This document shows positions 1 through 64,000 of a stretch of DNA of 64,000 bases, piece by piece (the stretch's first letter is position 1; each line of letters begins with the position of its first letter). Source of the DNA: Candidatus Peribacterales bacterium (lineage in GTDB: Bacteria > Patescibacteriota > Gracilibacteria > Peribacterales > Peribacteraceae); NCBI GenBank assembly GCA_020058765.1, contig JAGVDM010000004.1, positions 124,001 through 188,000 on the forward strand, written 5' to 3'. The notes below the pieces were generated by a model. The model saw nothing but the letters and a program-made list of their open reading frames with translations, was not told the origin of the DNA and did not search any database. A program made the translations under genes and the position numbers.

Positions 1-1
1 G

Positions 2-1543
2 GATCTGCAGCGTACCGATTTGGCTGGTGAGAAAACAGGTGTGTTCACCGGTGCGTATGTAATCAATCCGGTGAACGAAGAGCGATTGCCAATCTGGATT
101 GGTGATTTCGTGCTTGCGCACTATGGTCACGGAGCAGTGTTCGGTGATGCGCATGACGAACGTGACTTCGTGTTTGCAAAGAAGTACGACATTCCGCTCA
201 AAACTACAATCAAGCCTGCAGACGGGAAAAACGAAGATGCAATTCAGAATCTGGAGATCTGCTTTTCCGATGACGGCATTCTCTATGATTCCGACAAATT
301 CTCGGGTCTTACTTCCGCCGAGGCTCGCAAGAAGATCACCGCATGGCTGGAGAGCCTGGAGAGTGGACGTCGTGTTGTGCAGTATCGTCTGCGCGACTGG
401 TCTATTAGTCGGCAGCGCTACTGGGGCGCGCCGATTCCTGTTGTGTATGATCCGGAAGGCAATCCGCACCCTGTGCCAGATGAGCACCTCCCGTGGTTGC
501 TCCCTACAGATGTGGAGTTCAAACCCACAGGTACTGCGCCACTCGCGCAGAGCAAGGAACTGGTAGAGCGCACAGAGAAGATTTTCGGAAAAGGCTGGAA
601 GCCAGAAGTGGACACCATGGATACGTTCGTGTGTTCCAGCTTCTACTATCTTCGCTATCTTGCAGGTGATGATTTACAGCATGTCATCGACCCAACAACA
701 GAGAAGCACTGGATGCCTGTGAGCATGTATATAGGAGGTGCAGAGCACGCCTGCATGCATCTCATCTACGCACGATTTGTCATGATGGCATTGCATGACT
801 TTGGCTTTGTGAAGCACGATGAACCGTTCAAAAAATTAGTTCATCAGGGCACAATTACCAATCAAGGTGCCAAAATGAGCAAGAGCAAAGGCAACGTGGT
901 GAGCCCCGATGCATTCGTGGAGCACCATGGGTCGGATGTATTCCGGATGTACCTCATGTTCATGGGGCCATTCACACAAGGAGGGGACTGGAGCGATACG
1001 GGTATTAAGGGCATCGATCGATTTGTGCAGCGTATCTATAAGCTCTGCACCACATCCGTAGATGCGAAAGCAGCAACAAGCTCGGCAGTAACCACCAAGC
1101 TCCACGCCACGATCAAAAAGTGCACGGAAGACATTGAGCGTTTGCACTTCAACACGGTGATCAGTGCCCTCATGGAGTTGCTGAATACCTTAGAAGGGGA
1201 GGGGAGTGTGCACCCCGATGTTGCCAAAACGCTTGTGGTACTCCTGGCGCCCATCGCGCCACATCTTTCTGATGAACTATGGGAGGCACTTGGCGGCAAG
1301 GGCTTTGTGCTTGAGCAGCGTTGGCCCGCCTTCGATCCAGCTCTCCTTGTTGCAGAGTCTGTAGTGATTGCAGTGCAAGTGAATGGCAAACTCCGCGGTC
1401 AGGTCACGGTACCTGCAGAAGCTTCACAGGAAGACGTATACGCTGCAGCGCTGGAAGAAGAGAACGTCGCAAAATTCATCGATGGCAACGAACCCAAAAA
1501 GGTGATCTACGTCCGCGGCCGACTGCTCAACATTGTGGTGTAA
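2..1543 (+). CDS. leuS: Leucyl-tRNA synthetase, C-terminal part (5' end outside window)
   Basis: Class I aminoacyl-tRNA synthetase that charges tRNA-Leu in the cytoplasm. The reading frame is open from base 2, so the gene enters the window already in the CP1 editing domain (HDERDFVFA, which keeps the editing Asp). It continues through the catalytic domain to the KMSKS loop (AKMSKSKGNVV, near base 875), the anticodon-binding helical bundle, and a C-terminal domain ending at TAA. The HIGH motif and about 300 N-terminal residues lie outside the window. One oddity is that the usual GTGAVMAVPAHD stretch of the editing site reads GHGAVFGDAHD. The next gene is convergent and starts 5 bp away. Confidence 0.96.
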   Translation, partial: DLQRTDLAGEKTGVFTGAYVINPVNEERLPIWIGDFVLAHYGHGAVFGDAHDERDFVFAKKYDIPLKTTIKPADGKNEDAIQNLEICFSDDGILYDSDKFSGLTSAEARKKITAWLESLESGRRVVQYRLRDWSISRQRYWGAPIPVVYDPEGNPHPVPDEHLPWLLPTDVEFKPTGTAPLAQSKELVERTEKIFGKGWKPEVDTMDTFVCSSFYYLRYLAGDDLQHVIDPTTEKHWMPVSMYIGGAEHACMHLIYARFVMMALHDFGFVKHDEPFKKLVHQGTITNQGAKMSKSKGNVVSPDAFVEHHGSDVFRMYLMFMGPFTQGGDWSDTGIKGIDRFVQRIYKLCTTSVDAKAATSSAVTTKLHATIKKCTEDIERLHFNTVISALMELLNTLEGEGSVHPDVAKTLVVLLAPIAPHLSDELWEALGGKGFVLEQRWPAFDPALLVAESVVIAVQVNGKLRGQVTVPAEASQEDVYAAALEEENVAKFIDGNEPKKVIYVRGRLLNIVV

Positions 1544-1548
1544 CGAGA

Positions 1549-2049
1549 CTACGCTCCAGCGAGCCCCTGTACGGAATATCGTGGATTGGATCGACCACGG
1601 GCTTCTTGTATAAGTTTTTCAAGGGCGCTGGCATCTGCAATGAACTCAGGACTCGGCTCATAGATCTCCGCCATCTCGGCGCCGTATCGCACCTTCATGA
1701 TTAAGTAGGCGATTTCCTGCAGTGGTCGTTGCTGAGCGAGCTTTTCGCGCAGACATTCCGCGCACCCCATGCGGGTAATTGCGCCGATACGTCCGAGGAG
1801 CTTTCTTTGGCGGAATTCCACAGCGTCTTCTGGTGAGACGATTTGCCCGTTCGGTAATTCCGTAAGGTCAAGATCACCCATCATCTGTTGGAACAGAACC
1901 GAATCACGGTATGTCTCTACTGGTGCCACTGCTGCCTGCACCTCTTGCTCCTCATCCTCTCTAAAACCAGTTTCTTCTTTGAGTTGCATGTACCGCAAGG
2001 AATCTTCTGGGCGGTAACCGTCATCCAGGGGATCGGGTCGCAGGGTCAT
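1549..2049 (-). CDS. Hypothetical protein, 166 aa
   Basis: I do not recognise this family. It is an acidic, soluble-looking protein with no signal peptide or membrane segment. It has two cysteines close together in GCAECLREK (about residues 95-103), then a helix-rich C-terminal half containing YLIMKVRYGAEMAEIYEPSPEF. It is convergent with leuS and ends 5 bp from it. The ATG is preceded by a C/T-rich leader (CTTTCTCCTTTTCTCCC) rather than a Shine-Dalgarno site, one of the two start types seen throughout this window. Confidence 0.7.
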   Translation of the reverse strand: MTLRPDPLDDGYRPEDSLRYMQLKEETGFREDEEQEVQAAVAPVETYRDSVLFQQMMGDLDLTELPNGQIVSPEDAVEFRQRKLLGRIGAITRMGCAECLREKLAQQRPLQEIAYLIMKVRYGAEMAEIYEPSPEFIADASALEKLIQEARGRSNPRYSVQGLAGA

Positions 2050-2100
2050 GGGAGAAAAGGAGAAAGTACAAGATGTATTACCCCTGGGGGCGCAGGCATG

Positions 2101-2760
2101 TCAATCGCGTACCGCAACAATGCCCGTTCGGAACTGTTCACGATCCAGCGGTATGGTCTTCTGGATGCGCAGGCCGGCGCTTTCTACAAGATCGGCAATG
2201 CCATCGGGAGAGAACCGCATGTGTGTTTCCAGGAATGCTGCATCACCCATTTGCTGTCGCCATTTCTGCTCTTCGTTTGCAGTAAGTAATTGCAGTACAC
2301 GATCTCGGCTCTGATGCTTGAGTGTGTAATCCACAATGCTCAAGGTTGCTCCGTGTTGGAAGTACGACAGATCTCGTAGCAGCATGCGAGCTTCTTCTGG
2401 AGGGAGAAGACACAGTACATACGACAAATTCACAATATCGCTTTGCACCGGGTTCGCACTCCAGATCAGCGCTTCCGAAATGACGCGTGTATTGGGTCTG
2501 CGTGACGGTTGCACTTCCTGCGTATCGTAGAGCAGGAGGAGGTCTCGCTGTTCCAGCACGTTTTCCAAGATTGTTCGCGATACTCCTTTCTCCGCACCGC
2601 AACCGTAATCCAGCACGGTAATAGACGATTTTCCTGTAGCTGCATGTACCTCCGCGCACGTATCGCGGTAGAGGTCTTCTTGCTTCATGAATGCCTCAAA
2701 ATGTCGTCCGTTCGCTTCGTAGAACATTGCGCGGAAGAATACTATTCTTGTCATACCCAT
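2101..2760 (-). CDS. SAM-dependent methyltransferase-like protein
   Basis: Class I (Rossmann) methyltransferase. The N-terminal helices are followed by the SAM-binding strand-loop ITVLDYGCGAEKG, an acidic strand end (LLLLYDTQE), and a later strand containing SYVLCLLPPEEARMLLRDL. This resembles a post-motif II/III region in which a polar residue replaces the usual Asp. The substrate cannot be told from sequence. The frame stays open up to a TTG at 2793. I prefer the ATG at 2758-2760 (219 aa), or the ATG six bases further in, because the extra N-terminus looks uncharacteristic. It is divergent from the RNA methyltransferase gene at 2822. Confidence 0.65.
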   Translation of the reverse strand: MGMTRIVFFRAMFYEANGRHFEAFMKQEDLYRDTCAEVHAATGKSSITVLDYGCGAEKGVSRTILENVLEQRDLLLLYDTQEVQPSRRPNTRVISEALIWSANPVQSDIVNLSYVLCLLPPEEARMLLRDLSYFQHGATLSIVDYTLKHQSRDRVLQLLTANEEQKWRQQMGDAAFLETHMRFSPDGIADLVESAGLRIQKTIPLDREQFRTGIVAVRD

Positions 2761-2808
2761 TCCAGCGGATTCTTGCGAAAACCGATGGGGCAACAGCGAC
2801 GAATGTCG

Positions 2809-2814
2809 TAGGAT
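2809..2814 (+). promoter_or_regulatory. -10 hexamer of a near-leaderless promoter
   Basis: TAGGAT ends 7 nt before the ATG at 2822, which would place the transcription start at or next to the start codon. No good -35 box is visible, so this rests on the repeated window-wide pattern. Confidence 0.4.
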
Positions 2815-2821
2815 GATGCGG

Positions 2822-4252
2822 ATGTCTCACCCGTTCGACCGCTACGCGGATTACACCGATGTGGAAGCACTGAAGGCGATTTCGCAGAAGCCCCTGCGGA
2901 AATGTTTGCGCGTGAACGGCCTCAAGTCATCTGTAGAGGCATTGCACACATGGGGCGCACGTCACGGTTGGCTGCTTACACCGGTTCCATGGATTGCATC
3001 CGGGTTCTTTATCGACCGCGAAAATCGCGACACTGCACTTGGGAAGGATCTGCTGCACCTGCTCGGTCACACGTATATGCAGGAGGCATCGAGCATGTTG
3101 CCGCCTGTACTGCTCGATCCCCAGCCTGGCGAAGCGGTGCTCGACATGAGTGCAGCTCCGGGGAGTAAAACTACACAGATGTCTGCAGCGATGCGTAATA
3201 GCGGTGTTCTCATAGCAAACGATGTGCAAGAAAAGCGCCTGTGGACACTCAAAGCAGCTCTGCATCGCGCAGGAACAGTGAACACGATCGTTACGAAAAA
3301 AGTTGGGCAGTGGTTTGCCAAGAACATGACCGAGCGATTCGATCGCGTTCTCTGCGATGCACCGTGTACCGCGCAAGGCACCGCTCGCAAGAACATCGAG
3401 GCACTCGAATTCTGCTCTCTCGATTCGATCGAGAAAATGGCTCGCTTGCAGGTGGAGCTCCTGGAGGCCGCGGTGCACGCGGCGAAAGTGGGCGGGAGAA
3501 TCGTGTATTCCACTTGCACGCTCACACCCGAGGAAAATGAGATGGTAGTGCGCTCAATATTGAACAAATTTAGTGATCAATTGGAGATCGTTGACCCGCG
3601 AGTACTCCCGCTACACATCTGGGATTGCGCACGTGCCGTCGAAGATTCGTTTATCGTGCAGCGCGCACTGGGGGAAGCGGAGCCATTGCCAATGCTTCGC
3701 ATTTGGCCGCACGCCTACGATGTTGAAGGATTCTTCTGTGCTGTGCTCCATAAGCGTGCGAGCACACTCGCCCCAGAATGGCGCGATACGGTACTCCGTC
3801 AGGAGCGCCCGCTCATGCGATCACAAATGCACCAGATCGATACTGCGCTCGAGAGCGTCTACGGTACGCACTTCCACATGGAGCATGAGCAACTTTGGCA
3901 TCGCGCAGAGCAGTACGTACTCATCAATGGAGCGGCAGCAGAATTCCCACTACCCGTTCAGAACTACTCTATGGGTTTGCCGTTCGCCAAAAGTGTAAAG
4001 GATGGTCGGTTCCGCATCACACACGAGCTCGCCACACTTCGCGGTATGCAGGCAACGAACAACTCTATCGATCTTTCAGAGGAACAAGTGGACAGTGTGC
4101 TAGCTGGTGGGGACACATCCTGTGCCCCGGAACTCCGAGGAGACATCGTGCTTCGGGCAGGCGGCATAGTGCTTGGCACTGGTCTGGCGCAAGAGGGGAT
4201 ACTGCGAAATCGATTGTCCCGTTGGCTGGTGCAACACACGAGTGACAGATAG
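2822..4252 (+). CDS. NOL1/NOP2/sun-family RNA (cytosine-5) methyltransferase
   Basis: RsmF/RsmB-type m5C methyltransferase that modifies rRNA or tRNA using SAM. Visible motifs in order are VLDMSAAPGSKTTQMSA (SAM-binding motif I, near residue 105), FDRVLCDAPCTAQGT (motif IV with its Cys), and RIVYSTCTLTPEENE (motif VI with the catalytic Cys). The C-terminal half (about residues 300-475) looks like the RsmF-type RNA-binding/PUA-like extension. The ATG at 2822 (476 aa) fits a -10 box 7 nt upstream; a second ATG three codons earlier, at 2813, is possible. The next gene, dnaG, follows after 27 bp with its own promoter. Confidence 0.88.
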   Translation: MSHPFDRYADYTDVEALKAISQKPLRKCLRVNGLKSSVEALHTWGARHGWLLTPVPWIASGFFIDRENRDTALGKDLLHLLGHTYMQEASSMLPPVLLDPQPGEAVLDMSAAPGSKTTQMSAAMRNSGVLIANDVQEKRLWTLKAALHRAGTVNTIVTKKVGQWFAKNMTERFDRVLCDAPCTAQGTARKNIEALEFCSLDSIEKMARLQVELLEAAVHAAKVGGRIVYSTCTLTPEENEMVVRSILNKFSDQLEIVDPRVLPLHIWDCARAVEDSFIVQRALGEAEPLPMLRIWPHAYDVEGFFCAVLHKRASTLAPEWRDTVLRQERPLMRSQMHQIDTALESVYGTHFHMEHEQLWHRAEQYVLINGAAAEFPLPVQNYSMGLPFAKSVKDGRFRITHELATLRGMQATNNSIDLSEEQVDSVLAGGDTSCAPELRGDIVLRAGGIVLGTGLAQEGILRNRLSRWLVQHTSDR

Positions 4253-4268
4253 TCCTTTGGGGTATACT
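4242..4268 (+). promoter_or_regulatory. Promoter of dnaG, near-leaderless
   Basis: GTGACA (4242-4247), a 15-bp spacer, then TATACT (4263-4268). The hexamer ends 11 nt before the dnaG ATG at 4280. Confidence 0.5.
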
Positions 4269-4279
4269 TCCCTTCCTCC

Positions 4280-6034
4280 ATGGAACCGACTGATGCCATC
4301 AAAGCCCGGCTATCGATCGACGAGCTCGTCGGTCAGTATCGACAACTCCAGAAGAAGGGGAGGAACTTCCTGTGCTTGTGCCCGTTCCATAACGATACAC
4401 ATGCCAGCATGGTCGTCTCGCCAGATAAGGGCATCGCATACTGTTTTGCATGCAATAGTGGCGGCGACATTTTCTCCTTTTACGAGAAGATCGAAGGTGT
4501 AGATTTTCGCCAAGCACTCAAAGACCTTGCTGACCGCACTGGTGTTGAGCTGCCAAAGCTCCCCACAGTAAGTAAAGAAACAAAGGATGAGAAGGAGCGA
4601 CTGCGCGAGTGCCTCGAGTGTGCACAGTCATTCTTCGCAAAAGAACTTTCCAAGAGCGCATTTGCATCTGAGTACCTTGCCAAGCGCGGAGTTCCCACTG
4701 AACAAATCGTCGAATTCGGCCTTGGCTACGCACCCGATTCATTTTCGGAATCGTATGAGCATCTGCTCAAAGAGGGCTTCTCTAAGCGAGAAATTCTGCA
4801 GGCAGGATTGGGCGTGCAGAAGGATCTTGCCGAAGGGAAAATCTACGATCGTTTCCGGAACCGCCTCATGTTCCCTATTCACGATGTGCAGGGGCGCATT
4901 GTAGGTTTTGGTGGCAGAACACTCGGCGAAGGAGATGCGAAGTACATCAACTCTGCGGAAGGGCCTCTGTATCACAAATCAGAAATTCTCTACGGCTTCC
5001 ATTATGCAAAAGATGCCATGCGCACAGCGGAGAAAGTCGTAATGGTCGAAGGCTATTTCGATGTGCTCGCGTGTCATCGTGTTGGGGTACACAACGTGGT
5101 GGCCGTCAGTGGCACTGCGCTCACCGAGCAACACGTACGCTTGCTCAAACGTTCTTGCTCCACTGTATTACTCTGCCTCGATCAAGACCGCGCCGGACGC
5201 GATGCGTCCGAGCGCGCGTACTTCATGTGCACTGCAGAGGAATTGCATGTGCAAGCTGCGGTTCTTCCGCAAAAAGATCCGGCCGATGTGGTGAACAGTG
5301 ATCCTGCATTGTTACAGCGCACGCTCACAGAAGGCGGCCTGCCGTTTGTGGAGCACGTGATTGCACAGTGGCAGGCGCGTGGTGTGCACACAACCGAAGA
5401 AAAGCGCGAGGCTGCTGAGCAGATTCTTCCCCTTATTCACTCTGCACCTACTTCCGTGGAGCAGGAGGAATACATTCGGAAAGCTGCTGTGCTGCTTGGT
5501 TCCACAGAAACAGCCGTGCGTGATGATTTGTTGCGCAATCGCAAGCGCGAACAGCGGCCAGTACCACAGAAAGAGCAAGGAGAACCTGCCCCAGTCGTAT
5601 CTGGGCAATTCTCCCAACTGGAAGTCGCACTCGGGCTCTTTTTGTTCTATCCGCAGCACCGTGCACTGCTTGGTGAGCTCATAGAACCAACGGAAGGTTT
5701 CTGCGGCGCTCTGTACCAGGCACTGAAGGTACTGCCACCCGGTAATGATCCTATTCAGATCCCTGCACTGTCGTTACAACCGGAAGATCGAGAGCGCGCC
5801 TCTATTTTGCAGCTTTTCTGTGAGGAACATGACTTCGCTCGCTGGTCAGACAACCTCGCCATTCGTGAAATCCGGAAGAATTGTGCGAATGCCAATCGCA
5901 CGCTGCTGCGCAAAAAGCTCGCGGAGGTGACAAACGAGCTTGTGGCTGCACGACGCGATGGACGGCGTACCGAAGAGGATCGTTTGAGCACAGAATACAA
6001 TCATCTACTCAAGCTGGCTAAGATGGCCAGGTGA
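4280..6034 (+). CDS. dnaG: DNA primase
   Basis: Synthesises RNA primers at the replication fork, working with the replicative helicase. The N-terminal CHC2 zinc finger is clear (CLCPFHND, then YCFACNSGGDIFSF, residues about 32-65). The primase catalytic core follows, and then the TOPRIM domain (VVMVEGYFDVLACH, and LLCLDQDRAGRDAS with the metal-binding DxD, residues about 255-335). The C-terminal part (after residue 440) is a weakly conserved helicase-interaction region. Length of 584 aa is typical. It sits directly upstream of rpoD, the conserved dnaG-rpoD order of the macromolecular-synthesis operon, but rpoD has its own promoter here. Confidence 0.97.
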   Translation: MEPTDAIKARLSIDELVGQYRQLQKKGRNFLCLCPFHNDTHASMVVSPDKGIAYCFACNSGGDIFSFYEKIEGVDFRQALKDLADRTGVELPKLPTVSKETKDEKERLRECLECAQSFFAKELSKSAFASEYLAKRGVPTEQIVEFGLGYAPDSFSESYEHLLKEGFSKREILQAGLGVQKDLAEGKIYDRFRNRLMFPIHDVQGRIVGFGGRTLGEGDAKYINSAEGPLYHKSEILYGFHYAKDAMRTAEKVVMVEGYFDVLACHRVGVHNVVAVSGTALTEQHVRLLKRSCSTVLLCLDQDRAGRDASERAYFMCTAEELHVQAAVLPQKDPADVVNSDPALLQRTLTEGGLPFVEHVIAQWQARGVHTTEEKREAAEQILPLIHSAPTSVEQEEYIRKAAVLLGSTETAVRDDLLRNRKREQRPVPQKEQGEPAPVVSGQFSQLEVALGLFLFYPQHRALLGELIEPTEGFCGALYQALKVLPPGNDPIQIPALSLQPEDRERASILQLFCEEHDFARWSDNLAIREIRKNCANANRTLLRKKLAEVTNELVAARRDGRRTEEDRLSTEYNHLLKLAKMAR

Positions 6035-6061
6035 GAACTGCCTGAAACGTCCCGGAATCTC

Positions 6062-6089
6062 TTGGCGCGATCAAGATTTTGCCTATACT
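6062..6089 (+). promoter_or_regulatory. Promoter of rpoD, near-leaderless
   Basis: TTGGCG (6062-6067), a 16-bp spacer, then TATACT (6084-6089), which ends 10 nt before the ATG at 6100. The close position argues against the upstream in-frame TTG at 6079, which lies inside the spacer. Confidence 0.7.
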
Positions 6090-6099
6090 GCGAACCTAC

Positions 6100-7608
6100 A
6101 TGGCATCGCACCCCCGAAAGTTTATTGCTCAGCCGACGGATGATGACTTGAAAAAGTTTCCGGAGGCAGTGAAGCACTTGATCAAGAAAGGCCGAGAACA
6201 GCGCTACGTGACTCATCAAGAGATCATGGCCGCTGTGCCAAATGCAGAGAAAGACGTAGAACTCCTCGATGAGGTCTACACGCTGCTTGTCGATTTGGGT
6301 ATCCAGGTCATCGACGTGAAAGATGCACTCATTTGGGAACGCAAGAGCAAGGGGACGGCAGGTGTTCCAGAGCCTTCCGAGGATCTGGCGCAGATCGTAT
6401 CCGCTGATGATGATGAGGAAGAGATTGAAGAGGTGCGAGAAGAAGAGGATGAATCCGTTGAAGTAGAAGATGATGACGAGCCAACGGGCAAGGCAGACAA
6501 GATCGATGCAGACGAAGAGGACAATCGATTGGAGATGATTGCGACGGCAGGTATCGCTGCCGATGAGCGCGAGCTTTCCGTTGAAGATCGCAGCAAGCGC
6601 CGGCGCGAACGCGAAGTCGACCTGCTGGAAATCAGCAACGACTCCGTGCGCATGTATCTTTCTGAGATCGGCCGCGTGCCGCTCATCGACGCAAAGAAAG
6701 AAGTGGAACTCGCTCGTCGCATTCGCAAGGGCGATGCGGCTGCCAAGCAGCAGTTGGCCGAGGCGAACCTTCGCCTCGTTGTCTCTATCGCCAAAAAGTA
6801 CATCGGTCGCGGTCTTTCCTTCCTTGATCTCATTCAGGAAGGAAACATTGGCCTCTTCCGCGCTGTGGAAAAATTCGATCCTGAGCGCGGATTCAAGTTC
6901 TCGACCTACGCAACCTGGTGGATCCGTCAGGCGATTACGCGTGCGATTGCCGATCAGGCGCGCACAATTCGTATTCCTGTGCACATGGTGGAGACTATCA
7001 ACAAGCTTACGCATACACAGCGTCGCTTGGTGCAGGAGCTCGGTCGCGAACCTACGGTGGAAGAGCTCGCTGTGGAAATGGAAATGGACGTGAAGAAGGT
7101 CCGTCACATTCAGAAAATCAGCCAGGACATCATTTCGCTCGAATCCCCAGTGGGAAGCGAGGAAGACAGCAAGCTCGGAGACTTCATCGAAGATGAAGAT
7201 GCCGTGAACCCATTCGAAGCAACCAACCGCCAGCTGCGCAAAGAGAACGTGCATGCGATGCTCGACTTCCTCACGCCGCGTGAGCGCAAGATTATCGAGA
7301 TGCGCTTCGGCCTGCGTGACGGCATCGGTCACACGCTCGAAGAGGTGGGCAAGGAATTCGGCGTTACCCGCGAGCGTATCCGTCAGATCGAAGCCAAGGT
7401 GCTCCAGAAGATGCGCGACCATCCCCGGTCGCTCTCCATTCGCGAACACGGCGGCAGCCCCAAGCGCGTTGGGTTTTCCTCTACAGGCTCATTTGCGCAT
7501 AGCAAGATCTGCCCGCAATGTCGTAAAGGCACGTTCGTTCAGCTTGTAAAAGACGGGCGGCCGATCCTCAAGTGCGACTCGTGCGCATACGAGGTTTCCA
7601 AACACTAA
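6100..7608 (+). CDS. rpoD: Primary sigma-70 factor with C-terminal zinc ribbon
   Basis: Housekeeping sigma factor that directs RNA polymerase to promoters. A sigma 1.1-like N-terminal domain (residues about 5-75) is followed by a very acidic linker (about 90-160) and regions 1.2-2 from about residue 180, with the region 2.3/2.4 signature [19 protein letters not shown]. Region 3 comes next, then region 4 with the helix-turn-helix [20 protein letters not shown] (to about 445). The normal family ends there. This protein has about 55 more residues containing CPQC, 17 residues, then CDSC, which looks like a four-Cys zinc ribbon. The start at ATG 6100 (502 aa) is chosen from the promoter position. 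Confidence 0.97.
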
Positions 7609-7612
7609 CAAA

Positions 7613-7650
7613 AACGGCAGCCCCCGTGGAGCCGCCGTTCTCGTATATTT
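7613..7650 (+). terminator. Rho-independent terminator after rpoD
   Basis: Inverted repeat AACGGCAGC / GCCGCCGTT (7613-7621 with 7631-7639, one mismatch), followed by a T-rich stretch. It may also serve the convergent small gene at 7657. Confidence 0.65.
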
Positions 7651-7656
7651 TCATGA

Positions 7657-7869
7657 TTACTTGCAGCACTTCACAGCCTTGAAGACTGCGGAGACGCCGA
7701 CGAGGACGTACACAATGTTCTCTACCGTTGGCCAGCTGCCAAGCAGCATCTCAACGACGTTTCCCTGGAAGCCCAGCAGATTGCCGAGACCGACCAGACC
7801 CCAGTTGAGGGCACCGACGAGAACAAGAATCCAGGCAACTTTGCCTGCCGTAGAGCTGTCACAGGTCAT
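7657..7869 (-). CDS. DUF378-type small membrane protein, 70 aa
   Basis: Two-helix integral membrane protein. The signature ILVLVGALNWGLVGL (residues about 15-29) and the second helix (IVYVLVGVSAVF, about 52-63) match the DUF378 family, whose function is unknown. It ends KAVKCCK, with a Cys pair at the C-terminus. The frame stays open far upstream, but the ATG at 7867-7869 gives the family's usual 70-residue length. That ATG is preceded by a purine-poor leader (CATTCTTTCCCCTCTTCTTTC), not a Shine-Dalgarno site. Confidence 0.85.
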   Translation of the reverse strand: MTCDSSTAGKVAWILVLVGALNWGLVGLGNLLGFQGNVVEMLLGSWPTVENIVYVLVGVSAVFKAVKCCK

Positions 7870-8006
7870 GAAAGAAGAGGGGAAAGAATGATTGCCTAGT
7901 ACTCTAGCATTCCGGCTTCTGCAATTTGCCAACAAGCCTTGCAGTAGAGCGAAAATCCATGCGTAATCCACAAAACGAATACCAGTGCACTTCTGTATGT
8001 GTTGGG

Positions 8007-8012
8007 TATGAT
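8007..8012 (+). promoter_or_regulatory. -10 hexamer of leaderless helicase promoter
   Basis: TATGAT ends exactly 6 nt before the ATG at 8019, the spacing expected if transcription starts on the A of the ATG. The -35 region is weak. Confidence 0.5.
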
Positions 8013-8018
8013 GAGGGT

Positions 8019-11015
8019 ATGAAAGGTGGGTCACAATCATCCAAATCAACGCGCAGCAGCTCTCCGGCATTCGATGCGGCCTATACGCGCCTGAATGATG
8101 AGCAAAAGAAGGCTGTGGACACAGTAGAAGGCCCCGTGATGGTGGTGGCAGGTCCTGGAACAGGGAAAACACAGGTTCTTGCTCTTCGTGTTGCAAACAT
8201 CCTCCGCACCACACAGGCACGACCGGGGAACATTCTTTGCCTTACATTCTCCACTGCGGGTGCTACTGCTATGCGCGAGCGTTTGCGATCGCTCATTGGT
8301 GCAGATGCCTACAGCGTTACCGTGAGCACTATTCACGGTTTCTGTGATGCGCTTATTCGCAAGAACCCCGCTATCTTTGCCGATTGGTTTGCAAAAAAAC
8401 CTCTTACCGATCTGGAGCGCTACAAGGCGATGGAGGCGATCGTGGATACCGTAAGTCACAATTCATCATTGATTAACGCCAAGAATCCGTATGAGCGCAT
8501 TCCCGCAATTATTGGGCGTATGAGTGACTGCAAGCGCGAAGGAAAAACCATGGAGGAGCTTTTGCGTGTTGCCGATGCGTACGATGCCGAGATGGCTGGT
8601 AAAAGTAAGGAGGGCACCAAGGCCGACAAAAAGAATCGTTTGCAGTCGCAGAAATTCCGCGACTTCATCGATCTGTTCCGCCGGTATCAGTCCATGCTGG
8701 AAGAACGAGGTGCGTATGACTACGACGACATGATCCTTGTAGCATTAGCCGTCCTCGCCGAGGAGGATGATCTCCTGGCAGCGCAGCAAGAACGGTATCA
8801 ATACATCCTCGTTGATGAAGCCCAAGATCTCAACGGCGCACAGTGGAAGGTAATCGAGCGACTCACGACCTCTGCGGTCTCACCAAATGATCCAAACTTC
8901 TTCCTTGTTGGCGATGATGATCAGGCGATTTATCGCTTCCAGGGAGCGAATGTGGAGCACATGCTCGCCTTCCGCGAGCGGTTCCCGGCTGCACCGGTCA
9001 TTGTCCTTACGGAGAACTACCGATCAACACAGCCCATTCTGGACGCCGCTGGTCGTCTGATTGCGCACAATGAAGAGCGCCTCGTCGGCCGCATTCCAGG
9101 GCTCCGCAAAGATTTGCACGCAGCCACAAACGAAGAGGGTGCGCCCCCAGTGCTTTTGCGGCCACCATCTGACGCCGCAGAGCCGTGGTGCATGGCGGAT
9201 ATGATCGTAGAACGCCTGAAGCTCGGAATCCCTGCACAGGATATTGCGATTCTAGTGCAGAAGAATAGCGAGCTACGACCAATATACGATGTGCTCCGCG
9301 CACGCGGTATACCAGTGGTTCTCTCGGGCAAAGAAGACCTGCTATCCCATGCCATCGTTGGCCAAGTAATGCAGATCCTTCGATTCATGGAGAGCCCTAC
9401 AGACGATCGGTTGTTCCACGCATTGCCTGCGCAGTGTTTCCACTGTCATCCCGCCGATTTGGCACGGCTTTCTTTTGCCTCTCGGGACAGTAAAAAGCGT
9501 GCACTGGAGCTTCTTGTAGATATTGAGCAATCAGATTTACCATGGATTGATCGAGATGCGCTCATCCGTGCGAGAGATATCCTATTAGCACTAGCACAGA
9601 AGCACGAACAGCGCACAGTGCTCGAGTCCGTGGAACATGCTCTGCGTACGTCGGGTATTTCCGCGGAGGCACACACACTGGATCCTATTGATCTTGCTGT
9701 AGTGGAGACATTCTTCCAGTACGTGAAACAACGTTGCTTTGAGCGCCCGTCGCTCTCGCTGTATGAGTTCATGCGAGACCTCTCATTTTACGCGCAGGAA
9801 GATTACGGTCAGGTCCGCCTCACGTACCAAATTCCACATCTTGTTGCTGATGGTGTGCAGTTGATGACAGCGCATCAGAGCAAGGGGCTCGAATTCCATA
9901 CCGTCTTTTTGAGTAACTTCTGCGATGGCCACTGGGATGAGCGCTCAAACCCCACGAGGCTTGCGCTCCCGGAGCACCTGCTCTTCGGCTGGGAAACCGA
10001 TCAGAAGAAGTTTGAACAGCACCAAGACGAACGGCGGCTTGCCTATGTGGCTATGACACGCGCCAAACGAGAACTCTGCATGCTCTGCCCTAAAGAAATT
10101 GCCGTAGGAGAACGCGTGCGTTCCGTATCTCCGTCGGCGTTCTTCGCGCAAGCTGGCCCACTCCCAGAGGCAGACATCGCTGTACGCAATCCCGAACAAT
10201 CGTCGCTGCTACTTGTAACGCCTTCGCTTCCAGATGATGCGCTTGATGTGTATCTGCGTGAGCGGTTGGGACAGTTTGCCCTCTCGCCCAGTTCACTCAC
10301 GCAATTTCTGCGTGATCCACTCGAGTTTCGTCGAACAACGCTCCTGGGTCAGCCGGAGGAATTCAGCGAGAAGTCCCTTCGCGCACTCGGATACGGAAGT
10401 GCAGCACACTGGGCGCTGCGTGCATGGGCCGAGGCGCGCATGAAGAGTCAGGAGTTTTCTGTGGGCGAGCTGCTCGAGGCATTCCGATGGCATTTGTACG
10501 AGCGCAACGTTCTTACCGAAAAACAGCGCACAGATTTGCTTGCTCAAGGCAATGAGTCACTCACGTCCTATTTCCGCAGCGTACTCGAGGGCAAAACGCC
10601 ATTCATTTATGCGGTCGAACGTGACTACCGCGCACACCTCGGCGATATTCCTTTGAAGGGGAAAATCGATCGTATCGATCTTGCATCTGCCACGTCGGGC
10701 GATGCCATTGTGATCGATTACAAAACTGGTCGGCCGAAAGCCCCCGGAGAAATTCGCGGCAATGTGGAACCCGGGAAAATATCGCGCACAGCCGAAGGCG
10801 AGTACTTCCGACAGCTGGTGTTCTATGCCCTGCTCCTTGAGCAGAGTGATCCGCTATTGCAACCGCAATCCTATATTTTGGAGTTTGTCGGTGAGCGTAG
10901 CGAGGAGCCCATCAGCCGCGCCTTCACTGTTTCTGAGCAGGAAAAAGATGATCTCCGTGAGCTCATTCGCCTTGTATGGGCGAAGATTATTGCGCTCGAT
11001 TTCACACCCTTGTAG
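8019..11015 (+). CDS. UvrD/PcrA-family helicase with C-terminal PD-(D/E)XK nuclease domain
   Basis: Superfamily 1A DNA helicase for repair or recombination. Helicase motifs run in order: VAGPGTGKTQVL (I), ILVDEAQDLN (II), LVGDDDQAIYRFQGA (III), LTENYRSTQPIL (IV), LMTAHQSKGLEFHTVFL (V), RLAYVAMTRAKREL (VI). The last 250 residues carry a RecB/AddB-type nuclease core (GKIDRIDLASA, then AIVIDYKTGRPK), so the protein probably unwinds and cuts DNA. No AddB/RexB partner lies next to it. I chose ATG 8019 (998 aa) from the -10 box 6 nt upstream; the frame is open back to 7926, so a longer form cannot be excluded. Confidence 0.9.
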   Translation: MKGGSQSSKSTRSSSPAFDAAYTRLNDEQKKAVDTVEGPVMVVAGPGTGKTQVLALRVANILRTTQARPGNILCLTFSTAGATAMRERLRSLIGADAYSVTVSTIHGFCDALIRKNPAIFADWFAKKPLTDLERYKAMEAIVDTVSHNSSLINAKNPYERIPAIIGRMSDCKREGKTMEELLRVADAYDAEMAGKSKEGTKADKKNRLQSQKFRDFIDLFRRYQSMLEERGAYDYDDMILVALAVLAEEDDLLAAQQERYQYILVDEAQDLNGAQWKVIERLTTSAVSPNDPNFFLVGDDDQAIYRFQGANVEHMLAFRERFPAAPVIVLTENYRSTQPILDAAGRLIAHNEERLVGRIPGLRKDLHAATNEEGAPPVLLRPPSDAAEPWCMADMIVERLKLGIPAQDIAILVQKNSELRPIYDVLRARGIPVVLSGKEDLLSHAIVGQVMQILRFMESPTDDRLFHALPAQCFHCHPADLARLSFASRDSKKRALELLVDIEQSDLPWIDRDALIRARDILLALAQKHEQRTVLESVEHALRTSGISAEAHTLDPIDLAVVETFFQYVKQRCFERPSLSLYEFMRDLSFYAQEDYGQVRLTYQIPHLVADGVQLMTAHQSKGLEFHTVFLSNFCDGHWDERSNPTRLALPEHLLFGWETDQKKFEQHQDERRLAYVAMTRAKRELCMLCPKEIAVGERVRSVSPSAFFAQAGPLPEADIAVRNPEQSSLLLVTPSLPDDALDVYLRERLGQFALSPSSLTQFLRDPLEFRRTTLLGQPEEFSEKSLRALGYGSAAHWALRAWAEARMKSQEFSVGELLEAFRWHLYERNVLTEKQRTDLLAQGNESLTSYFRSVLEGKTPFIYAVERDYRAHLGDIPLKGKIDRIDLASATSGDAIVIDYKTGRPKAPGEIRGNVEPGKISRTAEGEYFRQLVFYALLLEQSDPLLQPQSYILEFVGERSEEPISRAFTVSEQEKDDLRELIRLVWAKIIALDFTPL

Positions 11016-11069
11016 TTCGGCGTGTATCCTTGTTGCCAAGGCGTGAAGAGTTGATTAGGTTGATCCCCA

Positions 11070-11561
11070 ATGCGCACGCCCGAGCAGCTACATTCCATCG
11101 CCGAAGAGTTTGGTGATCGTTCCGAGGAAGCCTTCAAGCTCCTGCAAACGTATGATGGTTTTGCGAAGGAGTCGCACGAGAATATTCGACTGAATGCCAT
11201 GTTTCGATCAGTTGCATTTGCCGTGGCGGTAGTAGTGGGCTGTGTTCAGCACCGCCAGAATGTAGACATGTCTACGATCATTGCTACGCAAACAGCGATG
11301 ATTTGCACATCCATTGGAGGCACGTGGATGCTTTCGCGCATTGGCAAATCTATTCGGCAGGATCTCTACAGTGTCGTAGCGAATCTGGAATTACTTATTC
11401 CAAAGGATCGTCAGCTCACTGCACGCGCAGCACTGGAGGATGCGGACATCCATGGGGAGTCACGCGAGAAACAGGGGGGCAATACATCATCGTACATTCG
11501 TACCGCGGCACAGGAGATCGGCGAAAAACTCGCACCGTATCTCACGGCGTTCTTCGGTTGA
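11070..11561 (+). CDS. Hypothetical membrane protein, 163 aa
   Basis: I do not recognise the family. A helical, acidic N-terminal segment (residues 1-42) precedes two hydrophobic stretches (about 45-60 and 72-88). A basic turn (SRIGKSIRQDL) and a soluble C-terminal part follow. It probably sits in the cytoplasmic membrane with both ends on the same side. It lies 54 bp after the helicase-nuclease and ends 4 bp before convergent rdgB. No Shine-Dalgarno site is present. Confidence 0.65.
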   Translation: MRTPEQLHSIAEEFGDRSEEAFKLLQTYDGFAKESHENIRLNAMFRSVAFAVAVVVGCVQHRQNVDMSTIIATQTAMICTSIGGTWMLSRIGKSIRQDLYSVVANLELLIPKDRQLTARAALEDADIHGESREKQGGNTSSYIRTAAQEIGEKLAPYLTAFFG

Positions 11562-11565
11562 ACGC

Positions 11566-12156
11566 TTACAAGTTGCTCAAAAATTCTCGGAGCGCGTGTG
11601 CTGCTTTGCCACGATGGCTTGTATTATTTTTTTGTTCAATAGAAAGCGCTGAGAATACGGCAGTACAGCCATCGGGCTTAAAGCATGCGGATATCGGCAG
11701 CCCAGGCAAATAGTCCGCTTCTAGGCTGGGGGTAATCACGCCACTGCACCGCCCTTCAAACTGGTGCAACGCGCCGGTGTGATCAATGAACGCCAGCGCA
11801 CACACAAAGTGCGCGCGTTTGTTTTCTTCATGCTGCATACGATCGAGGAAGAATTCGATCCATTCCGCGTCCGTTGCGCCCGACCCCGCACCCCACCGCC
11901 TAGTATGGATTCCGAGCTCACCTGCCAATGCTTCAACCAGCAAACCGGAATCATCTGCCACTGTTGGCAGACGCCCTCGTCCATGAAAGAACCGTGCCTT
12001 GATCTCGGCATTCTCTTGAAACGTAGAACCCGTCTCTTCGGGGTTCTCATTGATGCCAATATCCTGCGGCGCACGAAGTGAAAAGGGCAAGCCGGACAGT
12101 GCTTCGCCGATTTCAATGAACTTTCCACGGTTGTTGGTGCCGATCAAAATCTTCAT
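11566..12156 (-). CDS. rdgB: XTP/dITP pyrophosphatase (HAM1/RdgB family)
   Basis: Hydrolyses non-canonical purine nucleoside triphosphates (dITP, XTP) to monophosphates, keeping them out of DNA. Family motifs are the N-terminal TNNRGKFIEI, the catalytic VADDSGLLVEALAGELG (around residue 70), and the C-terminal SHRGKA. Length of 196 aa is normal. Its ATG overlaps the ftsK stop codon (ATGA at 12153-12156), so the two genes are transcribed and probably translated together. Confidence 0.95.
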   Translation of the reverse strand: MKILIGTNNRGKFIEIGEALSGLPFSLRAPQDIGINENPEETGSTFQENAEIKARFFHGRGRLPTVADDSGLLVEALAGELGIHTRRWGAGSGATDAEWIEFFLDRMQHEENKRAHFVCALAFIDHTGALHQFEGRCSGVITPSLEADYLPGLPISACFKPDGCTAVFSALSIEQKNNTSHRGKAAHALREFLSNL

Positions 12157-14420
12157 ATGCCAGAGCCGACTTTCTCCATATAAATCTTTCGAGGCTTGGC
12201 GCCGTCGGTTGGTCCGATCAATCCTTTCTCTTCCATGATGTCCAGCAATCGCGCAGCGCGCGCGTAGCCCACTTTCAATTGTCGCTGCAGCAAACTTGCT
12301 GAGGCGCGGCCTGTTTCCTGTACCACACGCACGGCGTCGAAGAACATGTCATCTCCGCCGTTGTCATCGGCTTCAAGATCAATGTAGCCCGCAGGTTGCT
12401 CGCCTTCTTGCCGTTCGTCCTCTTGCTCGCCCATGGGGATCTGAGCAGTGATCTCACCTCCACCGGCAATCTTTACTGCGTTGATCACGCGCTCCACTTC
12501 TTTTGTAGATACGTAGATACCTTGAATGCGCACAGGTCTTGCTGTGCTGGCATTCATGTAGAGCATGTCGCCGCGGCCAAGAAGATCCTCTGAGCCAATC
12601 GAGTCGATAATCGTGCGGCTATCCACGGCGCTCACCACACGGAAGGACATACGTGTAGGAATGTTTGCTTTAATGAGCCCGGTAATCACATCTACGCTCG
12701 GGCGCTGTGTTGCAATGATAAGGTGCATGCCTACGGCTCGAGCCATCTGTGCAATACGCGCAACCATTGTTTCCGTATCGCGTCGGAACTGCCGCATCAT
12801 CAGGTCGGCGAGCTCGTCGATCACAATCACAATCCGAGGGAGAACATCCTCTTCGTCGGTCTGCTTCTCATTGAATTCTTCTATATTGCGTGCGCCCGCT
12901 TCCGAGAAGCGATGCAATCGGCGACCCATTTCTGCAACAGCCCATCGCAGAGCTTGCAATGCTTTTTCGGATTCCGTGATCACCGGCGTGAGTAGGTGAG
13001 GAATACCGTCGTAGGGCATGAGCTCCACGCGCTTGGGGTCAATGAGAATGAATTTGAGCTCATGCGGTGCGTTCTGGAAGAGCAGTGCTGTAAGGAAGGT
13101 ATTCATGCACACAGATTTTCCAGATCCCGTAGCACCAGCAATCAAGAGATGGGGCATTTGTTCGAGTTCTGCGACAACGGCTTCGCCGGATACATCACGA
13201 CCCAGTGGTAACGTCAGTGAGGATTCACTCTGGGTGAACTGGGGGCTCTCGAGGATTTCGCGCAGGTGCACGGTAGTACGCTTCTTATTCGGCATCTCGA
13301 TACCCACGAGCGCTTTGCCGGGGATCGGCGCTTCGATGCGCAGGCTCTCTGCGGCAAGCGCGAGTGCGAGGTCATCTTTCAGGTTTGCAATCTTACTCAG
13401 CTTTACACCCTCTGATGGTTGCAGAGTGAATTGCGTCACCGTTGGCCCGGGGTGTGCGTCTTTCATCGTCACATCAATACCGAATTCTTCTAGCTTCTCC
13501 TCGATGAGTCGCGCCTGCGTTTTGAGCTCTTCATCATCCACCGTGAGTTCACTGTGTTCAGTATCAAGCAAGTCGAACCCTGGGAATGTCCACTCTTCAA
13601 AGCGAGTGTCCTTCATTTCCAATGCGTTTTTGATACGCTCCTTTATTGGCTTGATCTGCTCCTTACGATTGGCAGCCTGTAGTACTTCTCGCGATTTCTC
13701 CTGCACAAGCTGTTGTGCGAACACCGGTCGAACAATATTGAGCTCGGGGCTTTCGCCATCCTGCTCGATCAAATCTTCACGAGGTTCTTTGTCGTCATCT
13801 GCTTCTTCCTCTCGCTGTGTGCGAGGTGTAGTTTTACGAGCCTTCGGTGCTTGCTGCGTTTGGAATGCATCACGGATGGTACGAATGATGCCTGCCAGAT
13901 CGGGCTCAAAGGTAATGAACAATCCGCCAAGGAAGACGGTTCCCAGAATCGTGTACCCCACAGCTGCACTTGCAAATAGCACAAAGGGCACACTCATCAG
14001 AAACCCGACTGCACCTGCATAGTCGTCGCGCAGCACTGCGAGCTGATCGGGTGGAGCACCCAAATGTGCCATGCCGAGGAACGAGAGCAGGCAGAGGACA
14101 AGCCCTGTAGATCGTTTAATTTCCACTGCTGTGGTGAGAGCAATGCAGTGTGTGATTCCCGAGAGGAACAGAAACACAGGGAACAGCATGCTCCAGGTTC
14201 CAAAGAGGAACGTGAGACCGCGATTGATCACTTCACCAACTGGGCCTGCATGACCACGTAGAACCAAAATGAGAAGTATGCCCAAACAGATCTGCCCAAT
14301 GCCGCTCACTTGGCGGCGCGTGGATTCTTTCAACTCAAGATTCTGCGTAGAGCGTTTTGCTCTCGCTCCTTTCCTGCGCTTGGACGATCGTGTGCGAGTC
14401 GTGCGTCGCTTGCGTGGCAT
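12153..14420 (-). CDS. ftsK: DNA translocase FtsK/SpoIIIE
   Basis: Membrane-anchored motor that pumps chromosome DNA through the closing septum. The basic N-terminus is followed by about four membrane segments (residues about 45-175), a charged linker, then the RecA-like motor. The motor carries Walker A GATGSGKSVCMN near residue 437 and Walker B IVIVIDELADLMM near residue 540. The C-terminal gamma winged helix (LLQRQLKVGYARAARLLDIM), which reads orienting DNA sequences, is intact. Length of 755 aa is typical of the short SpoIIIE type. The upstream gene ends 6 bp before the start, and a -10 box lies between start and upstream stop. Confidence 0.97.
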   Translation of the reverse strand: MPRKRRTTRTRSSKRRKGARAKRSTQNLELKESTRRQVSGIGQICLGILLILVLRGHAGPVGEVINRGLTFLFGTWSMLFPVFLFLSGITHCIALTTAVEIKRSTGLVLCLLSFLGMAHLGAPPDQLAVLRDDYAGAVGFLMSVPFVLFASAAVGYTILGTVFLGGLFITFEPDLAGIIRTIRDAFQTQQAPKARKTTPRTQREEEADDDKEPREDLIEQDGESPELNIVRPVFAQQLVQEKSREVLQAANRKEQIKPIKERIKNALEMKDTRFEEWTFPGFDLLDTEHSELTVDDEELKTQARLIEEKLEEFGIDVTMKDAHPGPTVTQFTLQPSEGVKLSKIANLKDDLALALAAESLRIEAPIPGKALVGIEMPNKKRTTVHLREILESPQFTQSESSLTLPLGRDVSGEAVVAELEQMPHLLIAGATGSGKSVCMNTFLTALLFQNAPHELKFILIDPKRVELMPYDGIPHLLTPVITESEKALQALRWAVAEMGRRLHRFSEAGARNIEEFNEKQTDEEDVLPRIVIVIDELADLMMRQFRRDTETMVARIAQMARAVGMHLIIATQRPSVDVITGLIKANIPTRMSFRVVSAVDSRTIIDSIGSEDLLGRGDMLYMNASTARPVRIQGIYVSTKEVERVINAVKIAGGGEITAQIPMGEQEDERQEGEQPAGYIDLEADDNGGDDMFFDAVRVVQETGRASASLLQRQLKVGYARAARLLDIMEEKGLIGPTDGAKPRKIYMEKVGSGI

Positions 14421-14426
14421 CGTGCA

Positions 14427-14933
14427 TCATTGTACAGCATCTTCCTGGCGAGTACACGCTTCTCTGGTGCATGCCTCCATTCGGCGCAATATGTCCTCTA
14501 GGTGGTATATAACGGCATAATCAGCTTCCCGCTGCACATCTCTGTACTCCAGGCGCGGATGCGGTGTTTCCATGCCAATTCTCGCAAAGAGTGACCGCAA
14601 CAGTCTTCTCGTTGCACTAAGGAGTGACGCCAACTGTTGCCAACGGGGTCCGCCATCCGAAAAGAATTCCTCACCTCGTATGCGATGCAGTGTCCGTACA
14701 ATGGCATCTTTGCGCATCTGCTGCAGGTGGAATTCGAGCGCATCTTTTGCTGCGAATGTTTCGAGGAATTCCAAAAGCTCCCGTAGTTCGGCATCTCCAA
14801 CACTACGGCGCTCTCGCAGCACTGTGGCGATTGTCGTGCTAACTCCACCAGAGAGTCCGCCGTACTGGTAGCCGCCATTGCCAATGGCGCAGTGAATCTC
14901 TGTGGCCGATGGTGGCTCGCGCTGCATGCGCAT
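14427..14933 (-). CDS. Hypothetical protein, 168 aa
   Basis: Not a family I recognise. It is predicted soluble and largely helical, with many Arg/Glu heptad-like stretches (LRELLEFLETFAAKDALEF, and LLSATRRLLRSLF) and two Cys near the C-terminus in MEACTREACTRQE. It ends 6 bp before ftsK, so the two may share a transcript. Its 5' end overlaps the promoter of the divergent reductase gene at 14985. An alternative ATG lies two codons downstream. Confidence 0.6.
   Translation of the reverse strand: MRMQREPPSATEIHCAIGNGGYQYGGLSGGVSTTIATVLRERRSVGDAELRELLEFLETFAAKDALEFHLQQMRKDAIVRTLHRIRGEEFFSDGGPRWQQLASLLSATRRLLRSLFARIGMETPHPRLEYRDVQREADYAVIYHLEDILRRMEACTREACTRQEDAVQ
14429..14434 (-). promoter_or_regulatory. 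-10 hexamer before ftsK
   Basis: Read on the minus strand, TACAAT ends 8 nt before the ftsK ATG, overlapping the end of the upstream gene. The -35 region is weak. Confidence 0.4.
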
Positions 14934-14945
14934 ACTTCAGCTGCG

Positions 14946-14975
14946 TTGTGGGGAGTGCGCCCCATAGGCTACACT
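14946..14975 (+). promoter_or_regulatory. Promoter of the sugar-nucleotide reductase, near-leaderless
   Basis: TTGTGG (14946-14951), an 18-bp spacer, then TACACT (14970-14975), which ends 9 nt before the ATG at 14985. Confidence 0.65.
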
Positions 14976-14984
14976 GCGGCTCCT

Positions 14985-15817
14985 ATGCCCGCGCTCATCT
15001 ATGGTGCCAAAGGGTACCTCGGCCAGCAGTTCCTCAATCTTTTGCCGAATGCCGTGGCATCCGAAGTCGATATTGCCGATACAACTGCTGTTGCGGCAGA
15101 GCTTGATCGTGTTCGGCCAGATATTGCCCTCAACTGTGCCGGCAAGACCGGCAGACCCAACGTGGATTGGTGCGAGGATCACAAAGCCGAAACCCTCGCT
15201 GCGAACGTCACGGGCCCACTCGTTCTTCTGAAAGAATTGGCTGCACGTAACGTCTACTGGGTACACCTGGGTTCCGGGTGCATTTACCAAGGTGATAACA
15301 ATGGAAAAGGATATTCCGAGACAGATCCGGCAAACTACTTCGGGAGTTTCTACTCCCGAACCAAAGCATGGTCCGATGCGATCTTGCAAGATTTCCCCGT
15401 ACTCAATTTGCGCTTGCGCATGCCGTTTGATGGCTCCGATAACCCACGGAACCTCCTCACAAAGATCGCCAAATATTCGCGCGTCCTCGATACCGAAAAT
15501 TCACTCACGTATTTGCCCGATTTTTTCGCGCAGCAATTACCCTTATCGAACGGAGGAAAATTGGAACGTACAATATGGTTAATCCTGGGACGATATCGCC
15601 CTTTCGCATCATGCAACGATACACAGAGCTTGTGGAGCCTGGGCACCGTTTTGAGCGCTTGGATCCTGCAGATCTGCCGCAAGTGGCAAAAGCTGGCCGC
15701 AGTAGCTGCGTACTCAGTACTGCCAAGTTGGCAGGGGAGGGCATTGCCATACAACCGCTTGATCAAGCCATTGAAGAGGCGCTCAGAGGTATCGCTGAGG
15801 CTCGGGGAAATGCTTGA
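14985..15817 (+). pseudogene. RmlD-like NAD(P)-dependent sugar-nucleotide reductase/epimerase, frameshifted
   Basis: Extended short-chain dehydrogenase resembling dTDP-4-dehydrorhamnose reductase. It shows a Rossmann GAKGYLGQQF at the N-terminus, the NCAGKTG strand, GSGCIYQG, and the active-site YSRTKAWSD (Tyr and Lys spaced by three). The first frame runs from 14985 and loses family character after PDFFAQQ near 15530. The homologous C-terminus (GTYNMVNPGTISPF and onward) continues in another frame to a stop at 15815-15817. One extra T in the six-T run at 15521-15526 would restore a single protein of about 277 aa. This could be a sequencing or assembly error, a real mutation, or slippage. Confidence 0.75.
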
Positions 15818-15842
15818 TAATTTCGTATTTTTGTTTTAAAAT
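15814..15842 (+). promoter_or_regulatory. Promoter of the MacAB-like operon, near-leaderless
   Basis: TTGATA (15814-15819), a 17-bp spacer, then TAAAAT (15837-15842). The hexamer ends 8 nt before the ATG at 15851. Confidence 0.75.
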
Positions 15843-15850
15843 AGATATAA

Positions 15851-17644
15851 ATGACAATTCTCCATAGAATTCTCTATTGGCCAAAGGCAATGTACCGCAC
15901 GGTTTCACGTATTGTACGCAAATATCCGAAGAGCTCTCTTGCAGCGCTCCTTGTGTTCTGTCTGCTGTATTTGTTCATTTGGTTCCTGCAGCAGCCTAGT
16001 CCACCGGAATATGTAACTGAGCCTGCGCGTAAGGGCGATCTCGTGCAGGTCGTTGAGGCGGTTGGTGAAGTGATTTCGGAGCGAGATTTAAAGCTCCAAT
16101 TCCCGATCACGGGTATTATTGACCAGGTCAATGTGCAGGAGGGCGATCATGTAGAACAAGGCCAACAACTGGCTCGCTTGCGCTCAAGTGGTCTCTCTGC
16201 CGATGTCACATCTGCACAAGCAGAGGTGTCTTCCGCACAGGCCGATCTGCGCAAAATGGAGGAGGGGACTCGTCCAGAAGAAATCGCCGTAACAGAGGCG
16301 TCTGTGCAAAACAAACGCGCAGCACTCTCAGCGGTGCAGGAAACACTGCGGAACGCCGAACGACAACTGGAACTTTCTTCAGCAAAGCTCAGTAGCCTTC
16401 AGGCAGAGGCAGATGTGAGCCTTCAGGGGTATGTGAGCACTGCTCGTAGTACTGTCTCTCAGCAGCTTTCCACTGCGCTCACTGCTGCATTGGCAATGGA
16501 TGATGTGCTGAGCGATAACAACTTGGTAGATGCGTTCGTAAAATACGAGCCTGGCAAATACGAACTGCTTCGCTCACAGGTAAAGACTGCGCAAATTGCT
16601 ATTCAATCAGCAAGTTCAGCATCTATTCGTGATTCACAGTCGGCAATTGATGCACTCACAAATGCTCGCCAACATGTGGCTGATCTTGCCGCTGTCTTAA
16701 ATGATGCCTATGCGGTGATTTCTTCACTAGAGGTGACTCCGTACTTCTCCTCTTCCACTCGGGAGAGTATCAAGTCCGATATTGCGGCCCACCGCAGCAG
16801 TACTCAATCTGCACTGAGTACACTCGATAGCACACTGAAGACGCTGCGCGATGCATCGGCAACATACGACACACGCATTGCCACCGAGGAATCGAGCCTG
16901 GCATCTGCAGAAGGCACCCGCGATCGTGCAATTGCTGATATTCAAACATACGAGACATCCCTACGTATCGAAGAGGCGCAGCTCAATTTGCTCAAGGCAG
17001 GCACTCGTCCTGCAGATATTGATGCAGCCCGTGCTCGGCTCACTCGCGCATACGCCCAATTACAGCGCGCGCGCGAACGCTTTGCTGACACGGTAATTTT
17101 TGCCCCGCTTGCCGGAACAATTACCAAGGTGAACCTCAAAGAAGGTGAATTGCTTTCCACATCCTTCGCTTCCGATGCGGCAATTGCCATGCTTGGCGAC
17201 GCACCGTATCGAGTGGAAATGTACGTTGCAGAGATCGATGTACCCAAGGTGCAGCTCAGCCAATCCGGTGCAATCGAGCTGGATGCCTTCCCCGGGGAAA
17301 TGTTCGATCTCATTGTGACCGATAACGATCCTGCTGCTACATCAGTAGATGGTGTATCCAAGTACCGCGTGAAGCTCGACTTCACGCAGCAGGGTGACGA
17401 TCTCAAGATCGGCATGACTGGTGATGCAGAAATTTATACCGATGGTCGCGAGAATGTGGTCATTGTTCCAGGCCGTGCCGTGTATACCGGCGAGGATGGC
17501 GCAGACTACGTGCGCATCCTCACTGCTCAAGGTACAGTGGATGAACGTAAGGTTACTGTTGGCATCGACGGCCAAGGTGGTGATGTAGAAATCATCAGCG
17601 GCGTCGCCGAAGGCGAACAGGTGATTGTCCTCATTAAAGAGTAA
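15851..17644 (+). CDS. MacA/HlyD-type membrane fusion (adaptor) protein
   Basis: Periplasmic-adaptor-like subunit of an ABC exporter, anchored by an N-terminal membrane helix (SLAALLVFCLLYLFIWFLQ, residues about 32-50). A lipoyl/barrel-sandwich half (PITGIIDQVNVQEGDHVEQG) leads into a helical hairpin of about 300 residues and the returning half (FAPLAGTITKVNLKEGELL). The beta-barrel and membrane-proximal domain complete it. Two copies of a GTRP motif (EEGTRPEEI and KAGTRPADI) bracket the hairpin, which holds an inserted, Ser/Ala-rich helical block not usual in MacA. The start codon fits the leaderless promoter. It is the first gene of a four-gene operon with the next three genes. Confidence 0.88.
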   Translation: MTILHRILYWPKAMYRTVSRIVRKYPKSSLAALLVFCLLYLFIWFLQQPSPPEYVTEPARKGDLVQVVEAVGEVISERDLKLQFPITGIIDQVNVQEGDHVEQGQQLARLRSSGLSADVTSAQAEVSSAQADLRKMEEGTRPEEIAVTEASVQNKRAALSAVQETLRNAERQLELSSAKLSSLQAEADVSLQGYVSTARSTVSQQLSTALTAALAMDDVLSDNNLVDAFVKYEPGKYELLRSQVKTAQIAIQSASSASIRDSQSAIDALTNARQHVADLAAVLNDAYAVISSLEVTPYFSSSTRESIKSDIAAHRSSTQSALSTLDSTLKTLRDASATYDTRIATEESSLASAEGTRDRAIADIQTYETSLRIEEAQLNLLKAGTRPADIDAARARLTRAYAQLQRARERFADTVIFAPLAGTITKVNLKEGELLSTSFASDAAIAMLGDAPYRVEMYVAEIDVPKVQLSQSGAIELDAFPGEMFDLIVTDNDPAATSVDGVSKYRVKLDFTQQGDDLKIGMTGDAEIYTDGRENVVIVPGRAVYTGEDGADYVRILTAQGTVDERKVTVGIDGQGGDVEIISGVAEGEQVIVLIKE

Positions 17645-17646
17645 CC

Positions 17647-18387
17647 ATGTCTTCCAAAGGATCGTCCCTCATCGAGGCGAAGAAGCTCTGTAAGTCGTAC
17701 TTCAATGAAGGGCTGGAAACGCCTGTCCTTTTTGATATCGATCTCACCATCAATTCAGGCGAGTTCGTTGCCATTATGGGGCCGTCAGGATCAGGGAAGT
17801 CCACTCTCATGCATATTCTGGGGTTCTTGGATCACTTCACCAGCGGATCGTATCTGTTCCACGACGAGCCTGTTCTTCGTATGAACGATGATGATCTTGC
17901 GAAGATCCGCGCGACGCGCGTGAGCTTTGTATTCCAAGCATTCAACTTGTTGCCGCGCACATCTGTACTGGAAAACGTACTGCTGCCACTTCTGTACCAC
18001 CCAACTATTGCAGCAAGCGAGCGTATGGACCGCGCGATGAAAGCCATTGCAACTGTTGGCCTTACCGATCGTGCGAAGTATTTGAGTAACCAGCTCTCCG
18101 GTGGTCAGAAACAGCGCGTTGCGATTGCACGTGCACTGGTAACGGAACCAGAAGTGATCTTTGCCGATGAGCCTACTGGAAACCTCGATTCAGTCTCTGG
18201 TCGCCAGGTAATGGAAGCCGTACAGCAGCTCCATGAACACGGGCATACGATCATTCTGGTGACGCATGAGCGTACCACAGCGGAGCACGCAGAGCGCATC
18301 ATTCATATTCGAGACGGTCGCATTCAAGAAGATACAAAATCCTTTAAGCGACGTCTGGCTAAGGAGGCGTCTACCCTCGCCAAGTAA
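17647..18387 (+). CDS. ABC transporter ATP-binding protein (MacB/LolD type)
   Basis: ATPase that powers the exporter encoded around it. It has Walker A (GPSGSGKSTLMH), the Q-loop (FVFQAFNLLP), the ABC signature (LSGGQKQRVAIARAL), Walker B (VIFADEPTGNLDS) and the switch His (ILVTHE). Length of 246 aa is typical. It starts 2 bp after the adaptor stop and ends 2 bp before the first permease, without a ribosome-binding site, so translation is presumably coupled. Confidence 0.96.
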   Translation: MSSKGSSLIEAKKLCKSYFNEGLETPVLFDIDLTINSGEFVAIMGPSGSGKSTLMHILGFLDHFTSGSYLFHDEPVLRMNDDDLAKIRATRVSFVFQAFNLLPRTSVLENVLLPLLYHPTIAASERMDRAMKAIATVGLTDRAKYLSNQLSGGQKQRVAIARALVTEPEVIFADEPTGNLDSVSGRQVMEAVQQLHEHGHTIILVTHERTTAEHAERIIHIRDGRIQEDTKSFKRRLAKEASTLAK

Positions 18388-18389
18388 TC

Positions 18390-19625
18390 ATGCATGTCCA
18401 GGATCTGTTCAAGACGGCGACCACCGGCGTGACCGTCAATAAAGGGCGATCACTGCTCACCATGCTCGGTATCATTATTGGTGTTGGATCAGTCGTACTC
18501 ATGACCGGAGTGGGAAAGAGCATGGAGGGTGTCATTCTTGGGCAAATTAGCATTCTTGGTCCCAAGAGTATGGCACTGTGGCCCGGCAATCAGGGGCCGG
18601 AGGGTGGACCAAGCACTGCGCGGTCGGATTTCGATGCGCTCTCAATAGATGACATTGAGGCGCTGCGCTCACTTACAACGATTACGAGTATTGCGCCGAT
18701 TATCCAAATGCCGGGTGCTGCTCGATATGGTCGGGAGGAAATGACGCCTTCCACAGTCGGTAGCACGCCGGAGTTCTATCAGAACCAAACGCTCGAAGTC
18801 ACTGCAGGTCGCCTGCATGATCAGAGCGATGAGGAAGCTGCACGTGCGGTAGTGGTTATCGGTTCAGATGTAGTCGAGGAACTCTTCTTCGGAGGAAACC
18901 CCATTGGCAAACGCATAGATTTCGGTGATAGAAAATTCACGGTGATCGGCGTGCTCAAGCCCGTTGGTACGCAGTTTTTTCAGAATGCAGATAATCGCAT
19001 GATCATTCCGTTCAATACTGCGCAGGCGCTTAAGCGACGCAACTACATTGATATGGTGACATTTCAGGCAGTGGACGATTTCGTCGTTGCACAGCGTGAT
19101 GTGGAGTCGTTCCTCCGCCAGCGTCATGGCATCATTCCACCTGCCGATGGCAGCACCGAGAATGATGACTTCTTAGTACGCACAGCAGAACAGGCAGCAG
19201 ACACCCTCTCTACGGTATCCATGGGTTTGACGGTGTTCATTACTATGATTGCTGCGGTGTCGCTTGTAGTTGGAGGCATTGGAATCATGAATATTATGTT
19301 GGTCGCTGTAACCGAGCGCACACGCGAAATTGGTCTGCGCAAAGCAGTGGGCGCTCGAAAGCGAGACATCTTGCGACAGTTCTTAATTGAATCCGTCTAT
19401 CTCACGCTCATCGGCGGAATCATTGGCGTAGCAGGCGGCCTCTTCTTTTCGTATCTCATTGCGCTCGTGGTGCATCGCGTTCTTGATCGGTATCTCTTCG
19501 CGGTGAATCCTGCTTCGATTGTGATGGCGCTGTTCATGGCGGCGGGAACAGGTCTCCTCTTTGGTATTTATCCTGCGAAGCGCGCAGCGGAACTTTCCCC
19601 AATGGAAGCGCTTAGATATGAATAA
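18390..19625 (+). CDS. MacB/FtsX-type ABC permease, first copy
   Basis: Exporter permease of the FtsX/MacB superfamily. One N-terminal membrane helix (LLTMLGIIIGVGSVVLMTG) precedes a large extracytoplasmic MacB_PCD domain (residues about 45-260). Three C-terminal helices follow, with the hallmark GIGIMNIMLVAVTERTREIG just after helix 2 and PAKRAAELSPMEALRYE at the end. In a cell without an outer membrane this would release substrates (peptides, lipoproteins or antibiotics) from the membrane. The substrate is unknown. It is paralogous to the next gene. Confidence 0.95.
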   Translation: MHVQDLFKTATTGVTVNKGRSLLTMLGIIIGVGSVVLMTGVGKSMEGVILGQISILGPKSMALWPGNQGPEGGPSTARSDFDALSIDDIEALRSLTTITSIAPIIQMPGAARYGREEMTPSTVGSTPEFYQNQTLEVTAGRLHDQSDEEAARAVVVIGSDVVEELFFGGNPIGKRIDFGDRKFTVIGVLKPVGTQFFQNADNRMIIPFNTAQALKRRNYIDMVTFQAVDDFVVAQRDVESFLRQRHGIIPPADGSTENDDFLVRTAEQAADTLSTVSMGLTVFITMIAAVSLVVGGIGIMNIMLVAVTERTREIGLRKAVGARKRDILRQFLIESVYLTLIGGIIGVAGGLFFSYLIALVVHRVLDRYLFAVNPASIVMALFMAAGTGLLFGIYPAKRAAELSPMEALRYE

Positions 19626-19639
19626 CTTTTGTATTCAAT

Positions 19640-20857
19640 ATGTTGCCTGAAGACCTCATCGGCGTTTCCGTGCAGGGGCTCAAGCGCAACATTTCGCGTT
19701 CACTCCTTACAACGCTCGGCATCATTATTGGTGTCGGATCGGTGGTGCTCATGGTATCGATTGGTGCCAGCTTCCAGCAGTACATTCTCGATCAGGTGAG
19801 CCAGTTTGGGCAGAACACGTTCGAAATTCAGGCGAAGGGTTTGGAGCAGCAAGGTCAGCCCACACAGGCAATCACCTTTGGTGATGTGGAAGCTGTGCGA
19901 AAACTTTCCACTGTGCAGAGCGTGGCGCCAGTTATCTTCGTCACTGAGCGCGTAGCGTATGGTGAGGAAGAGCTCACGCCATTCGTGTTCGCCACTACGA
20001 AAGAACTTTTCGATAACTGGGGATTCCAACCACAGCTTGGTCGCTTGTTCACCGATGCAGATATTCAATCTGCAAGTAACGTTGCCGTGCTGGGAGGGCT
20101 CGCGGTAGATGAACTCTTCCCAAATGAGGATCCTATTGGCAAGCGTATTACCATTGGTGCGCGCAAATTCACCGTGGTCGGCGTACTGGAAGAACTGGGT
20201 TCGCCGCTCGCCCAAACACTCGATTCCTCTGTGTACATGCCACTCAGCGTTGGGAAGTCGATGATGGGCAGTAGCCTGTATGTAGACTACATCTCCCTCA
20301 AGAGTCGAGGTTCGAATGATCTTACCAAGGCAGATCTTGAGTCGCTCTTCCGCCAGAGGCACTCGATTGTGAACCCCGAGAACGATCCGGAGAAAGATGA
20401 TGTTGTCGTGCGTTCCATGGAACAGGCAGTATCTGTCATTTCTTCCGTCACGCTCGGTATGACGATCTTCCTTGGGCTTATTGCCGGAATTTCGTTGCTT
20501 GTGGGTGGCATTGGCATCATGAACATTATGTTGGTATCGGTGAGCGAACGTACCAAGGAGATTGGGCTCCGCAAAGCTGTTGGGGCAAAGAAGCAGGATA
20601 TCTTGCTCCAGTTCCTCTTGGAGGCCATAACGCTTACGGTTATTGGCGGCTTGATTGGGGTTCTCTGCGGCGCGGGCCTTGCGTATCTTCTCTATCTTAT
20701 CGCTCGCCAATTTTTGCAGGATCTGCCATTTGCACTCTCCATGAGCGCCATTCTGCTCTCGGTGAGCATGGCGGCGGGGACAGGATTGGCGTTCGGTATT
20801 TACCCCGCGCGCAAAGCCGCAAACTTGAGCCCAATGGAGGCATTGCGCTGGGAGTAA
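19640..20857 (+). CDS. MacB/FtsX-type ABC permease, second copy
   Basis: Paralogue of the preceding permease with the same plan: N-terminal helix (LLTTLGIIIGVGSVVLMVS), extracytoplasmic domain, three C-terminal helices containing GIGIMNIMLVSVSERTKEIG, and terminal PARKAANLSPMEALRWE. The two permeases probably form a heterodimer with the shared ATPase, as in exporters that encode two separate FtsX-like subunits. It starts 14 bp after the previous stop with no Shine-Dalgarno site, and is the last gene of the operon. Confidence 0.95.
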   Translation: MLPEDLIGVSVQGLKRNISRSLLTTLGIIIGVGSVVLMVSIGASFQQYILDQVSQFGQNTFEIQAKGLEQQGQPTQAITFGDVEAVRKLSTVQSVAPVIFVTERVAYGEEELTPFVFATTKELFDNWGFQPQLGRLFTDADIQSASNVAVLGGLAVDELFPNEDPIGKRITIGARKFTVVGVLEELGSPLAQTLDSSVYMPLSVGKSMMGSSLYVDYISLKSRGSNDLTKADLESLFRQRHSIVNPENDPEKDDVVVRSMEQAVSVISSVTLGMTIFLGLIAGISLLVGGIGIMNIMLVSVSERTKEIGLRKAVGAKKQDILLQFLLEAITLTVIGGLIGVLCGAGLAYLLYLIARQFLQDLPFALSMSAILLSVSMAAGTGLAFGIYPARKAANLSPMEALRWE

Positions 20858-20911
20858 ACGAAACGTGCGGAATTGACTTCAAAACACCCTCGCGATTCAT
20901 TACACTTCCGC

Positions 20912-20929
20912 AGCTGGTACGTGCCAGCT
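20912..20929 (+). repeat. Short inverted repeat between the exporter operon and tRNA-Tyr
   Basis: AGCTGG and CCAGCT (6 bp each arm, 6-bp loop). It could act as a weak terminator for the exporter operon, but no T-run follows. Confidence 0.4.
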
Positions 20930-20948
20930 TGCTCATTGTTTCAAGTGT

Positions 20949-21033
20949 GGGTCGGTACCGAAGCGGTCAAACGGGCCTGGCTGTAAACCAGGTGGCTCTG
21001 CCTTCGGGGGTTCGAGTCCCTCCCGGCCCACCA
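20949..21033 (+). tRNA. tRNA-Tyr (GTA anticodon)
   Basis: Acceptor arm GGGTCGG pairs with CCGGCCC (one G-T pair). The discriminator is A and CCA is encoded. The anticodon loop reads CTGTAAA between CTGG/CCAG arms, giving anticodon GTA, and the T-loop is GTTCGAGTC. The long variable arm (GGCTCTGCCTTCG region) is the class II form expected of bacterial tRNA-Tyr. Total length is 85 nt. Confidence 0.95.
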
Positions 21034-21088
21034 TTTTCATTCATTGCACACCAAACCTAGCAGAGCATTCTACTCGTTTCGAAGAAGA

Positions 21089-21256
21089 CTATTCTTCGTC
21101 ATCTGTGGGTAGCTCCTCGCCCATTTCCTCTTCGGTGAGCATGCCTTCGTCGCAGGTACAGCCGTCTTCCTCTCGGTCTGGGCAATTCGCTTCACAGAGC
21201 ATTCCGCCGCACATTTCGCATTCGGTGATGGATTTGCCACAAGCACCGCAGATCAT
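21089..21256 (-). CDS. Small Cys-rich, acidic protein, 55 aa
   Basis: Starts MICGACGKSITECEMCGG and continues with CEANCP and GCTCDEG, giving eight cysteines arranged as CxxC-type pairs, then an acidic tail ending TDDEE. It probably binds zinc or another metal; no family assignment. The frame is open upstream, but the ATG at 21254-21256 begins exactly at the Cys module and follows a C/T-rich leader (ACTCTTCCCCCTCTCTCTC). Small zinc-ribbon proteins of this size can partner larger complexes, but nothing here says which. Confidence 0.7.
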   Translation of the reverse strand: MICGACGKSITECEMCGGMLCEANCPDREEDGCTCDEGMLTEEEMGEELPTDDEE

Positions 21257-21420
21257 GAGAGAGAGGGGGAAGAGTTGTACCAAAATTGTACGATTTGATG
21301 CGTCTCCGGCAAAAGGGATGGCTTGCCAGTGACACCAAAATTGTGTCGTGCAGACACTGCGATGCTTTTGCACTCTCGTGCTTCGTCGTACACTACCGCT
21401 ATTCCTTCTCCTCTGTGGTC

Positions 21421-21840
21421 ATGCTTACAATGTTTCCCATACTTCAGGTGTTCGCTGTTGGAGCGGTATTCATGTGTATTGGATTCCTGTGGCATGGGCC
21501 ACTGTTTGGCAAACTGTGGATCAAACTGGTAAAGCTCGATGCTACCCCGCCAAACACACAGCAAATGCAAAAGGCAATGTTGCTCGGTTTCCTTAACGAG
21601 GTTGTGATGGCAGCGGGTCTTGCTGGGCTGCTTATAGTTACACTGTCTTTCGATAGGACATCCGCACTCTGGACTGGTGTACTCGCCTGGGTAGTGTTTG
21701 CTTGGACAGATGCAGCGAATCGTACGATTTGGGAGCAGGCGCCAGTGGCGTTGATTGGGGTTTCTGCGGGATATGCACTTGTGAAAGTTCTTGTTGGTGT
21801 CACTCTCTTCACCACTGTTCCATGGTTCAACCTTCTGTAG
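21421..21840 (+). CDS. DUF1761-like membrane protein, 139 aa
   Basis: Integral membrane protein with about four hydrophobic segments. The N-terminal helix ILQVFAVGAVFMCIGFLWHGPLFGKLW resembles DUF1761, including the helix-breaking WxGPLFGKxW turn. The NEVVMAAGLAGLLIV and AWTDAANRTIWEQ segments follow. Function is unknown. I start it at ATG 21421, after a C/T-rich stretch; a second ATG lies three codons on. It ends 17 bp before the lipoprotein gene, and an alternative lipoprotein start overlaps its stop. Confidence 0.7.
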   Translation: MLTMFPILQVFAVGAVFMCIGFLWHGPLFGKLWIKLVKLDATPPNTQQMQKAMLLGFLNEVVMAAGLAGLLIVTLSFDRTSALWTGVLAWVVFAWTDAANRTIWEQAPVALIGVSAGYALVKVLVGVTLFTTVPWFNLL

Positions 21841-21857
21841 TGCTTCGATTGTCTCGT

Positions 21858-22451
21858 ATGCGTTTGGTCGGCATTGCTTGCGTATGCACCGTTGTGCTTC
21901 TCGCCGGATGCTCCTGGCTTTCTCGCTCAGGAAGCCCGGCAGATAACGAAACCGAGCGCTCAGCAGAAGCAATGGTGATTTCCAAGGAGATTGATACGGA
22001 GAGCAGTTTTGTGGTGTTCAGCGGCCAAGTTGGTGATGAGTCGTATCAAGGCAAATTTCAGAAAATTGAAGGAATTGTCTCTTTTCCTGAAGAATCGCTT
22101 GGTACAGATTTGGATGGAGGAGCTATGGAAATTCGTGTGCCTGTGGAGTCACTACAAACACAGCATGATGTACTCACCGCACGTTTACTCGGTGCGGAGT
22201 TTTTTGACGCTTCACGCCATCCTTTGATCATCTTCCGTTCCACCAAAATTGTTCAACTCCCAGATGGCGTATATGAACTTGTAGGAACACTTCTGATGAA
22301 AGGTGAGCAGAAAGAACTGCAAATGCAGGCGCGCCTAAAAGGTGACGTTATCACACTGCACACAATCGTTGGTCGAGAGATCTTCCCGTCCGAGAACCCA
22401 GACGTTCCGCCGATTATTCCGGCAGAGGCAAGAATTGTCTTGAAGAAGTAG
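21858..22451 (+). CDS. YceI-like domain lipoprotein
   Basis: Lipoprotein with a signal peptide and lipobox VVLLAGC (Cys near residue 17), so the mature protein should be anchored to the outer face of the membrane. The body resembles the YceI/lipid-binding barrel: SSFVVFSGQVGDESYQGKF, then IVSFPEESLGTDLDGGAMEI, a central FDASRHPLIIFRSTKI, and the strand pattern to the end. YceI-fold proteins bind isoprenoid or other apolar ligands; the ligand here is unknown. The ATG at 21858 (197 aa) puts the signal peptide at a normal length. An earlier ATG at 21822 would overlap the upstream gene. Confidence 0.8.
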   Translation: MRLVGIACVCTVVLLAGCSWLSRSGSPADNETERSAEAMVISKEIDTESSFVVFSGQVGDESYQGKFQKIEGIVSFPEESLGTDLDGGAMEIRVPVESLQTQHDVLTARLLGAEFFDASRHPLIIFRSTKIVQLPDGVYELVGTLLMKGEQKELQMQARLKGDVITLHTIVGREIFPSENPDVPPIIPAEARIVLKK

Positions 22452-22700
22452 TTACACTAACGCGGGTGCTACGGACAGACGGCTGGTAACAGTGCATCCA
22501 AGAGATTGGAATGTTCGAATAACTGTCTTGCGAATGTGCGGGCTTTCTTCTCGACCTACGTAGACGTGTACCTGCTGGGAAGATGGACATCCTCGTACCC
22601 AACGCGCGAAATCTTCGAGCTGCGTGTGCGCAGCGTGCTGCCACTCGATGACTATGCGCTGCGAATGCCTTTGCTGTAGTGCTTGCGAGGTAGAATGCAT
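22452..22700 (-). CDS. Hypothetical small protein, 82 aa
   Basis: Family not recognised. It is basic, with no signal peptide or membrane segment, and contains HVYVGREESPHIRKTVIRTF, which suggests an alpha/beta fold. The start at 22698-22700 is supported by one of the best promoters in the window, whose -10 box ends 6 nt upstream. The stop codon touches the convergent lipoprotein gene with no gap. Confidence 0.65.
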   Translation of the reverse strand: MHSTSQALQQRHSQRIVIEWQHAAHTQLEDFARWVRGCPSSQQVHVYVGREESPHIRKTVIRTFQSLGCTVTSRLSVAPALV

Positions 22701-22706
22701 ATTGGG

Positions 22707-22734
22707 AGTGTACACTCGTACACCCTACTGACAA
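22707..22734 (-). promoter_or_regulatory. Leaderless promoter, TTGTCA-16-TACACT
   Basis: On the minus strand TTGTCA (22734-22729), a 16-bp spacer and TACACT (22712-22707) end exactly 6 nt before the ATG at 22700. Confidence 0.75.
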
Positions 22735-22846
22735 TACCAATCGACTTTACCTATCTCGTAAATATCCGCGATATGTTCAACTTTTTCTCGACACCTTTTT
22801 GATCATTTTGTACCTTGGATCCCTTTCTGCTCTTCCTTTCGCACCT

Positions 22847-23260
22847 ATGCGCTCTCTTCCTCTCACTATTACTGCTGTGGCAGTTCTCACAGTTTTTGCA
22901 GCTCCTGCTTTTGGAGAAGATCCATGTGCATCTGCCGGATTGTGGCCATCATGGATTGATCCTGTTTCTTGGTATACCGGTGAGACATGCACGCAGCCTT
23001 CCACGCCAGATCCTCTGAGTGCTACGAGTGCAACTCCTGTCGTATCAAGTTTCAAGCTTCGTGATCCGAATCTTGTGGTACGACCACTCTCTCGCCGCTT
23101 CCTGCGTGAAGGCGTGGAGGAATACGTGCCGGTGGAATTCAATCGGACATGGCAGGCACCACAGAGCGACGATGTACAAAATGACAGCACATCGCCAACA
23201 GATGCACCATCGCTCGATAACGTCTGGCCCGACTGGATTAGTCGTCCATACTGGCTCTAA
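22847..23260 (+). CDS. Small secreted protein with repeated WPxWI motif, 137 aa
   Basis: Signal peptide (LTITAVAVLTVFAAPAFG, cleavage after about residue 23) followed by a short mature protein of no family I know. An aromatic motif occurs twice: GLWPSWIDPVSW just after the signal peptide and NVWPDWISRPYW at the very C-terminus. A Ser/Thr/Pro-rich linker and an Arg-rich centre (VVRPLSRRFLREG) lie between them. Two mature Cys (DPCASAG and GETCTQP) could form a disulfide. The leader before the ATG is C/T-rich. The 3' end overlaps the convergent gene by 4 bp. Confidence 0.7.
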   Translation: MRSLPLTITAVAVLTVFAAPAFGEDPCASAGLWPSWIDPVSWYTGETCTQPSTPDPLSATSATPVVSSFKLRDPNLVVRPLSRRFLREGVEEYVPVEFNRTWQAPQSDDVQNDSTSPTDAPSLDNVWPDWISRPYWL

Positions 23261-24282
23261 GCCGCGCTCCGTGTTTCTGTGATCAGCAGTGTTCTGCGAG
23301 AACGTCGCAGCAGAATGGCGCCGCCGACAATGGCGAGTGTTGCTGCAATCCACGTTCCCGTTCCTGTTGCCGGCTGGCGTATTGGTTTGTGATGCTGAAT
23401 CGGCGGTAGGGGTGCTCCGCCATGCAATTCCGTTGGTGGAGGTCCACCAATAGGAGATGATGGAGGATTGAAGTTGGATCCTACGGTGTAGGGGTTGCGA
23501 GGGAGCTCTGCAGTGAGTGGTGGCAGCGCAGATGGTTCTTCATCCACAGGGAAGAGCTCTTCGTTGGGTTCTACTTCATTCAAGATAGGCAGTGGTTCTT
23601 CATTATCATTTCCAATAGTAGGTGGATTTGGAGCAGGAGTGGGTTCCACGATTGGCGGTGCGATTTCTTCTTCTACTAGTGGCTCTGTTTCTTCGCTGAT
23701 TGGCATAGGAGGTGTTCCTTCCTCCTGTAATGGTTCCTCAGGCACTGGCATAGGCTCAACAGGATTTTCTTCGATTGGCGGTGTGGGGGTTGTGCCTCCC
23801 TGTACAAGAATTTCCCCCATAGGGATGGAATCTCCAAACTCCGTATTGTTCCTGTAGATATGGCTTCCTGAAGGAGCATCTGAAGGTACCGTGAAACGTA
23901 CGGTATCTTGCGGTATAGCTGCTACATCCATACAAAAACCATTGGCGTCACATAGTGTGCTGGAGCCGATGATAATGACGTCATTTGATATATTCTCGAA
24001 CGCAATTTCCATTCCGGGCGATACAGTAACGCTCTGGGGATCAACTGTGCCATCTCTACCAATTGTGATAACAATTTCCGAAAGCAACTGTCCCTGCAGG
24101 TATTCCACTCCGTGTACAAATGCGAAGAGAATTGTGACCACCAATCCAATACCCACCAATGCGGCTGGGCGACGAGATGCTGGCTTCCAATCGTTGGGTT
24201 GAACCACGCCATCAGCCGTTGGCACCACATCTTTTTGCTGTGATGCTCCTGTTGATTGCCAATGCGGATGCATGGATTGCAT
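23257..24282 (-). CDS. Surface protein: cupredoxin-like domain, Pro/Glu linker, sortase-type tail
   Basis: Third gene of the dockerin/cohesin cluster. An N-terminal membrane helix (AALVGIGLVVTILFAFVHG, residues about 40-58) precedes a beta-sandwich starting DGTVDPQSVTVSPGMEIAF, which resembles cupredoxins. The usual copper-binding His/Cys loop is not evident; a Cys pair occurs in TLCDANGFCMD instead. A long Pro/Glu-rich stalk (residues about 150-300) follows, then QPATGTG, a hydrophobic helix (WIAATLAIVGGAILL) and RRSRR. That is the layout of a cell-wall sorting signal. It starts 18 bp after the preceding gene's stop, so it is probably cotranscribed with it. Confidence 0.8.
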   Translation of the reverse strand: MQSMHPHWQSTGASQQKDVVPTADGVVQPNDWKPASRRPAALVGIGLVVTILFAFVHGVEYLQGQLLSEIVITIGRDGTVDPQSVTVSPGMEIAFENISNDVIIIGSSTLCDANGFCMDVAAIPQDTVRFTVPSDAPSGSHIYRNNTEFGDSIPMGEILVQGGTTPTPPIEENPVEPMPVPEEPLQEEGTPPMPISEETEPLVEEEIAPPIVEPTPAPNPPTIGNDNEEPLPILNEVEPNEELFPVDEEPSALPPLTAELPRNPYTVGSNFNPPSSPIGGPPPTELHGGAPLPPIQHHKPIRQPATGTGTWIAATLAIVGGAILLRRSRRTLLITETRSAA

Positions 24283-24300
24283 GTGTGTATTTCTATGAAA

Positions 24301-26064
24301 TTACCGAGCCAGTGCCGTGATCTGACGCTTGGAGGCAAGCAAGGTTCCTACAACCGCAGAAAGCAGTGCCAGGAGGACGAAGGTGGTTCCCATGCCTGTT
24401 TCTCCAGGGAGCGTGCCGGCATCACCGGTAATCACAGGGTTTTCACCCGGAGCATCGGTGAGAATGCTTGCCACAAGAGGCGCTGTGGATGTGCCAGGAT
24501 TGCCAATTTCCATAGCTACTTCCTGGCTAAATGCAGTTTCCTCATCCTGTGCGCTCACTGCGCGCACAGCAAAGTAGTACGTCTCTCCTTCCGGTAGATT
24601 TCGAATGCTTAAGCTGGCATTCGTCGATGGTATGGTCTTGCGCTGCAGGTACTGTCCGGATGTTGATCCGTAATACACGTTGTACCCTTTCAGCTGGGAG
24701 GAACGGAGTGCGTCCCATTGCAGATATGCAGTACTTGCTTCTGTCGTTGCGCGCAGATTGCGTACCTGCAGGAGGGAGAATGCCGTACGATCGTTCTCGT
24801 ACATTTCCGGATCCTGGCATACGCCTTCTACACACATGTTGCTTTGGCACTGCGTACTAATCACGCATGTGCCTCCCACTGGAATCGTGCCAGCGCTTTG
24901 TACGGGTTGTGGCTGCTGCTCTGTAGCGCCTGCGCAAATACCGCCGGAACAGCTGTTTCCGCTTGGGCAGTCCGCATCTGTAAAGCAGGTGGTTGCAGAC
25001 GGTGCCGGTGCTGCGGAGCAGACCGATCCACTACAGAAGTTACTGGCACACTCAATGTTTGATGTGCATCCTGTGCCGTTCTCCAGTCCAGTCACGCCCG
25101 AGCATTGACCATTGCTGCATACCCCGCTTACGCACTGCGCGTCGCGACGGCACTCACCGCTATTCGGGATACGGAAATCATTTGCTCGGCAGAAACCTTC
25201 GTAGCACGTTGCGCTTTCGCATTGTCCATCAAAGGAGCACGCAAGGAGCTCTGCATCAGCTGAGGATGCAGCACAGACACCTGCTTCACATAGGGCACTC
25301 GAGCAATCGCCATTCTGAAGGCAGGCGCTCCCTGCAGGAAGTCCACTTCCAGACTGCGTTACTGGGGCAACCGGGGGTGTTCCCGCCGATGTTTTTAGCT
25401 GTACAAAAAGTGAGCCGGGCTCCTGCGCCATAGCGTAGGTTTCGGTTCCTGCCTGGTCAGACAAAAGGAACGTGTGTCCGTCGCGCTGCACATCAAAGAA
25501 GCTCAGTACGGTTCCGGGCAATACCTCTTTTGATACGGTGAACGTAATCGTTGCGACGTGTATCCAATATGAAGATGGATAGGATTTGTCAGATGCATTC
25601 ACCTGGATCTTTGCAAAACCGTTCTTGGGAGCGAAGTCGGCTTCGCCCGGGATGATTTCCGGAAACAGAGTCTGGTTGATCGAAATGGTTTTTCCTTCCA
25701 GGACAGTTGCATCGTAGCTAATCCAAGCACGTACACCAGAAATGGGTTTCTTTTCAGGGTTGTGCACAACAAGGTCAAGTGTGATCTCCTGTCCTTGGCT
25801 AAAGGGGGGTGTTTGCAGTGTCTGTGGATCACGAACGTCAAACGGTCCACACAAGGTGGGGTCTGCCCCCGGAGTCCAATCCGGTGGGGGTACGGGTCCG
25901 TAAATCCATTCTGCACCGCTATACCCGGGTTCGCAGTGTGGTCGCAATTCCAATGACGCACCAGGCGTTGCCTGAGCCTGCGCAGCCGGGGTAAGCACTA
26001 GCCCAATCACCACCGCACTCATTGCGGATAGGGTGGCCAGAACATGACGAGAACACATGTGCAT
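24301..26064 (-). CDS. Secreted cohesin-like / Cys-repeat / FN3 surface protein with sortase-type tail
   Basis: Signal peptide (AVVIGLVLTPAAQAQA) followed by a cohesin-like beta-sandwich (QGQEITLDLVVHNPEKKPIS, AWISYDATVLEGKTI, IHVATITFTVSKEVLPGTVL, residues about 75-220). About six Cys-rich repeats of the C-x(5)-C-x(4)-C-x(4)-C type follow (residues about 240-430), then one fibronectin III domain (about 450-545). The C-terminus is LPGETGMG, a hydrophobic helix and SKR, resembling a sorting signal. The ATG at 26064 lies 1 bp past the stop of the dockerin gene, implying coupled expression. Frame upstream of this ATG is ignored because it overlaps the dockerin gene. Confidence 0.8.
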   Translation of the reverse strand: MHMCSRHVLATLSAMSAVVIGLVLTPAAQAQATPGASLELRPHCEPGYSGAEWIYGPVPPPDWTPGADPTLCGPFDVRDPQTLQTPPFSQGQEITLDLVVHNPEKKPISGVRAWISYDATVLEGKTISINQTLFPEIIPGEADFAPKNGFAKIQVNASDKSYPSSYWIHVATITFTVSKEVLPGTVLSFFDVQRDGHTFLLSDQAGTETYAMAQEPGSLFVQLKTSAGTPPVAPVTQSGSGLPAGSACLQNGDCSSALCEAGVCAASSADAELLACSFDGQCESATCYEGFCRANDFRIPNSGECRRDAQCVSGVCSNGQCSGVTGLENGTGCTSNIECASNFCSGSVCSAAPAPSATTCFTDADCPSGNSCSGGICAGATEQQPQPVQSAGTIPVGGTCVISTQCQSNMCVEGVCQDPEMYENDRTAFSLLQVRNLRATTEASTAYLQWDALRSSQLKGYNVYYGSTSGQYLQRKTIPSTNASLSIRNLPEGETYYFAVRAVSAQDEETAFSQEVAMEIGNPGTSTAPLVASILTDAPGENPVITGDAGTLPGETGMGTTFVLLALLSAVVGTLLASKRQITALAR

Positions 26065-26065
26065 A

Positions 26066-26395
26066 TTAGCGTGAGGCAATGATGTGAAGTGCGCGGATTG
26101 CATCGTCAATAGTCAGCTTGCCGTCTCCATTGAAGTCGGCGATCAAATCGTCAATGCCGGCCTCTCTATATCCTTGAATTGTTTCCAAGAGCAAGCGAAC
26201 GTCATCGGTGTCCAATACGGCATTCCCATTGAGGTCACCTTGCACGTCATCGCTACCAGCTGTGATGAGCGCAACGGGTTGTACCGAACCAGATGTAAGC
26301 ATGCCGGCGGAAAAGGATCCGCCAACGCAGGCGATCCCTAGGAGGAGAGTGAGTGCACCCCGATGTGTACTTCTGCGTTGGAGAGATGTGAACAT
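26066..26395 (-). CDS. Stand-alone type I dockerin protein, 109 aa
   Basis: An N-terminal signal or anchor segment (ALTLLLGIACVGGSFSAG) and a short spacer lead to a dockerin with both calcium-binding F-hand repeats: GDLNGNAVLDTDDVRLLL and ADFNGDGKLTIDDAIRAL (residues about 52-107). Known dockerins plug into cohesin domains. Here the dockerin has no catalytic module and sits directly before a gene for a cohesin-like protein, suggesting a matched pair. The promoter is strong and near-leaderless. Confidence 0.88.
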   Translation of the reverse strand: MFTSLQRRSTHRGALTLLLGIACVGGSFSAGMLTSGSVQPVALITAGSDDVQGDLNGNAVLDTDDVRLLLETIQGYREAGIDDLIADFNGDGKLTIDDAIRALHIIASR

Positions 26396-26403
26396 ATCGC
26401 TTC

Positions 26404-26432
26404 ATTATAGGCTTTTCGCGAATTCCGGGCAA
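26404..26432 (-). promoter_or_regulatory. Promoter of the dockerin/cohesin cluster
   Basis: On the minus strand TTGCCC (26432-26427), a 17-bp spacer and TATAAT (26409-26404) end 8 nt before the dockerin ATG. Confidence 0.8.
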
Positions 26433-26517
26433 CGCACTGATTATTGACTGAAGTATAGAAAGTGTTGTATTCGTTATAGGGATTTCCCTATTTGCAGGAC
26501 AAGATTCAGGTGGATGG

Positions 26518-26523
26518 TACACT
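26518..26523 (+). promoter_or_regulatory. -10 hexamer of leaderless holA promoter
   Basis: TACACT ends 6 nt before the GTG at 26530. The nearest -35 candidate, TTGCAG (26492-26497), has an over-long 20-bp spacer. Confidence 0.5.
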
Positions 26524-26529
26524 CCTGGC

Positions 26530-27504
26530 GTGGCGTCTCAGATCTTCCTTTTTACCGGTCAAAATACCTTTAGCTTAGAAGCTGAAATGGCGCAGTGGAC
26601 AGGCCAATTTACGCTGAAGCACGGTGCGGAGAATCTTCTTCGCCTCGATGGAGAATCCGCAGGCATTGCTGACGTTGTTGATGCGGTCGCTTCTGCCCCA
26701 TTCATTGCAGAAAAACGATTGGTCGTTGTTCGCCGCATTCCTCGTGCTACAAAAGAAGACGTCGATCGCATTCTTGCTGCCATTCATCCTGCTGTTATTC
26801 TTGTCTTTGTTGATGCGGAGCCAGACAAAAGACTAGGTGGAGTAAAGATGCTTCTGCAAATTGCAGAGATCCGTGAGCACCCCGTGCTGCGATCTGCGCA
26901 ATTGCGCCAGTGGATTGCTGGGCTCTTGCAACAATACGGCGCAACAATGCTTCCTACTGCCATTGATCATCTGATCGCTGTTGTGGGTGAAGACCAGCAA
27001 ATGCTTTTTATGGAACTGCAAAAACTCGCACTGTACTGTGCAGACCGCCCGATTGATATTGCTGCGGTAGATGCGCTCGTTGTGTACCAAGGCGAGCGTC
27101 AAGTTTGGGCACTCATGGATCTGCTCCAACAGGGCTCACCCGGGCCGGCAATACGCTATGTACAGAGCTTGCTTGATCGCGGAGAAAGCATTCAAGGTTT
27201 GTGGGCAATGGTTCTGTGGATGCTCGGTACAGTGGCGCCCATTGCAGCCGCATGTTCCAACAGCACCAATCCCATGACCATCGCTAAAGAAACGGGCATT
27301 AATCCCCGTACAGTGCGATCAATTTTGCCCTTAGTTCGAAGTCACTCGCTCAACGATGTGCGAGAGATTGTGCATCGAGTTGTAGAGTACGATATGGCGC
27401 TGAAAACAGGGGAGTTGCGCGCGAGCGACAGTGAACCACAAGAATTGACAATCGCACTCGATCGCGTATTGATTGCCTGCTGCAGCGCACGTCAAAGACT
27501 CTGA
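26530..27504 (+). CDS. holA: DNA polymerase III delta subunit
   Basis: Clamp-loader subunit that opens the beta sliding clamp. The sequence follows HolA throughout: N-terminal FLFTGQNTFSLEAEM, the RLVVVRRIPRATKEDVDRIL region, a long middle domain (MELQKLALYC), and the C-terminal collar helices. Length of 324 aa is typical. A GTG start is chosen because a -10 box lies 6 nt upstream. It ends in TGA and overlaps the tail of the convergent gene by 13 bp. Confidence 0.88.
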   Translation: MASQIFLFTGQNTFSLEAEMAQWTGQFTLKHGAENLLRLDGESAGIADVVDAVASAPFIAEKRLVVVRRIPRATKEDVDRILAAIHPAVILVFVDAEPDKRLGGVKMLLQIAEIREHPVLRSAQLRQWIAGLLQQYGATMLPTAIDHLIAVVGEDQQMLFMELQKLALYCADRPIDIAAVDALVVYQGERQVWALMDLLQQGSPGPAIRYVQSLLDRGESIQGLWAMVLWMLGTVAPIAAACSNSTNPMTIAKETGINPRTVRSILPLVRSHSLNDVREIVHRVVEYDMALKTGELRASDSEPQELTIALDRVLIACCSARQRL

Positions 27505-27881
27505 ATTTTTCGGAGAAGTTCCTGTTCTTTCTCCTGCTCTGTTTGCTGTGTGGCGCCTTCTTGTTTGTGCAGATCCTGACGACGTAGCCGACGTTCTTCT
27601 TCGGTTTTCTGCACCATCTGCTGCGCGTCGATCTGCTGGATTTCTTTTGAGTACTTCTTGTCGATGGCAGCGAGCTGACGTTTCTCGTTTTCGAGAATAT
27701 CACGCAGGTTCGAGAGCTGCTCCGGTGTCATGATCGGCAGGATGTTGATCCAGTACTGCCGCTCCTCATTGTTCATGCTCTGGGATTCCAGAATGAGCGC
27801 AATGAGATCGGGATGCTTGGCGCGTAATTCGTCCGATATGACGAGTGCCGCCGCCGTGCTCTGTTGTGGATCCGTTGGCAT
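27492..27881 (-). CDS. Hypothetical coiled-coil protein, 129 aa
   Basis: Not a named family. The first 60 residues are helical and contain NNEERQYWINILPIMTPEQL. The rest is a strongly charged coiled coil rich in Gln, Glu, Lys and Arg (IDKKYSKEIQQIDAQQM, QQTEQEKEQELLRKI). It is cytoplasmic by appearance. It has a well-formed promoter of its own, lies 48 bp downstream of the secreted-protein gene on the same strand, and overlaps holA tail to tail by 13 bp. Confidence 0.7.
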   Translation of the reverse strand: MPTDPQQSTAAALVISDELRAKHPDLIALILESQSMNNEERQYWINILPIMTPEQLSNLRDILENEKRQLAAIDKKYSKEIQQIDAQQMVQKTEEERRLRRQDLHKQEGATQQTEQEKEQELLRKIQSL

Positions 27882-27889
27882 GCGGGCAC

Positions 27890-27918
27890 AGGGTACGTTG
27901 ATTCCGCAGGCGCGTAAA
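27890..27918 (-). promoter_or_regulatory. Near-leaderless promoter, TTTACG-17-TACCCT
   Basis: On the minus strand TTTACG (27918-27913), 17 bp, then TACCCT (27895-27890), which ends 8 nt before the ATG at 27881. Confidence 0.6.
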
Positions 27919-27929
27919 GACCGCCCGTT

Positions 27930-29462
27930 CTAGTCCTTCTTCAATAGCGGAATCACCAGCAGTGTCACGAGTGTAAGGAAGGTGAATACCGTGAGTGCCG
28001 ACACAATGATAATGATGGGCGGCAGGGCAGGTAAACGATCCAGGAGTGCGTTGAATGCAGAAGGAGCATCTCCCTCCTCGGACTGAGGCATGCCAACAAT
28101 TGCTGAACCTGAACCTTGCGATGGGGTTGATGGACCTTCGAGCGAAATACGCTCGGGTTCGGAGCACAACGCGCTGCTCAGCAATGCGGCGGTAATTGCC
28201 GGAGTGCTCATTTGCCAGCGATCAGCAAACCTCTGCGCAATGGTTTCTACCTGATCTCGGAATGCAACGGGGTCTTGCATGCCACGCTCCTGCACACGGC
28301 AGAGCATACGCAGCTTCGCCTCTAGGCTCAGCGCAGACCCGTCTGTTACGCTTTCTTCCGATGATGAAGCCTCTACCGTTGTTGTAGATGTTGCTGATGG
28401 CGTACGTTCCGTAGATTGGCTGCTTGTTCGCGGCCGTCGCGTAGATGATGAGGATGACGTAGAAGGCGCATTGGGTGCAGGAGTGGTGATTGGCGAGCTC
28501 GATTCTGAAACATTTGCGCCGCCGATTGGCTGCACATTCATCTGGATTGGGCATGCTGTACGGGATTCCAGCACAGAAACGATAGTAATCGGCGATACAG
28601 TGAGTCTCTCGGCCAATCGTTCAGCCAATCGAACACGAGTAATACTGAGTGTTCCTGGGCGCAGAAAGCGATCTTGCACCTTACAGAGCAATCGGCCATC
28701 GCTCACAGGAAGCTCGTGTAGTACCGCTTGTCCATTCCCTGTAACTCCGGCAGGGCCGCTTGTAATTCGCTCGAGCAGATTTGCGCGAGAATTGCCGTTC
28801 GTGCGTTCTTGTATAGCCGCGCGTCGTGCCGCTTCGCGTGGGGCGAGTGTCTCGCTCGTCGTGGTACGAGGAGTGCGCACTGTAGGGGCTTCTTCTGCTT
28901 CTTGTGTGCCATCCTCGTAGCGAATAGTGAAGTAGCATAAATCACTGTTATCGTCGTAGTCTTCATCTGGCCAACTTCCCCAGAGCACAGATGCCCCTGG
29001 AGGCACGGTGATACCGGTGCGCAGCGCATCTACAACACGAATGGCGTTGGTGTCCGCATACCCTCCGTCGCTGAGCTCTACAACATTGCCCTGTGCATTG
29101 AGGAACTGGAGCAGGGGAGTGTGCTGGGGTACGCGAATGGTATCTCTATTCCCAGCTATGCAGTCCACACGCTGTGTGCCATTGAGTACAGAGCCGCCAA
29201 GACCACCAATTTCCAACCGCTGGCCAGCAATGAGATCTGTAAGCAGCACAGACTCGGTATTCGTGTTGCCTGCACCTGATCCTTGCCACTTTTCCTCGGG
29301 ATTGCACCCGTCGCACGCAAGTTTCGGCTGCCAATCACCATGGATTCGTACAGTCGCACTCGCTGCGTCTGCGGTGGGTGCTGCAAAAAGCGCAATCGCA
29401 AAGGCGAACGTTGCACCAACTGTGAGGGCAGATGCAGATAGGCGTGGAGCGAATGATCTCAT
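27930..29462 (-). CDS. Secreted, membrane-anchored protein with a duplicated Cys-bounded helical domain
   Basis: Signal peptide (TFAFAIALFAAPTADA, to about residue 33), then a beta-rich N-terminal domain with a Cys pair (ACDGCNPEEKWQ). Two related helical units of about 47 residues follow, one starting LLCKVQDRFL and ending ESRTAC, the other starting MLCRVQERGM and ending SSALC. A Ser/Thr/Arg-rich low-complexity linker separates them. The C-terminal helix (IIIIVSALTVFTFLTLVTLL) plus LKKD anchors it in the membrane; no TG sorting motif is present. Family unknown. The leader before the ATG is long and C/T-rich. Confidence 0.75.
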   Translation of the reverse strand: MRSFAPRLSASALTVGATFAFAIALFAAPTADAASATVRIHGDWQPKLACDGCNPEEKWQGSGAGNTNTESVLLTDLIAGQRLEIGGLGGSVLNGTQRVDCIAGNRDTIRVPQHTPLLQFLNAQGNVVELSDGGYADTNAIRVVDALRTGITVPPGASVLWGSWPDEDYDDNSDLCYFTIRYEDGTQEAEEAPTVRTPRTTTSETLAPREAARRAAIQERTNGNSRANLLERITSGPAGVTGNGQAVLHELPVSDGRLLCKVQDRFLRPGTLSITRVRLAERLAERLTVSPITIVSVLESRTACPIQMNVQPIGGANVSESSSPITTPAPNAPSTSSSSSTRRPRTSSQSTERTPSATSTTTVEASSSEESVTDGSALSLEAKLRMLCRVQERGMQDPVAFRDQVETIAQRFADRWQMSTPAITAALLSSALCSEPERISLEGPSTPSQGSGSAIVGMPQSEEGDAPSAFNALLDRLPALPPIIIIVSALTVFTFLTLVTLLVIPLLKKD

Positions 29463-29799
29463 AGCAGGGATGTTGGAACAGAAAAAAGACAGCAGGGAGA
29501 AAAAGGGGAATACGATCAGCTATCACGGAAACAGTGTCAATGTGTCTCTTTCGACCACTTGCAGTCTGCAAAAAATCTGTTGCAGAAAAACTGTATCTGT
29601 TCGTGGAGGTTGCACGAAAAACTCCCCAAAAAAACGAGTGTGTTTAATGGTCCTGTTTTCTTCTCTCTGCAGGGCTCAGGAAAAATTCTGCACTCTATGA
29701 ATTCCACGAAAATTACCAAAGAGCTGCAAACAAAATCTGCCACGGAGTGGGTATCCGCAGCAGAGATGTACAAGTAAAAAAATTATTGCAATATACGTA
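29463..29799 (-). other. Intergenic region (337 bp) between greA and the secreted-protein gene
   Basis: No convincing gene. On the minus strand it holds a perfect -35 box (TTGACA, 29540-29535) without a good -10 partner, and then the C/T-rich leader of the downstream gene. It also contains an exact palindrome TTGCAGTCTGCAA (29559-29571) and further TTGCAG/CTGCA words near 29580, 29668, 29690 and 29723. A 26-codon frame on the plus strand (29697-29777) is possible but unsupported. Confidence 0.5.
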
Positions 29800-30324
29800 T
29801 TATTCCACCTTCAGAATTTCGTACGTGTGTACTCCAGCAGGGGTGGGGACTTTCACGACATCGCCCTTCTGTGTTCCGATAAATGCTTTGCCAAGAGGGG
29901 ATTCGTTACTGATTTTACGCGAAGCTGGATCTGCTTCCGTAGAGCCAACGATCACGAAGGTTATCGATTCGTCATCTTCAGTTTTATTGCGCACGGTTAC
30001 ACTGGAGCCAATATCGACACCTTTGCCTGCTTTGTCCTTTTTTGCGCCGATAATGCGTGCATTCTTGATCTTGTGCTCCACCTCCATAATGCGGCCTTCC
30101 ACAAAAGCCTGCTCATTTTTCGCTTCTTCGTATTCGGAGTTTTCGGAGAGGTCACCGTAGGAAATAGCTTCTTTCAAGCGCTTGGCTACATCCTGACGAC
30201 GTTCGGTCTTCAGTATGAGCAATTCATCCTGCAGAGCTTTTAGACCTTCTTTGGTAACAAGAGTCTGATCTTCATCGGACGACGCATCGTCATCAGTGAA
30301 GGGTGTATCATCATCAGCCATGGG
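29800..30324 (-). CDS. greA: Transcription elongation factor GreA
   Basis: Rescues backtracked RNA polymerase by stimulating transcript cleavage. The N-terminal coiled coil carries the two acidic tip residues in AISYGDLSENSEYEEAK, and the C-terminal FKBP-like domain includes SPLGKAFIGTQKGDVV. The ATG at 30324 gives 174 aa, about 18 residues longer than usual because of an acidic N-terminal extension (DDDTPFTDDDASSDEDQ). The leader is C/T-rich with no Shine-Dalgarno site. It lies downstream of carB on the same strand (77 bp gap). Confidence 0.95.
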   Translation of the reverse strand, partial: PMADDDTPFTDDDASSDEDQTLVTKEGLKALQDELLILKTERRQDVAKRLKEAISYGDLSENSEYEEAKNEQAFVEGRIMEVEHKIKNARIIGAKKDKAGKGVDIGSSVTVRNKTEDDESITFVIVGSTEADPASRKISNESPLGKAFIGTQKGDVVKVPTPAGVHTYEILKVE

Positions 30325-30401
30325 AACAGGGGTGAGAAAACGTGCGGAGAGAGTGTACGGAGAGCGGGGCACAAGGGCAACCGATCCTGCTGGATATTTG
30401 T

Positions 30402-33400
30402 TTATTGCAGCAGATCCGGCCAAGCAAGGAGTGGCAAGTTCCCTACATCTTCCTGCGTGAGTGCTTCAATGACGCGTTTGGCGAGCTGCACATTCGTAAG
30501 GAGGGGGATGCCGTGATCTGTAGCCAGACGACGAATGAAGTAGCCATCGGTTCTTTCGCTGGAATTGGAATGCGTAGGGACGTTGATCACCAGATCTACA
30601 CGACGCTTTTCGAGGTATTCTTGAATATTCGGACTGCGGTTCTCGGAAAGCTTGTGGACGAGCGCAGATGTCACGCCGCGGGATTCGAGGAATTCGTGCG
30701 TTCGCTGCGTGGCGCAGAACGAGAACCCATGCTCAGCAAGTTTCTGAATGGCAGGCAGGAGATCCACCTTATCTTCCAGGCGACCCACAGTGAGCAGTAC
30801 GGTTTTCTTTGGTGGCTTGAACCCAACGGCAATCAGTGCCGTAAGCAGTGCCTGTTCGGCGTTTTTCCCGAAACATGCCACCTCACCCGTGCTTGCCATT
30901 TCCACGCCTAAGCGGGGATCTGCACCTTTCAAGCGGCTGAAACTGAACTGTGCAGCTTTCACTCCTACATGATCCAAGTCGATAGTTTGATAGCGAATAC
31001 TGTCGTCTGCTCTGCCGAGCAGTGCCTGTGTGGCAATTGTAATAAAGTTCACACCCGTCACTTTGCTCGCAAATGGGAAGCTGCGACTGGCACGGAGGTT
31101 GCATTCAATCACTTTCAGGCGGTTGTTCTTTGCGAGGAATTGAATATTGAACGGTCCGGAAATCTTGAGTGCCTCGGAAATCTGCTTGGCGATGTTCTTC
31201 ATCCGTCGCAGTGTTTCCAGATTCACGCGCTGCGGCGGCATGACCATTGTGGCATCTCCAGAGTGAACCCCCGCGTTTTCTACGTGCTCAGAAATCGCGT
31301 ACAGGAACAGCTTTCCATTCTGCGCTACGCCGTCAAAGTCGATTTCCTTCGCTCCCTGTTCAAATTTGGAAATCACCACAGGGCTTTCTTTATTGATAAA
31401 TGCAGACAGCTGAATGTAGGCCTCAAGATCTTCGCTGGAATGCACTACTGCCATTGCTGCGCCGGAAAGCACGTAACTCGGGCGCACAATCACTGGGTAT
31501 CCAACAGATTCCGAGAATGTCTTTGCGCTCTTGAGTTCCGTGAACTCTTTCCACGCTGGCTGATCAACACCCAGTGTGTCGAGGAGTAAGCTGAATTTGT
31601 GTCGATCCTCCGCGCCATCAATATCTGCGGACGAAGTACCGAAGAGCTTAATCTTCTGTAGAGCCAGTTTTGCAGCGAGGGAGTTGGGGATTTGCCCGCC
31701 CATGGACACCACTACGCCCTCTGCACCCACTAGATCAATAATATCGCGCACTCGTTCTTCGGAGAGTTCATCGAAGAACAGGTCATCGCACTCGTCGTAG
31801 TCCGTACTTACCGTTTCAGGATTACTGTTGATCATGGCGACGTTGTAGCCTTGTCGCTGAAGTTCTTTGGTTGCCTGCACGCAGCACCAGTCGAATTCAA
31901 CAGATGATCCGATGGAGTAGGGTCCGCCGCCGAGCATGACTGCTGTGGGCTTGCTTCCTTCTGGTCGGCGAACGTAATCGTGTTCGCTGCCGCCGTACGT
32001 TACAAACAGGTAATTGGTATGTGCGGGGAATTCGCCTGCGAGCGTATCGATCTGTTTCACTACGGGAGTGATGCCTGCAGATATGCGCTGTTGCCGAACG
32101 GATTCGGCTTCATGCTTGGTGAGTTTTGCGATTGCCTTGTCCGAGAATCCGGCGCGCTTGGCGCGCTTGAGCAACTCCGTCTTAATTGGCCCCGATCCTG
32201 ATCGTACTAATTCGCCTCGGATTGCCGCGCAGTAGCCGATGCGCTCGGTAAACCAGCGGTCGATACCAGTTGCGATAGATATCTCCTCTGGCGTCCAATC
32301 TTGTGCCAGTGCTTCCGCGATTGCGAAGATACGCCGAGGGGTGGGGCGCTTGACCTCTTTATTGATGTCGGAAAATTGGAAGTTATGTGGGTAGAGCCCG
32401 TCGCTGCCAATGTTCAGCATGCGCATGGCCTTCTGGAGAGCTTCTTCAAATGTGCGACCGAGTGCCATTACTTCTCCTACAGATTTCATTTCGCTTGTTA
32501 CCTGATCGGAAACAAAGCGGAACTTCTGCAGATCCCAACGGGGCATCTTCACCGCAACGTAGTCGAGTGCGGGCTCGAAGTCCGCGCATGTCACTTCGGT
32601 AATCGCGTTGCGCAATTCTGGCAGGGTTGCACCCAGCGCGAGCTTCGCTGCAACGAAGGCGAGTGGGTACCCCGTTGCTTTGGATGCTAGAGCGGAGCTG
32701 CGACTCAAGCGCGCGTTTACTTCTATGACGCGGTACTCACGTGATCGTGGGTCGAGTGCGTATTGAATATTGCATTCGCCAACGATCCCTAAGTGACGGA
32801 TCACCTTGAGGGCGATGGTGCGGAGCATCTGGTAGTCCTCGTTATCCAGCGTTTGGCTCGGTGCGATCACAATCGATTCACCCGTGTGAATACCCAGAGG
32901 ATCGACGTTCTCCATGTTGCACACTGTGATGCAGTTGTCTGCGCGGTCACGCACTACTTCGTACTCGATCTCCTTCCATCCTGTCAGATCTTCCTCCACG
33001 AGTACTTGTGGCGATTCAACGAAGGCAACCTTGATGATCTCCTTGAGCTCCTGCATGGTTGCAGCGCGGCCGCTTCCTTTGCCGCCCAGCGCGAAGGCAG
33101 CACGCACGATCACGGGCAGTCCGATAGATTCTGCGGCCTTGAGTGCATCATCAACAGAGGTGCACGCGCGGGATTTTGGAACGTGTACGCCAATCGATTT
33201 CAGCTCCGCATTGAACATGGCGCGATCCTCGGTTTTGCGGATGCTATCCACGGGCGTGCCAAGTACGGCAATGTTGTGCGCATCGAGCACACCCTGCTCC
33301 TCGAGCTTCACGCCGCAGTTGAGCGCTGTTTGTCCACCGAAGCTCAATGCAATGGCATCGGGGTGTTCTTCAGCAATGATGCGTGTGACGAATTCCGGGT

Positions 33401-33680
33401 TCACCGGTTCGAAATACACGCGGTCGGCAAGGCCCCAGCTGGTTTGGTTGGTGGCGATATTGGGGTTCACCAGTACCACCCTTGCACCTTCTTCCTTAAA
33501 TGCTTTGATGGCTTGGCTCCCGGAATAGTCGAATTCACCGGCCTCACCAATCTTCAATGCGCCTGATCCCAAGAGCAAAATCGTCTTTCCTTTGGCACGT
33601 TCTCCTGGGCCGCCTACGGGAAAAATAGCCCCCTTGCCCTGCTGGGCATCTGGGGCCCGTTTCTCGGACTTCCTGATCAT
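30402..33680 (-). CDS. carB: Carbamoyl-phosphate synthase large subunit
   Basis: Makes carbamoyl phosphate for pyrimidine and arginine synthesis. Two ATP-grasp halves are complete (first half GEFDYSGSQAIKAFKEEG, then KEIEYEVVRD and VIEVNARLSRSSALASKATG; second half GSSVEFDWC and VIECNLRASRSFPFASK). A C-terminal MGS-like allosteric domain follows (residues about 950-1090). Wording such as CNMENVDPLGIHTGES and HLGIVGECNIQYAL is closer to the eukaryotic CAD/CPS I style than to the E. coli enzyme. No carA (glutaminase subunit) gene is in the window. It is divergent from the SLH gene, each with its own promoter. Confidence 0.97.
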   Translation of the reverse strand: MIRKSEKRAPDAQQGKGAIFPVGGPGERAKGKTILLLGSGALKIGEAGEFDYSGSQAIKAFKEEGARVVLVNPNIATNQTSWGLADRVYFEPVNPEFVTRIIAEEHPDAIALSFGGQTALNCGVKLEEQGVLDAHNIAVLGTPVDSIRKTEDRAMFNAELKSIGVHVPKSRACTSVDDALKAAESIGLPVIVRAAFALGGKGSGRAATMQELKEIIKVAFVESPQVLVEEDLTGWKEIEYEVVRDRADNCITVCNMENVDPLGIHTGESIVIAPSQTLDNEDYQMLRTIALKVIRHLGIVGECNIQYALDPRSREYRVIEVNARLSRSSALASKATGYPLAFVAAKLALGATLPELRNAITEVTCADFEPALDYVAVKMPRWDLQKFRFVSDQVTSEMKSVGEVMALGRTFEEALQKAMRMLNIGSDGLYPHNFQFSDINKEVKRPTPRRIFAIAEALAQDWTPEEISIATGIDRWFTERIGYCAAIRGELVRSGSGPIKTELLKRAKRAGFSDKAIAKLTKHEAESVRQQRISAGITPVVKQIDTLAGEFPAHTNYLFVTYGGSEHDYVRRPEGSKPTAVMLGGGPYSIGSSVEFDWCCVQATKELQRQGYNVAMINSNPETVSTDYDECDDLFFDELSEERVRDIIDLVGAEGVVVSMGGQIPNSLAAKLALQKIKLFGTSSADIDGAEDRHKFSLLLDTLGVDQPAWKEFTELKSAKTFSESVGYPVIVRPSYVLSGAAMAVVHSSEDLEAYIQLSAFINKESPVVISKFEQGAKEIDFDGVAQNGKLFLYAISEHVENAGVHSGDATMVMPPQRVNLETLRRMKNIAKQISEALKISGPFNIQFLAKNNRLKVIECNLRASRSFPFASKVTGVNFITIATQALLGRADDSIRYQTIDLDHVGVKAAQFSFSRLKGADPRLGVEMASTGEVACFGKNAEQALLTALIAVGFKPPKKTVLLTVGRLEDKVDLLPAIQKLAEHGFSFCATQRTHEFLESRGVTSALVHKLSENRSPNIQEYLEKRRVDLVINVPTHSNSSERTDGYFIRRLATDHGIPLLTNVQLAKRVIEALTQEDVGNLPLLAWPDLLQ

Positions 33681-33690
33681 GTTCTGGCAG

Positions 33691-33719
33691 AGCCTACTCG
33701 ATTGGCGTCATCGCCACAA
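33691..33719 (-). promoter_or_regulatory. Promoter of carB, near-leaderless
   Basis: On the minus strand TTGTGG (33719-33714), 17 bp, then TAGGCT (33696-33691), which ends 10 nt before the carB ATG. No room remains for a leader-based pyrimidine riboswitch or attenuator. Confidence 0.65.
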
Positions 33720-33764
33720 CCGGATTTTTCATAATAAAGAAATGGCTGTTTGCAGTAGCGTCGA

Positions 33765-33793
33765 TTGTTCCTCTCTGCGCACCCTGCTATTCT
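33765..33793 (+). promoter_or_regulatory. Promoter of the SLH-protein gene, near-leaderless
   Basis: TTGTTC (33765-33770), 17 bp, then TATTCT (33788-33793), which ends 10 nt before the ATG at 33804. It is divergent from the carB promoter, with 45 bp between the two -35 boxes. Confidence 0.7.
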
Positions 33794-33803
33794 GCACTCC
33801 GGC

Positions 33804-34628
33804 ATGGTTCGACCCATTTCTTTCTTCGCTGCCGGATCGCTCGCACTCCTTACAGTGCAAGTGGCTCTAGCTGCTGTTACGCCAGAGTCGTTCCTAGAGA
33901 ACCTTGATGAGTACGGCGCTGAGCTCACGTCCACAGCTGCAGATCAAACACAGCTTTCAGAAGACCGTGCGTACGAACATACATCCGGATTCTTCCCTGC
34001 ACTTGCAGAGGAAGCCAGTTCCCAAACCGGTACTGGAGCAGAGATCGGTTCTACAGCACTATTCACCGATGTACCGACGGGCGCGTGGTTTGCCCGATAT
34101 GCTTCGGATATGGCAGAGCAGCGTATCATGGAGGGGTACAAAGACGCTGCTGGGCAGCCGCTGGGGACATTCGGCCCCGCCGATCCGGTAACTATTGAGC
34201 AAATTGCCAAGATGGCAGTGATCGCTGCAAGAGTTGATCAAACGAAATGTCCTGCTTCCCCCAAGAATGCCGAGGCAGGTTCTCGTTGGTCGGCGCAATT
34301 CATTGCGTGCGCCGAACAGCTTGGCTGGCAGGTGTTCGCAGACGGCGCGGTAGATCCTTCTCGATCAGCACTTCGTAGCGAGGTGGTTACGACTGTTCTG
34401 GAGGCATTCGGTCGTGAACTGGAGCCCGCAAGCGGCACGCTCTTCCAGGATGTGAGCTCTACAATGCCAGCCCGTCATGCCATTGAAACAGCTGCAAGAG
34501 ATGGCATTGTATCTGGCTATACCAATTCCGAAGGGAACCCCACGGGGTTCTTTGGCCCGTTTGACAACGTCAATCGTGCAGAGACTGCGAAGATCTTCTC
34601 GCTCGCGTTGGATACGTACGGATTATAA
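33804..34628 (+). CDS. Secreted SLH-domain protein, 274 aa
   Basis: Signal peptide (FFAAGSLALLTVQVALA, cleaved after about residue 21) followed by three S-layer homology modules. These start at ALFTDVPTGAWFARYASDM, WSAQFIACAEQLGWQVF and GTLFQDVSSTMPARHAIE, each with its glycine-turn (EGYKDAAG, FADGAVDPSR, SGYTNSEGNPTGFFG). SLH domains bind secondary cell-wall polymers in monoderms. There is no other domain, so this could be a small S-layer or wall-spacer protein. Two mature Cys occur (TKCPASP, FIACAEQ). The start is fixed by the promoter and the signal peptide. Confidence 0.9.
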   Translation: MVRPISFFAAGSLALLTVQVALAAVTPESFLENLDEYGAELTSTAADQTQLSEDRAYEHTSGFFPALAEEASSQTGTGAEIGSTALFTDVPTGAWFARYASDMAEQRIMEGYKDAAGQPLGTFGPADPVTIEQIAKMAVIAARVDQTKCPASPKNAEAGSRWSAQFIACAEQLGWQVFADGAVDPSRSALRSEVVTTVLEAFGRELEPASGTLFQDVSSTMPARHAIETAARDGIVSGYTNSEGNPTGFFGPFDNVNRAETAKIFSLALDTYGL

Positions 34629-34631
34629 TGC

Positions 34632-34719
34632 TGGTGCCGCCGGCTGGAATCGAACCAGCACGCCCGGGTATGGGCAGGGGATTTTAAGTCCCCCGTGTCT
34701 ACCTTTCCACCACAGCGGC
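34632..34719 (-). tRNA. tRNA-Leu (TAA anticodon)
   Basis: On the minus strand the gene begins GCCGCTG, which pairs with CGGCGGC (one T-G pair); the discriminator is A and CCA is encoded. The anticodon loop CTTAAAA gives TAA. A long variable arm (GCCCATACCCGGGC) and the T-loop GTTCGATTC complete a class II tRNA of 88 nt. It begins 3 bp past the SLH gene stop on the opposite strand. Confidence 0.95.
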
Positions 34720-34776
34720 ATACGTAAAGAGCAGCGACGCGAGTATACCGGATTCTCCGACTCGCATCTTTCTTCT

Positions 34777-36102
34777 TTAGATCGGTAACATCTCCAGATT
34801 GAGTTCGCTATCTGGTCGCTGGGTATGTTCACCTACCTCCATTGCCTCTCCGCTCACAGGGTCGATCTCTTCTGCAACCAGAATTAGGCGGCGTAGAGTT
34901 GTGCCAACAGGCGTACACGTCATAAGTGTTGCAAGTCGCTTATTGATGGGCTGATCGAGAACTCCAACATCACTCGGCGACACTTCTTTTTTACTCCGAA
35001 CAATGTAGCGATGCTGATCGCCGCCGTAGTACACATAGTACTCGTCACCCGGTTCCAAATTGTGCAATCGTGCGAATACCGTCTTGTAGTTTCCAGATGC
35101 CCATGGGTAGTACGAGCTGTGACCCGTTACGAAGAAGTTTCCTGCCTGCCCTGGGCGCGCGGTACCTGGATAATGCACCACACCCTGCTCTAGTGCCTGT
35201 TGGATGTCTTCCTCCACTTTCGTCCAATCCTCAGCCAGCAGCGATGCGTACGACGGAGTGACAAGTGGAATGTTGAGCCCAAGCTTTGGAATGATGAGTC
35301 GGTTTTCCGGCGGGCCCACTGGCGGCAACGCTGCAAGTAAACTGCCTTCGTGCTCGCCGGCTGTGGCTAGAGCAGGGCTTCGCAGCAGTTTTTCTTTGAG
35401 TTGTGTGTCGATGGCAGTTGTTTGTTCTTGTACGGCTTGCGCGGTGCTGAGTGGATCAATTTTCTCCTCCAAGATCTGCCAGAAGCTTTCGTAGTTCAGC
35501 GCACTAAAGAGTCCCCCAAAAATCAGAGCGAAGGTTCCTCCAAATCGAACGACATCCAGTGTGAACAGTGTGACACGACTGTATTTCCTTGGTGCCTTTT
35601 TTGGTGTGATGATCCACACCGGTTGGAGCAAGAAGGCCTTGAACCCGCGAAGGAAGCCGCCCAGACCCTGACCGGCGCTCGTGAATACGCCAGATACATC
35701 CTGCATGCTTGTTTTGTATTGTGTTGAACTTTCCAGTGCCAGTGATCGCAGTGCTTTCTGGAGCTCCTTGGTTGGAGGTGTTTTTATTGCACGATTCTTT
35801 GGCATAAAAGTCACCTTTTCCTTTTCCAGAAGGTCTTCACGCGAAATCTCGAGCTCGGTAACCCATGCAGGAATCTCTTCTGATTGCGTTGTTGCTTCTA
35901 TTCTCTCTTCCATCACAACGGTCTCAGGCTCCTCTGTAACGCTCTGCTCCATAGGAGTTTCAACAATCTCCTCCTCAAATGGCAGGATGATGTTTCCATC
36001 TGCGTCGTACATTGCTCGATGTTGACCACGTGTGTCGCGCATGAATGTATCCGGATATTGTACCAGAAAATCCCGTGTGAGGGGAGGGGATATACTACCC
36101 AT
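34777..36102 (-). CDS. Sortase with long cytoplasmic N-terminal region
   Basis: Membrane transpeptidase that attaches proteins carrying a sorting signal to the cell envelope. The catalytic triad is visible: TGHSSYYPWA (His near residue 327), TLMTCTPVGTTLRRL (Cys near 394, Arg 8-9 residues on). The TLxTCTPxG style is closest to class C/D sortases. A membrane helix lies near residues 190-210, preceded by about 185 mostly polar residues, unusually long for a sortase. It follows mnmA by 23 bp on the same strand. A later ATG at 36045 is an alternative start. Candidate substrates are the proteins at 23257 and 24301. Confidence 0.92.
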   Translation of the reverse strand: MGSISPPLTRDFLVQYPDTFMRDTRGQHRAMYDADGNIILPFEEEIVETPMEQSVTEEPETVVMEERIEATTQSEEIPAWVTELEISREDLLEKEKVTFMPKNRAIKTPPTKELQKALRSLALESSTQYKTSMQDVSGVFTSAGQGLGGFLRGFKAFLLQPVWIITPKKAPRKYSRVTLFTLDVVRFGGTFALIFGGLFSALNYESFWQILEEKIDPLSTAQAVQEQTTAIDTQLKEKLLRSPALATAGEHEGSLLAALPPVGPPENRLIIPKLGLNIPLVTPSYASLLAEDWTKVEEDIQQALEQGVVHYPGTARPGQAGNFFVTGHSSYYPWASGNYKTVFARLHNLEPGDEYYVYYGGDQHRYIVRSKKEVSPSDVGVLDQPINKRLATLMTCTPVGTTLRRLILVAEEIDPVSGEAMEVGEHTQRPDSELNLEMLPI

Positions 36103-36125
36103 TCTGCCGCTTCTGGGAAGGATTT

Positions 36126-37226
36126 TTAGCTTTTCTCGCAGATCACTCCTCCCCCCAGGAGCACATCCCCATCATAGAAGACGATACTCTGCCCGGGCGC
36201 ACTGACACGCACAGGCGAATGGAATCGAAACGTACACGTTTCCCCTGAGCACTGGAGCAATCCTCTATGGCGCTTCCCTTGGGAGCTCATGCGAGCTTCT
36301 AGTTCCCACTCCTGCCTATCTGCTGGCTTTCCCGCGATCCATCTCGTAGATGAAGCGAAAACTTCTGATTCGAATGCAGCCCTTTCTGGAGCCACAAATA
36401 GTGTATTTGTGCGCACCTCTTTGCGTATCACATGGAGAGGGATTTTGAGCCCACCGATACCGAGACCGCGTCGCTGTCCGACCGTATAGAGCGGCAGTCC
36501 TTTATGTGCACCCACGATTGTGCCGTCTTCATTACGAATATCTCCCGGAACGATCTGTTCAGGAATATGCCGCTGCAAAAACGCACGTGGTTCTTTTTCG
36601 GGGTAGAAACACACATCCTGGCTTTCATCGTAGTGCTCTGGCAGAGGTATTCCATACGTCCGTGCCTGCTTGAGCACATCCTCCTTGTGTCGTGCACCCA
36701 ATGGAAAGATCACTCTGGAAAGCTGCTGCTGAGTGAGCCCATGAAGGAAGTAACTCTGGTCTTTTTTTGGGTCGACTGCTTCCCGCAAGGCAATGTATTC
36801 CTTTCCATCTGCATCGGTACGCATGTCCACGCGTGCATAATGACCCGTTGCAATTTTTTCACAGCCAAATGTATCTGCAATATCGAGTAACTTTCCGAAT
36901 TTGATTGTTCTGTTGCACCCAATACATGGATTGGGCGTAAGGCCCTTTGCATAATCTTCAAGAAAAGGGTCCACCACCTCACGCTTGAATTCCTCGCCGA
37001 GATCAATGTTGTGGAGAGGAATCCCTAATGTTTTTGCCACTGCATTCGCCCGGTAGATTGTCTGGGGGTTGCAGCACTTCTTGGGGAGGATTTGGCTGAT
37101 GGCCGGTGCAAGCGGATCGTTCCAGAGCGAAAACCGCACACCAACAAGATCGTGCCCCTCTGCGGAAAGCAGATGTGCAACAACGCTGGAATCGACTCCG
37201 CCGGACATAGCGACCAGTATGCGCAT
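36126..37226 (-). CDS. mnmA: tRNA 2-thiouridine(34) synthase MnmA
   Basis: Thiolates U34 of tRNA-Lys, -Glu and -Gln. The PP-loop (MSGGVDSSVVAHLL) is at the N-terminus. The first catalytic Cys lies in NPCIGCNRTIKFG and the second in QDVCFYPEKEPRAFL, so the enzyme should be active. The C-terminal beta-barrel (KGLPLYTVGQRRGLGIGG and onward) is complete; 366 aa is normal. The ATG is preceded at 6 nt by a TATTAT hexamer. It is followed by the sortase gene after 23 bp. Confidence 0.97.
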   Translation of the reverse strand: MRILVAMSGGVDSSVVAHLLSAEGHDLVGVRFSLWNDPLAPAISQILPKKCCNPQTIYRANAVAKTLGIPLHNIDLGEEFKREVVDPFLEDYAKGLTPNPCIGCNRTIKFGKLLDIADTFGCEKIATGHYARVDMRTDADGKEYIALREAVDPKKDQSYFLHGLTQQQLSRVIFPLGARHKEDVLKQARTYGIPLPEHYDESQDVCFYPEKEPRAFLQRHIPEQIVPGDIRNEDGTIVGAHKGLPLYTVGQRRGLGIGGLKIPLHVIRKEVRTNTLFVAPERAAFESEVFASSTRWIAGKPADRQEWELEARMSSQGKRHRGLLQCSGETCTFRFHSPVRVSAPGQSIVFYDGDVLLGGGVICEKS

Positions 37227-37232
37227 ACATAG

Positions 37233-37238
37233 ATAATA
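37233..37238 (-). promoter_or_regulatory. -10 hexamer of leaderless mnmA promoter
   Basis: Minus-strand TATTAT ends exactly 6 nt before the mnmA ATG. The -35 region is weak. Confidence 0.5.
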
Positions 37239-37302
37239 GATGCTCCACCAGACGTCCGCTTGCGGATCTGACGAAATTTGCGTTGGATAGTACGGAATGT
37301 GC

Positions 37303-37308
37303 TATGAT
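37303..37308 (+). promoter_or_regulatory. -10 hexamer of leaderless promoter before the DUF2157 gene
   Basis: TATGAT ends 7 nt before the ATG at 37316. TTGCGT at 37278-37283 is a -35 candidate with a 19-bp spacer. Confidence 0.55.
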
Positions 37309-37315
37309 CTCGCAC

Positions 37316-38572
37316 ATGCAATGGACAGCTGACCGTGCGCTTGAGCACTGGCAACGGGAAGGACTGCTTTCTGGGAAGCAGGTACAGGAGCTTTCGAAGA
37401 GTTTATCGAAAGGAGAAGAGCATCTCCCAAGTAGGGCGTTGTCAATATTCGGCACTGTGGGGGCATTGCTCATTGGTCTTGGCGTTATTTTGTTCTTTGC
37501 CAGCAACTGGCAGGACATGACGCAGAGCACAAAGCTCGGCATTCTGATCGTCGGCATTCTCGCCACAGCGTTTCTTGGCTATTGGTTGGCAATCGAATCC
37601 GGCAAATACCCAAAGGCGGGTATGGCCGTTCTCTTCTTAAATTCTCTGCTCTTCGGTTCCAGTATTTTCCTTGTAGCACAGATCTACCATCTGCCGCTCA
37701 ACTACTGGTGGGGCACGTTCCTCTGGTTCACCGTCACCGCGTATTTGTCCATTATTCTGCAGTCTAGAGCGCATATGCTCCTCGCTGTGCCTCTCCTCGT
37801 GTTCACCATTGGATGGCTGCGCACTACGTACCTCACAGGGTATGCCAACGAGCTTGATTTTCTCTTCGATGATCGTGGAAGCTTGTTCGGTCTCTTCCCC
37901 CTTCTTGGTGCTACCTTCATTGGTATCAGTGTGTTGCAGGAGCGATGGAAGCACACGCAATTCGCTTCATCGATCGTGTTTGCATGGGGGCTTGTTCTCG
38001 TGTTGTTCCCCATCGTGATTTCTACCGTAGATGTAGCGCTTCTCTACGATTTCTTTGCTTTCCCGAAAGACATCATTGCACTCGGTATTCTGATTGTTGC
38101 TGTTGTAGTAGGTCTGCTTGCCGTTCTCCGCGGTTCGTTCCAGCATGATAAGAGTAAGCAGGGCTTCATTGCCCTTGGTTTCTACATTGCCTATTTGTAC
38201 ATTCTTGCGAAGATCCCATCATGGATGGGTATCACCAACACGGATTACTATCGTTGGGGGTATATGGACAATGCTGGATTTGAAGCAGAGTTCTGGAAGC
38301 AGTGGACGGTTTCTGCACTATTTGTAGTGCACATTATTCTCACGTTCGTTCTGCACCTCACAGTCATCTGGTTCGGTACGTTGCTACGCCGACCTGTTGT
38401 AGTGAACACTGGTATGCTCGGCTTAGTACTGCTGATCATGATTCAGTACTTCAGCTTTGCATTCACAATGATGGATCGATCACTCTTCTTCGTATTGGGT
38501 GGTGCAATCCTCTTGGGTATGAGCTTTGTACTCGAGCGTAAACGACGACAGCTTCTCGCTTCATTTTCATGA
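37316..38572 (+). CDS. DUF2157 polytopic membrane protein
   Basis: The N-terminal cytoplasmic segment (MQWTADRALEHWQREGLLSGKQVQEL) matches the start of DUF2157 proteins. About ten membrane helices follow, including ALLIGLGVILFFASNWQDM, which is characteristic of the family. Function is unknown. The gene for a GDYXXLXY protein follows with a 4-bp ATGA overlap; this pair recurs in many bacteria and the two products probably act together in the membrane. The ATG at 37316 (418 aa) matches the promoter; upstream frame is ignored. Confidence 0.9.
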   Translation: MQWTADRALEHWQREGLLSGKQVQELSKSLSKGEEHLPSRALSIFGTVGALLIGLGVILFFASNWQDMTQSTKLGILIVGILATAFLGYWLAIESGKYPKAGMAVLFLNSLLFGSSIFLVAQIYHLPLNYWWGTFLWFTVTAYLSIILQSRAHMLLAVPLLVFTIGWLRTTYLTGYANELDFLFDDRGSLFGLFPLLGATFIGISVLQERWKHTQFASSIVFAWGLVLVLFPIVISTVDVALLYDFFAFPKDIIALGILIVAVVVGLLAVLRGSFQHDKSKQGFIALGFYIAYLYILAKIPSWMGITNTDYYRWGYMDNAGFEAEFWKQWTVSALFVVHIILTFVLHLTVIWFGTLLRRPVVVNTGMLGLVLLIMIQYFSFAFTMMDRSLFFVLGGAILLGMSFVLERKRRQLLASFS

Positions 38573-39138
38573 ACAAACGCACGCTCTTCATCTTCGGCGT
38601 CGCCTTGCAGTTGCTTGCGATATTCGGGCTCTTCACGCACAACTTCTCTTTGGTCTCCGGAACGGATGTAGTCCGTCTCAAGACGTTGCCAGTAGATCCA
38701 TGGTCTATGACGCGTGGTGAGTACGTTACGTTGAACTATGCCATTGGAAGCGACTTCCCGGTTCCAGACGATCCCAATCAAGAATACGACCAGCCAGTGT
38801 TCGTTGTAGTGGAGATCGATGAAGATGGTTTTGCTAATCGCACCCGATTTACCACTTCTGTACCCACTCTTGCCGAGGGCGAGTACTGCGTACGTGGCAG
38901 ACTACAATGGAATAGCGTCTGGTTCCCCGATATCGCGCAGTACTTTGTAGAAGAGGGAACAGGCCTGGAGCTCGAGCAAGCTGCTGGCCACCGCCTGTAC
39001 GTGGATGTTGCTGTAAATGATCGCTGTCGTGCACGGATCAAAGAGGTAACACTTGGCGAAGAAGTTCCCGACGCAATGAATTCGTGGATGGGTATTCCAG
39101 AGGAACGCATCCCCGACGACTCAGCGACCGAGTTGTAG
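38569..39138 (+). CDS. GDYXXLXY-type membrane-anchored protein
   Basis: An N-terminal membrane helix (TLFIFGVALQLLAIFGLF) holds the protein in the membrane. The family signature appears as MTRGEYVTLNYAIGSDF (residues about 45-61), with Glu in place of Asp. The rest is an extracytoplasmic beta-rich domain with a Cys pair (GEYCVRGR and NDRCRARI). Function is unknown. It overlaps the DUF2157 gene by 4 bp, so translation is coupled. It ends 16 bp before prfA, which may be read from the same transcript. Confidence 0.9.
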   Translation: MNKRTLFIFGVALQLLAIFGLFTHNFSLVSGTDVVRLKTLPVDPWSMTRGEYVTLNYAIGSDFPVPDDPNQEYDQPVFVVVEIDEDGFANRTRFTTSVPTLAEGEYCVRGRLQWNSVWFPDIAQYFVEEGTGLELEQAAGHRLYVDVAVNDRCRARIKEVTLGEEVPDAMNSWMGIPEERIPDDSATEL

Positions 39139-39154
39139 CGCTCACCACCGCCCA

Positions 39155-40219
39155 ATGATTGAACGTATGCGAGCATTGGCCGCGGAATATACAGAGCTCC
39201 AAAGCCAAATGGCGGAGCCTGAATTTTTCGGTAATCATCGTGAGGTTGCACGCATTGGTAAACGCATGGCAGAGCTTGAGCCACTTATTCCTCTGCTTGC
39301 CGAGTACGATCGGTGTGAACGCGCAATTGCCTCTGCACATGATATGGATGATGACCCCGAGCTAAAAGCTCTAGCAGAGCAGGAGGCAGAGGAGGCGAAA
39401 GTTCGCCTCGAGCAGCTCCAGGTGCAGATGCAGCAATTCCTGGTTCCGCGCGACCCCGATGATGATCGTAACGTGATTCTGGAAGTACGTGCAGGCACAG
39501 GGGGCGACGAGGCTGGTTTGTTTGCAGCTGAACTGCTACGCATGTATTTGCGATTCAGCGAAATCCAAGGCTGGAGGACGGAAATGCTCAATAAAGCGAT
39601 GGCCGAGAATGGCGGCCTGAAGGAAGCTGTTGTGAAGATCACCGGAGCAGGGTCGTACGGGTTATTGAAATATGAATCCGGTGTACATCGCGTACAGCGC
39701 ATTCCTGTTACCGAGAGCAAAGGACGCATTCATACTTCCACTGCCACAGTGGCTATTCTGCCCGAGGCGGAGGAAGTGGATATTCATGTTCGTACCGAAG
39801 ATTTGCGTGTCGATACTTTTCGTGCGAGCGGTGCAGGTGGTCAGCACGTGAACAAAACGGAGAGCGCCATTCGCATTACCCATAATCCATCGGGCGTAGT
39901 GGTGGAATGCCAAACAGAACGTAGCCAAATCCGCAATCGTGAAATTGCCATGGAGATGCTGCGAAGCCGGCTCTATGCACATGAGCAGGAGCGTCTTGCC
40001 AAAGAGCGCGGCGATATGCGTGCAGGCCAGGTAGGTGGCGCTGAACGTAGTGAAAAAATCCGTACCTACAACTTTCCGCAGGATCGCGTGACCGACCACC
40101 GTATTGGCGAAAACTTCAGCAATCTCCCGGCGATTATGGAGGGCGAGATCCTTGATCTAGTACAGACGTTGCGTGATCGCGATCACGAGGAAAGACTGCG
40201 CGCAGAAGCGGAGAAATAG
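39155..40219 (+). CDS. prfA: Peptide chain release factor 1
   Basis: Terminates translation at UAA and UAG. The anticodon-like tripeptide is present as PVT in VQRIPVTESKGRIH, which marks RF1 rather than RF2, and the GGQ loop is SGAGGQHVNKTESAIR (near residue 229). Length of 354 aa is normal. No Shine-Dalgarno site precedes the ATG. TGA stops occur in this window, so an RF2 gene must lie elsewhere. Confidence 0.97.
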   Translation: MIERMRALAAEYTELQSQMAEPEFFGNHREVARIGKRMAELEPLIPLLAEYDRCERAIASAHDMDDDPELKALAEQEAEEAKVRLEQLQVQMQQFLVPRDPDDDRNVILEVRAGTGGDEAGLFAAELLRMYLRFSEIQGWRTEMLNKAMAENGGLKEAVVKITGAGSYGLLKYESGVHRVQRIPVTESKGRIHTSTATVAILPEAEEVDIHVRTEDLRVDTFRASGAGGQHVNKTESAIRITHNPSGVVVECQTERSQIRNREIAMEMLRSRLYAHEQERLAKERGDMRAGQVGGAERSEKIRTYNFPQDRVTDHRIGENFSNLPAIMEGEILDLVQTLRDRDHEERLRAEAEK

Positions 40220-40258
40220 GTTGCGTACAGGCTCTGCAAAGGCCAGAATGCCGCTCCT

Positions 40259-40513
40259 ATGGAGCACTCCGAACGCATTTTACCGATGTACCATCTGACG
40301 CATAAAGATCGAGAGCAGGTGGGTCGCGATGTACTGCAATCCATGGCTCCCTGGCAGGATCCTGCATATCGATCAGATCAATGTAATCACAACGGAAAGC
40401 CAACAACGCTCTACTTGTCGAATGATGATTTGGCCGAAGAGTTTCCTACATTCGTCGGTGCAACATATCGATCGCACTATAAATCTCTTCTACAAGAGAA
40501 ATTAATCGCGTAG
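40259..40513 (+). CDS. Hypothetical protein, 84 aa
   Basis: Family not recognised. It is small, hydrophilic, and rich in His and aromatic residues, with MYHLTHKDREQVGRDVLQ near the start and FPTFVGATYRSHYKSLLQEK at the end. A promoter-like TTGCGT-17-CAGAAT ends 9 nt before the first ATG. A second ATG nine codons in is possible. Its 3' end overlaps purD tail to tail by 12 bp. Confidence 0.55.
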   Translation: MEHSERILPMYHLTHKDREQVGRDVLQSMAPWQDPAYRSDQCNHNGKPTTLYLSNDDLAEEFPTFVGATYRSHYKSLLQEKLIA

Positions 40514-41827
40514 TTGTTTTAACGTAGTAATACGGTGATTCACCAGTTCCGCTGTACCGATATCTTCACGGAATCGCACGGGCCCGCTTACCTGCGCACA
40601 CACTGTATTCGCAATGTGCTCTGCTTCGCTGATTGTGGAACCAATACCAACAATACCCGCCGCTCGCGAGCCTCCGAGCAGTAGGCTTCCATCATTTGCT
40701 GCTTCAATATCGCCGTAGTACAACCGAGCATTTGCAGGAATAGCGGGGAAGGATACAGCCTCCCCTCGTTGATCTTTGTTCTCGGGGTAACCGAGCGGCG
40801 TGATGTATTTACACACGGTCGCCTTGCTCTGGAACTGCACGCCATCATCCGCAAGTTCCCCGCTGATGACTGCACGGCATACATCCACAAAGTCGCTTTG
40901 CAAGATAGGCAGGATATTGAGCGCTTCTGGATCGCCGAAACGAGCATTGTATTCAATAACTCGAACGCCGTCGCGAACAGCAATAAATCCTCCGTAGAGC
41001 ATGCCTTTGTAGTCTTCGCCACATTCTTGCTTGAGCGCAGTAGCCACGGCTCTATTGATTTCTTTTGCGCGCCCTAGATCTGCCTGAGAGAGGAATGGCA
41101 GAGAGTGGTTTGCATCGGAATATGTGCCCATGCCGCCTGTGTTTGGACCCGTATCTCCTGCATAGGCACGCTTGTGGTCTTGAATTGCAGGGCAATCTGC
41201 AACGCGCGTGCCACTTACAAAGCTAATCAAGCTAAACTCCACACCGATGAGTTTTTCCTCAAGCACCACCCTCCCGCACTCTGCAATGCACTCAAGGGCA
41301 TAGGCTACCCCCTCATCAACAGATGAAAGATGTTCACCACTTACCTTCACACCCTTCCCTCCTTTCAGTGCGTCGTACTTCACAACGTACTGCCCCTGTA
41401 GCTCGTCTTCAATATATGTCTTTATCTCTTTAAGAAGGGCTGAAGTGAAAATATGATACTTCGGTGATGCGTCGATTCCGTGCGTACGGAGCAGTTCGCG
41501 GGTGAACCCCTTACTCGATTCAATCCGTGCCAGGTTCTTTTTGGGGGCAATACAGGGAATGCCAGCAGCATTGAGCACATCAGCAAGGCCAGCGCCGATG
41601 GGGTCATCTGGGCCGATGAATGCAAACTCAGGGGCGATGCGTTTCGCAAACGCAAGCACTGCATCGAAATCCATGATATCCATCATGATATGTTCTTCGC
41701 TTAGTGCCAGAAGACCCGGATTGCGATTCGGGCTTACGGAGAAGATCTTCGGGCGAGATCCACTGCGGTGCAATGCCTCCGCAATGGCGTGCCCTCGCGC
41801 AGAACTGGCAATCAGAAGTACATTCAT
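40502..41827 (-). CDS. purD: Phosphoribosylamine-glycine ligase (GAR synthetase)
   Basis: Second step of purine synthesis: ATP-dependent joining of phosphoribosylamine and glycine. The ATP-grasp fold is clear, with N-terminal SSARGHAIAEAL, FIGPDDPIGAGLADVL, YVVKYDALKGGKGVKV, the signature GPNTGGMGTYS and EYNARFGDPEALNILP. Length of 441 aa is normal. It lies 11 bp after purF on the same strand, so the two first purine steps are neighbours. A possible -10 (TATAGA, 41843-41838) sits in the purF tail. Confidence 0.96.
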   Translation of the reverse strand: MNVLLIASSARGHAIAEALHRSGSRPKIFSVSPNRNPGLLALSEEHIMMDIMDFDAVLAFAKRIAPEFAFIGPDDPIGAGLADVLNAAGIPCIAPKKNLARIESSKGFTRELLRTHGIDASPKYHIFTSALLKEIKTYIEDELQGQYVVKYDALKGGKGVKVSGEHLSSVDEGVAYALECIAECGRVVLEEKLIGVEFSLISFVSGTRVADCPAIQDHKRAYAGDTGPNTGGMGTYSDANHSLPFLSQADLGRAKEINRAVATALKQECGEDYKGMLYGGFIAVRDGVRVIEYNARFGDPEALNILPILQSDFVDVCRAVISGELADDGVQFQSKATVCKYITPLGYPENKDQRGEAVSFPAIPANARLYYGDIEAANDGSLLLGGSRAAGIVGIGSTISEAEHIANTVCAQVSGPVRFREDIGTAELVNHRITTLKQLRD

Positions 41828-41838
41828 GGAGCCGCAGT

Positions 41839-43353
41839 CTATACCAAACTCATCATTTTGTATGCCTCGCCTTCTTCGTCCGTTCCATTTTCTTGTAGCT
41901 CATGAGAAACACGCGTTTGGTTGCGGCTTGCCCCCATCTTCTTGAGGAGCTGTGGTGTGACTTCGGGTGTGGGATATTTACACGTGAAGCAGCCTTCACT
42001 GAAGTGACGAATTTTGGGATTCCCGTAGCGCACTGCACGCCGTAAATCTTCAATGTTGCCGTAAAAGAGTCCATCTGCGCCTATATAGTCGCGGATCTCT
42101 TCAATTGTGTGGTCATTCGCAATGAGTTCCTCGCGCGTGGGAAGATCGATGCCGTACGGATCCGGGCAGCGAATAGGAGGTGCCGCAGAGGCGAAGTAGA
42201 CCTTCCGGGCCCCTGCCTCACGAACCAGCTCTACGATCTTCTTGCTCGTGTTTCCTCGAACAATGGAGTCGTCGACTAAGAGGATGTCGCGTCCTTTGAA
42301 TTCGAGCTCAATGGGGTGCAGTTTAAAGCGAAGGCTCCGCTTGCGCATTTGCTGGCCGGGCATAATGAACGTGCGGCCGATGTACCGGTTTTTAATGAGC
42401 CCTTCGCGGTACCGAATACCCAACGCATTCGCGAGACCGGTTGCCATTGGGCGGCCGGTGTCCGGCACGGGAACAACCGAATCGATGTGAATACCAGCTT
42501 TTTTTACCTGCCGCGCGAGGTATTCGCCCAAGCGGACACGCGTCTTGTACACGTTCACACCATCAATGGTGGAATCTGGAGCCGCGAGGTAGACCCACTC
42601 AAACAAGCACGGGCTCAGCTTGCCCTGACGGATTTGGCGGCTGTGGAGCTTATTCTGGCGATCAATGAAGACGGCTTCCCCTGGGCGAATGTCTCGGACG
42701 AATTCAAACTCCAGTGCTTTCATAACCGTATTCTCCGATGCGATCATGTATTCCTCCTTCATGCCCACCATGCGCTTGCCGAGCTGGAGCGGACGAATGC
42801 CATAGGGATCGCGGAAGCCTACAATACCCTGACCACCAATGAGCGTGACCGCGGAGTAGGCGCCTTTGCATTTGCGCATGACTTGTTTCATGGCACCAAA
42901 TACATGATCGGGTGTGAGCTTCTTTGGGCGCTGGTGGCGAAGCGCAGATGCGAAAATATTGAGCAGTACTTCTGAGTCGGAATTTGTATTGAGATGACGG
43001 AATCGCTTCTCGGTAAGTTCCACGCGTAGTTCATCGGCATTCGTAAGATTGCCGTTGTGCGCGAGCGCCATGCCGAAGGGCGTATTCACAAAGAATGGTT
43101 GTGCTTCAAACTCGCTGGAGCACCCTGCCGTTGGGTAACGCACGTGCCCAATGCCCATGTTTCCGCTGAGTCGTGCGAGAGATTTTTCATGGAAGACGTC
43201 TCGCACCATCCCATTGCTCTTCTTCAAGTGGAATTGATTGTCGTAGGTCATGATGCCGGCGGCATCTTGCCCACGATGTTGCAGAATGGTGAGCCCGTCA
43301 TACAGATCATGAATGACGTCGCGGAAGCCGGAAACAGCAATAATACCGCACAT
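41839..43353 (-). CDS. purF: Amidophosphoribosyltransferase
   Basis: First committed step of purine synthesis: PRPP and glutamine give phosphoribosylamine. The nucleophile Cys is residue 2 of MCGIIAVSGF, so the ATG at 43351-43353 is the start and the upstream open frame is not used. The glutaminase domain includes VRYPTAG and LAHNGNLTNADEL; the PRTase loop is ILLVDDSIVRGNT. SAAPPIRCPDPYGIDL and the C-terminal CFTCKYPTPE are as in the Bacillus-type, cluster-bearing enzymes. Length is 504 aa. The leader before the ATG is C/T-rich. Confidence 0.97.
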   Translation of the reverse strand: MCGIIAVSGFRDVIHDLYDGLTILQHRGQDAAGIMTYDNQFHLKKSNGMVRDVFHEKSLARLSGNMGIGHVRYPTAGCSSEFEAQPFFVNTPFGMALAHNGNLTNADELRVELTEKRFRHLNTNSDSEVLLNIFASALRHQRPKKLTPDHVFGAMKQVMRKCKGAYSAVTLIGGQGIVGFRDPYGIRPLQLGKRMVGMKEEYMIASENTVMKALEFEFVRDIRPGEAVFIDRQNKLHSRQIRQGKLSPCLFEWVYLAAPDSTIDGVNVYKTRVRLGEYLARQVKKAGIHIDSVVPVPDTGRPMATGLANALGIRYREGLIKNRYIGRTFIMPGQQMRKRSLRFKLHPIELEFKGRDILLVDDSIVRGNTSKKIVELVREAGARKVYFASAAPPIRCPDPYGIDLPTREELIANDHTIEEIRDYIGADGLFYGNIEDLRRAVRYGNPKIRHFSEGCFTCKYPTPEVTPQLLKKMGASRNQTRVSHELQENGTDEEGEAYKMMSLV

Positions 43354-43496
43354 GAAATTAGCGGAGGGGAGGGGAGAACTGGGCAGTACAAAGCGGGCAC
43401 ACGGGCTCCCAGAGGGATAGGGAAGCCTGAACACCGCATGCACAGTCGTTCATAGAGGCATTGTAGTGAGCTTCGCCTGAAGTGCAAGCGAACGGC

Positions 43497-44345
43497 CTAG
43501 TCTTGTTCCTTCTGTCGTTCTTTCGCTCGCACGCAATTCCGGAGTAATCCGGCTACTGTCATAGGGCCAACGCCCCCAGGGACTGGAGTGATTGCAGATG
43601 CTTTCGGCTCAACCCCGGCGAAATCCACGTCGCCTGTGAGGCCATCCTTGGTACGGCTCATGCCAACGTCGATGACGACAACGCCGTCTTTTACCATATC
43701 TGCGGTAATCAGTTTTGGCTTGCCGACAGCGGCAATGAGGATATCAGCTTGCCGTGTAATGACACCAAGATCCGGTGTTCTGCTATGGCATACCGTTACT
43801 GTGGCGTCTCTGTTGAGCAGCATGAGCGCGATCGGCTTCCCTACAATATTGCTACGACCCACCACCACTACATGCTTGCCTGCAGGATCGATTTTGTAGT
43901 GCTCCATGAGCGCAATAATTCCTGAAGGTGTTGCAGGAGGAAGATGTTCAAACTCTCGCGACAGAAGCACTTTTCCAAGGTTGTAGGCGCCAAATCCGTC
44001 TACATCTTTCTTGGGGTCAATCGCACGAATCACTTGTGGTACCAATGGCTGCAAATGATCTGGGAGCGGCAACTGCACAATGAATCCAGTCACATCTGGA
44101 TCGGCATTCAGTTGTTCAATAAGTGAAAACAGCTGCTCGCGAGTGGTATCTGCAGGGAGGTGTTTGTGCTCATGTCGCATGCCAACTTTTTCACAACTTT
44201 TCATTTTCTGTTTGATGTAGCTCGCACTCGCGGGGTCATCGCCTACTTGTACGACCACTAACTTGGGATCGAGCTGCGATACCTGCTCGCTCAGTGTGCC
44301 GAGGAGTGCATCGGCCGCTTCGCGACCGGAGAGAATTTGCGTCAT
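43497..44345 (-). CDS. folD: Bifunctional methylene-THF dehydrogenase/cyclohydrolase
   Basis: Interconverts methylene-, methenyl- and 10-formyl-tetrahydrofolate, supplying formyl groups for purine synthesis. Family motifs are YIKQKMKSCEKVGM (catalytic Lys), VQLPLPDHL, PKKDVDGF, and the NADP-binding VVGRSNIVGKPIALMLL. PVPGGVGPMTVAGLL is at the C-terminus. The ATG at 44345 (282 aa) follows a -10 box by 8 nt. It lies upstream of purF on the same strand, consistent with a purine role. Confidence 0.97.
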   Translation of the reverse strand: MTQILSGREAADALLGTLSEQVSQLDPKLVVVQVGDDPASASYIKQKMKSCEKVGMRHEHKHLPADTTREQLFSLIEQLNADPDVTGFIVQLPLPDHLQPLVPQVIRAIDPKKDVDGFGAYNLGKVLLSREFEHLPPATPSGIIALMEHYKIDPAGKHVVVVGRSNIVGKPIALMLLNRDATVTVCHSRTPDLGVITRQADILIAAVGKPKLITADMVKDGVVVIDVGMSRTKDGLTGDVDFAGVEPKASAITPVPGGVGPMTVAGLLRNCVRAKERQKEQD

Positions 44346-44353
44346 GTGTTGCC

Positions 44354-44359
44354 ATAGTA
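44354..44359 (-). promoter_or_regulatory. -10 hexamer of near-leaderless folD promoter
   Basis: Minus-strand TACTAT ends 8 nt before the folD ATG. A weak -35 (GTGCAA, 44382-44377) sits at 17 bp. Confidence 0.55.
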
Positions 44360-44520
44360 CGCACGCCAGCTGTCTGTTGCACGCCAAATCATATCTGCGA
44401 GTTTCGCGAAGATGGACAGCCCGCTAGTACACAGTATATCTATACATTGTTCAATAGGGAGTTTATTTGGCTTTATGAAGAGCAATACCCCAATTTTAGA
44501 TACATCGCCTAAGTGCATGG

Positions 44521-44548
44521 TTGCCTCCAAAGGAGAGCGGAGTACGGT
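44521..44548 (+). promoter_or_regulatory. Leaderless promoter, TTGCCT-16-TACGGT
   Basis: TTGCCT (44521-44526), 16 bp, then TACGGT (44543-44548), which ends exactly 6 nt before the ATG at 44555. Confidence 0.6.
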
Positions 44549-44554
44549 ACATGT

Positions 44555-44983
44555 ATGTCACTTTCTGCACACCACTCCATTGCTCATTCTGTTCCTGAAG
44601 ATTCAGAGGCGTACGCTCCGTATGCACCTGTAAGTACAACGGAATTCGATGATATTCGACACGATATAATTGAAAGAGCATTGCATGCCGAGGAGGATGG
44701 TAGTCTGCCGCTCGATACCGATAGAGTGCAGCGTGTTATTTCGACCGCGTTGCATCTCGGTGATATTTCCCGCAAAGAGGTGCTTCATCTCTATCGAATT
44801 CTCCGCAAGCTTACTGCGGATGAGCCCATGCGCACTGAGGCGCTCAGTGCAAATATCTGCACACTCCAAAGTGGTCAGAACAGGCAGTGTACGCAGATGT
44901 GTTCCACTTGCGCACGGCGCATCTCCACGCTGCTCGCCACGAAGAACCCGCCACAGCCTACGGTGGAGCCTAGTTATTCTTGA
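44555..44983 (+). CDS. Hypothetical protein with C-terminal Cys cluster, 142 aa
   Basis: Not a family I recognise. The body is helical and acidic (TTEFDDIRHDIIERALHAEE, RKEVLHLYRILRKLTADE). A Cys cluster follows (NICTLQSG, QCTQMCSTCARRI) that could bind a metal. Soluble by appearance. The start codon is set by the promoter 6 nt upstream. The 3' end overlaps tmk tail to tail by 14 bp. Confidence 0.65.
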   Translation: MSLSAHHSIAHSVPEDSEAYAPYAPVSTTEFDDIRHDIIERALHAEEDGSLPLDTDRVQRVISTALHLGDISRKEVLHLYRILRKLTADEPMRTEALSANICTLQSGQNRQCTQMCSTCARRISTLLATKNPPQPTVEPSYS

Positions 44984-45572
44984 GCAGACCACTGACCTGC
45001 GACCAGATCTCTTCTGCTACATCGTGTTTGTCGTGTGTGGTATCCACAATGAACGTCCGTTCATTTGCCGGAACTGACGCATACTCCTTGTACACGCGTT
45101 GTTGGAATGATTCCTCTTCAAATTGATCGCGCTGCGCTCGTCGGCCAGTGCGTTCCATACACACGTCGAATGGCGGCAATGCCACGATGGTTATATCTGG
45201 TTGTGGAAAGTGCGCATTCACCGCAGTGAGCCATGCGTGGTCGAGCCCCTGTGCGGTGCCGTACACAATCGTAGAGAGCGTATAGCGATCGCATACAACC
45301 ACAGCTCCACGCTCCAATGCGGGGAGAATTTCTGCTGCTACGTGTTCGGCGCGATCTGCGCAGAAGAGCAATTGCACGCTGTCTGCCTGCGGCATCGAAT
45401 TTCCATGCAGGAGTGTTCTGGTCATTTTGCCGATTGCGCCGCTGGTCGGCTCAGCCGTTTGTACCACTTCTAAAGCCATTTCTTGGCGGATTCGCTCAGT
45501 GAGGAGCTCTGTATGCTTGGTGGTGCCGCTGCCGTCTGGACCTTCCAGAACAATGAAGATTCCACGTGTCAT
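44970..45572 (-). CDS. tmk: Thymidylate kinase
   Basis: Phosphorylates dTMP to dTDP. The N-terminal P-loop reads FIVLEGPDGSGTTKHTELL, where the canonical family has Lys after GxG; here that Lys is Thr, with a Lys two places on. The DRYTLSTIVYGTAQG segment carries the DRY/S motif, and a LID-like Arg-rich stretch is ERTGRRAQRDQFE. Length of 200 aa is normal. ATG 45572 is chosen because a TACACT hexamer ends 7 nt upstream. Confidence 0.88.
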   Translation of the reverse strand: MTRGIFIVLEGPDGSGTTKHTELLTERIRQEMALEVVQTAEPTSGAIGKMTRTLLHGNSMPQADSVQLLFCADRAEHVAAEILPALERGAVVVCDRYTLSTIVYGTAQGLDHAWLTAVNAHFPQPDITIVALPPFDVCMERTGRRAQRDQFEEESFQQRVYKEYASVPANERTFIVDTTHDKHDVAEEIWSQVSGLLKNN

Positions 45573-45579
45573 TGGGTGC

Positions 45580-45585
45580 AGTGTA
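45580..45585 (-). promoter_or_regulatory. -10 hexamer of leaderless tmk promoter
   Basis: Minus-strand TACACT ends 7 nt before the tmk ATG. The -35 region is C-rich and unconvincing. Confidence 0.5.
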
Positions 45586-45636
45586 CCTGCCATTTTGGGG
45601 GTGGGGGAGGGGGTGGCCGAAAGATCGGTTTTTTGG

Positions 45637-45642
45637 TATAAT
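45637..45642 (+). promoter_or_regulatory. -10 hexamer of near-leaderless promoter for the membrane-protein/Clp operon
   Basis: Perfect TATAAT ends 9 nt before the ATG at 45652. The GGAGGG in between is too close to the predicted transcription start to act as a ribosome-binding site. Confidence 0.6.
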
Positions 45643-45651
45643 GGAGGGAAA

Positions 45652-46080
45652 ATGCACATCTATCCCGCCCTTCCACAACCGGTCCGTTTGGCATCGTTAT
45701 TCGTGCGGCGTTTCCTGCCCTGGTACTTCCTGTTGCAGCCGGCGGCGATTTTTCGAATGTATCTAGCGTACGCGTCTGCGTTTTTGCAGGTCTTCTCATT
45801 TATTTTCCTGCTCAAAACACTCTTTAGCCCCTGGAAAGGCATTGCGGACACGTATCCGGACAATTTGTTTCAAGTTGTTCGCGTATCGCAGGTGTTCACC
45901 CTGAACTGCACAGCCCGTGTGGTGGGTGCCGTTGTGCGACTCATCACCATTGCTGTCGGCATTATCGTGCAGTCCACTCTGGTTGTCGTATTTGCAGCGA
46001 TGCTGATTACATGGATCGCGTTCCCAGGATTTGTGCTCTTTGGAGTGCACTATCTCTTTCAGGCTCTTGCCTCAGCGTAA
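45652..46080 (+). CDS. Small membrane protein, partner of the adjacent AAA+ ATPase, 142 aa
   Basis: No family recognised. Hydrophobic stretches lie at about residues 20-33, 38-55, 83-105 and 108-132, with a basic N-terminus (RLASLFVRRFLPWYF) and a conserved-looking loop LLKTLFSPWKGIAD. The stop codon overlaps the start of the membrane-anchored Clp-type ATPase (TAATG at 46078-46082), so the two are translationally coupled. A physical interaction is a reasonable inference. Confidence 0.8.
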   Translation: MHIYPALPQPVRLASLFVRRFLPWYFLLQPAAIFRMYLAYASAFLQVFSFIFLLKTLFSPWKGIADTYPDNLFQVVRVSQVFTLNCTARVVGAVVRLITIAVGIIVQSTLVVVFAAMLITWIAFPGFVLFGVHYLFQALASA

Positions 46081-48509
46081 TGCGCAGCCCAACGTTTTCC
46101 CTATCGGCAACAGATGCGCACATCGGTGCAGTGCTGGGGAAGTGCTGCTTCTCGCTTGTGTCTCTCCTTGGATACGGCGTGATCCTGGCATCACTTATGC
46201 ACTTCGCACTGTTGCGAAATGACATGTGGATTCTGTACGTAGGTGCGTTACTCATTACAGGTACGCTCTTCGTTCTGTGGCTTTTCATTCGTCAGGAGCT
46301 CCTAGGCGATACACTAGTGGCGAGTGACGAGACCAATCTGGCAGAGCATCTTTCTGGTGAGCTTCTTCGCGCATTGCTCACGATTGGTGGTGATCCTGCT
46401 GATCATCTTATTATCGCAGCTGCACGTAGCCCAAGAGGTGCCTTCTTGCTGCGGGAGATGGGTATTGATACAGCCACGTTCCTGCGCCGATTTGAAGTAG
46501 AGGCGCACGCACCCGTTGATCTACTGACCTTCTTGCCGTACGCACGCACGCTTGCCACAGAAATCGATGATTACCGCATTGATGGCAGCACGGTTCTTGG
46601 CGTGTTCTTTCAAACCGATCCACATGCGCAGCAACTCGTGAACGAATTGGATCTCTCTCAAAATGATATTCGCAATGTTCTTCGCTGGGAACGTTTCCAT
46701 ATGGATTGGGAGCGCGAGTCGCGACGCTTTTCACCACAGGCCATTGTACGAAGTGTTGGCACTGTGGGTCGAAAGTGGGTGTTGGGATACACACAAGAGC
46801 TCGATGGCTTTACTACAGATGTAAGCGAAGAGGTGCGTAGTCATCCGATCGAGGTGGTGATTCACCAGCAGGAGATTAAAGATGTGCTGCATGTACTCGC
46901 TCGTAGCGAACGAAAAAATGCGTTGGTGCTGGGCAAGCCTGGCGTTGGCAAGCGCACACTGGTGTGGAACCTCGCACGAGTATTGCGTGCACACGAGCTC
47001 GAGCACTCCCGGCGCTTTACGCGCATGGTGCTACTGCATACGGAACAACTCCTTGCAGGAGCTGAGCACCCAGAGACACTGCTTTTGAAGGCACTTACTC
47101 GTGCGTCCAAAGCAGGCAAATTCATTCTTGTGATCGATAACCTCGCACTCATGGCGAACGCCACGCATACAGACGCACTCGGAGTGCTCACTCGATTCAT
47201 GCACAATCCCAATGTTTCACTGATTGCACTCGCCGATGCGCAGGAATACCACACGCTTGTGAAGCACAATCCTGCACTCGAACAGCTCTTCGAAAAGATC
47301 CTGTTAGATGATGCGTCCATCGATGACACGATGGCGGTGCTCATGGTGCAATCATTTGCTGTGCTCCATCGTACGGGTACTGCGCTGTCGTACCGTGCAT
47401 TGCGACAGATCATGGAGCTCTGCACCCGCTACATTAGCCGCGAGGGATTCCCTGGCAAGGCCATGGCTGTGCTGGACGATGCAGTGCAAACGGCTCGCCG
47501 TCGTGGAAGTACAGTAGTACAGGAGGAAGATGTACGTGCAGTCGTATCTCTGCATGCACACATCGATGTGACTGCCGCTTCGCAGGAAGAGCGCGACCGC
47601 TTGCTTGCACTTGAATCCCAGATTCAGCGGCACATCATCGGTCAGAACGATGCCATCGTTGCCCTTGTGAATGCGCTGAAGCGTGCGCGCATGGATGTAG
47701 GCGATCCAAACCGTCCGCTTGGCACATTCCTGTTCCTTGGCCCCACTGGAGTCGGTAAAACAGAAACAGCCAAGGCACTTGCCACCGAGTACTTCGGCTC
47801 CGAGGATGCCATGATCCGTTTGGACATGAACGAATTCAGCACGGCGGAATCCGTTCGCTTGCTCATTGGTTCGCCGGAAGCTGGCGAGCAGATCTCCGAA
47901 GGGCACTTAGCTCGACGCGTACAGGACAAGCCTTTCTCCGTGGTGCTGCTCGATGAAATCGAAAAAGCGCACCAGAGCGTCCTCAACGTGTTCCTACAGA
48001 TCCTCGACGAAGGACACTTGATTGACAGCGTTGGCATCAAAACGGACTTCCGGAACACGATCATCATTGCGACGTCCAACGCAGGAGCTTTGTTCGTTCG
48101 AGACTTTGTAGCCAAGCAGAGTAATGCACCACTGCAGCAGACATCGTTCAAAAAATTGCTGATCGATACCATCCTGCGAGAAAAAATCTTCACGCCGGAA
48201 TTCGTGAACCGTTTTGACGAAGTTATTCTTTATCGTCCGCTTTCTCTCCCGGATGCAAAGCGCGTTGCACTCCTCATGCTCGATTCCATCGTGCACGAGC
48301 TCAGTGAACGTCGTGGCATTCGGTTGCAGATCGAGGAGCCTGCCGTAGATGCCATTGTGGAGCGAGGCTACAGCGCGGAATTTGGTGCGCGCGAAATGCG
48401 CAGGGCAATTGTGGACACCGTGGAAACATACCTCGCAAACACCATGCTGCGCACAGATGTGAAGCGCGGGGATACTATTGTCATTCACCGCAGCGATCTA
48501 CAGGCATAA
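46080..48509 (+). CDS. Membrane-anchored Clp-type double AAA+ ATPase
   Basis: The N-terminus has two membrane helices (about residues 15-40 and 48-65). A Clp_N-like helical region follows (about 95-180), then two AAA+ domains. D1 has Walker A GKPGVGKRTL, but its Walker B reads FILVIDNLALM, with Asn where the catalytic Glu should be. D2 is canonical: GPTGVGKTETAKAL, VVLLDEIEKAHQSVLN, sensor 1 TSNAGA, and FVNRFDEVILY. It is closest to ClpC/ClpB, but no ClpP-docking [LIV]G[FL] loop is evident in D2, so it may be an unfoldase working at the membrane without ClpP. It overlaps the partner gene by TAATG (809 aa). Confidence 0.9.
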   Translation: MRSPTFSLSATDAHIGAVLGKCCFSLVSLLGYGVILASLMHFALLRNDMWILYVGALLITGTLFVLWLFIRQELLGDTLVASDETNLAEHLSGELLRALLTIGGDPADHLIIAAARSPRGAFLLREMGIDTATFLRRFEVEAHAPVDLLTFLPYARTLATEIDDYRIDGSTVLGVFFQTDPHAQQLVNELDLSQNDIRNVLRWERFHMDWERESRRFSPQAIVRSVGTVGRKWVLGYTQELDGFTTDVSEEVRSHPIEVVIHQQEIKDVLHVLARSERKNALVLGKPGVGKRTLVWNLARVLRAHELEHSRRFTRMVLLHTEQLLAGAEHPETLLLKALTRASKAGKFILVIDNLALMANATHTDALGVLTRFMHNPNVSLIALADAQEYHTLVKHNPALEQLFEKILLDDASIDDTMAVLMVQSFAVLHRTGTALSYRALRQIMELCTRYISREGFPGKAMAVLDDAVQTARRRGSTVVQEEDVRAVVSLHAHIDVTAASQEERDRLLALESQIQRHIIGQNDAIVALVNALKRARMDVGDPNRPLGTFLFLGPTGVGKTETAKALATEYFGSEDAMIRLDMNEFSTAESVRLLIGSPEAGEQISEGHLARRVQDKPFSVVLLDEIEKAHQSVLNVFLQILDEGHLIDSVGIKTDFRNTIIIATSNAGALFVRDFVAKQSNAPLQQTSFKKLLIDTILREKIFTPEFVNRFDEVILYRPLSLPDAKRVALLMLDSIVHELSERRGIRLQIEEPAVDAIVERGYSAEFGAREMRRAIVDTVETYLANTMLRTDVKRGDTIVIHRSDLQA

Positions 48510-48511
48510 AA

Positions 48512-48540
48512 AAAGCCCGCATTGCTGCGGGCTTTCCTCT
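48512..48540. terminator. Bidirectional Rho-independent terminator
   Basis: Perfect 9-bp stem AAAGCCCGC/GCGGGCTTT (48512-48520 with 48527-48535) with an A-run before and T-rich end after. It serves both the Clp-type gene (+) and the convergent propeller gene (-). Confidence 0.9.
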
Positions 48541-48547
48541 GTAGTGC

Positions 48548-51214
48548 TTACGGTTTGCAGCCGCAGCCACAGTCACCGTGGAATGCGGATTTGCCCTCTG
48601 CACACATAAACCGGATTGTGGCACAGGTTTCTGGATCCTTAGAGATGTACACCACACCCTCGTCACTGGGATCCGGGCAGGAGTTTTCATTGCCAAATGT
48701 ATCGTTGCTTTCGTACTGCACACCCTCTTGATATGTGATCCCAGGGAATGTGTGGCGCTGTACGCCAACCTCAGAGACGGTGAGCAGCGACTCCGCTATG
48801 CGGACAATACGGTTGATATCTTTGCCCCAGAAGTAGCTGCCAGACTTCAGCAGATCTTCGCTCGTGTAGTGCGTGATGCGACCGAGTTCTTCGAAGCCTT
48901 TACTGAGCGTGAGGCTGTAGACGATTGCGCCCTGGAACGTTGCTTCACCATAGGTACTCGGATCTGTTGTGCTCTGCTTGCCAGCCACTTCGTGTATGCG
49001 CACAGGGAACGCGAGAAGATTGCGCTCTTTGTCGAAGAGCAGTGCTTTGTGATCATGTAGGAGTGGGCTCTCTGTTCCACGATCGCCAATAGTGACTTTC
49101 GCTTTCTCTACGGGGTTTTCTACATCTGTGACATCGAACAGCGCAACCTTCATCCCTTGGTACCAGGCGAAGCTATCGTCGTCTTTGCTCGGTATTGCCT
49201 CCTTCCCGAAACCGAGAATGTGATGCTCGTCGTATGGGTGCAAGTAATCGCTGTATCCTGGGATTTTCAGCTTCCCAAGAATAGTGGGCTGGCGTGGGTT
49301 GGATGTATCGATCACGAAGAGTGGATCAACATTGCGGAAGGTGACCATGTACGCACGATCGCCCATGAAGCGCGTGGAGTAGATCTTCTCGCCCGGAGCT
49401 ATGTCTTCTATCGATCCCAGGGGTTTCAAGTCTGCATCGAGCACGTAGAGGTTATTCATCGAAGGATTCTGGGTATTCCATAGATCGCCAACAGTTGTGG
49501 CGATGCGGAAGGTGTTGTCATGCTCATCCATAGAGAACTGATTCAAGATCCGGCCACGTACCGTTCCTTGGCTTTCAAAATCCAAACCTGTGTCTTGAAC
49601 ACTGAATTTGAAGATGCTCGTTTTCTCGTTGCTGCCGCTTTGCCCTGCGCGCCATATGTACTCCCATTCGGTGTTGGCGACGTAGAGATTCTCTGTCGAC
49701 ATGTACACGTTCTCTGCGTTACCGAGCACTGTTTCCACTTCTACTTTTTCCGTTGTGCTGCCGGTGGGGATTTTTGCCACCATAAGGTACTGCGGGCTCG
49801 GCACTCTTGGAAGAATCACCACGTCGCCACAACCGCCGACAGGTCGATCTTCCGTGCTTACAGCCGAATCCGAGTAGGCCGGCAGGATGTCTTGTGCACG
49901 GGTTTCCGCAAGCGGGCGAATGATTGGGTGGAGGGATTGGTTCATGACCAGATAGAGCGAGTCATCGATTTTGCGCGAGGACACCTCGTAGCCCTCGAAG
50001 GACAGAGTACGCAATTCCCGTGGTTGTTCGGGGTTCGATACGTCGATAATTTTTGCAACGGTACGCTGACTGTAGCTTGGGTACGATGGCCAAATGTCCG
50101 GTGCAATCTTCTCCATGAGCGGTACTGGACGTTCGATATTCCTGTATCCGCTGCCAATGGCAATCAGACGATCACCATCAACGTACACGGTGCTTGGGGA
50201 GAAGTTGTCATCTGTATTGAACATGGTATTGCTCATAACTTTCATATCGCCATTTGCCCGAACAATCGTAATGCCACTATTTCTAACGATGTAGAGGTGC
50301 TCTCCGTCGGTCTTCACAATATCTCCTTCGTCAACACCAGCAACCTGTACATTCGTGTCGCTGTAGTCTGCATCGCCGGACGCTTCAGATTCCTCCCTGT
50401 CGCGATTGGCTGGAGCACCATCCATGCTGCCGCCCGTTTGTGGCGCCATGGCGGGTACTGGGGCACCAAAGCTATCTTCCGCACCTTCGAATATCATGCC
50501 GCGCTTGTACATGGCCTGTTGTGCACTGCCCATTTCTGTGGCGTACGCCTGCAGATCTGCGCAGGTTTGTGCATATTGCGGCACACCCGCAGCAACGTTG
50601 ATGCGCATTTCGGGGTACTTGAGATTCATGTAACCCTTACTGGCCTGATCCGTACGACCTTCACTCAAGCGCCACATGATTTCCGCCATTTCTCCTCGGT
50701 TGATCGCCATGCTCAAGCCCGCCACAGTGGGAGGGATTGCTGCGGAATCTTCCAAGGCGCGCACGAAGCCCTCGTACCATTCGCCACCTTCTTGCACGTC
50801 TTGGCCGAATGCGAGTGCCACGATCTTTGCAGCTTCTACAAAATTGATCTCCTGCTCGGGCTTGAATGTGCCGTCTGGGTAGCCACCAATGATGTCTTCA
50901 GATTTTGCGGTGCAGACGTACGGTGCAAACCATTGATTCTGTACGTCGGGGAAGCAGTCTTCACCAGTGAAGGTGCGGTCTTCACCTCGCCCTTCTAGCA
51001 CGATCTTCAGGAACTCAGCGCGATTGATTCTGTTCTTCGGCTTGAATGTACCGTCGCTGTAGCCGTCAATGATGCCGCGAGCTTCCAGGGCATCGATGGC
51101 TGTGCTGTACGAGGTCGAACTGGATACATCGCTGAATGCCGCCGCCATGGCTGGTACTGCAACAGCAGTCAGCACAAAGGCTGCGAGGACTTTTCGTCGA
51201 GAGAGCCGTTCCAT
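48548..51214 (-). CDS. Secreted SLH-domain / beta-propeller surface protein
   Basis: Signal peptide with a twin-Arg start (MERLSRRKVLAAFVLTAVAV), then SLH modules (AFSDVSSSTSYSTAIDALE, CFPDVQNQWFAPYVCTAK, and a weaker third) with GYSDGTFKPKNRINRAEF and GYPDGTFKPEQEINFVEA turns, residues about 26-190. Most of the rest (about 270-830) resembles the secreted C-terminal beta-propeller family (ADYSDTNVQVAGVDEGDIVK, DGEHLYIVRN, ISEHV-like repeats). The C-terminus is Cys-rich, ending CGCGCKP. Probably a wall-bound surface protein; ligand or activity unknown. The ATG at 51214 gives 888 aa. Confidence 0.9.
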   Translation of the reverse strand: MERLSRRKVLAAFVLTAVAVPAMAAAFSDVSSSTSYSTAIDALEARGIIDGYSDGTFKPKNRINRAEFLKIVLEGRGEDRTFTGEDCFPDVQNQWFAPYVCTAKSEDIIGGYPDGTFKPEQEINFVEAAKIVALAFGQDVQEGGEWYEGFVRALEDSAAIPPTVAGLSMAINRGEMAEIMWRLSEGRTDQASKGYMNLKYPEMRINVAAGVPQYAQTCADLQAYATEMGSAQQAMYKRGMIFEGAEDSFGAPVPAMAPQTGGSMDGAPANRDREESEASGDADYSDTNVQVAGVDEGDIVKTDGEHLYIVRNSGITIVRANGDMKVMSNTMFNTDDNFSPSTVYVDGDRLIAIGSGYRNIERPVPLMEKIAPDIWPSYPSYSQRTVAKIIDVSNPEQPRELRTLSFEGYEVSSRKIDDSLYLVMNQSLHPIIRPLAETRAQDILPAYSDSAVSTEDRPVGGCGDVVILPRVPSPQYLMVAKIPTGSTTEKVEVETVLGNAENVYMSTENLYVANTEWEYIWRAGQSGSNEKTSIFKFSVQDTGLDFESQGTVRGRILNQFSMDEHDNTFRIATTVGDLWNTQNPSMNNLYVLDADLKPLGSIEDIAPGEKIYSTRFMGDRAYMVTFRNVDPLFVIDTSNPRQPTILGKLKIPGYSDYLHPYDEHHILGFGKEAIPSKDDDSFAWYQGMKVALFDVTDVENPVEKAKVTIGDRGTESPLLHDHKALLFDKERNLLAFPVRIHEVAGKQSTTDPSTYGEATFQGAIVYSLTLSKGFEELGRITHYTSEDLLKSGSYFWGKDINRIVRIAESLLTVSEVGVQRHTFPGITYQEGVQYESNDTFGNENSCPDPSDEGVVYISKDPETCATIRFMCAEGKSAFHGDCGCGCKP

Positions 51215-51319
51215 AGGGATCGGGGGAAAAGAAAGGCAGTAGACCTGCCACACAGAGAACTACGACAGTATGCGCATGTCGTAACACACGAACACTTGCG
51301 CGATTACTTGATTGATTTG

Positions 51320-51661
51320 TTATCCGCTGAAGGCAAGTGTCTGATTCACGAGCACTTGCTCACGCCGCTTAAACACTTCGCTGCGAATTTCATCCAGAAT
51401 CGTCCGGTCGATTTCCTCATGGGGCTGCTCTCCACGAGAAAACAGTGACTGGAGGTATTTTTCGGCATCGGTCACCCCTTGTTGAAATTGCAATTTGAAA
51501 CCGCCATCCGCGATGATTGCTGCGTATCGTGCCAAGTAGAAATCGATACAATCCCTACAGAAGGCTTTGTGCTCCTCTGGCGTTTGCTCAGGGAGTGGCT
51601 TGCTCGGCTTGGGCGGGTTGAGCCCGTCGACGAGCTGTATTTTGCTTGGCTGTTCACGCAT
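51320..51661 (-). CDS. Hypothetical protein, 113 aa
   Basis: Not recognised. A Pro-rich N-terminus (LNPPKPSKPLPEQTPEE) precedes a helical body with a CRDCIDFYLARYA motif (two Cys, three apart) and a C-terminal segment EIDRTILDEIRSEVFKRREQ. It looks soluble. ATG 51661 is favoured over a TTG at 51682, because TTCACA-18-TAACTT ends 8 nt upstream of the ATG. It is last of three small same-strand genes between groEL and the propeller gene. Confidence 0.65.
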   Translation of the reverse strand: MREQPSKIQLVDGLNPPKPSKPLPEQTPEEHKAFCRDCIDFYLARYAAIIADGGFKLQFQQGVTDAEKYLQSLFSRGEQPHEEIDRTILDEIRSEVFKRREQVLVNQTLAFSG

Positions 51662-51816
51662 ATGAATACAAAAGTTATTCAAAAATTGAAGGTCTTGTGA
51701 AGGAAACTACTCTTCTGCGTGCAGCAGGCAAGCGCCGGAACGCGTTGAAGGTATCCGAAGGGCAGGCAGCACCAAATCGCCTCTCTCAGAGCGGGAAAAG
51801 AGGGGATCGAGAACCC

Positions 51817-52053
51817 CTACAAATCGGTCTCCGGATTGTGTGTATCGCTCATTTCCAGTACGGTGCTCGTTTTGCGGCGATGCCGTTCCTGCAACTCCTC
51901 GGACGTGACGTCGAAGTCCGGGAGCGTACTGGAGATCTCTACGAGATCCTCGTCGTTCTCGCCCTCGCCCTGCAGGGGCTCTAAGAAGTCGGCGTCGGTC
52001 TCGCCGCTCATTTCTGCTTCGAAGTCGTCATCAATGTGTCCGAAGGGTGTCAT
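51817..52053 (-). CDS. Hypothetical acidic protein, 78 aa
   Basis: Short and very acidic (DDDFEAEMSGETDADFLEPL, GEGENDEDLVE), ending in a basic patch (ERHRRKTSTVLEM). Probably disordered or a small binding protein; no family known. The ATG at 52053 is preceded by a C/T-rich leader (CTCTATTCCTTCATTCC) and lies 28 bp after the stop of the next upstream gene on the same strand. Confidence 0.55.
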   Translation of the reverse strand: MTPFGHIDDDFEAEMSGETDADFLEPLQGEGENDEDLVEISSTLPDFDVTSEELQERHRRKTSTVLEMSDTHNPETDL

Positions 52054-52081
52054 GAGAAATAGGAATGAAGGAATAGAGTTT

Positions 52082-52489
52082 TTACTGCTTTTTACCAAGC
52101 AATCCCCAAAGATTCCAGGCCGTTTTTTGCGCGGGCTCGTCGAGTTCCTTTTGATGCTTTTCGACAGCGGCGTACTGTTCAGTGGCTTTTCCGGGTACGG
52201 AGACAATACGGTAAAAGCTATTCTGCGTTTGCACCCATAATCGACCGTTTCCATCTTGTGCCATTGCCTCGATCTCGCTGGTGGATGTCATCCTGACCCC
52301 CTGCATTATCCGAAGGCTGCCCCCTACACTTTCCCCCAATGTGCCAACATTGTTGTAGGACAGATTTGGCGTGCTTTCTGTCACGTCAGTAAAACGATCA
52401 ATATTCACACATTCAAGCATCGGGAGCGACTGTAAGCGCTTCCACTCGGTGGGCATTCGATCATGTCTGTTTTGTATATTTTCGCTCAT
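52082..52489 (-). CDS. Hypothetical protein, 135 aa
   Basis: Family not recognised. The central part contains MTSTSEIEAMAQDGNGRLWVQTQNSFYRIV, reminiscent of one beta-propeller or Sec-independent strand repeat, and the end is rich in Gln/Lys (HQKELDEPAQKTAWNLW). No signal peptide. The ATG at 52489 is fixed by a TATAAT box 7 nt upstream. Confidence 0.65.
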   Translation of the reverse strand: MSENIQNRHDRMPTEWKRLQSLPMLECVNIDRFTDVTESTPNLSYNNVGTLGESVGGSLRIMQGVRMTSTSEIEAMAQDGNGRLWVQTQNSFYRIVSVPGKATEQYAAVEKHQKELDEPAQKTAWNLWGLLGKKQ

Positions 52490-52496
52490 TAGTACT

Positions 52497-52524
52497 ATTA
52501 TAACAGAATTCACTACATAAAGAA
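52497..52524 (-). promoter_or_regulatory. Leaderless promoter, TTCTTT-16-TATAAT
   Basis: On the minus strand TTCTTT (52524-52519), 16 bp, then TATAAT (52502-52497), which ends 7 nt before the ATG at 52489. The -35 overlaps the groEL terminator stem. Confidence 0.65.
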
Positions 52525-52551
52525 ACAGCCGCCTGGAGCGACTGTTTCTGG
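52519..52551 (-). terminator. Terminator of the groES-groEL operon
   Basis: Inverted repeat AGAAACAG/CTGTTTCT (52521-52528 with 52542-52549) with a 13-nt loop and trailing Ts on the minus strand, 17 bp past the groEL stop. Confidence 0.7.
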
Positions 52552-52567
52552 CTGATTTACGGGCTGT

Positions 52568-54214
52568 TTAGAAGTCCATGCCGCCCATTCCTCCTCCTGG
52601 CATTGCCGGGGCAGGGGATTCCTTTTCTGGGATTTCGGCAATAGCTGCTTCGAGTGTAAGGAACATGGAAGCCACAGAAGCGGCATTCTCTAGGGCTGAA
52701 CGGGTGACTTTCTTCGGGTCGATCACCATGTTCTTCACGAGATCTTCGTATTCACCAGTGAGAGCGTTGTAGCCGTGGTTGCCCGTCATGCCGCGCACCT
52801 TCTCTACAACCACCTTGCCCTGTGCGCCAGCGTTATTGGCAATGTTCTCTAGCGGTGCTGTAAGTGCTGCTGCAACGATGTCGATGCCAGCCTGCTCGTC
52901 GTCGTTACTTCCCTTGAGCTTGGTAAGTACGCCAAGCGCACGGATGTATGCCACACCTCCGCCCGGCAGAATGCCTTCCTCGGCAGCAGCGCGGGTTGCG
53001 GAGAGCGCATCTTCCACACGGTGCTGCTTCTCCTTCTGTTCCACTTCGGTTGCTGCACCAACTTTGATCACGGCGACACCGCCGCTCATCTTTGCGAGGC
53101 GCTCCAAGAGCTTCTCGCGATCGAAGTCGGACTTGGTCTCTTCGATCTGCGACTTGATCTGGCTGACACGTGCTTCGATTTCCTTTTTCTTGCCACCGCC
53201 ATCCACAATGAGCGTGGCGTCTTTGCTGCTCACTACTCTGCGAGCAGTGCCGAGATCATCCAATGTAGCGTTCTCCAACTTGAGGCCGACCTCCTCGGAA
53301 ATCACGCGTCCTCCCGTGAGTGTTGCGATATCTTTGAGGATCTCTTTGCGACGATCGCCGAAGGCAGGTGCCTTGACGGCGAGAGCCGAAAAGCCGCCGC
53401 GGAGCTTGTTGACCACAAGTGTTGCGAGTGCTTCGCCTTCTACGTTCTCTGCAATGATCACCAGCTCTTTCTTGCCGCGCTGGGCGAGGCTTTCTAAGAG
53501 CGGGAGAATCTCTTGGATGGAGCTGATCTTTTTATCGGTAATCAGAATGTGTGCGTTCTCGAACGTGGCTTCCATACGCGCCGCATCGGTTACGAAGTAC
53601 GCGGAGATGTAGCCGTTATCGAACTGCATACCCTCGACGTATTCCTTCTCGATACCAAGCGTTTGACCAGCCTCCACGGTAATCACTGCATTGGCAATGT
53701 CTCCGTTCTTTGTTGTTTCCTCAATCACTTCGGCGATCACATCGCCCACCTCTTCATCCTGTGCAGAAATCGTTGCCACTGCCTTGTACTCTTCTTTCTT
53801 CTTCACCATGGTTTTCATTTTCTCGAGTTCCTTGATGACGGCTTCTACTGCCTTGTCGATACCGCGCTTAATGGAGATGGCATTGCTGCCGGAGCTCAAA
53901 TGCTTGAGGCCTTCCTGCATAATGGCATGCGCCAACACTGTTGCAGTAGTAGTGCCGTCGCCCGCTGCATCGTTGGTTTTGGTAGCAGCTTCTTTTACGA
54001 GCTGCGCGCCCATGTTTTCGAACTTGTCCTCGAGTTCGATTTCCTTGGCGACGGTGACGCCGTCTTTGGTAACGGTCGGTGCGCCGTAGCTCTTTTCTAT
54101 AAGGACATTGCGACCCTTGGGTCCCATGGTTGCGCGCACCGCGGCCGCGAGTTTGCTGACGCCCACAAGAACCTTGTCGCGTGCTTCGTTGCTGAAGATG
54201 AGTTGTTTAGCCAT
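52568..54214 (-). CDS. groEL: Chaperonin GroEL
   Basis: 60-kDa ring chaperonin. The sequence is close to canonical throughout: [17 protein letters not shown], the ATP-binding [34 protein letters not shown], and the C-terminal GGMGGMDF tail. Length of 548 aa is normal. It follows groES by 36 bp in a two-gene operon. The leader is strongly C/T-rich (CTTTCTCCACTCCCCTTTTC and onward to the ATG), with no Shine-Dalgarno site despite presumed high expression. Confidence 0.99.
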
Positions 54215-54250
54215 AAGAGAGTTGGGTGAAAAGGGGAGTGGAGAAAGCGA

Positions 54251-54580
54251 TTACTTGGAGACGATGCCGAGAATGGAATCGAGGTGAAGCACCTTGAGCT
54301 CCACGTCTTTTCCTGCCTTGGTTTTCGCCTTAATATCGTCGCCGGCGTAACGGCCAAAGAGCACCTTGTCGCCGATCTTCAGGTAGTCGTGCGGGTTTAC
54401 GGAATCTTTGCCGATGCCGCCCTTGCCCATGGCGACCACTTCGCCTTCCTGTGGCTTGTCTTTGTCTGCTGTGTCGGGGATCACAATGCCCGATGCAGTA
54501 ACCTGCTCCTGCTCGAGTGGGCGCACAACAACGCGGTCACCGAGTGGTGTAATTTTGACGGCGAGATCTTTATCTGCCAT
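54251..54580 (-). CDS. groES: Co-chaperonin GroES
   Basis: 10-kDa lid of the GroEL ring. It has ITPLGDRVVVRPLEQEQVTASGIVIPD, the mobile-loop region, and the PHDYLKIGDKVLFGRYAGDD barrel strands. The ATG at 54580 gives 109 aa, slightly longer than average; the frame upstream of it lies in the leader and is not coding. First gene of the groES-groEL operon, with a strong promoter and operator-like repeats upstream. Confidence 0.98.
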   Translation of the reverse strand: MADKDLAVKITPLGDRVVVRPLEQEQVTASGIVIPDTADKDKPQEGEVVAMGKGGIGKDSVNPHDYLKIGDKVLFGRYAGDDIKAKTKAGKDVELKVLHLDSILGIVSK

Positions 54581-54628
54581 ACGAATGAAAGGGGAAAGGT
54601 GTAGGAGAAATGCGTATTGAAGCGCGAA

Positions 54629-54647
54629 TAACACTCTTGTTGTGTTA
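54629..54647. promoter_or_regulatory. Inverted repeat in the groES leader
   Basis: TAACAC-N7-GTGTTA, a perfect 6-bp dyad just downstream of the predicted groES transcription start. Possible operator or mRNA hairpin. Confidence 0.5.
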
Positions 54648-54677
54648 GCGCTAGCAGTCGGAATTATAGAGTGATAA
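54645..54677. promoter_or_regulatory. CIRCE-like operator with a 15-bp spacer
   Basis: TTAGCGCTA-N15-GAGTGATAA. The half-sites match the HrcA operator CIRCE (TTAGCACTC-N9-GAGTGCTAA) at 7/9 and 8/9, but the spacer is 15 instead of 9. It covers the -10 box of the groES promoter, where a repressor would block transcription. It shares bases with the adjacent leader dyad. Confidence 0.5.
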
Positions 54678-54690
54678 TCCCGAGCGTCAA
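54663..54690 (-). promoter_or_regulatory. groESL promoter
   Basis: Minus-strand TTGACG (54690-54685), 16 bp, then TATAAT (54668-54663): the strongest promoter in the window. The leader is about 75 nt. Confidence 0.85.
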
Positions 54691-54724
54691 GACATGCAGC
54701 TTGCGAGGACAAAGGAGGAAGAGA

Positions 54725-54753
54725 TTGCAGATGCTCTGGTGATGCGGTAGAAG
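54725..54753 (+). promoter_or_regulatory. Leaderless promoter, TTGCAG-17-TAGAAG
   Basis: TTGCAG (54725-54730), 17 bp, TAGAAG (54748-54753); the hexamer ends 7 nt before the ATG at 54761. Confidence 0.6.
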
Positions 54754-54760
54754 CGAGTAC

Positions 54761-55918
54761 ATGCATTCCAAGAACGCACTGGGCATATGCTTGGTCGCTG
54801 CAATGATCGTGAGTGGATGTAGTGCATCTGTGCCGCAGCAACCGTTGAGTTTGGAGGAGCGGGTACAACAGTCTCACGATGCAGGAGTCGCATGGTTCCG
54901 TACTTCTCTACGCAAGGACAAGGGGCTCTTTCGGTATATGTACCATCCCATACAGGATGAAGCGTCTACGAAGCAGAATGAGCTGCGGCAGATGATGGCC
55001 TCACGATTGCTGGCCGAACTTGCCGCCGAAGACCCATCATTCTTGGCAGATCACCTGCGAAATTTGGAGTTCTTGTTTGAGCATTGGTATAGGGAAGACG
55101 GAGACATTGGGTACATGGTGTACAGCAACAAGTCCAAGCTCGGAGGCAATGCCATGGCATTGCGTATGCTCGTATGGAGCCCGCTTTTTGCAGAGTACAG
55201 CGAGCAAGCCGAGAAGATTGCCAACAGTATTGTGTCACTTATAGGGCCAGATGGGGCTATGCAGCCGTGGCTCGTAGAACCCGACTACGACTATGACCCC
55301 GAGCGATTGCTCACGTTCTATTCCGGCGAGGCAATCTTGGCACTGTTAGAATATGCAAAGAAAACAGGGTCACAGTTCTATTGGGATGAGGCAGTCCGGG
55401 CGCAGGGGTATTACATTGATCGATATGTGACCCATATGGAGGAGAACTACTATCCCGCGTATGTGCCATGGCACACGCAGTCACTCCGCATCCTTTACGA
55501 TGCAACTGGTGATTCGCGCTATGCGGATGCGATTTTTGCCCTGAACGACAAGCTCCTGGAAATTCAAGATACAACCGAGTACATCGGGCGCTTCTATAAT
55601 CCGGCGACCCCACAGTACGGTACGCCGCACTCCTCGTCCGATGCTGTGTACATGGAAGGATTGGCACACGCTTATCATGTTGCGAGAGAAGCTGAGGATG
55701 CTGAACGGGCAATGCGCTACGCCGTTGCGATAGAACTTGCAGTCCGTAATCTGGAAACATTGCAATATACGGCGCATAACACACGCGACTACCCGCGCCC
55801 GAAAGAAGTAATAGGTGCTCTGCAAATTAGCGCTAGGAATCCGTCAATTCGCATTGATACGACACAACACATGCTTGATGGCTATAGGGAACTCTTGCGG
55901 CAGCAGAGCGAGCTATAA
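54761..55918 (+). CDS. Lipoprotein with (alpha/alpha)-barrel-like fold
   Basis: Lipoprotein signal with lipobox MIVSGC (Cys near residue 20), so it is anchored on the outer face of the membrane. The body is built of paired helices with aromatic-rich turns (WFRTSLRKDKGLFRYMYHP, LEFLFEHWYREDGDIGYMVY, FYSGEAILALLEYAKKTG, YYPAYVPWHTQSLRILYDAT, SSDAVYMEGLAHAYHVA). This is the pattern of six-hairpin glycosidases and of the glucuronyl C5-epimerase C-terminal domain. A sugar-acting or sugar-binding role is plausible but unproven. Length is 385 aa. It is divergent from groES. Confidence 0.8.
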   Translation: MHSKNALGICLVAAMIVSGCSASVPQQPLSLEERVQQSHDAGVAWFRTSLRKDKGLFRYMYHPIQDEASTKQNELRQMMASRLLAELAAEDPSFLADHLRNLEFLFEHWYREDGDIGYMVYSNKSKLGGNAMALRMLVWSPLFAEYSEQAEKIANSIVSLIGPDGAMQPWLVEPDYDYDPERLLTFYSGEAILALLEYAKKTGSQFYWDEAVRAQGYYIDRYVTHMEENYYPAYVPWHTQSLRILYDATGDSRYADAIFALNDKLLEIQDTTEYIGRFYNPATPQYGTPHSSSDAVYMEGLAHAYHVAREAEDAERAMRYAVAIELAVRNLETLQYTAHNTRDYPRPKEVIGALQISARNPSIRIDTTQHMLDGYRELLRQQSEL

Positions 55919-55922
55919 AACT

Positions 55923-55951
55923 TTGCTCGTATGGACATTGTGCTCTATACA
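55923..55951 (+). promoter_or_regulatory. Candidate promoter of the giant surface-protein gene
   Basis: TTGCTC (55923-55928), 17 bp, TATACA (55946-55951). It would give a leader of about 108 nt, long for this window. Confidence 0.5.
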
Positions 55952-55976
55952 ATTTTTGTTCAAAACCGCAATAAGG

Positions 55977-55996
55977 CTTGTAATTTTATTTACAAG
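55977..55996 (+). repeat. Perfect hairpin in the leader of the giant surface-protein gene
   Basis: CTTGTAA-TTTTAT-TTACAAG, 7-bp arms with a 6-nt loop. It lies between the candidate promoter and the start codon, so it may control expression, or end transcripts of the upstream lipoprotein gene. Confidence 0.5.
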
Positions 55997-56065
55997 TCAT
56001 ACGTCTCACCCGTAGCATTTGCGAGTACTTTCAGTGCTCGTCTCCTTCATCCTCCCACCTAATTT

Positions 56066-59000
56066 ATGGTGTACGTACAAACTCTCTCCGTGTCACGCCG
56101 CAGCGTGGCAGTTTTTTCTGGCGTTGCGCTGCTACTCTCACAACTTGTGGGGCAGCTGCCACTGTTCTCGGTTCAGCACGCACTCGCGGCTGCACCGCTC
56201 TGTAATGGCATTACTGCCACGATCTACGTAGAAGCAGGCTTGATTGTCGGTGGTCCTAATAATGGCGATGTGTATGCTGGTGTATTGAATGGAGATGGTA
56301 GTGATGATGTCATCGTTGGTACTACCGGTGACGATACGATCAATGCAGGAGGAGGAAATGACTTGGTCTGTGGTGATGCAGGTAATGACACTATTTACGG
56401 TGAGGGGCAGGATGATGACCTTTGGGGGGATGATGGCAATGACGTACTTGATGGTGGCGGAGGTGCGGATATTCTCCGTGGTCGCGCAGGAAATGATGAA
56501 CTTCGCGGTGGAGGTGGTGCAGACACGCTTAACGGCGGTGCAGGGTACGACACGCTGCGCGGCGAAGGCGGCAACGATGATTTGGATGGTCAGGCTGATG
56601 ATGACAACTGTGATGGGGGTGGTCAGGGTGGAGACACGGAAACGGACTGTGAAAATACGGACAGTTTCAAAGGCATCATCGTGATCAATAAGGATGCGTC
56701 CCCCGACAGCGCAGACATCTTCACCTTTACCGGACTCGGCGGATTCACGCTGCAGGACGACGGTGATGAGAACACGGATCCGAGCCAATACGTGGTGTAC
56801 CGGGATGCGGGAGTGTACAACGTGACAGAAACTGCCGATCCCAACTGGACCGTGCAGAATGTGGAGTGTTTTGATGCAGACGGTTCGACGACCGTCGACG
56901 TTCCGAACGGTTCCGCCGCAATTAATATTGATGCGGGCGAAATCGTGGAATGCACGTTCACCAATATTCCCTACGTATCCCCCTTGCCTGCAGGATGCGA
57001 CTTCGAACTGGATCCCGGTGACGACATCCAGGCGGCGATCGATGCAGCTGATGCCGGCGATGTGATCTGTTTGAACCCCGGCCTCTACCAGCAGAGCGCA
57101 ACGATTACGGTGAGCGAAGAGGTCACCATTACCCGCACGAGCTGCGATCCGGATGTCATCGTGACTCGCACGGCCGGTGATACGGCGACCGAGGCGATTG
57201 TGGACGGCGACGGCAGCACGAACGTATTTTTGATCGAAGCGAACAATGTGACACTGCAGTGTTTGGAGGTGCGCAACGGCGAAGACGACCTGGTGTACAA
57301 CACGACGAGCACGCGCACGGGTCTCGTGGTCAAGAACAACATTGTGCACGATTCCTCCGATGACGATGGAATCCAGCTGAAGAAGGCACCGGGAGCATTG
57401 GTGCAGTACAACGACGTGTACGACATCGCGGGTGACGGTATCAATCTTTCCGACGGGTCCGACGGCGGCCAGATCCTGGACAACCGCGTGCATGACGTGA
57501 GCACGGATTCCGGTTCGGCGAATGGCGCGATCTACGTCTATAATAGCGACAATCTCACGATCAGCGGCAACTTGGTGTACGACATTCCGAATCAGGAGGG
57601 CATCAAGGTTGGCGAAGGATCGTACTTCGGCGTCGGAGGCTCGGTGACCGACAACGTTATCGTCGATGTCGATCAAGACGCCATCAACGTGTACATGGGG
57701 GACACTGTCGTATCGGGCAACAAGATCTCCGACAGCGACAGTAGCAACGGCGCCATCTACGTGAGCTACAACATCGATAACGTGTCGATCACCAACAACC
57801 TGATCGAGAACAACACAACGTACGGCGTGCGCGTGGGAAAGAGTTCCCTCTACCCGACCAACGTGACGGTGAATGACAACTGCATCCAGGGGAACGACGA
57901 CGGCGTGATCTTCAACGCCGGCGCCAATCCCGATTTGAATGCGGAGAACAACTGGTGGGGCGCGGCTTCCGGTCCCTCCGGTTCCGGCCCGGGCGCAGGC
58001 GATACGGTCGGTGCAGACATCGACTTCGACCCCTTCAACACCACGGGATGCACGTTGCCTGCAATCGTGGATAACTTCGCTCCGTTCGGGATCCCCGACA
58101 GCGAAGACGACCCGCTCGATCCCAGCACTACTCCGGTCCCGACCGACACGACTCCGCCCCCCGTGCCTACGCATGTCTCCCCAGTGGATGGCGATACGCT
58201 TACCGCTGCAGAGTTGGACAAGGCAGACTGGACCGATGAAACAGATCCGTCCGTTCCCGTAACGTACATTTACCAGTCTTCCAATAGTCCTGCCACGAAC
58301 ATTGATGGATCGTTTGTGACTCCGGCATACACATCCAGTAGCCTCACTGCCTCCGAGATCCCGACGCCGGGCACGCCGGAAGGTACCTACTACTGGCATG
58401 TTCGCGCAGTTGACGATGAAGGAAACGCCAGTGCATGGAGCACTGCCTGGTCATTTACCGTCGACAATTCGCCTGCACCGGTGTGCACGACTACCGATGC
58501 CGACATCGCCTTCCACATTCCGTTCGACGAAACGTCGGGAACCGTGGCGGCGGACGCTTCGGGAAATGGAATAGACGGTGCGCATATGAACGGTCCGGTG
58601 ATCAGCGTGGACGCGCCAATAGTGTCATTCGACAATCCCCGGAGCCTAAGCTTTGACGGAACAGATGACTACCTTGATCTTGGTAATACGGCGTTCCCCA
58701 CGCCCGCCTCGTTCTCCATTTCGGCTTGGGTGAAGGCGGATACGATCGGCGACGACCGGCAGGTGGTATCGAAGGGGTACAACGGTACCCAGACAGAGTG
58801 GGAGATGAAGACGACCACTGCGGATGGGAAAATGAGCTTCCAAAGTTTCAATAATCCCAATCAAGTCGGCGTTGAGGCTCTCACGCCCCTTACTGCAGAC
58901 GTTTGGACGCACTTTGTTGGAACATTTGACGGCACCACTTGGTCGATCTACATGAATGGATCATTGAATAATTCAGCAGCTGGTGCTGCACCCGTGAGTA

Positions 59001-61393
59001 CAGATCGGCCGATCTACATTGGTGCGGTGGACAATCAGGGTACGCCCGTGCAGTTCTGGGACGGAAACATTGACGATGTACGGTTCTACAACCGCGTGCT
59101 CGGTCCGAACGAGGTTGCGGATCTCTATACCGGATCCTGCGATGTAGCGCCCTTCTGCGGCGATGGAATCATTGCAGGTGCAGAAATGTGTGACGACAAC
59201 GGCAGCCTGGATGGAGATGGTTGCGACTCCACGTGCCAGGTAGAGGCCAACTACAACTGTACTGGCACACCCAGCGTATGTGTGCCTACGACTCTTGCTA
59301 CGCCAACACTTCTTGGTTGGAACGCAGAAGATTGGTCACTCACGTTGGATGAAGCGCCTGTCGATTTGGCCTGCGATCCTTCCGGTGTATTCGTGAACAA
59401 CGATCGCAATTCTTTGAACCAGGTGTGGACGTCTGTTCCTGGAACGAATGTGAAGTACATTCGCCGCGTGAATGGCGTGGAGATTCCAAGCATGGTCTTC
59501 ACCACAACGCACATGAACGGCTGGTTCAGCTTTGGCCCCGGTGAGGATGGCACGTATGACACTGAGGTGATGGCCTTCGAAGATGACAATAGCAACGATG
59601 CTGTTGATCCTGGTGAGCGTGTATCTCCATGGAGCAATATTTGCACGATCACATACGCAGACGTGACGCCTACAGCATGTCTGTCTACCGATGACGGTCT
59701 TGTTGCCCACTGGCAATTTGAGGAAGGCACCGGTACGACTGCCACTGATTCCACTGTCTACCCGAACGTTTCCTCGTTCATTGGTGGTGCAGTGTTCGGA
59801 TTCAATGGTGACTTCCCTGCAACATCGTTCATCAATAACTACTCACTCTCTGTCGATGGCGTAAATGGCCATGCAGATGTGGTCGACACAACCGACATCA
59901 GCTTTGATACGACTGATGCGTTCGCAATCGCCGCATGGGTGAATGCACCGTCATTTAGCGGATACCAGACGGTAGTACAGAAGATTGACGATTCTACCGG
60001 AGCACAAACAGGGTTCGTGATCACCCTCAACAACGGTGTTCCAGAACTGTGGATGCAGAGCGACTACGGCGCAGGTGAGTACTTGCGTGTAGGTTCCACC
60101 ACTGCACTCACGGTTGATGCGTGGCACCACCTCGTTATGAGTTACGACGGCTCAGGTACTGCAGCTGGCGTGCAACTCTTCCTCAACGGCACAGACGTCA
60201 CCGGACCCACTGCCCTGCATGACAACCTTGTGGGCTCCATTGTGAACGCTGGTGAACTGGAAATTGGTAATCGCAACGACGGTAGCTTCCAGGCATTGCT
60301 TGGTCGCATTGATGATGTGCGCATCTACGACAGAACGATCGATGGATCACATGTATCATCGCTCTTCGGCGGCAGCTGCGATGCAGGTACGGTCGCTCCT
60401 GATACAGATAGCGACGGTATTCCGGATGCCTCCGACAACTGTCCGCTTGATCCAAATCCTTTGCAGGAGAATAACGACAGTGATAGCGAAGGTGACGTCT
60501 GTGATACCGATGATGACAACGACAGCGTTGATGATCTGAGTGACAACTGTCCGCTCGATGCAAACCCTCTGCAGGAAGATACAGATGTCCCTCCAGATGG
60601 CGATGGTGACGCATGTGATACTCCATTCGCTCCATTGACGTTCAGCGACAGTGGCACCGATTCCGAGAACGGCGCACGTTCCGGTAAGGAGACAAAAGCC
60701 ATGTTCCACGGTCTCAAAAAGTCCTTGAAGAATGGCGGACTGGGTGGCCTGGCCGGCGGAGGCTTCGGAGGTGGTGGCGTGAATGACGATGGCACCACGA
60801 ACTACTCGCTCAGCGATCCTGCAGATCTTCCCCCTGGTGGATTCGGAGGAGATGATTACTTCGATGATGCGCAGAAAGAAGTGATCTGTACCGCGCAGAA
60901 GATGCTCGAGCGCAACGTTGCTCGTTTGGAGGCAGTCGATTACCTCGCAGCAATTATTCGCGACATGTTCAACTTGGATAGTACGGGTGAGCAGCTTGTG
61001 CGCCAGGAACTCAAGAACTCCGCATTCTGTGTAAAGCAGAATGTTGCTCGCCTCACCAAAGACGGTCTCGTGACTGCGGCAGCGGTTACCATCCCGCTCG
61101 ACTCCCGCGGATACCCAGTCTCGGTGAACCACTTCTGGAATGCGTGCGTTCGCTCTGATCTCGTCACGCTTCAGCGTCGCGACAACCCAGATCGCGATGA
61201 TCCTCGCGACGGAGGCAGTATGAAGACGTGTGCGGACTACATCGGTTCATCCGAAATTTACTACCCGGATCGCAACGTACACCTGAAGTATGAGCGTGAC
61301 GGTGAGGGTAATATCACGCAGTTCATTGCTCCGGAGGGCTATATTCTCAAGGAAGCCCCAACGCTCGTGAAGACAACAAACACGAAGTCGTAA
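56066..61393 (+). CDS. Giant mosaic surface protein, 1775 aa
   Basis: Secreted multidomain protein. Signal peptide to about residue 45 (LPLFSVQHALAAAP). RTX-like Gly/Asp nonapeptide repeats (about 85-190; for example GNDELRGGGGADTL) would bind calcium. A prealbumin-like domain follows (about 200-305; VINKDASPDSADIFTFTG), then a right-handed beta-helix (about 312-665), an FN3-like domain (about 692-802), a LamG-like domain (about 807-1025), a Cys-rich CGDGIIAGAEMCDDN repeat (about 1030-1075) and a second LamG-like domain (about 1204-1440). Thrombospondin type 3-like repeats (DSDGIPDASDNCPLDPNP) come next, then a Gly-rich stretch and an unknown C-terminal domain (about 1600-1775). No sorting signal. 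Probably an adhesin or surface-binding protein. Confidence 0.92.
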   Translation: MVYVQTLSVSRRSVAVFSGVALLLSQLVGQLPLFSVQHALAAAPLCNGITATIYVEAGLIVGGPNNGDVYAGVLNGDGSDDVIVGTTGDDTINAGGGNDLVCGDAGNDTIYGEGQDDDLWGDDGNDVLDGGGGADILRGRAGNDELRGGGGADTLNGGAGYDTLRGEGGNDDLDGQADDDNCDGGGQGGDTETDCENTDSFKGIIVINKDASPDSADIFTFTGLGGFTLQDDGDENTDPSQYVVYRDAGVYNVTETADPNWTVQNVECFDADGSTTVDVPNGSAAINIDAGEIVECTFTNIPYVSPLPAGCDFELDPGDDIQAAIDAADAGDVICLNPGLYQQSATITVSEEVTITRTSCDPDVIVTRTAGDTATEAIVDGDGSTNVFLIEANNVTLQCLEVRNGEDDLVYNTTSTRTGLVVKNNIVHDSSDDDGIQLKKAPGALVQYNDVYDIAGDGINLSDGSDGGQILDNRVHDVSTDSGSANGAIYVYNSDNLTISGNLVYDIPNQEGIKVGEGSYFGVGGSVTDNVIVDVDQDAINVYMGDTVVSGNKISDSDSSNGAIYVSYNIDNVSITNNLIENNTTYGVRVGKSSLYPTNVTVNDNCIQGNDDGVIFNAGANPDLNAENNWWGAASGPSGSGPGAGDTVGADIDFDPFNTTGCTLPAIVDNFAPFGIPDSEDDPLDPSTTPVPTDTTPPPVPTHVSPVDGDTLTAAELDKADWTDETDPSVPVTYIYQSSNSPATNIDGSFVTPAYTSSSLTASEIPTPGTPEGTYYWHVRAVDDEGNASAWSTAWSFTVDNSPAPVCTTTDADIAFHIPFDETSGTVAADASGNGIDGAHMNGPVISVDAPIVSFDNPRSLSFDGTDDYLDLGNTAFPTPASFSISAWVKADTIGDDRQVVSKGYNGTQTEWEMKTTTADGKMSFQSFNNPNQVGVEALTPLTADVWTHFVGTFDGTTWSIYMNGSLNNSAAGAAPVSTDRPIYIGAVDNQGTPVQFWDGNIDDVRFYNRVLGPNEVADLYTGSCDVAPFCGDGIIAGAEMCDDNGSLDGDGCDSTCQVEANYNCTGTPSVCVPTTLATPTLLGWNAEDWSLTLDEAPVDLACDPSGVFVNNDRNSLNQVWTSVPGTNVKYIRRVNGVEIPSMVFTTTHMNGWFSFGPGEDGTYDTEVMAFEDDNSNDAVDPGERVSPWSNICTITYADVTPTACLSTDDGLVAHWQFEEGTGTTATDSTVYPNVSSFIGGAVFGFNGDFPATSFINNYSLSVDGVNGHADVVDTTDISFDTTDAFAIAAWVNAPSFSGYQTVVQKIDDSTGAQTGFVITLNNGVPELWMQSDYGAGEYLRVGSTTALTVDAWHHLVMSYDGSGTAAGVQLFLNGTDVTGPTALHDNLVGSIVNAGELEIGNRNDGSFQALLGRIDDVRIYDRTIDGSHVSSLFGGSCDAGTVAPDTDSDGIPDASDNCPLDPNPLQENNDSDSEGDVCDTDDDNDSVDDLSDNCPLDANPLQEDTDVPPDGDGDACDTPFAPLTFSDSGTDSENGARSGKETKAMFHGLKKSLKNGGLGGLAGGGFGGGGVNDDGTTNYSLSDPADLPPGGFGGDDYFDDAQKEVICTAQKMLERNVARLEAVDYLAAIIRDMFNLDSTGEQLVRQELKNSAFCVKQNVARLTKDGLVTAAAVTIPLDSRGYPVSVNHFWNACVRSDLVTLQRRDNPDRDDPRDGGSMKTCADYIGSSEIYYPDRNVHLKYERDGEGNITQFIAPEGYILKEAPTLVKTTNTKS

Positions 61394-61399
61394 AGGCTC

Positions 61400-62521
61400 T
61401 TAGCCTCCAACAATAGTACTCTGCCGCCCCGTCACCTCGATGGGGCGGTTTTGGTATTCCTCCACAATCTGGAGCGAGGCTTTACTGTTCTGAGCGATGA
61501 ATTGTAGTGGATGCACGGTGAGTGTCAGTGCCTCTTGCAACGTCAATCCTCGAGGGGATACCGCCCCTGCATATTGCCCTGGCTGACCCGGATCGATTTG
61601 CAAGTGCAGGTGCCCTGCGGTGGTTTTGCCGGTCATACCCACAGTGCCGAGTACCGCGCCCGGCGCAAGATGCTGGCCGGCCTGTACGCTCGCTGTGCCA
61701 AGGTGACCGTAAATAGAGTAGAACGTGCCTTTTGTAGGGATGCGATGCTCTACAACCACGTGGAGGCCAAGGTTTTCATTTTGCGACACGCTGAATACAC
61801 GGCCTCCGCCAATTACGCCAATAGGTGTGCCAATGGGCAGCTTGAAGTCCATGCCCGCATGCATGCCGGTGAACTCACCAGCATCAATGCTATAAGAGCT
61901 AAAGAAGCGCGTGGAGTAGTAGAGCTTTGCGGTGAGTATCGGCGTGTTCTTCTCACGGTCTTTGAGGAGTTCCTTTGTGGGGATTGTGAGTACTTCGAGG
62001 TTGTATTCAGGAATCGCCACGAAATCCTTCTTGCTCATTTGTTGATAGGTTCGGTTCCATTCCGCTGGCGTGCGCATAGCGCCCCAGTTTGGCACTCGGC
62101 TCACTGGATGCACTGCACCAATAAATGCGGGGAATGTAGCTGTTGTATCGGACGTGGACATATCACGCACTACCGATGCAGGGAGCGGCTGTGCGGATTT
62201 TCGTACAGGCTTTGCTGCTTTGTATATCACGGGTGTGGCGGGTGGTGCCATGTGCCGCACTGCCTGCTGTGTAGGTGCTGGTACCGCTGCAGGGCCGAAG
62301 AGCTCCCTGCGAGGCGGTGGCTCTGGAGCGAAGTCATTCGTGCTCACCTCTGCACTGCGCAAGCCAAAAAATGTGAGCCATCCTGTGAGGTGTTCGCTGC
62401 CGAATGTGAGCAGAGAAATAGTAAGGATGAAGCTTAAGGTGCCACATACAGCAGTGCGCACCGCTTCGCGGCGGCGCCATGCGTGTTCTGGATTGGTCTG
62501 AGGGGTATTGCGGGCTGTCAT
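61400..62521 (-). CDS. M23-family metallopeptidase, membrane-anchored
   Basis: LytM/lysostaphin-type peptidase that would cut peptidoglycan cross-bridges. A membrane helix (TLSFILTISLLTFG, residues about 25-40) and a Pro-rich spacer precede the catalytic domain. That domain has the zinc ligands in GMHAGMDFKLPIG (HxxxD) and GHLHLQID (HxH), plus a GRVFSVSQNENLGLHVVVEH strand and IYGHLG. Length from ATG 62521 is 373 aa; an earlier ATG at 62551 is less likely. Its 3' end contains the terminator hairpin of the convergent giant gene. Confidence 0.93.
   Translation of the reverse strand: MTARNTPQTNPEHAWRRREAVRTAVCGTLSFILTISLLTFGSEHLTGWLTFFGLRSAEVSTNDFAPEPPPRRELFGPAAVPAPTQQAVRHMAPPATPVIYKAAKPVRKSAQPLPASVVRDMSTSDTTATFPAFIGAVHPVSRVPNWGAMRTPAEWNRTYQQMSKKDFVAIPEYNLEVLTIPTKELLKDREKNTPILTAKLYYSTRFFSSYSIDAGEFTGMHAGMDFKLPIGTPIGVIGGGRVFSVSQNENLGLHVVVEHRIPTKGTFYSIYGHLGTASVQAGQHLAPGAVLGTVGMTGKTTAGHLHLQIDPGQPGQYAGAVSPRGLTLQEALTLTVHPLQFIAQNSKASLQIVEEYQNRPIEVTGRQSTIVGG
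61424..61452 (+). terminator. Terminator of the giant surface-protein gene
   Basis: Perfect 7-bp stem CCGCCCC/GGGGCGG (61424-61430 with 61442-61448) followed by TTTT. It lies inside the 3' coding end of the convergent M23 gene. Confidence 0.8.
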
Positions 62522-62552
62522 GTTTTTTTGTGTATTCGACTGGTCAATCAAT

Positions 62553-62577
62553 AATTATACTATTTTTCAGTATAATT
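62553..62577. repeat. 9-bp perfect inverted repeat upstream of the M23 gene
   Basis: AATTATACT-N7-AGTATAATT. It lies between two minus-strand genes and contains TATAAT-like words on the minus strand, so it may be an operator, or a terminator of the upstream lipoprotein gene. Confidence 0.55.
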
Positions 62578-62603
62578 GTACATATCAAAGAAAAAGCCGA
62601 ATT

Positions 62604-63092
62604 CTAGCCCTCCAGGCTGATTTGAGCGAAGTGCGAGAAGCAATCTGGTGCAATGCCCGCTGCATGCAATCCAGAAGCGGTGAGATGCAGAGTTACAGGT
62701 TCTTGCTGCCGAGATATGAGTATTGCTTGTGTAACGCTTTGGGGCAATTGTGACGCCTCTAGATCTCCGTAGTCAGTAGAACGGATGGCATAGATATCTC
62801 TGTTCTGGAGGCAGCCAACGCCAATACGATCACTGTCGGCAAATGCATTTCCGTGCATCTGTTCCAGATACAGAGCAAAAGACGGACTTGATACCTCTGT
62901 GAGAATCACGAATACATAGGGCACGAGATCATCCGTTATTTCTGCATACCCGCGTACTAGCACTGTGCCGTTTGCGTCCCATGTGTCTGCTGGTATATCC
63001 GGTGCACTTGGATGCCTGGAAGACGTGCACCCTGTACAGAGAACTGCGAGCGCAAGGAGGAGCGATGGTTGTATACGATTGCGTATGGACAT
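62604..63092 (-). CDS. Hypothetical lipoprotein, 162 aa
   Basis: Lipoprotein with signal and lipobox VLCTGC (Cys near residue 22). The mature protein is beta-rich (GTVLVRGYAEITDDLVPYVFVIL, EVSSPSFALYLEQMHGNAF) with an internal Cys pair (VGCLQNRD, PDCFSHF). No family recognised; the fold could be a small OB- or Ig-like sandwich. The start at ATG 63092 (162 aa) places the signal peptide at a normal length and lies downstream of a strong promoter. Confidence 0.75.
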   Translation of the reverse strand: MSIRNRIQPSLLLALAVLCTGCTSSRHPSAPDIPADTWDANGTVLVRGYAEITDDLVPYVFVILTEVSSPSFALYLEQMHGNAFADSDRIGVGCLQNRDIYAIRSTDYGDLEASQLPQSVTQAILISRQQEPVTLHLTASGLHAAGIAPDCFSHFAQISLEG

Positions 63093-63105
63093 GGTAGGCG
63101 CGCAG

Positions 63106-63133
63106 ATGGTAGTCACCGCTGCTGCAGTGTCAA
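63106..63133 (-). promoter_or_regulatory. Promoter with consensus -35, TTGACA-16-TACCAT
   Basis: Minus-strand TTGACA (63133-63128), 16 bp, TACCAT (63111-63106); the hexamer ends 13 nt before the ATG at 63092. Confidence 0.75.
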
Positions 63134-63208
63134 CAAAGCAGAGGGAACACGATGTCAGGAATCACCGTCTTCGTCGTCTTCTAGAGCGACAACTCTTCCA
63201 ATTATTGT

Positions 63209-63214
63209 TACACT
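63209..63214 (+). promoter_or_regulatory. -10 hexamer of near-leaderless promoter
   Basis: TACACT ends 9 nt before the ATG at 63224. The -35 region is weak. Confidence 0.5.
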
Positions 63215-63223
63215 CATCTTCTT

Positions 63224-64000
63224 ATGCGCCGAATACTGTTCCTCATTGCTCCACTCCTTCTGCTCTCCTGCACAGAGATTCCACAAGGGCAGGAGACGGA
63301 AGCACAGCAGCCACAGGCTGCAGCTTCTAGTGCAAGTGCTCAAGCCCCTGCGCCAGCACCTGTAGAAGTTCCAGTACCCACTCCTTCCGCTCGAGCATTT
63401 GATCCGCTCGCTGTAGCCGCGGGAATTGCTCTGCCCGATCGTGTGCATCTCGATGTGCCGTTCACGCCGCAGTCGCCGTATGCAGACTGGAATCCACCAT
63501 TCGATGAAGCGTGCGAAGAGGTATCGCTGATCATGGCGGAATTCGCCCTCCGCGGAGAGGATCTACCACAAGCACGCGCCGCACAGGAAATTCGCGATCT
63601 TGCCGCATGGGTAGACGATGCGGGATACGCGGTAGATGTGACCGTTGCCGAGCTCGCAGCTATCGCACGTGAGCGCTTTGGGAGAAAGGCAATCGTGTAC
63701 GAGGGGGAAGATGTGAACATCGAGAACATGCAACGTCTGCTTGCAGCGGGGTACCCGGTCATTGTTCCAGCCGCAGGGCAACACATCGGCAATCCGTACT
63801 TCAGCGGAGATGGGCCCCCGTACCATATGCTTGCTCTCATTGGGTATGAGGATGGAGGCATGCTTTCGGGCTTAGAATTCATCACGAATGAACCTGGCAC
63901 ACGACGCGGCGAAAACTATCGCTACAGTGCAGACGTGATCGACAAAGTGATCCACGACTGGAACGGCAGTAAAGAGACGATCCTCAGTGGCAAACGGGCA
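63224..64000 (+). CDS. C39-like papain-fold peptidase lipoprotein (3' end outside window)
   Basis: Lipoprotein signal (MRRILFLIAPLLLLSC, Cys 16) followed by an Ala/Pro-rich spacer. The domain resembling Peptidase_C39_2 starts at HLDVPFTPQSPYADWNPP. The expected nucleophile is the Cys of FDEACEEVSLIMAEF and the His that of YHMLALIGYED, with a following Asn in FITNEPGT. The family includes bacteriocin-processing and other Cys peptidases and some inactive binders. The frame is still open at base 64000, so the gene continues outside the window (259 codons seen). Confidence 0.82.
   Translation, partial: MRRILFLIAPLLLLSCTEIPQGQETEAQQPQAAASSASAQAPAPAPVEVPVPTPSARAFDPLAVAAGIALPDRVHLDVPFTPQSPYADWNPPFDEACEEVSLIMAEFALRGEDLPQARAAQEIRDLAAWVDDAGYAVDVTVAELAAIARERFGRKAIVYEGEDVNIENMQRLLAAGYPVIVPAAGQHIGNPYFSGDGPPYHMLALIGYEDGGMLSGLEFITNEPGTRRGENYRYSADVIDKVIHDWNGSKETILSGKRA

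What the first reader, a model, noticed from the sequence alone, without database searches (positions are those of the whole stretch)
23257..26432. Dockerin and cohesin-like proteins encoded back to back, with sortase-type tails
A 109-aa secreted protein that is little more than a complete dockerin (two F-hands) is followed, 1 bp after its stop, by a secreted cohesin-like/Cys-repeat/FN3 protein, then a cupredoxin-like stalk protein. The last two end in TG-hydrophobic-basic tails, and a sortase is encoded at 34777. In cellulosomes, dockerins carry enzymes onto cohesins. Here the dockerin carries nothing, and no carbohydrate-active enzyme is in the cluster. This suggests a calcium-dependent surface plug, adaptor or assembly module rather than a cellulosome, possibly a new use of the pair in a tiny genome.
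Basis: partly seen in the sequence, partly recalled or inferred. Interest (0 to 1): 0.75.

Follow-up and report, generated by a model that had tools for sequence, protein, structure and literature searches.

The report
Cargo-less dockerin paired with a cohesin
A family of tiny, uncultured bacteria keeps, in nearly every member examined, two adjacent genes for the two halves of a calcium-dependent protein clasp known from cellulose-digesting machines, but the plug half has lost whatever it once carried, so the clasp probably fastens the cell's own surface proteins.

Summary
The window is from Candidatus Peribacteraceae (Patescibacteria). Gene 26066-26395(-) is a dockerin and little else. One base later, 24301-26064(-) carries a true cohesin: AlphaFold model pLDDT 88, and all 50 best PDB matches are cohesins. 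The third protein is cupredoxin-like.

The cassette dockerin>cohesin>stalk is conserved beside holA. The cohesin protein is in 73 of 74 family genomes. Of 55 loci read, 53 have a mini-dockerin, one a full-size version, one none. Calcium ligands are invariant. The home genome has no other detectable dockerin.

Why it 'carries nothing': in one divergent member the same slot holds a 565-aa protein whose N-terminal anchor and C-terminal dockerin match the two ends of the mini-protein; a sister family has a similar 559-aa protein.

Same-strand neighbouring dockerin and cohesin genes recur across Patescibacteria (20 of 34 genomes with listed hits to both; about one pair expected by chance).

Most likely a calcium-dependent surface clasp reduced to anchor plus plug. 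Binding was not shown. The sortase link is weak: no LPxTG, nearest sortase 8 kb away. New variant of non-cellulosomal cohesin-dockerin pairs; interest 0.6.

The parts
26066..26395 (-). mini-dockerin protein (109 aa): N-terminal hydrophobic segment, short conserved linker, dockerin
   Evidence: conserved at 53 of 55 family loci read
26297..26362 (-). hydrophobic N-terminal segment with invariant F28 and G31 (anchor or signal peptide)
   Evidence: F28 and G31 in 49 of 49; AxA cleavage-type motif in 6 of 50 against 24 of 53 for the cohesin protein
26201..26236 (-). dockerin calcium loop 1 (residues 54-65)
   Evidence: D54 and D65 invariant in 49
26102..26137 (-). dockerin calcium loop 2 (residues 87-98)
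   Evidence: D87, T95, D98 invariant; D91 is D45/N4
24301..26064 (-). cohesin / Cys-repeat / FN3 surface protein (587 aa)
   Evidence: homologue in 73 of 74 family genomes
25387..25857 (-). cohesin domain (residues 70-226); invariant C44 and C72 lie at or before its N-terminal edge
   Evidence: Pfam Cohesin; AF2 and Foldseek
24805..25347 (-). Cys-rich repeats (lineage-variable linker; Ser-rich in many relatives)
24505..24783 (-). fibronectin type III domain, the best conserved part
24304..24417 (-). C-terminal PGETG - transmembrane - KRQ anchor/sorting signal
23257..24282 (-). stalk protein (341 aa): N-terminal TM, cupredoxin-like domain, Pro/Glu-rich stalk, PATGTG-TM tail
34777..36102 (-). 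sortase, one of four in the genome; possible but unproven processing enzyme
   Evidence: PF04203 2.3e-24

Best explanation
The two genes encode the two halves of a calcium-dependent cell-surface clasp. The cohesin protein is secreted, held at the envelope by its C-terminal TM/sorting tail, and displays an N-terminal cohesin and an FN3 domain. The mini-dockerin is probably held in the membrane by its uncleaved N-terminal helix, plugs that cohesin 1:1, and so fixes the free end of the cohesin-FN3 protein to the cell. It is the reduced descendant of a ~560-aa membrane-anchored surface protein ending in the same dockerin, whose extracellular cargo was lost while the anchor and the plug were kept. 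Shown here: cohesin fold (predicted model plus fold search), dockerin by profile, operon-like adjacency, family-wide conservation, invariant calcium-loop residues, matching ends in the large form, one-to-one gene content in the home genome. Inferred: the binding itself, its calcium dependence, non-cleavage of the N-terminus, the direction of the size change, a role in surface architecture or attachment.
For: Cohesin fold and dockerin profile matches. Same-strand neighbours with gaps of about 1-35 bp in most relatives. Cohesin protein in 73 of 74 family genomes; mini-dockerin at 53 of 55 loci read. Calcium-loop residues invariant. No other dockerin found in the home genome and one over-cut-off cohesin. 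The mini-dockerin profile matches the 565-aa protein of L196 at both ends, residues 14-57 (1e-4) and 495-564 (1.7e-14), in the same slot next to holA; the rest of that protein matches nothing else in the family. Sister-family L197 has a 559-aa dockerin protein whose last 88 residues match it (33%, 1e-10). Dockerin and cohesin genes are often near each other and co-directional across the phylum.
Against: No binding evidence. The fused AF2 model (pLDDT 83.9, pTM 0.62) folded each module well, but the tool gave neither interface scores nor coordinates. The co-variation test does not single out the cohesin domain: partial correlation of dockerin with cohesin 0.323, with FN3 0.320. Signal-peptide cleavage is not excluded. 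L071 keeps the cohesin protein without a dockerin. Neighbouring-gene and cohesin trees place the large-form genome differently.
Confidence: 0.52

Rival explanations
1. Removable cap: the signal peptide is cleaved and the ~70-aa dockerin is a free soluble plug that occupies the cohesin until calcium drops or a partner displaces it.
For: The protein is little more than signal-like segment plus dockerin; the region after the hydrophobic run has small residues that could be cut.
Against: Classical AxA sites are rare in it (6 of 50) compared with the neighbouring cohesin protein (24 of 53); F28 and G31 inside the hydrophobic run are invariant, unusual for a disposable signal peptide. Mini-dockerins elsewhere in the phylum look membrane-anchored (L174, L177).
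Confidence: 0.2
2. Cell-to-cell or host attachment: the cohesin binds dockerins of another cell, or dockerin and cohesin of neighbouring cells bind each other.
For: Dockerin and FN3 envelope proteins are essential in the epibiont Southlakia epibionticum and were proposed to act on host-cell glycans (PMC10633639).
Against: A co-directional, adjacent gene for a dockerin in the same genome is the simpler partner; nothing is known of the partner cells.
Confidence: 0.13
3. The mini-dockerin is a calcium sensor or binds something other than the neighbouring cohesin.
For: Generic EF-hand models also match weakly; co-variation does not point to the cohesin domain.
Against: Dockerins are prominent among the profile's best matches; a cohesin is encoded next door in nearly all species.
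Confidence: 0.1
4. Vestige: a decaying remnant of a cargo protein with no present function.
For: It appears to be an internally shortened form of a larger protein; one genome has lost it.
Against: Seven invariant residues in 49 sequences, five of them in calcium loops, and retention at 53 of 55 loci mean purifying selection.
Confidence: 0.05

Closest known systems
Non-cellulosomal cohesin-dockerin pairs (Archaeoglobus fulgidus; review Peer et al. 2009, cited not read; ANME archaea in PMC9012536)
   Same: Cohesin and dockerin modules in organisms without cellulosomes; A. fulgidus cohesin 2xdh is among the fold matches.
   Different: Here one bare dockerin and one clear cohesin as a fixed adjacent pair, near-universal in a bacterial family; ANME systems are variable and can carry several cohesins per protein.
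Cellulosomal anchoring scaffoldin ScaE of Ruminococcus flavefaciens (sortase-anchored cohesin, PMC12484212)
   Same: A surface-anchored cohesin; ScaE cohesin (2zf9) is among the fold matches of the fused model.
   Different: No scaffoldin, no dockerin-bearing enzyme, no LPxTG; the partner dockerin carries nothing.
Cohesin-FN3 modules of Clostridium perfringens glycoside hydrolase GH84C (2w1n)
   Same: Cohesin and FN3 in one chain.
   Different: Those belong to an enzyme; here a wall/membrane-anchored protein with Cys-rich or Ser-rich linker.
Essential dockerin protein SEML1_0315 of Southlakia epibionticum (Saccharibacteria, PMC10633639)
   Same: Envelope dockerin protein in the same phylum.
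   Different: Not compared by sequence here; the paper does not mention a cohesin.

Membership tests
Dockerin | Two F-hand repeats with calcium ligands | tested here: met
   Invariant loop positions; profile hits to solved dockerins
Dockerin | Single-sequence match over Pfam Dockerin_1 cut-off | tested here: not met
   15.7 vs 22.9 bits for the window copy; several relatives hit PF00404 at E 1e-4 to 1e-8
Cohesin | Cohesin beta-sandwich fold | tested here: met
   AF2 and Foldseek, 50 of 50 best matches are cohesins
Cohesin | Pfam Cohesin cut-off | tested here: met
   24.4 vs 24.1 bits, marginal
Cohesin-dockerin pair | Calcium-dependent high-affinity binding | not testable with these tools
   Fused model gave no interface scores
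Cellulosome | Scaffoldin with several cohesins | tested here: not met
   One over-cut-off cohesin in the home genome; weaker hits at C9 and C6 not resolved
Cellulosome | Dockerin-bearing carbohydrate-active enzymes | tested here: not met
   No other dockerin found in the genome
Sortase substrates | LPxTG - TM - basic tail | tested here: inconclusive
   TM and basic tail present; motif GxTG / PxTG, LPxTG in 0 of 53 cohesin proteins; four sortases in the genome
Cupredoxin (stalk protein) | Plastocyanin-like domain | tested here: met
   Family profile 4e-10 to plastocyanin; Cupredoxin_1 in 17 of 29 members
Cupredoxin (stalk protein) | Complete copper ligand set | not tested
   Consensus suggests loss of C-terminal ligands; not analysed

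The most novel reading that the evidence does not exclude
Patescibacteria as a phylum use neighbour-encoded cohesin-dockerin pairs as a general non-covalent way to hold surface proteins on the cell, and Peribacteraceae have reduced this to a bare membrane-anchored clasp as a fixed part of their envelope.
Probability: 0.33. Interest if true: 0.75.

Novelty: new variant of a known kind. Interest (0 to 1): 0.6.

Why it matters
Patescibacteria are a very large bacterial group whose surface biology and partner attachment are almost unknown. A conserved, self-contained calcium clasp gives a defined, cheaply testable two-protein system. It also shows a cohesin-dockerin pair persisting across some 40 genera after its cargo was apparently lost. 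If the phylum-wide pairing holds, it offers a way to predict which surface proteins are docked to which anchors in hundreds of uncultured lineages, and a context for the essential dockerin protein of Southlakia epibionticum.

Tried and rejected
Cellulosome: rejected (no second dockerin, no multi-cohesin scaffold, no enzyme). Chance resemblance: rejected (fold search, invariant residues, synteny). Vestige: unlikely (purifying selection). Co-variation (mirror-tree) test: uninformative; dockerin correlates equally with cohesin and FN3. Fused read-through AF2 model to see the interface: modules folded but no PAE or coordinates were given, so nothing is concluded about docking. The whole-alignment scan with A2 had no conserved stretch; a subset (A3) worked. 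Dating the cargo loss: the cohesin tree puts the large-form genome L066/L196 outside all mini-dockerin members (SH-aLRT 96, but long branches meet), while neighbouring genes put it near the L071/L058/L077 group (92), so a single ancestral loss is likely but unproven. Literature: no report of this pair was found in the held library (searches; the Peribacteria genome paper has no mention); subscription papers and Peer 2009 were not readable.

Full report
OBSERVATION. The three ORFs exist as described. The dockerin gene ends at 26066, the cohesin ATG is at 26064, with one base between. The window is G000:C6:124001-188000 of a 1.17-Mb genome. Named relatives are Candidatus Peribacteraceae/Peribacterales, Patescibacteria.

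MODULES. Pfam puts the 587-aa protein just over the Cohesin cut-off (24.4 vs 24.1 bits), with an FN3 domain at 5.7e-9 and Cys repeats. An AF2 model of residues 37-230 from 36 sequences has pLDDT 88.1 and pTM 0.83. The 50 best PDB matches are all cohesins, probability 1.00. The dockerin is below the Pfam cut-off as a single sequence, but its family profile hits solved dockerins. The residues invariant in 49 sequences are F28, G31 and D54, D65, D87, T95, D98; the last five are F-hand calcium-loop positions. The third protein is cupredoxin-like.

CONSERVATION. The cohesin protein is found in 73 of 74 family genomes. In 55 loci read, spread over most genera of the family, the order dockerin > cohesin > stalk, next to divergent holA and near greA and carB, is kept almost throughout. 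Fifty-three have a mini-dockerin (105-147 aa), two of them found only on inspection (L074, L089). L066 has a full-size version and L071 none. In most the cohesin ATG lies about 1-35 bp after the dockerin stop. The home genome has no other detectable dockerin and one over-cut-off cohesin, so the natural partner of each is the other.

WHERE THE CARGO WENT. In L066/L196, a divergent member of the family, the slot next to holA holds a 565-aa protein. The mini-dockerin profile matches its N-terminus (14-57, 1e-4, including the SFxxG motif) and its C-terminus (495-564, 1.7e-14), with about 440 residues between. Those residues match nothing else in the family: all other hits cover only about 484-565 and lie in open frames of 106-157 aa. 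A sister-family genome (L116/L197) has a 559-aa dockerin protein whose last 88 residues match it. There, as in L196, the dockerin protein precedes a large Ig-repeat protein (1757 and 1320 aa, homologous at 1e-41), a small lipoprotein-like cohesin, the cohesin-FN3 protein and a stalk protein. The 1320-aa protein is in 1 of 74 family genomes. The simplest reading is that the large operon is ancestral and Peribacteraceae stripped it to anchor plus dockerin. The two trees disagree on where the large-form genome sits, so timing and direction are inferred.

WIDER PATTERN. Among 380 Patescibacteria genomes, 112 hit PF00963 and 149 hit PF00404 at E <= 0.001. In the listed hits (the lists are truncated) 34 genomes have both. 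Twenty of these have a dockerin and a cohesin within 8 kb on the same strand, and none of the listed pairs within 8 kb is on opposite strands. About 1.2 same-strand pairs would be expected among 149 possible combinations if placement were random in 1-Mb genomes (rough). Some are modules of one protein; many are separate genes, usually dockerin first. Other small anchored dockerins exist (L174, L177), though the neighbours there are not recognised as cohesins by Pfam.

MECHANISM. A bare dockerin next to its only cohesin implies that the plug itself is the function. Because the N-terminal segment has invariant residues and rarely an AxA site, I favour an uncleaved anchor, so that the dockerin pins the N-terminal cohesin of a protein already held by its C-terminal tail. 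A secreted cap is the main rival. Binding was not shown. A read-through fusion of the two genes from L132, made only so that both could be modelled in one chain, gave well-folded modules (pLDDT about 95 in each core) and pTM 0.62, with no interface scores. A co-variation test was not discriminating. The sortase part of the original idea is plausible only in outline: tails with GxTG/PxTG, TM and basic end are conserved, but the motif is not LPxTG, and the genome has four sortases, none in the cassette.

KNOWN OR NEW. Cohesin-dockerin pairs outside cellulosomes are known in archaea and bacteria (cited in PMC9012536 and PMC10066038). A dockerin protein is essential in the epibiont Southlakia epibionticum (PMC10633639). 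I found no report of a family-wide bare-dockerin/cohesin pair, or of phylum-wide adjacency, in the searchable library. I call this a new variant of a known kind.

Noticed in passing
23257-24282 (-): Stalk protein has an N-terminal TM, a plastocyanin-like domain apparently lacking some copper ligands, a Pro/Glu stalk and a PxTG tail; it travels with the pair in most of the family.
   Followed up: partly
L196:1780-8037 and L197:4859-13643: Larger, ancestral-looking operons with a lipoprotein-like second cohesin and 1320/1757-aa Ig-repeat proteins that also carry a weak dockerin-like match near the C-terminus.
   Followed up: partly
L174:2885-3900 (-), L173:2910-3882 (+): In another Patescibacteria family a ~100-aa anchored dockerin overlaps or follows a ~235-aa secreted protein with a TGPE-TM tail; the partner is not recognised as a cohesin by Pfam.
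   Followed up: partly
L175:3881-4276 (-), L177:3605-3982 (+): Membrane-anchored mini-dockerins (125-131 aa) next to a large protein with a TM at each end, not a recognised cohesin.
   Followed up: partly
L090 (own genome C9:1-20000): 2315-aa and 646-aa frames with weak cohesin-model hits (E 0.0016 and 0.22); possible further surface proteins.
   Followed up: no
33765-34628 (+): SLH-domain protein near the sortase and tRNA-Leu, suggesting S-layer anchoring in the same organism.
   Followed up: no
27930-29462 (-): 510-aa secreted Ser/Thr-rich protein with a C-terminal TM and no Pfam match.
   Followed up: no
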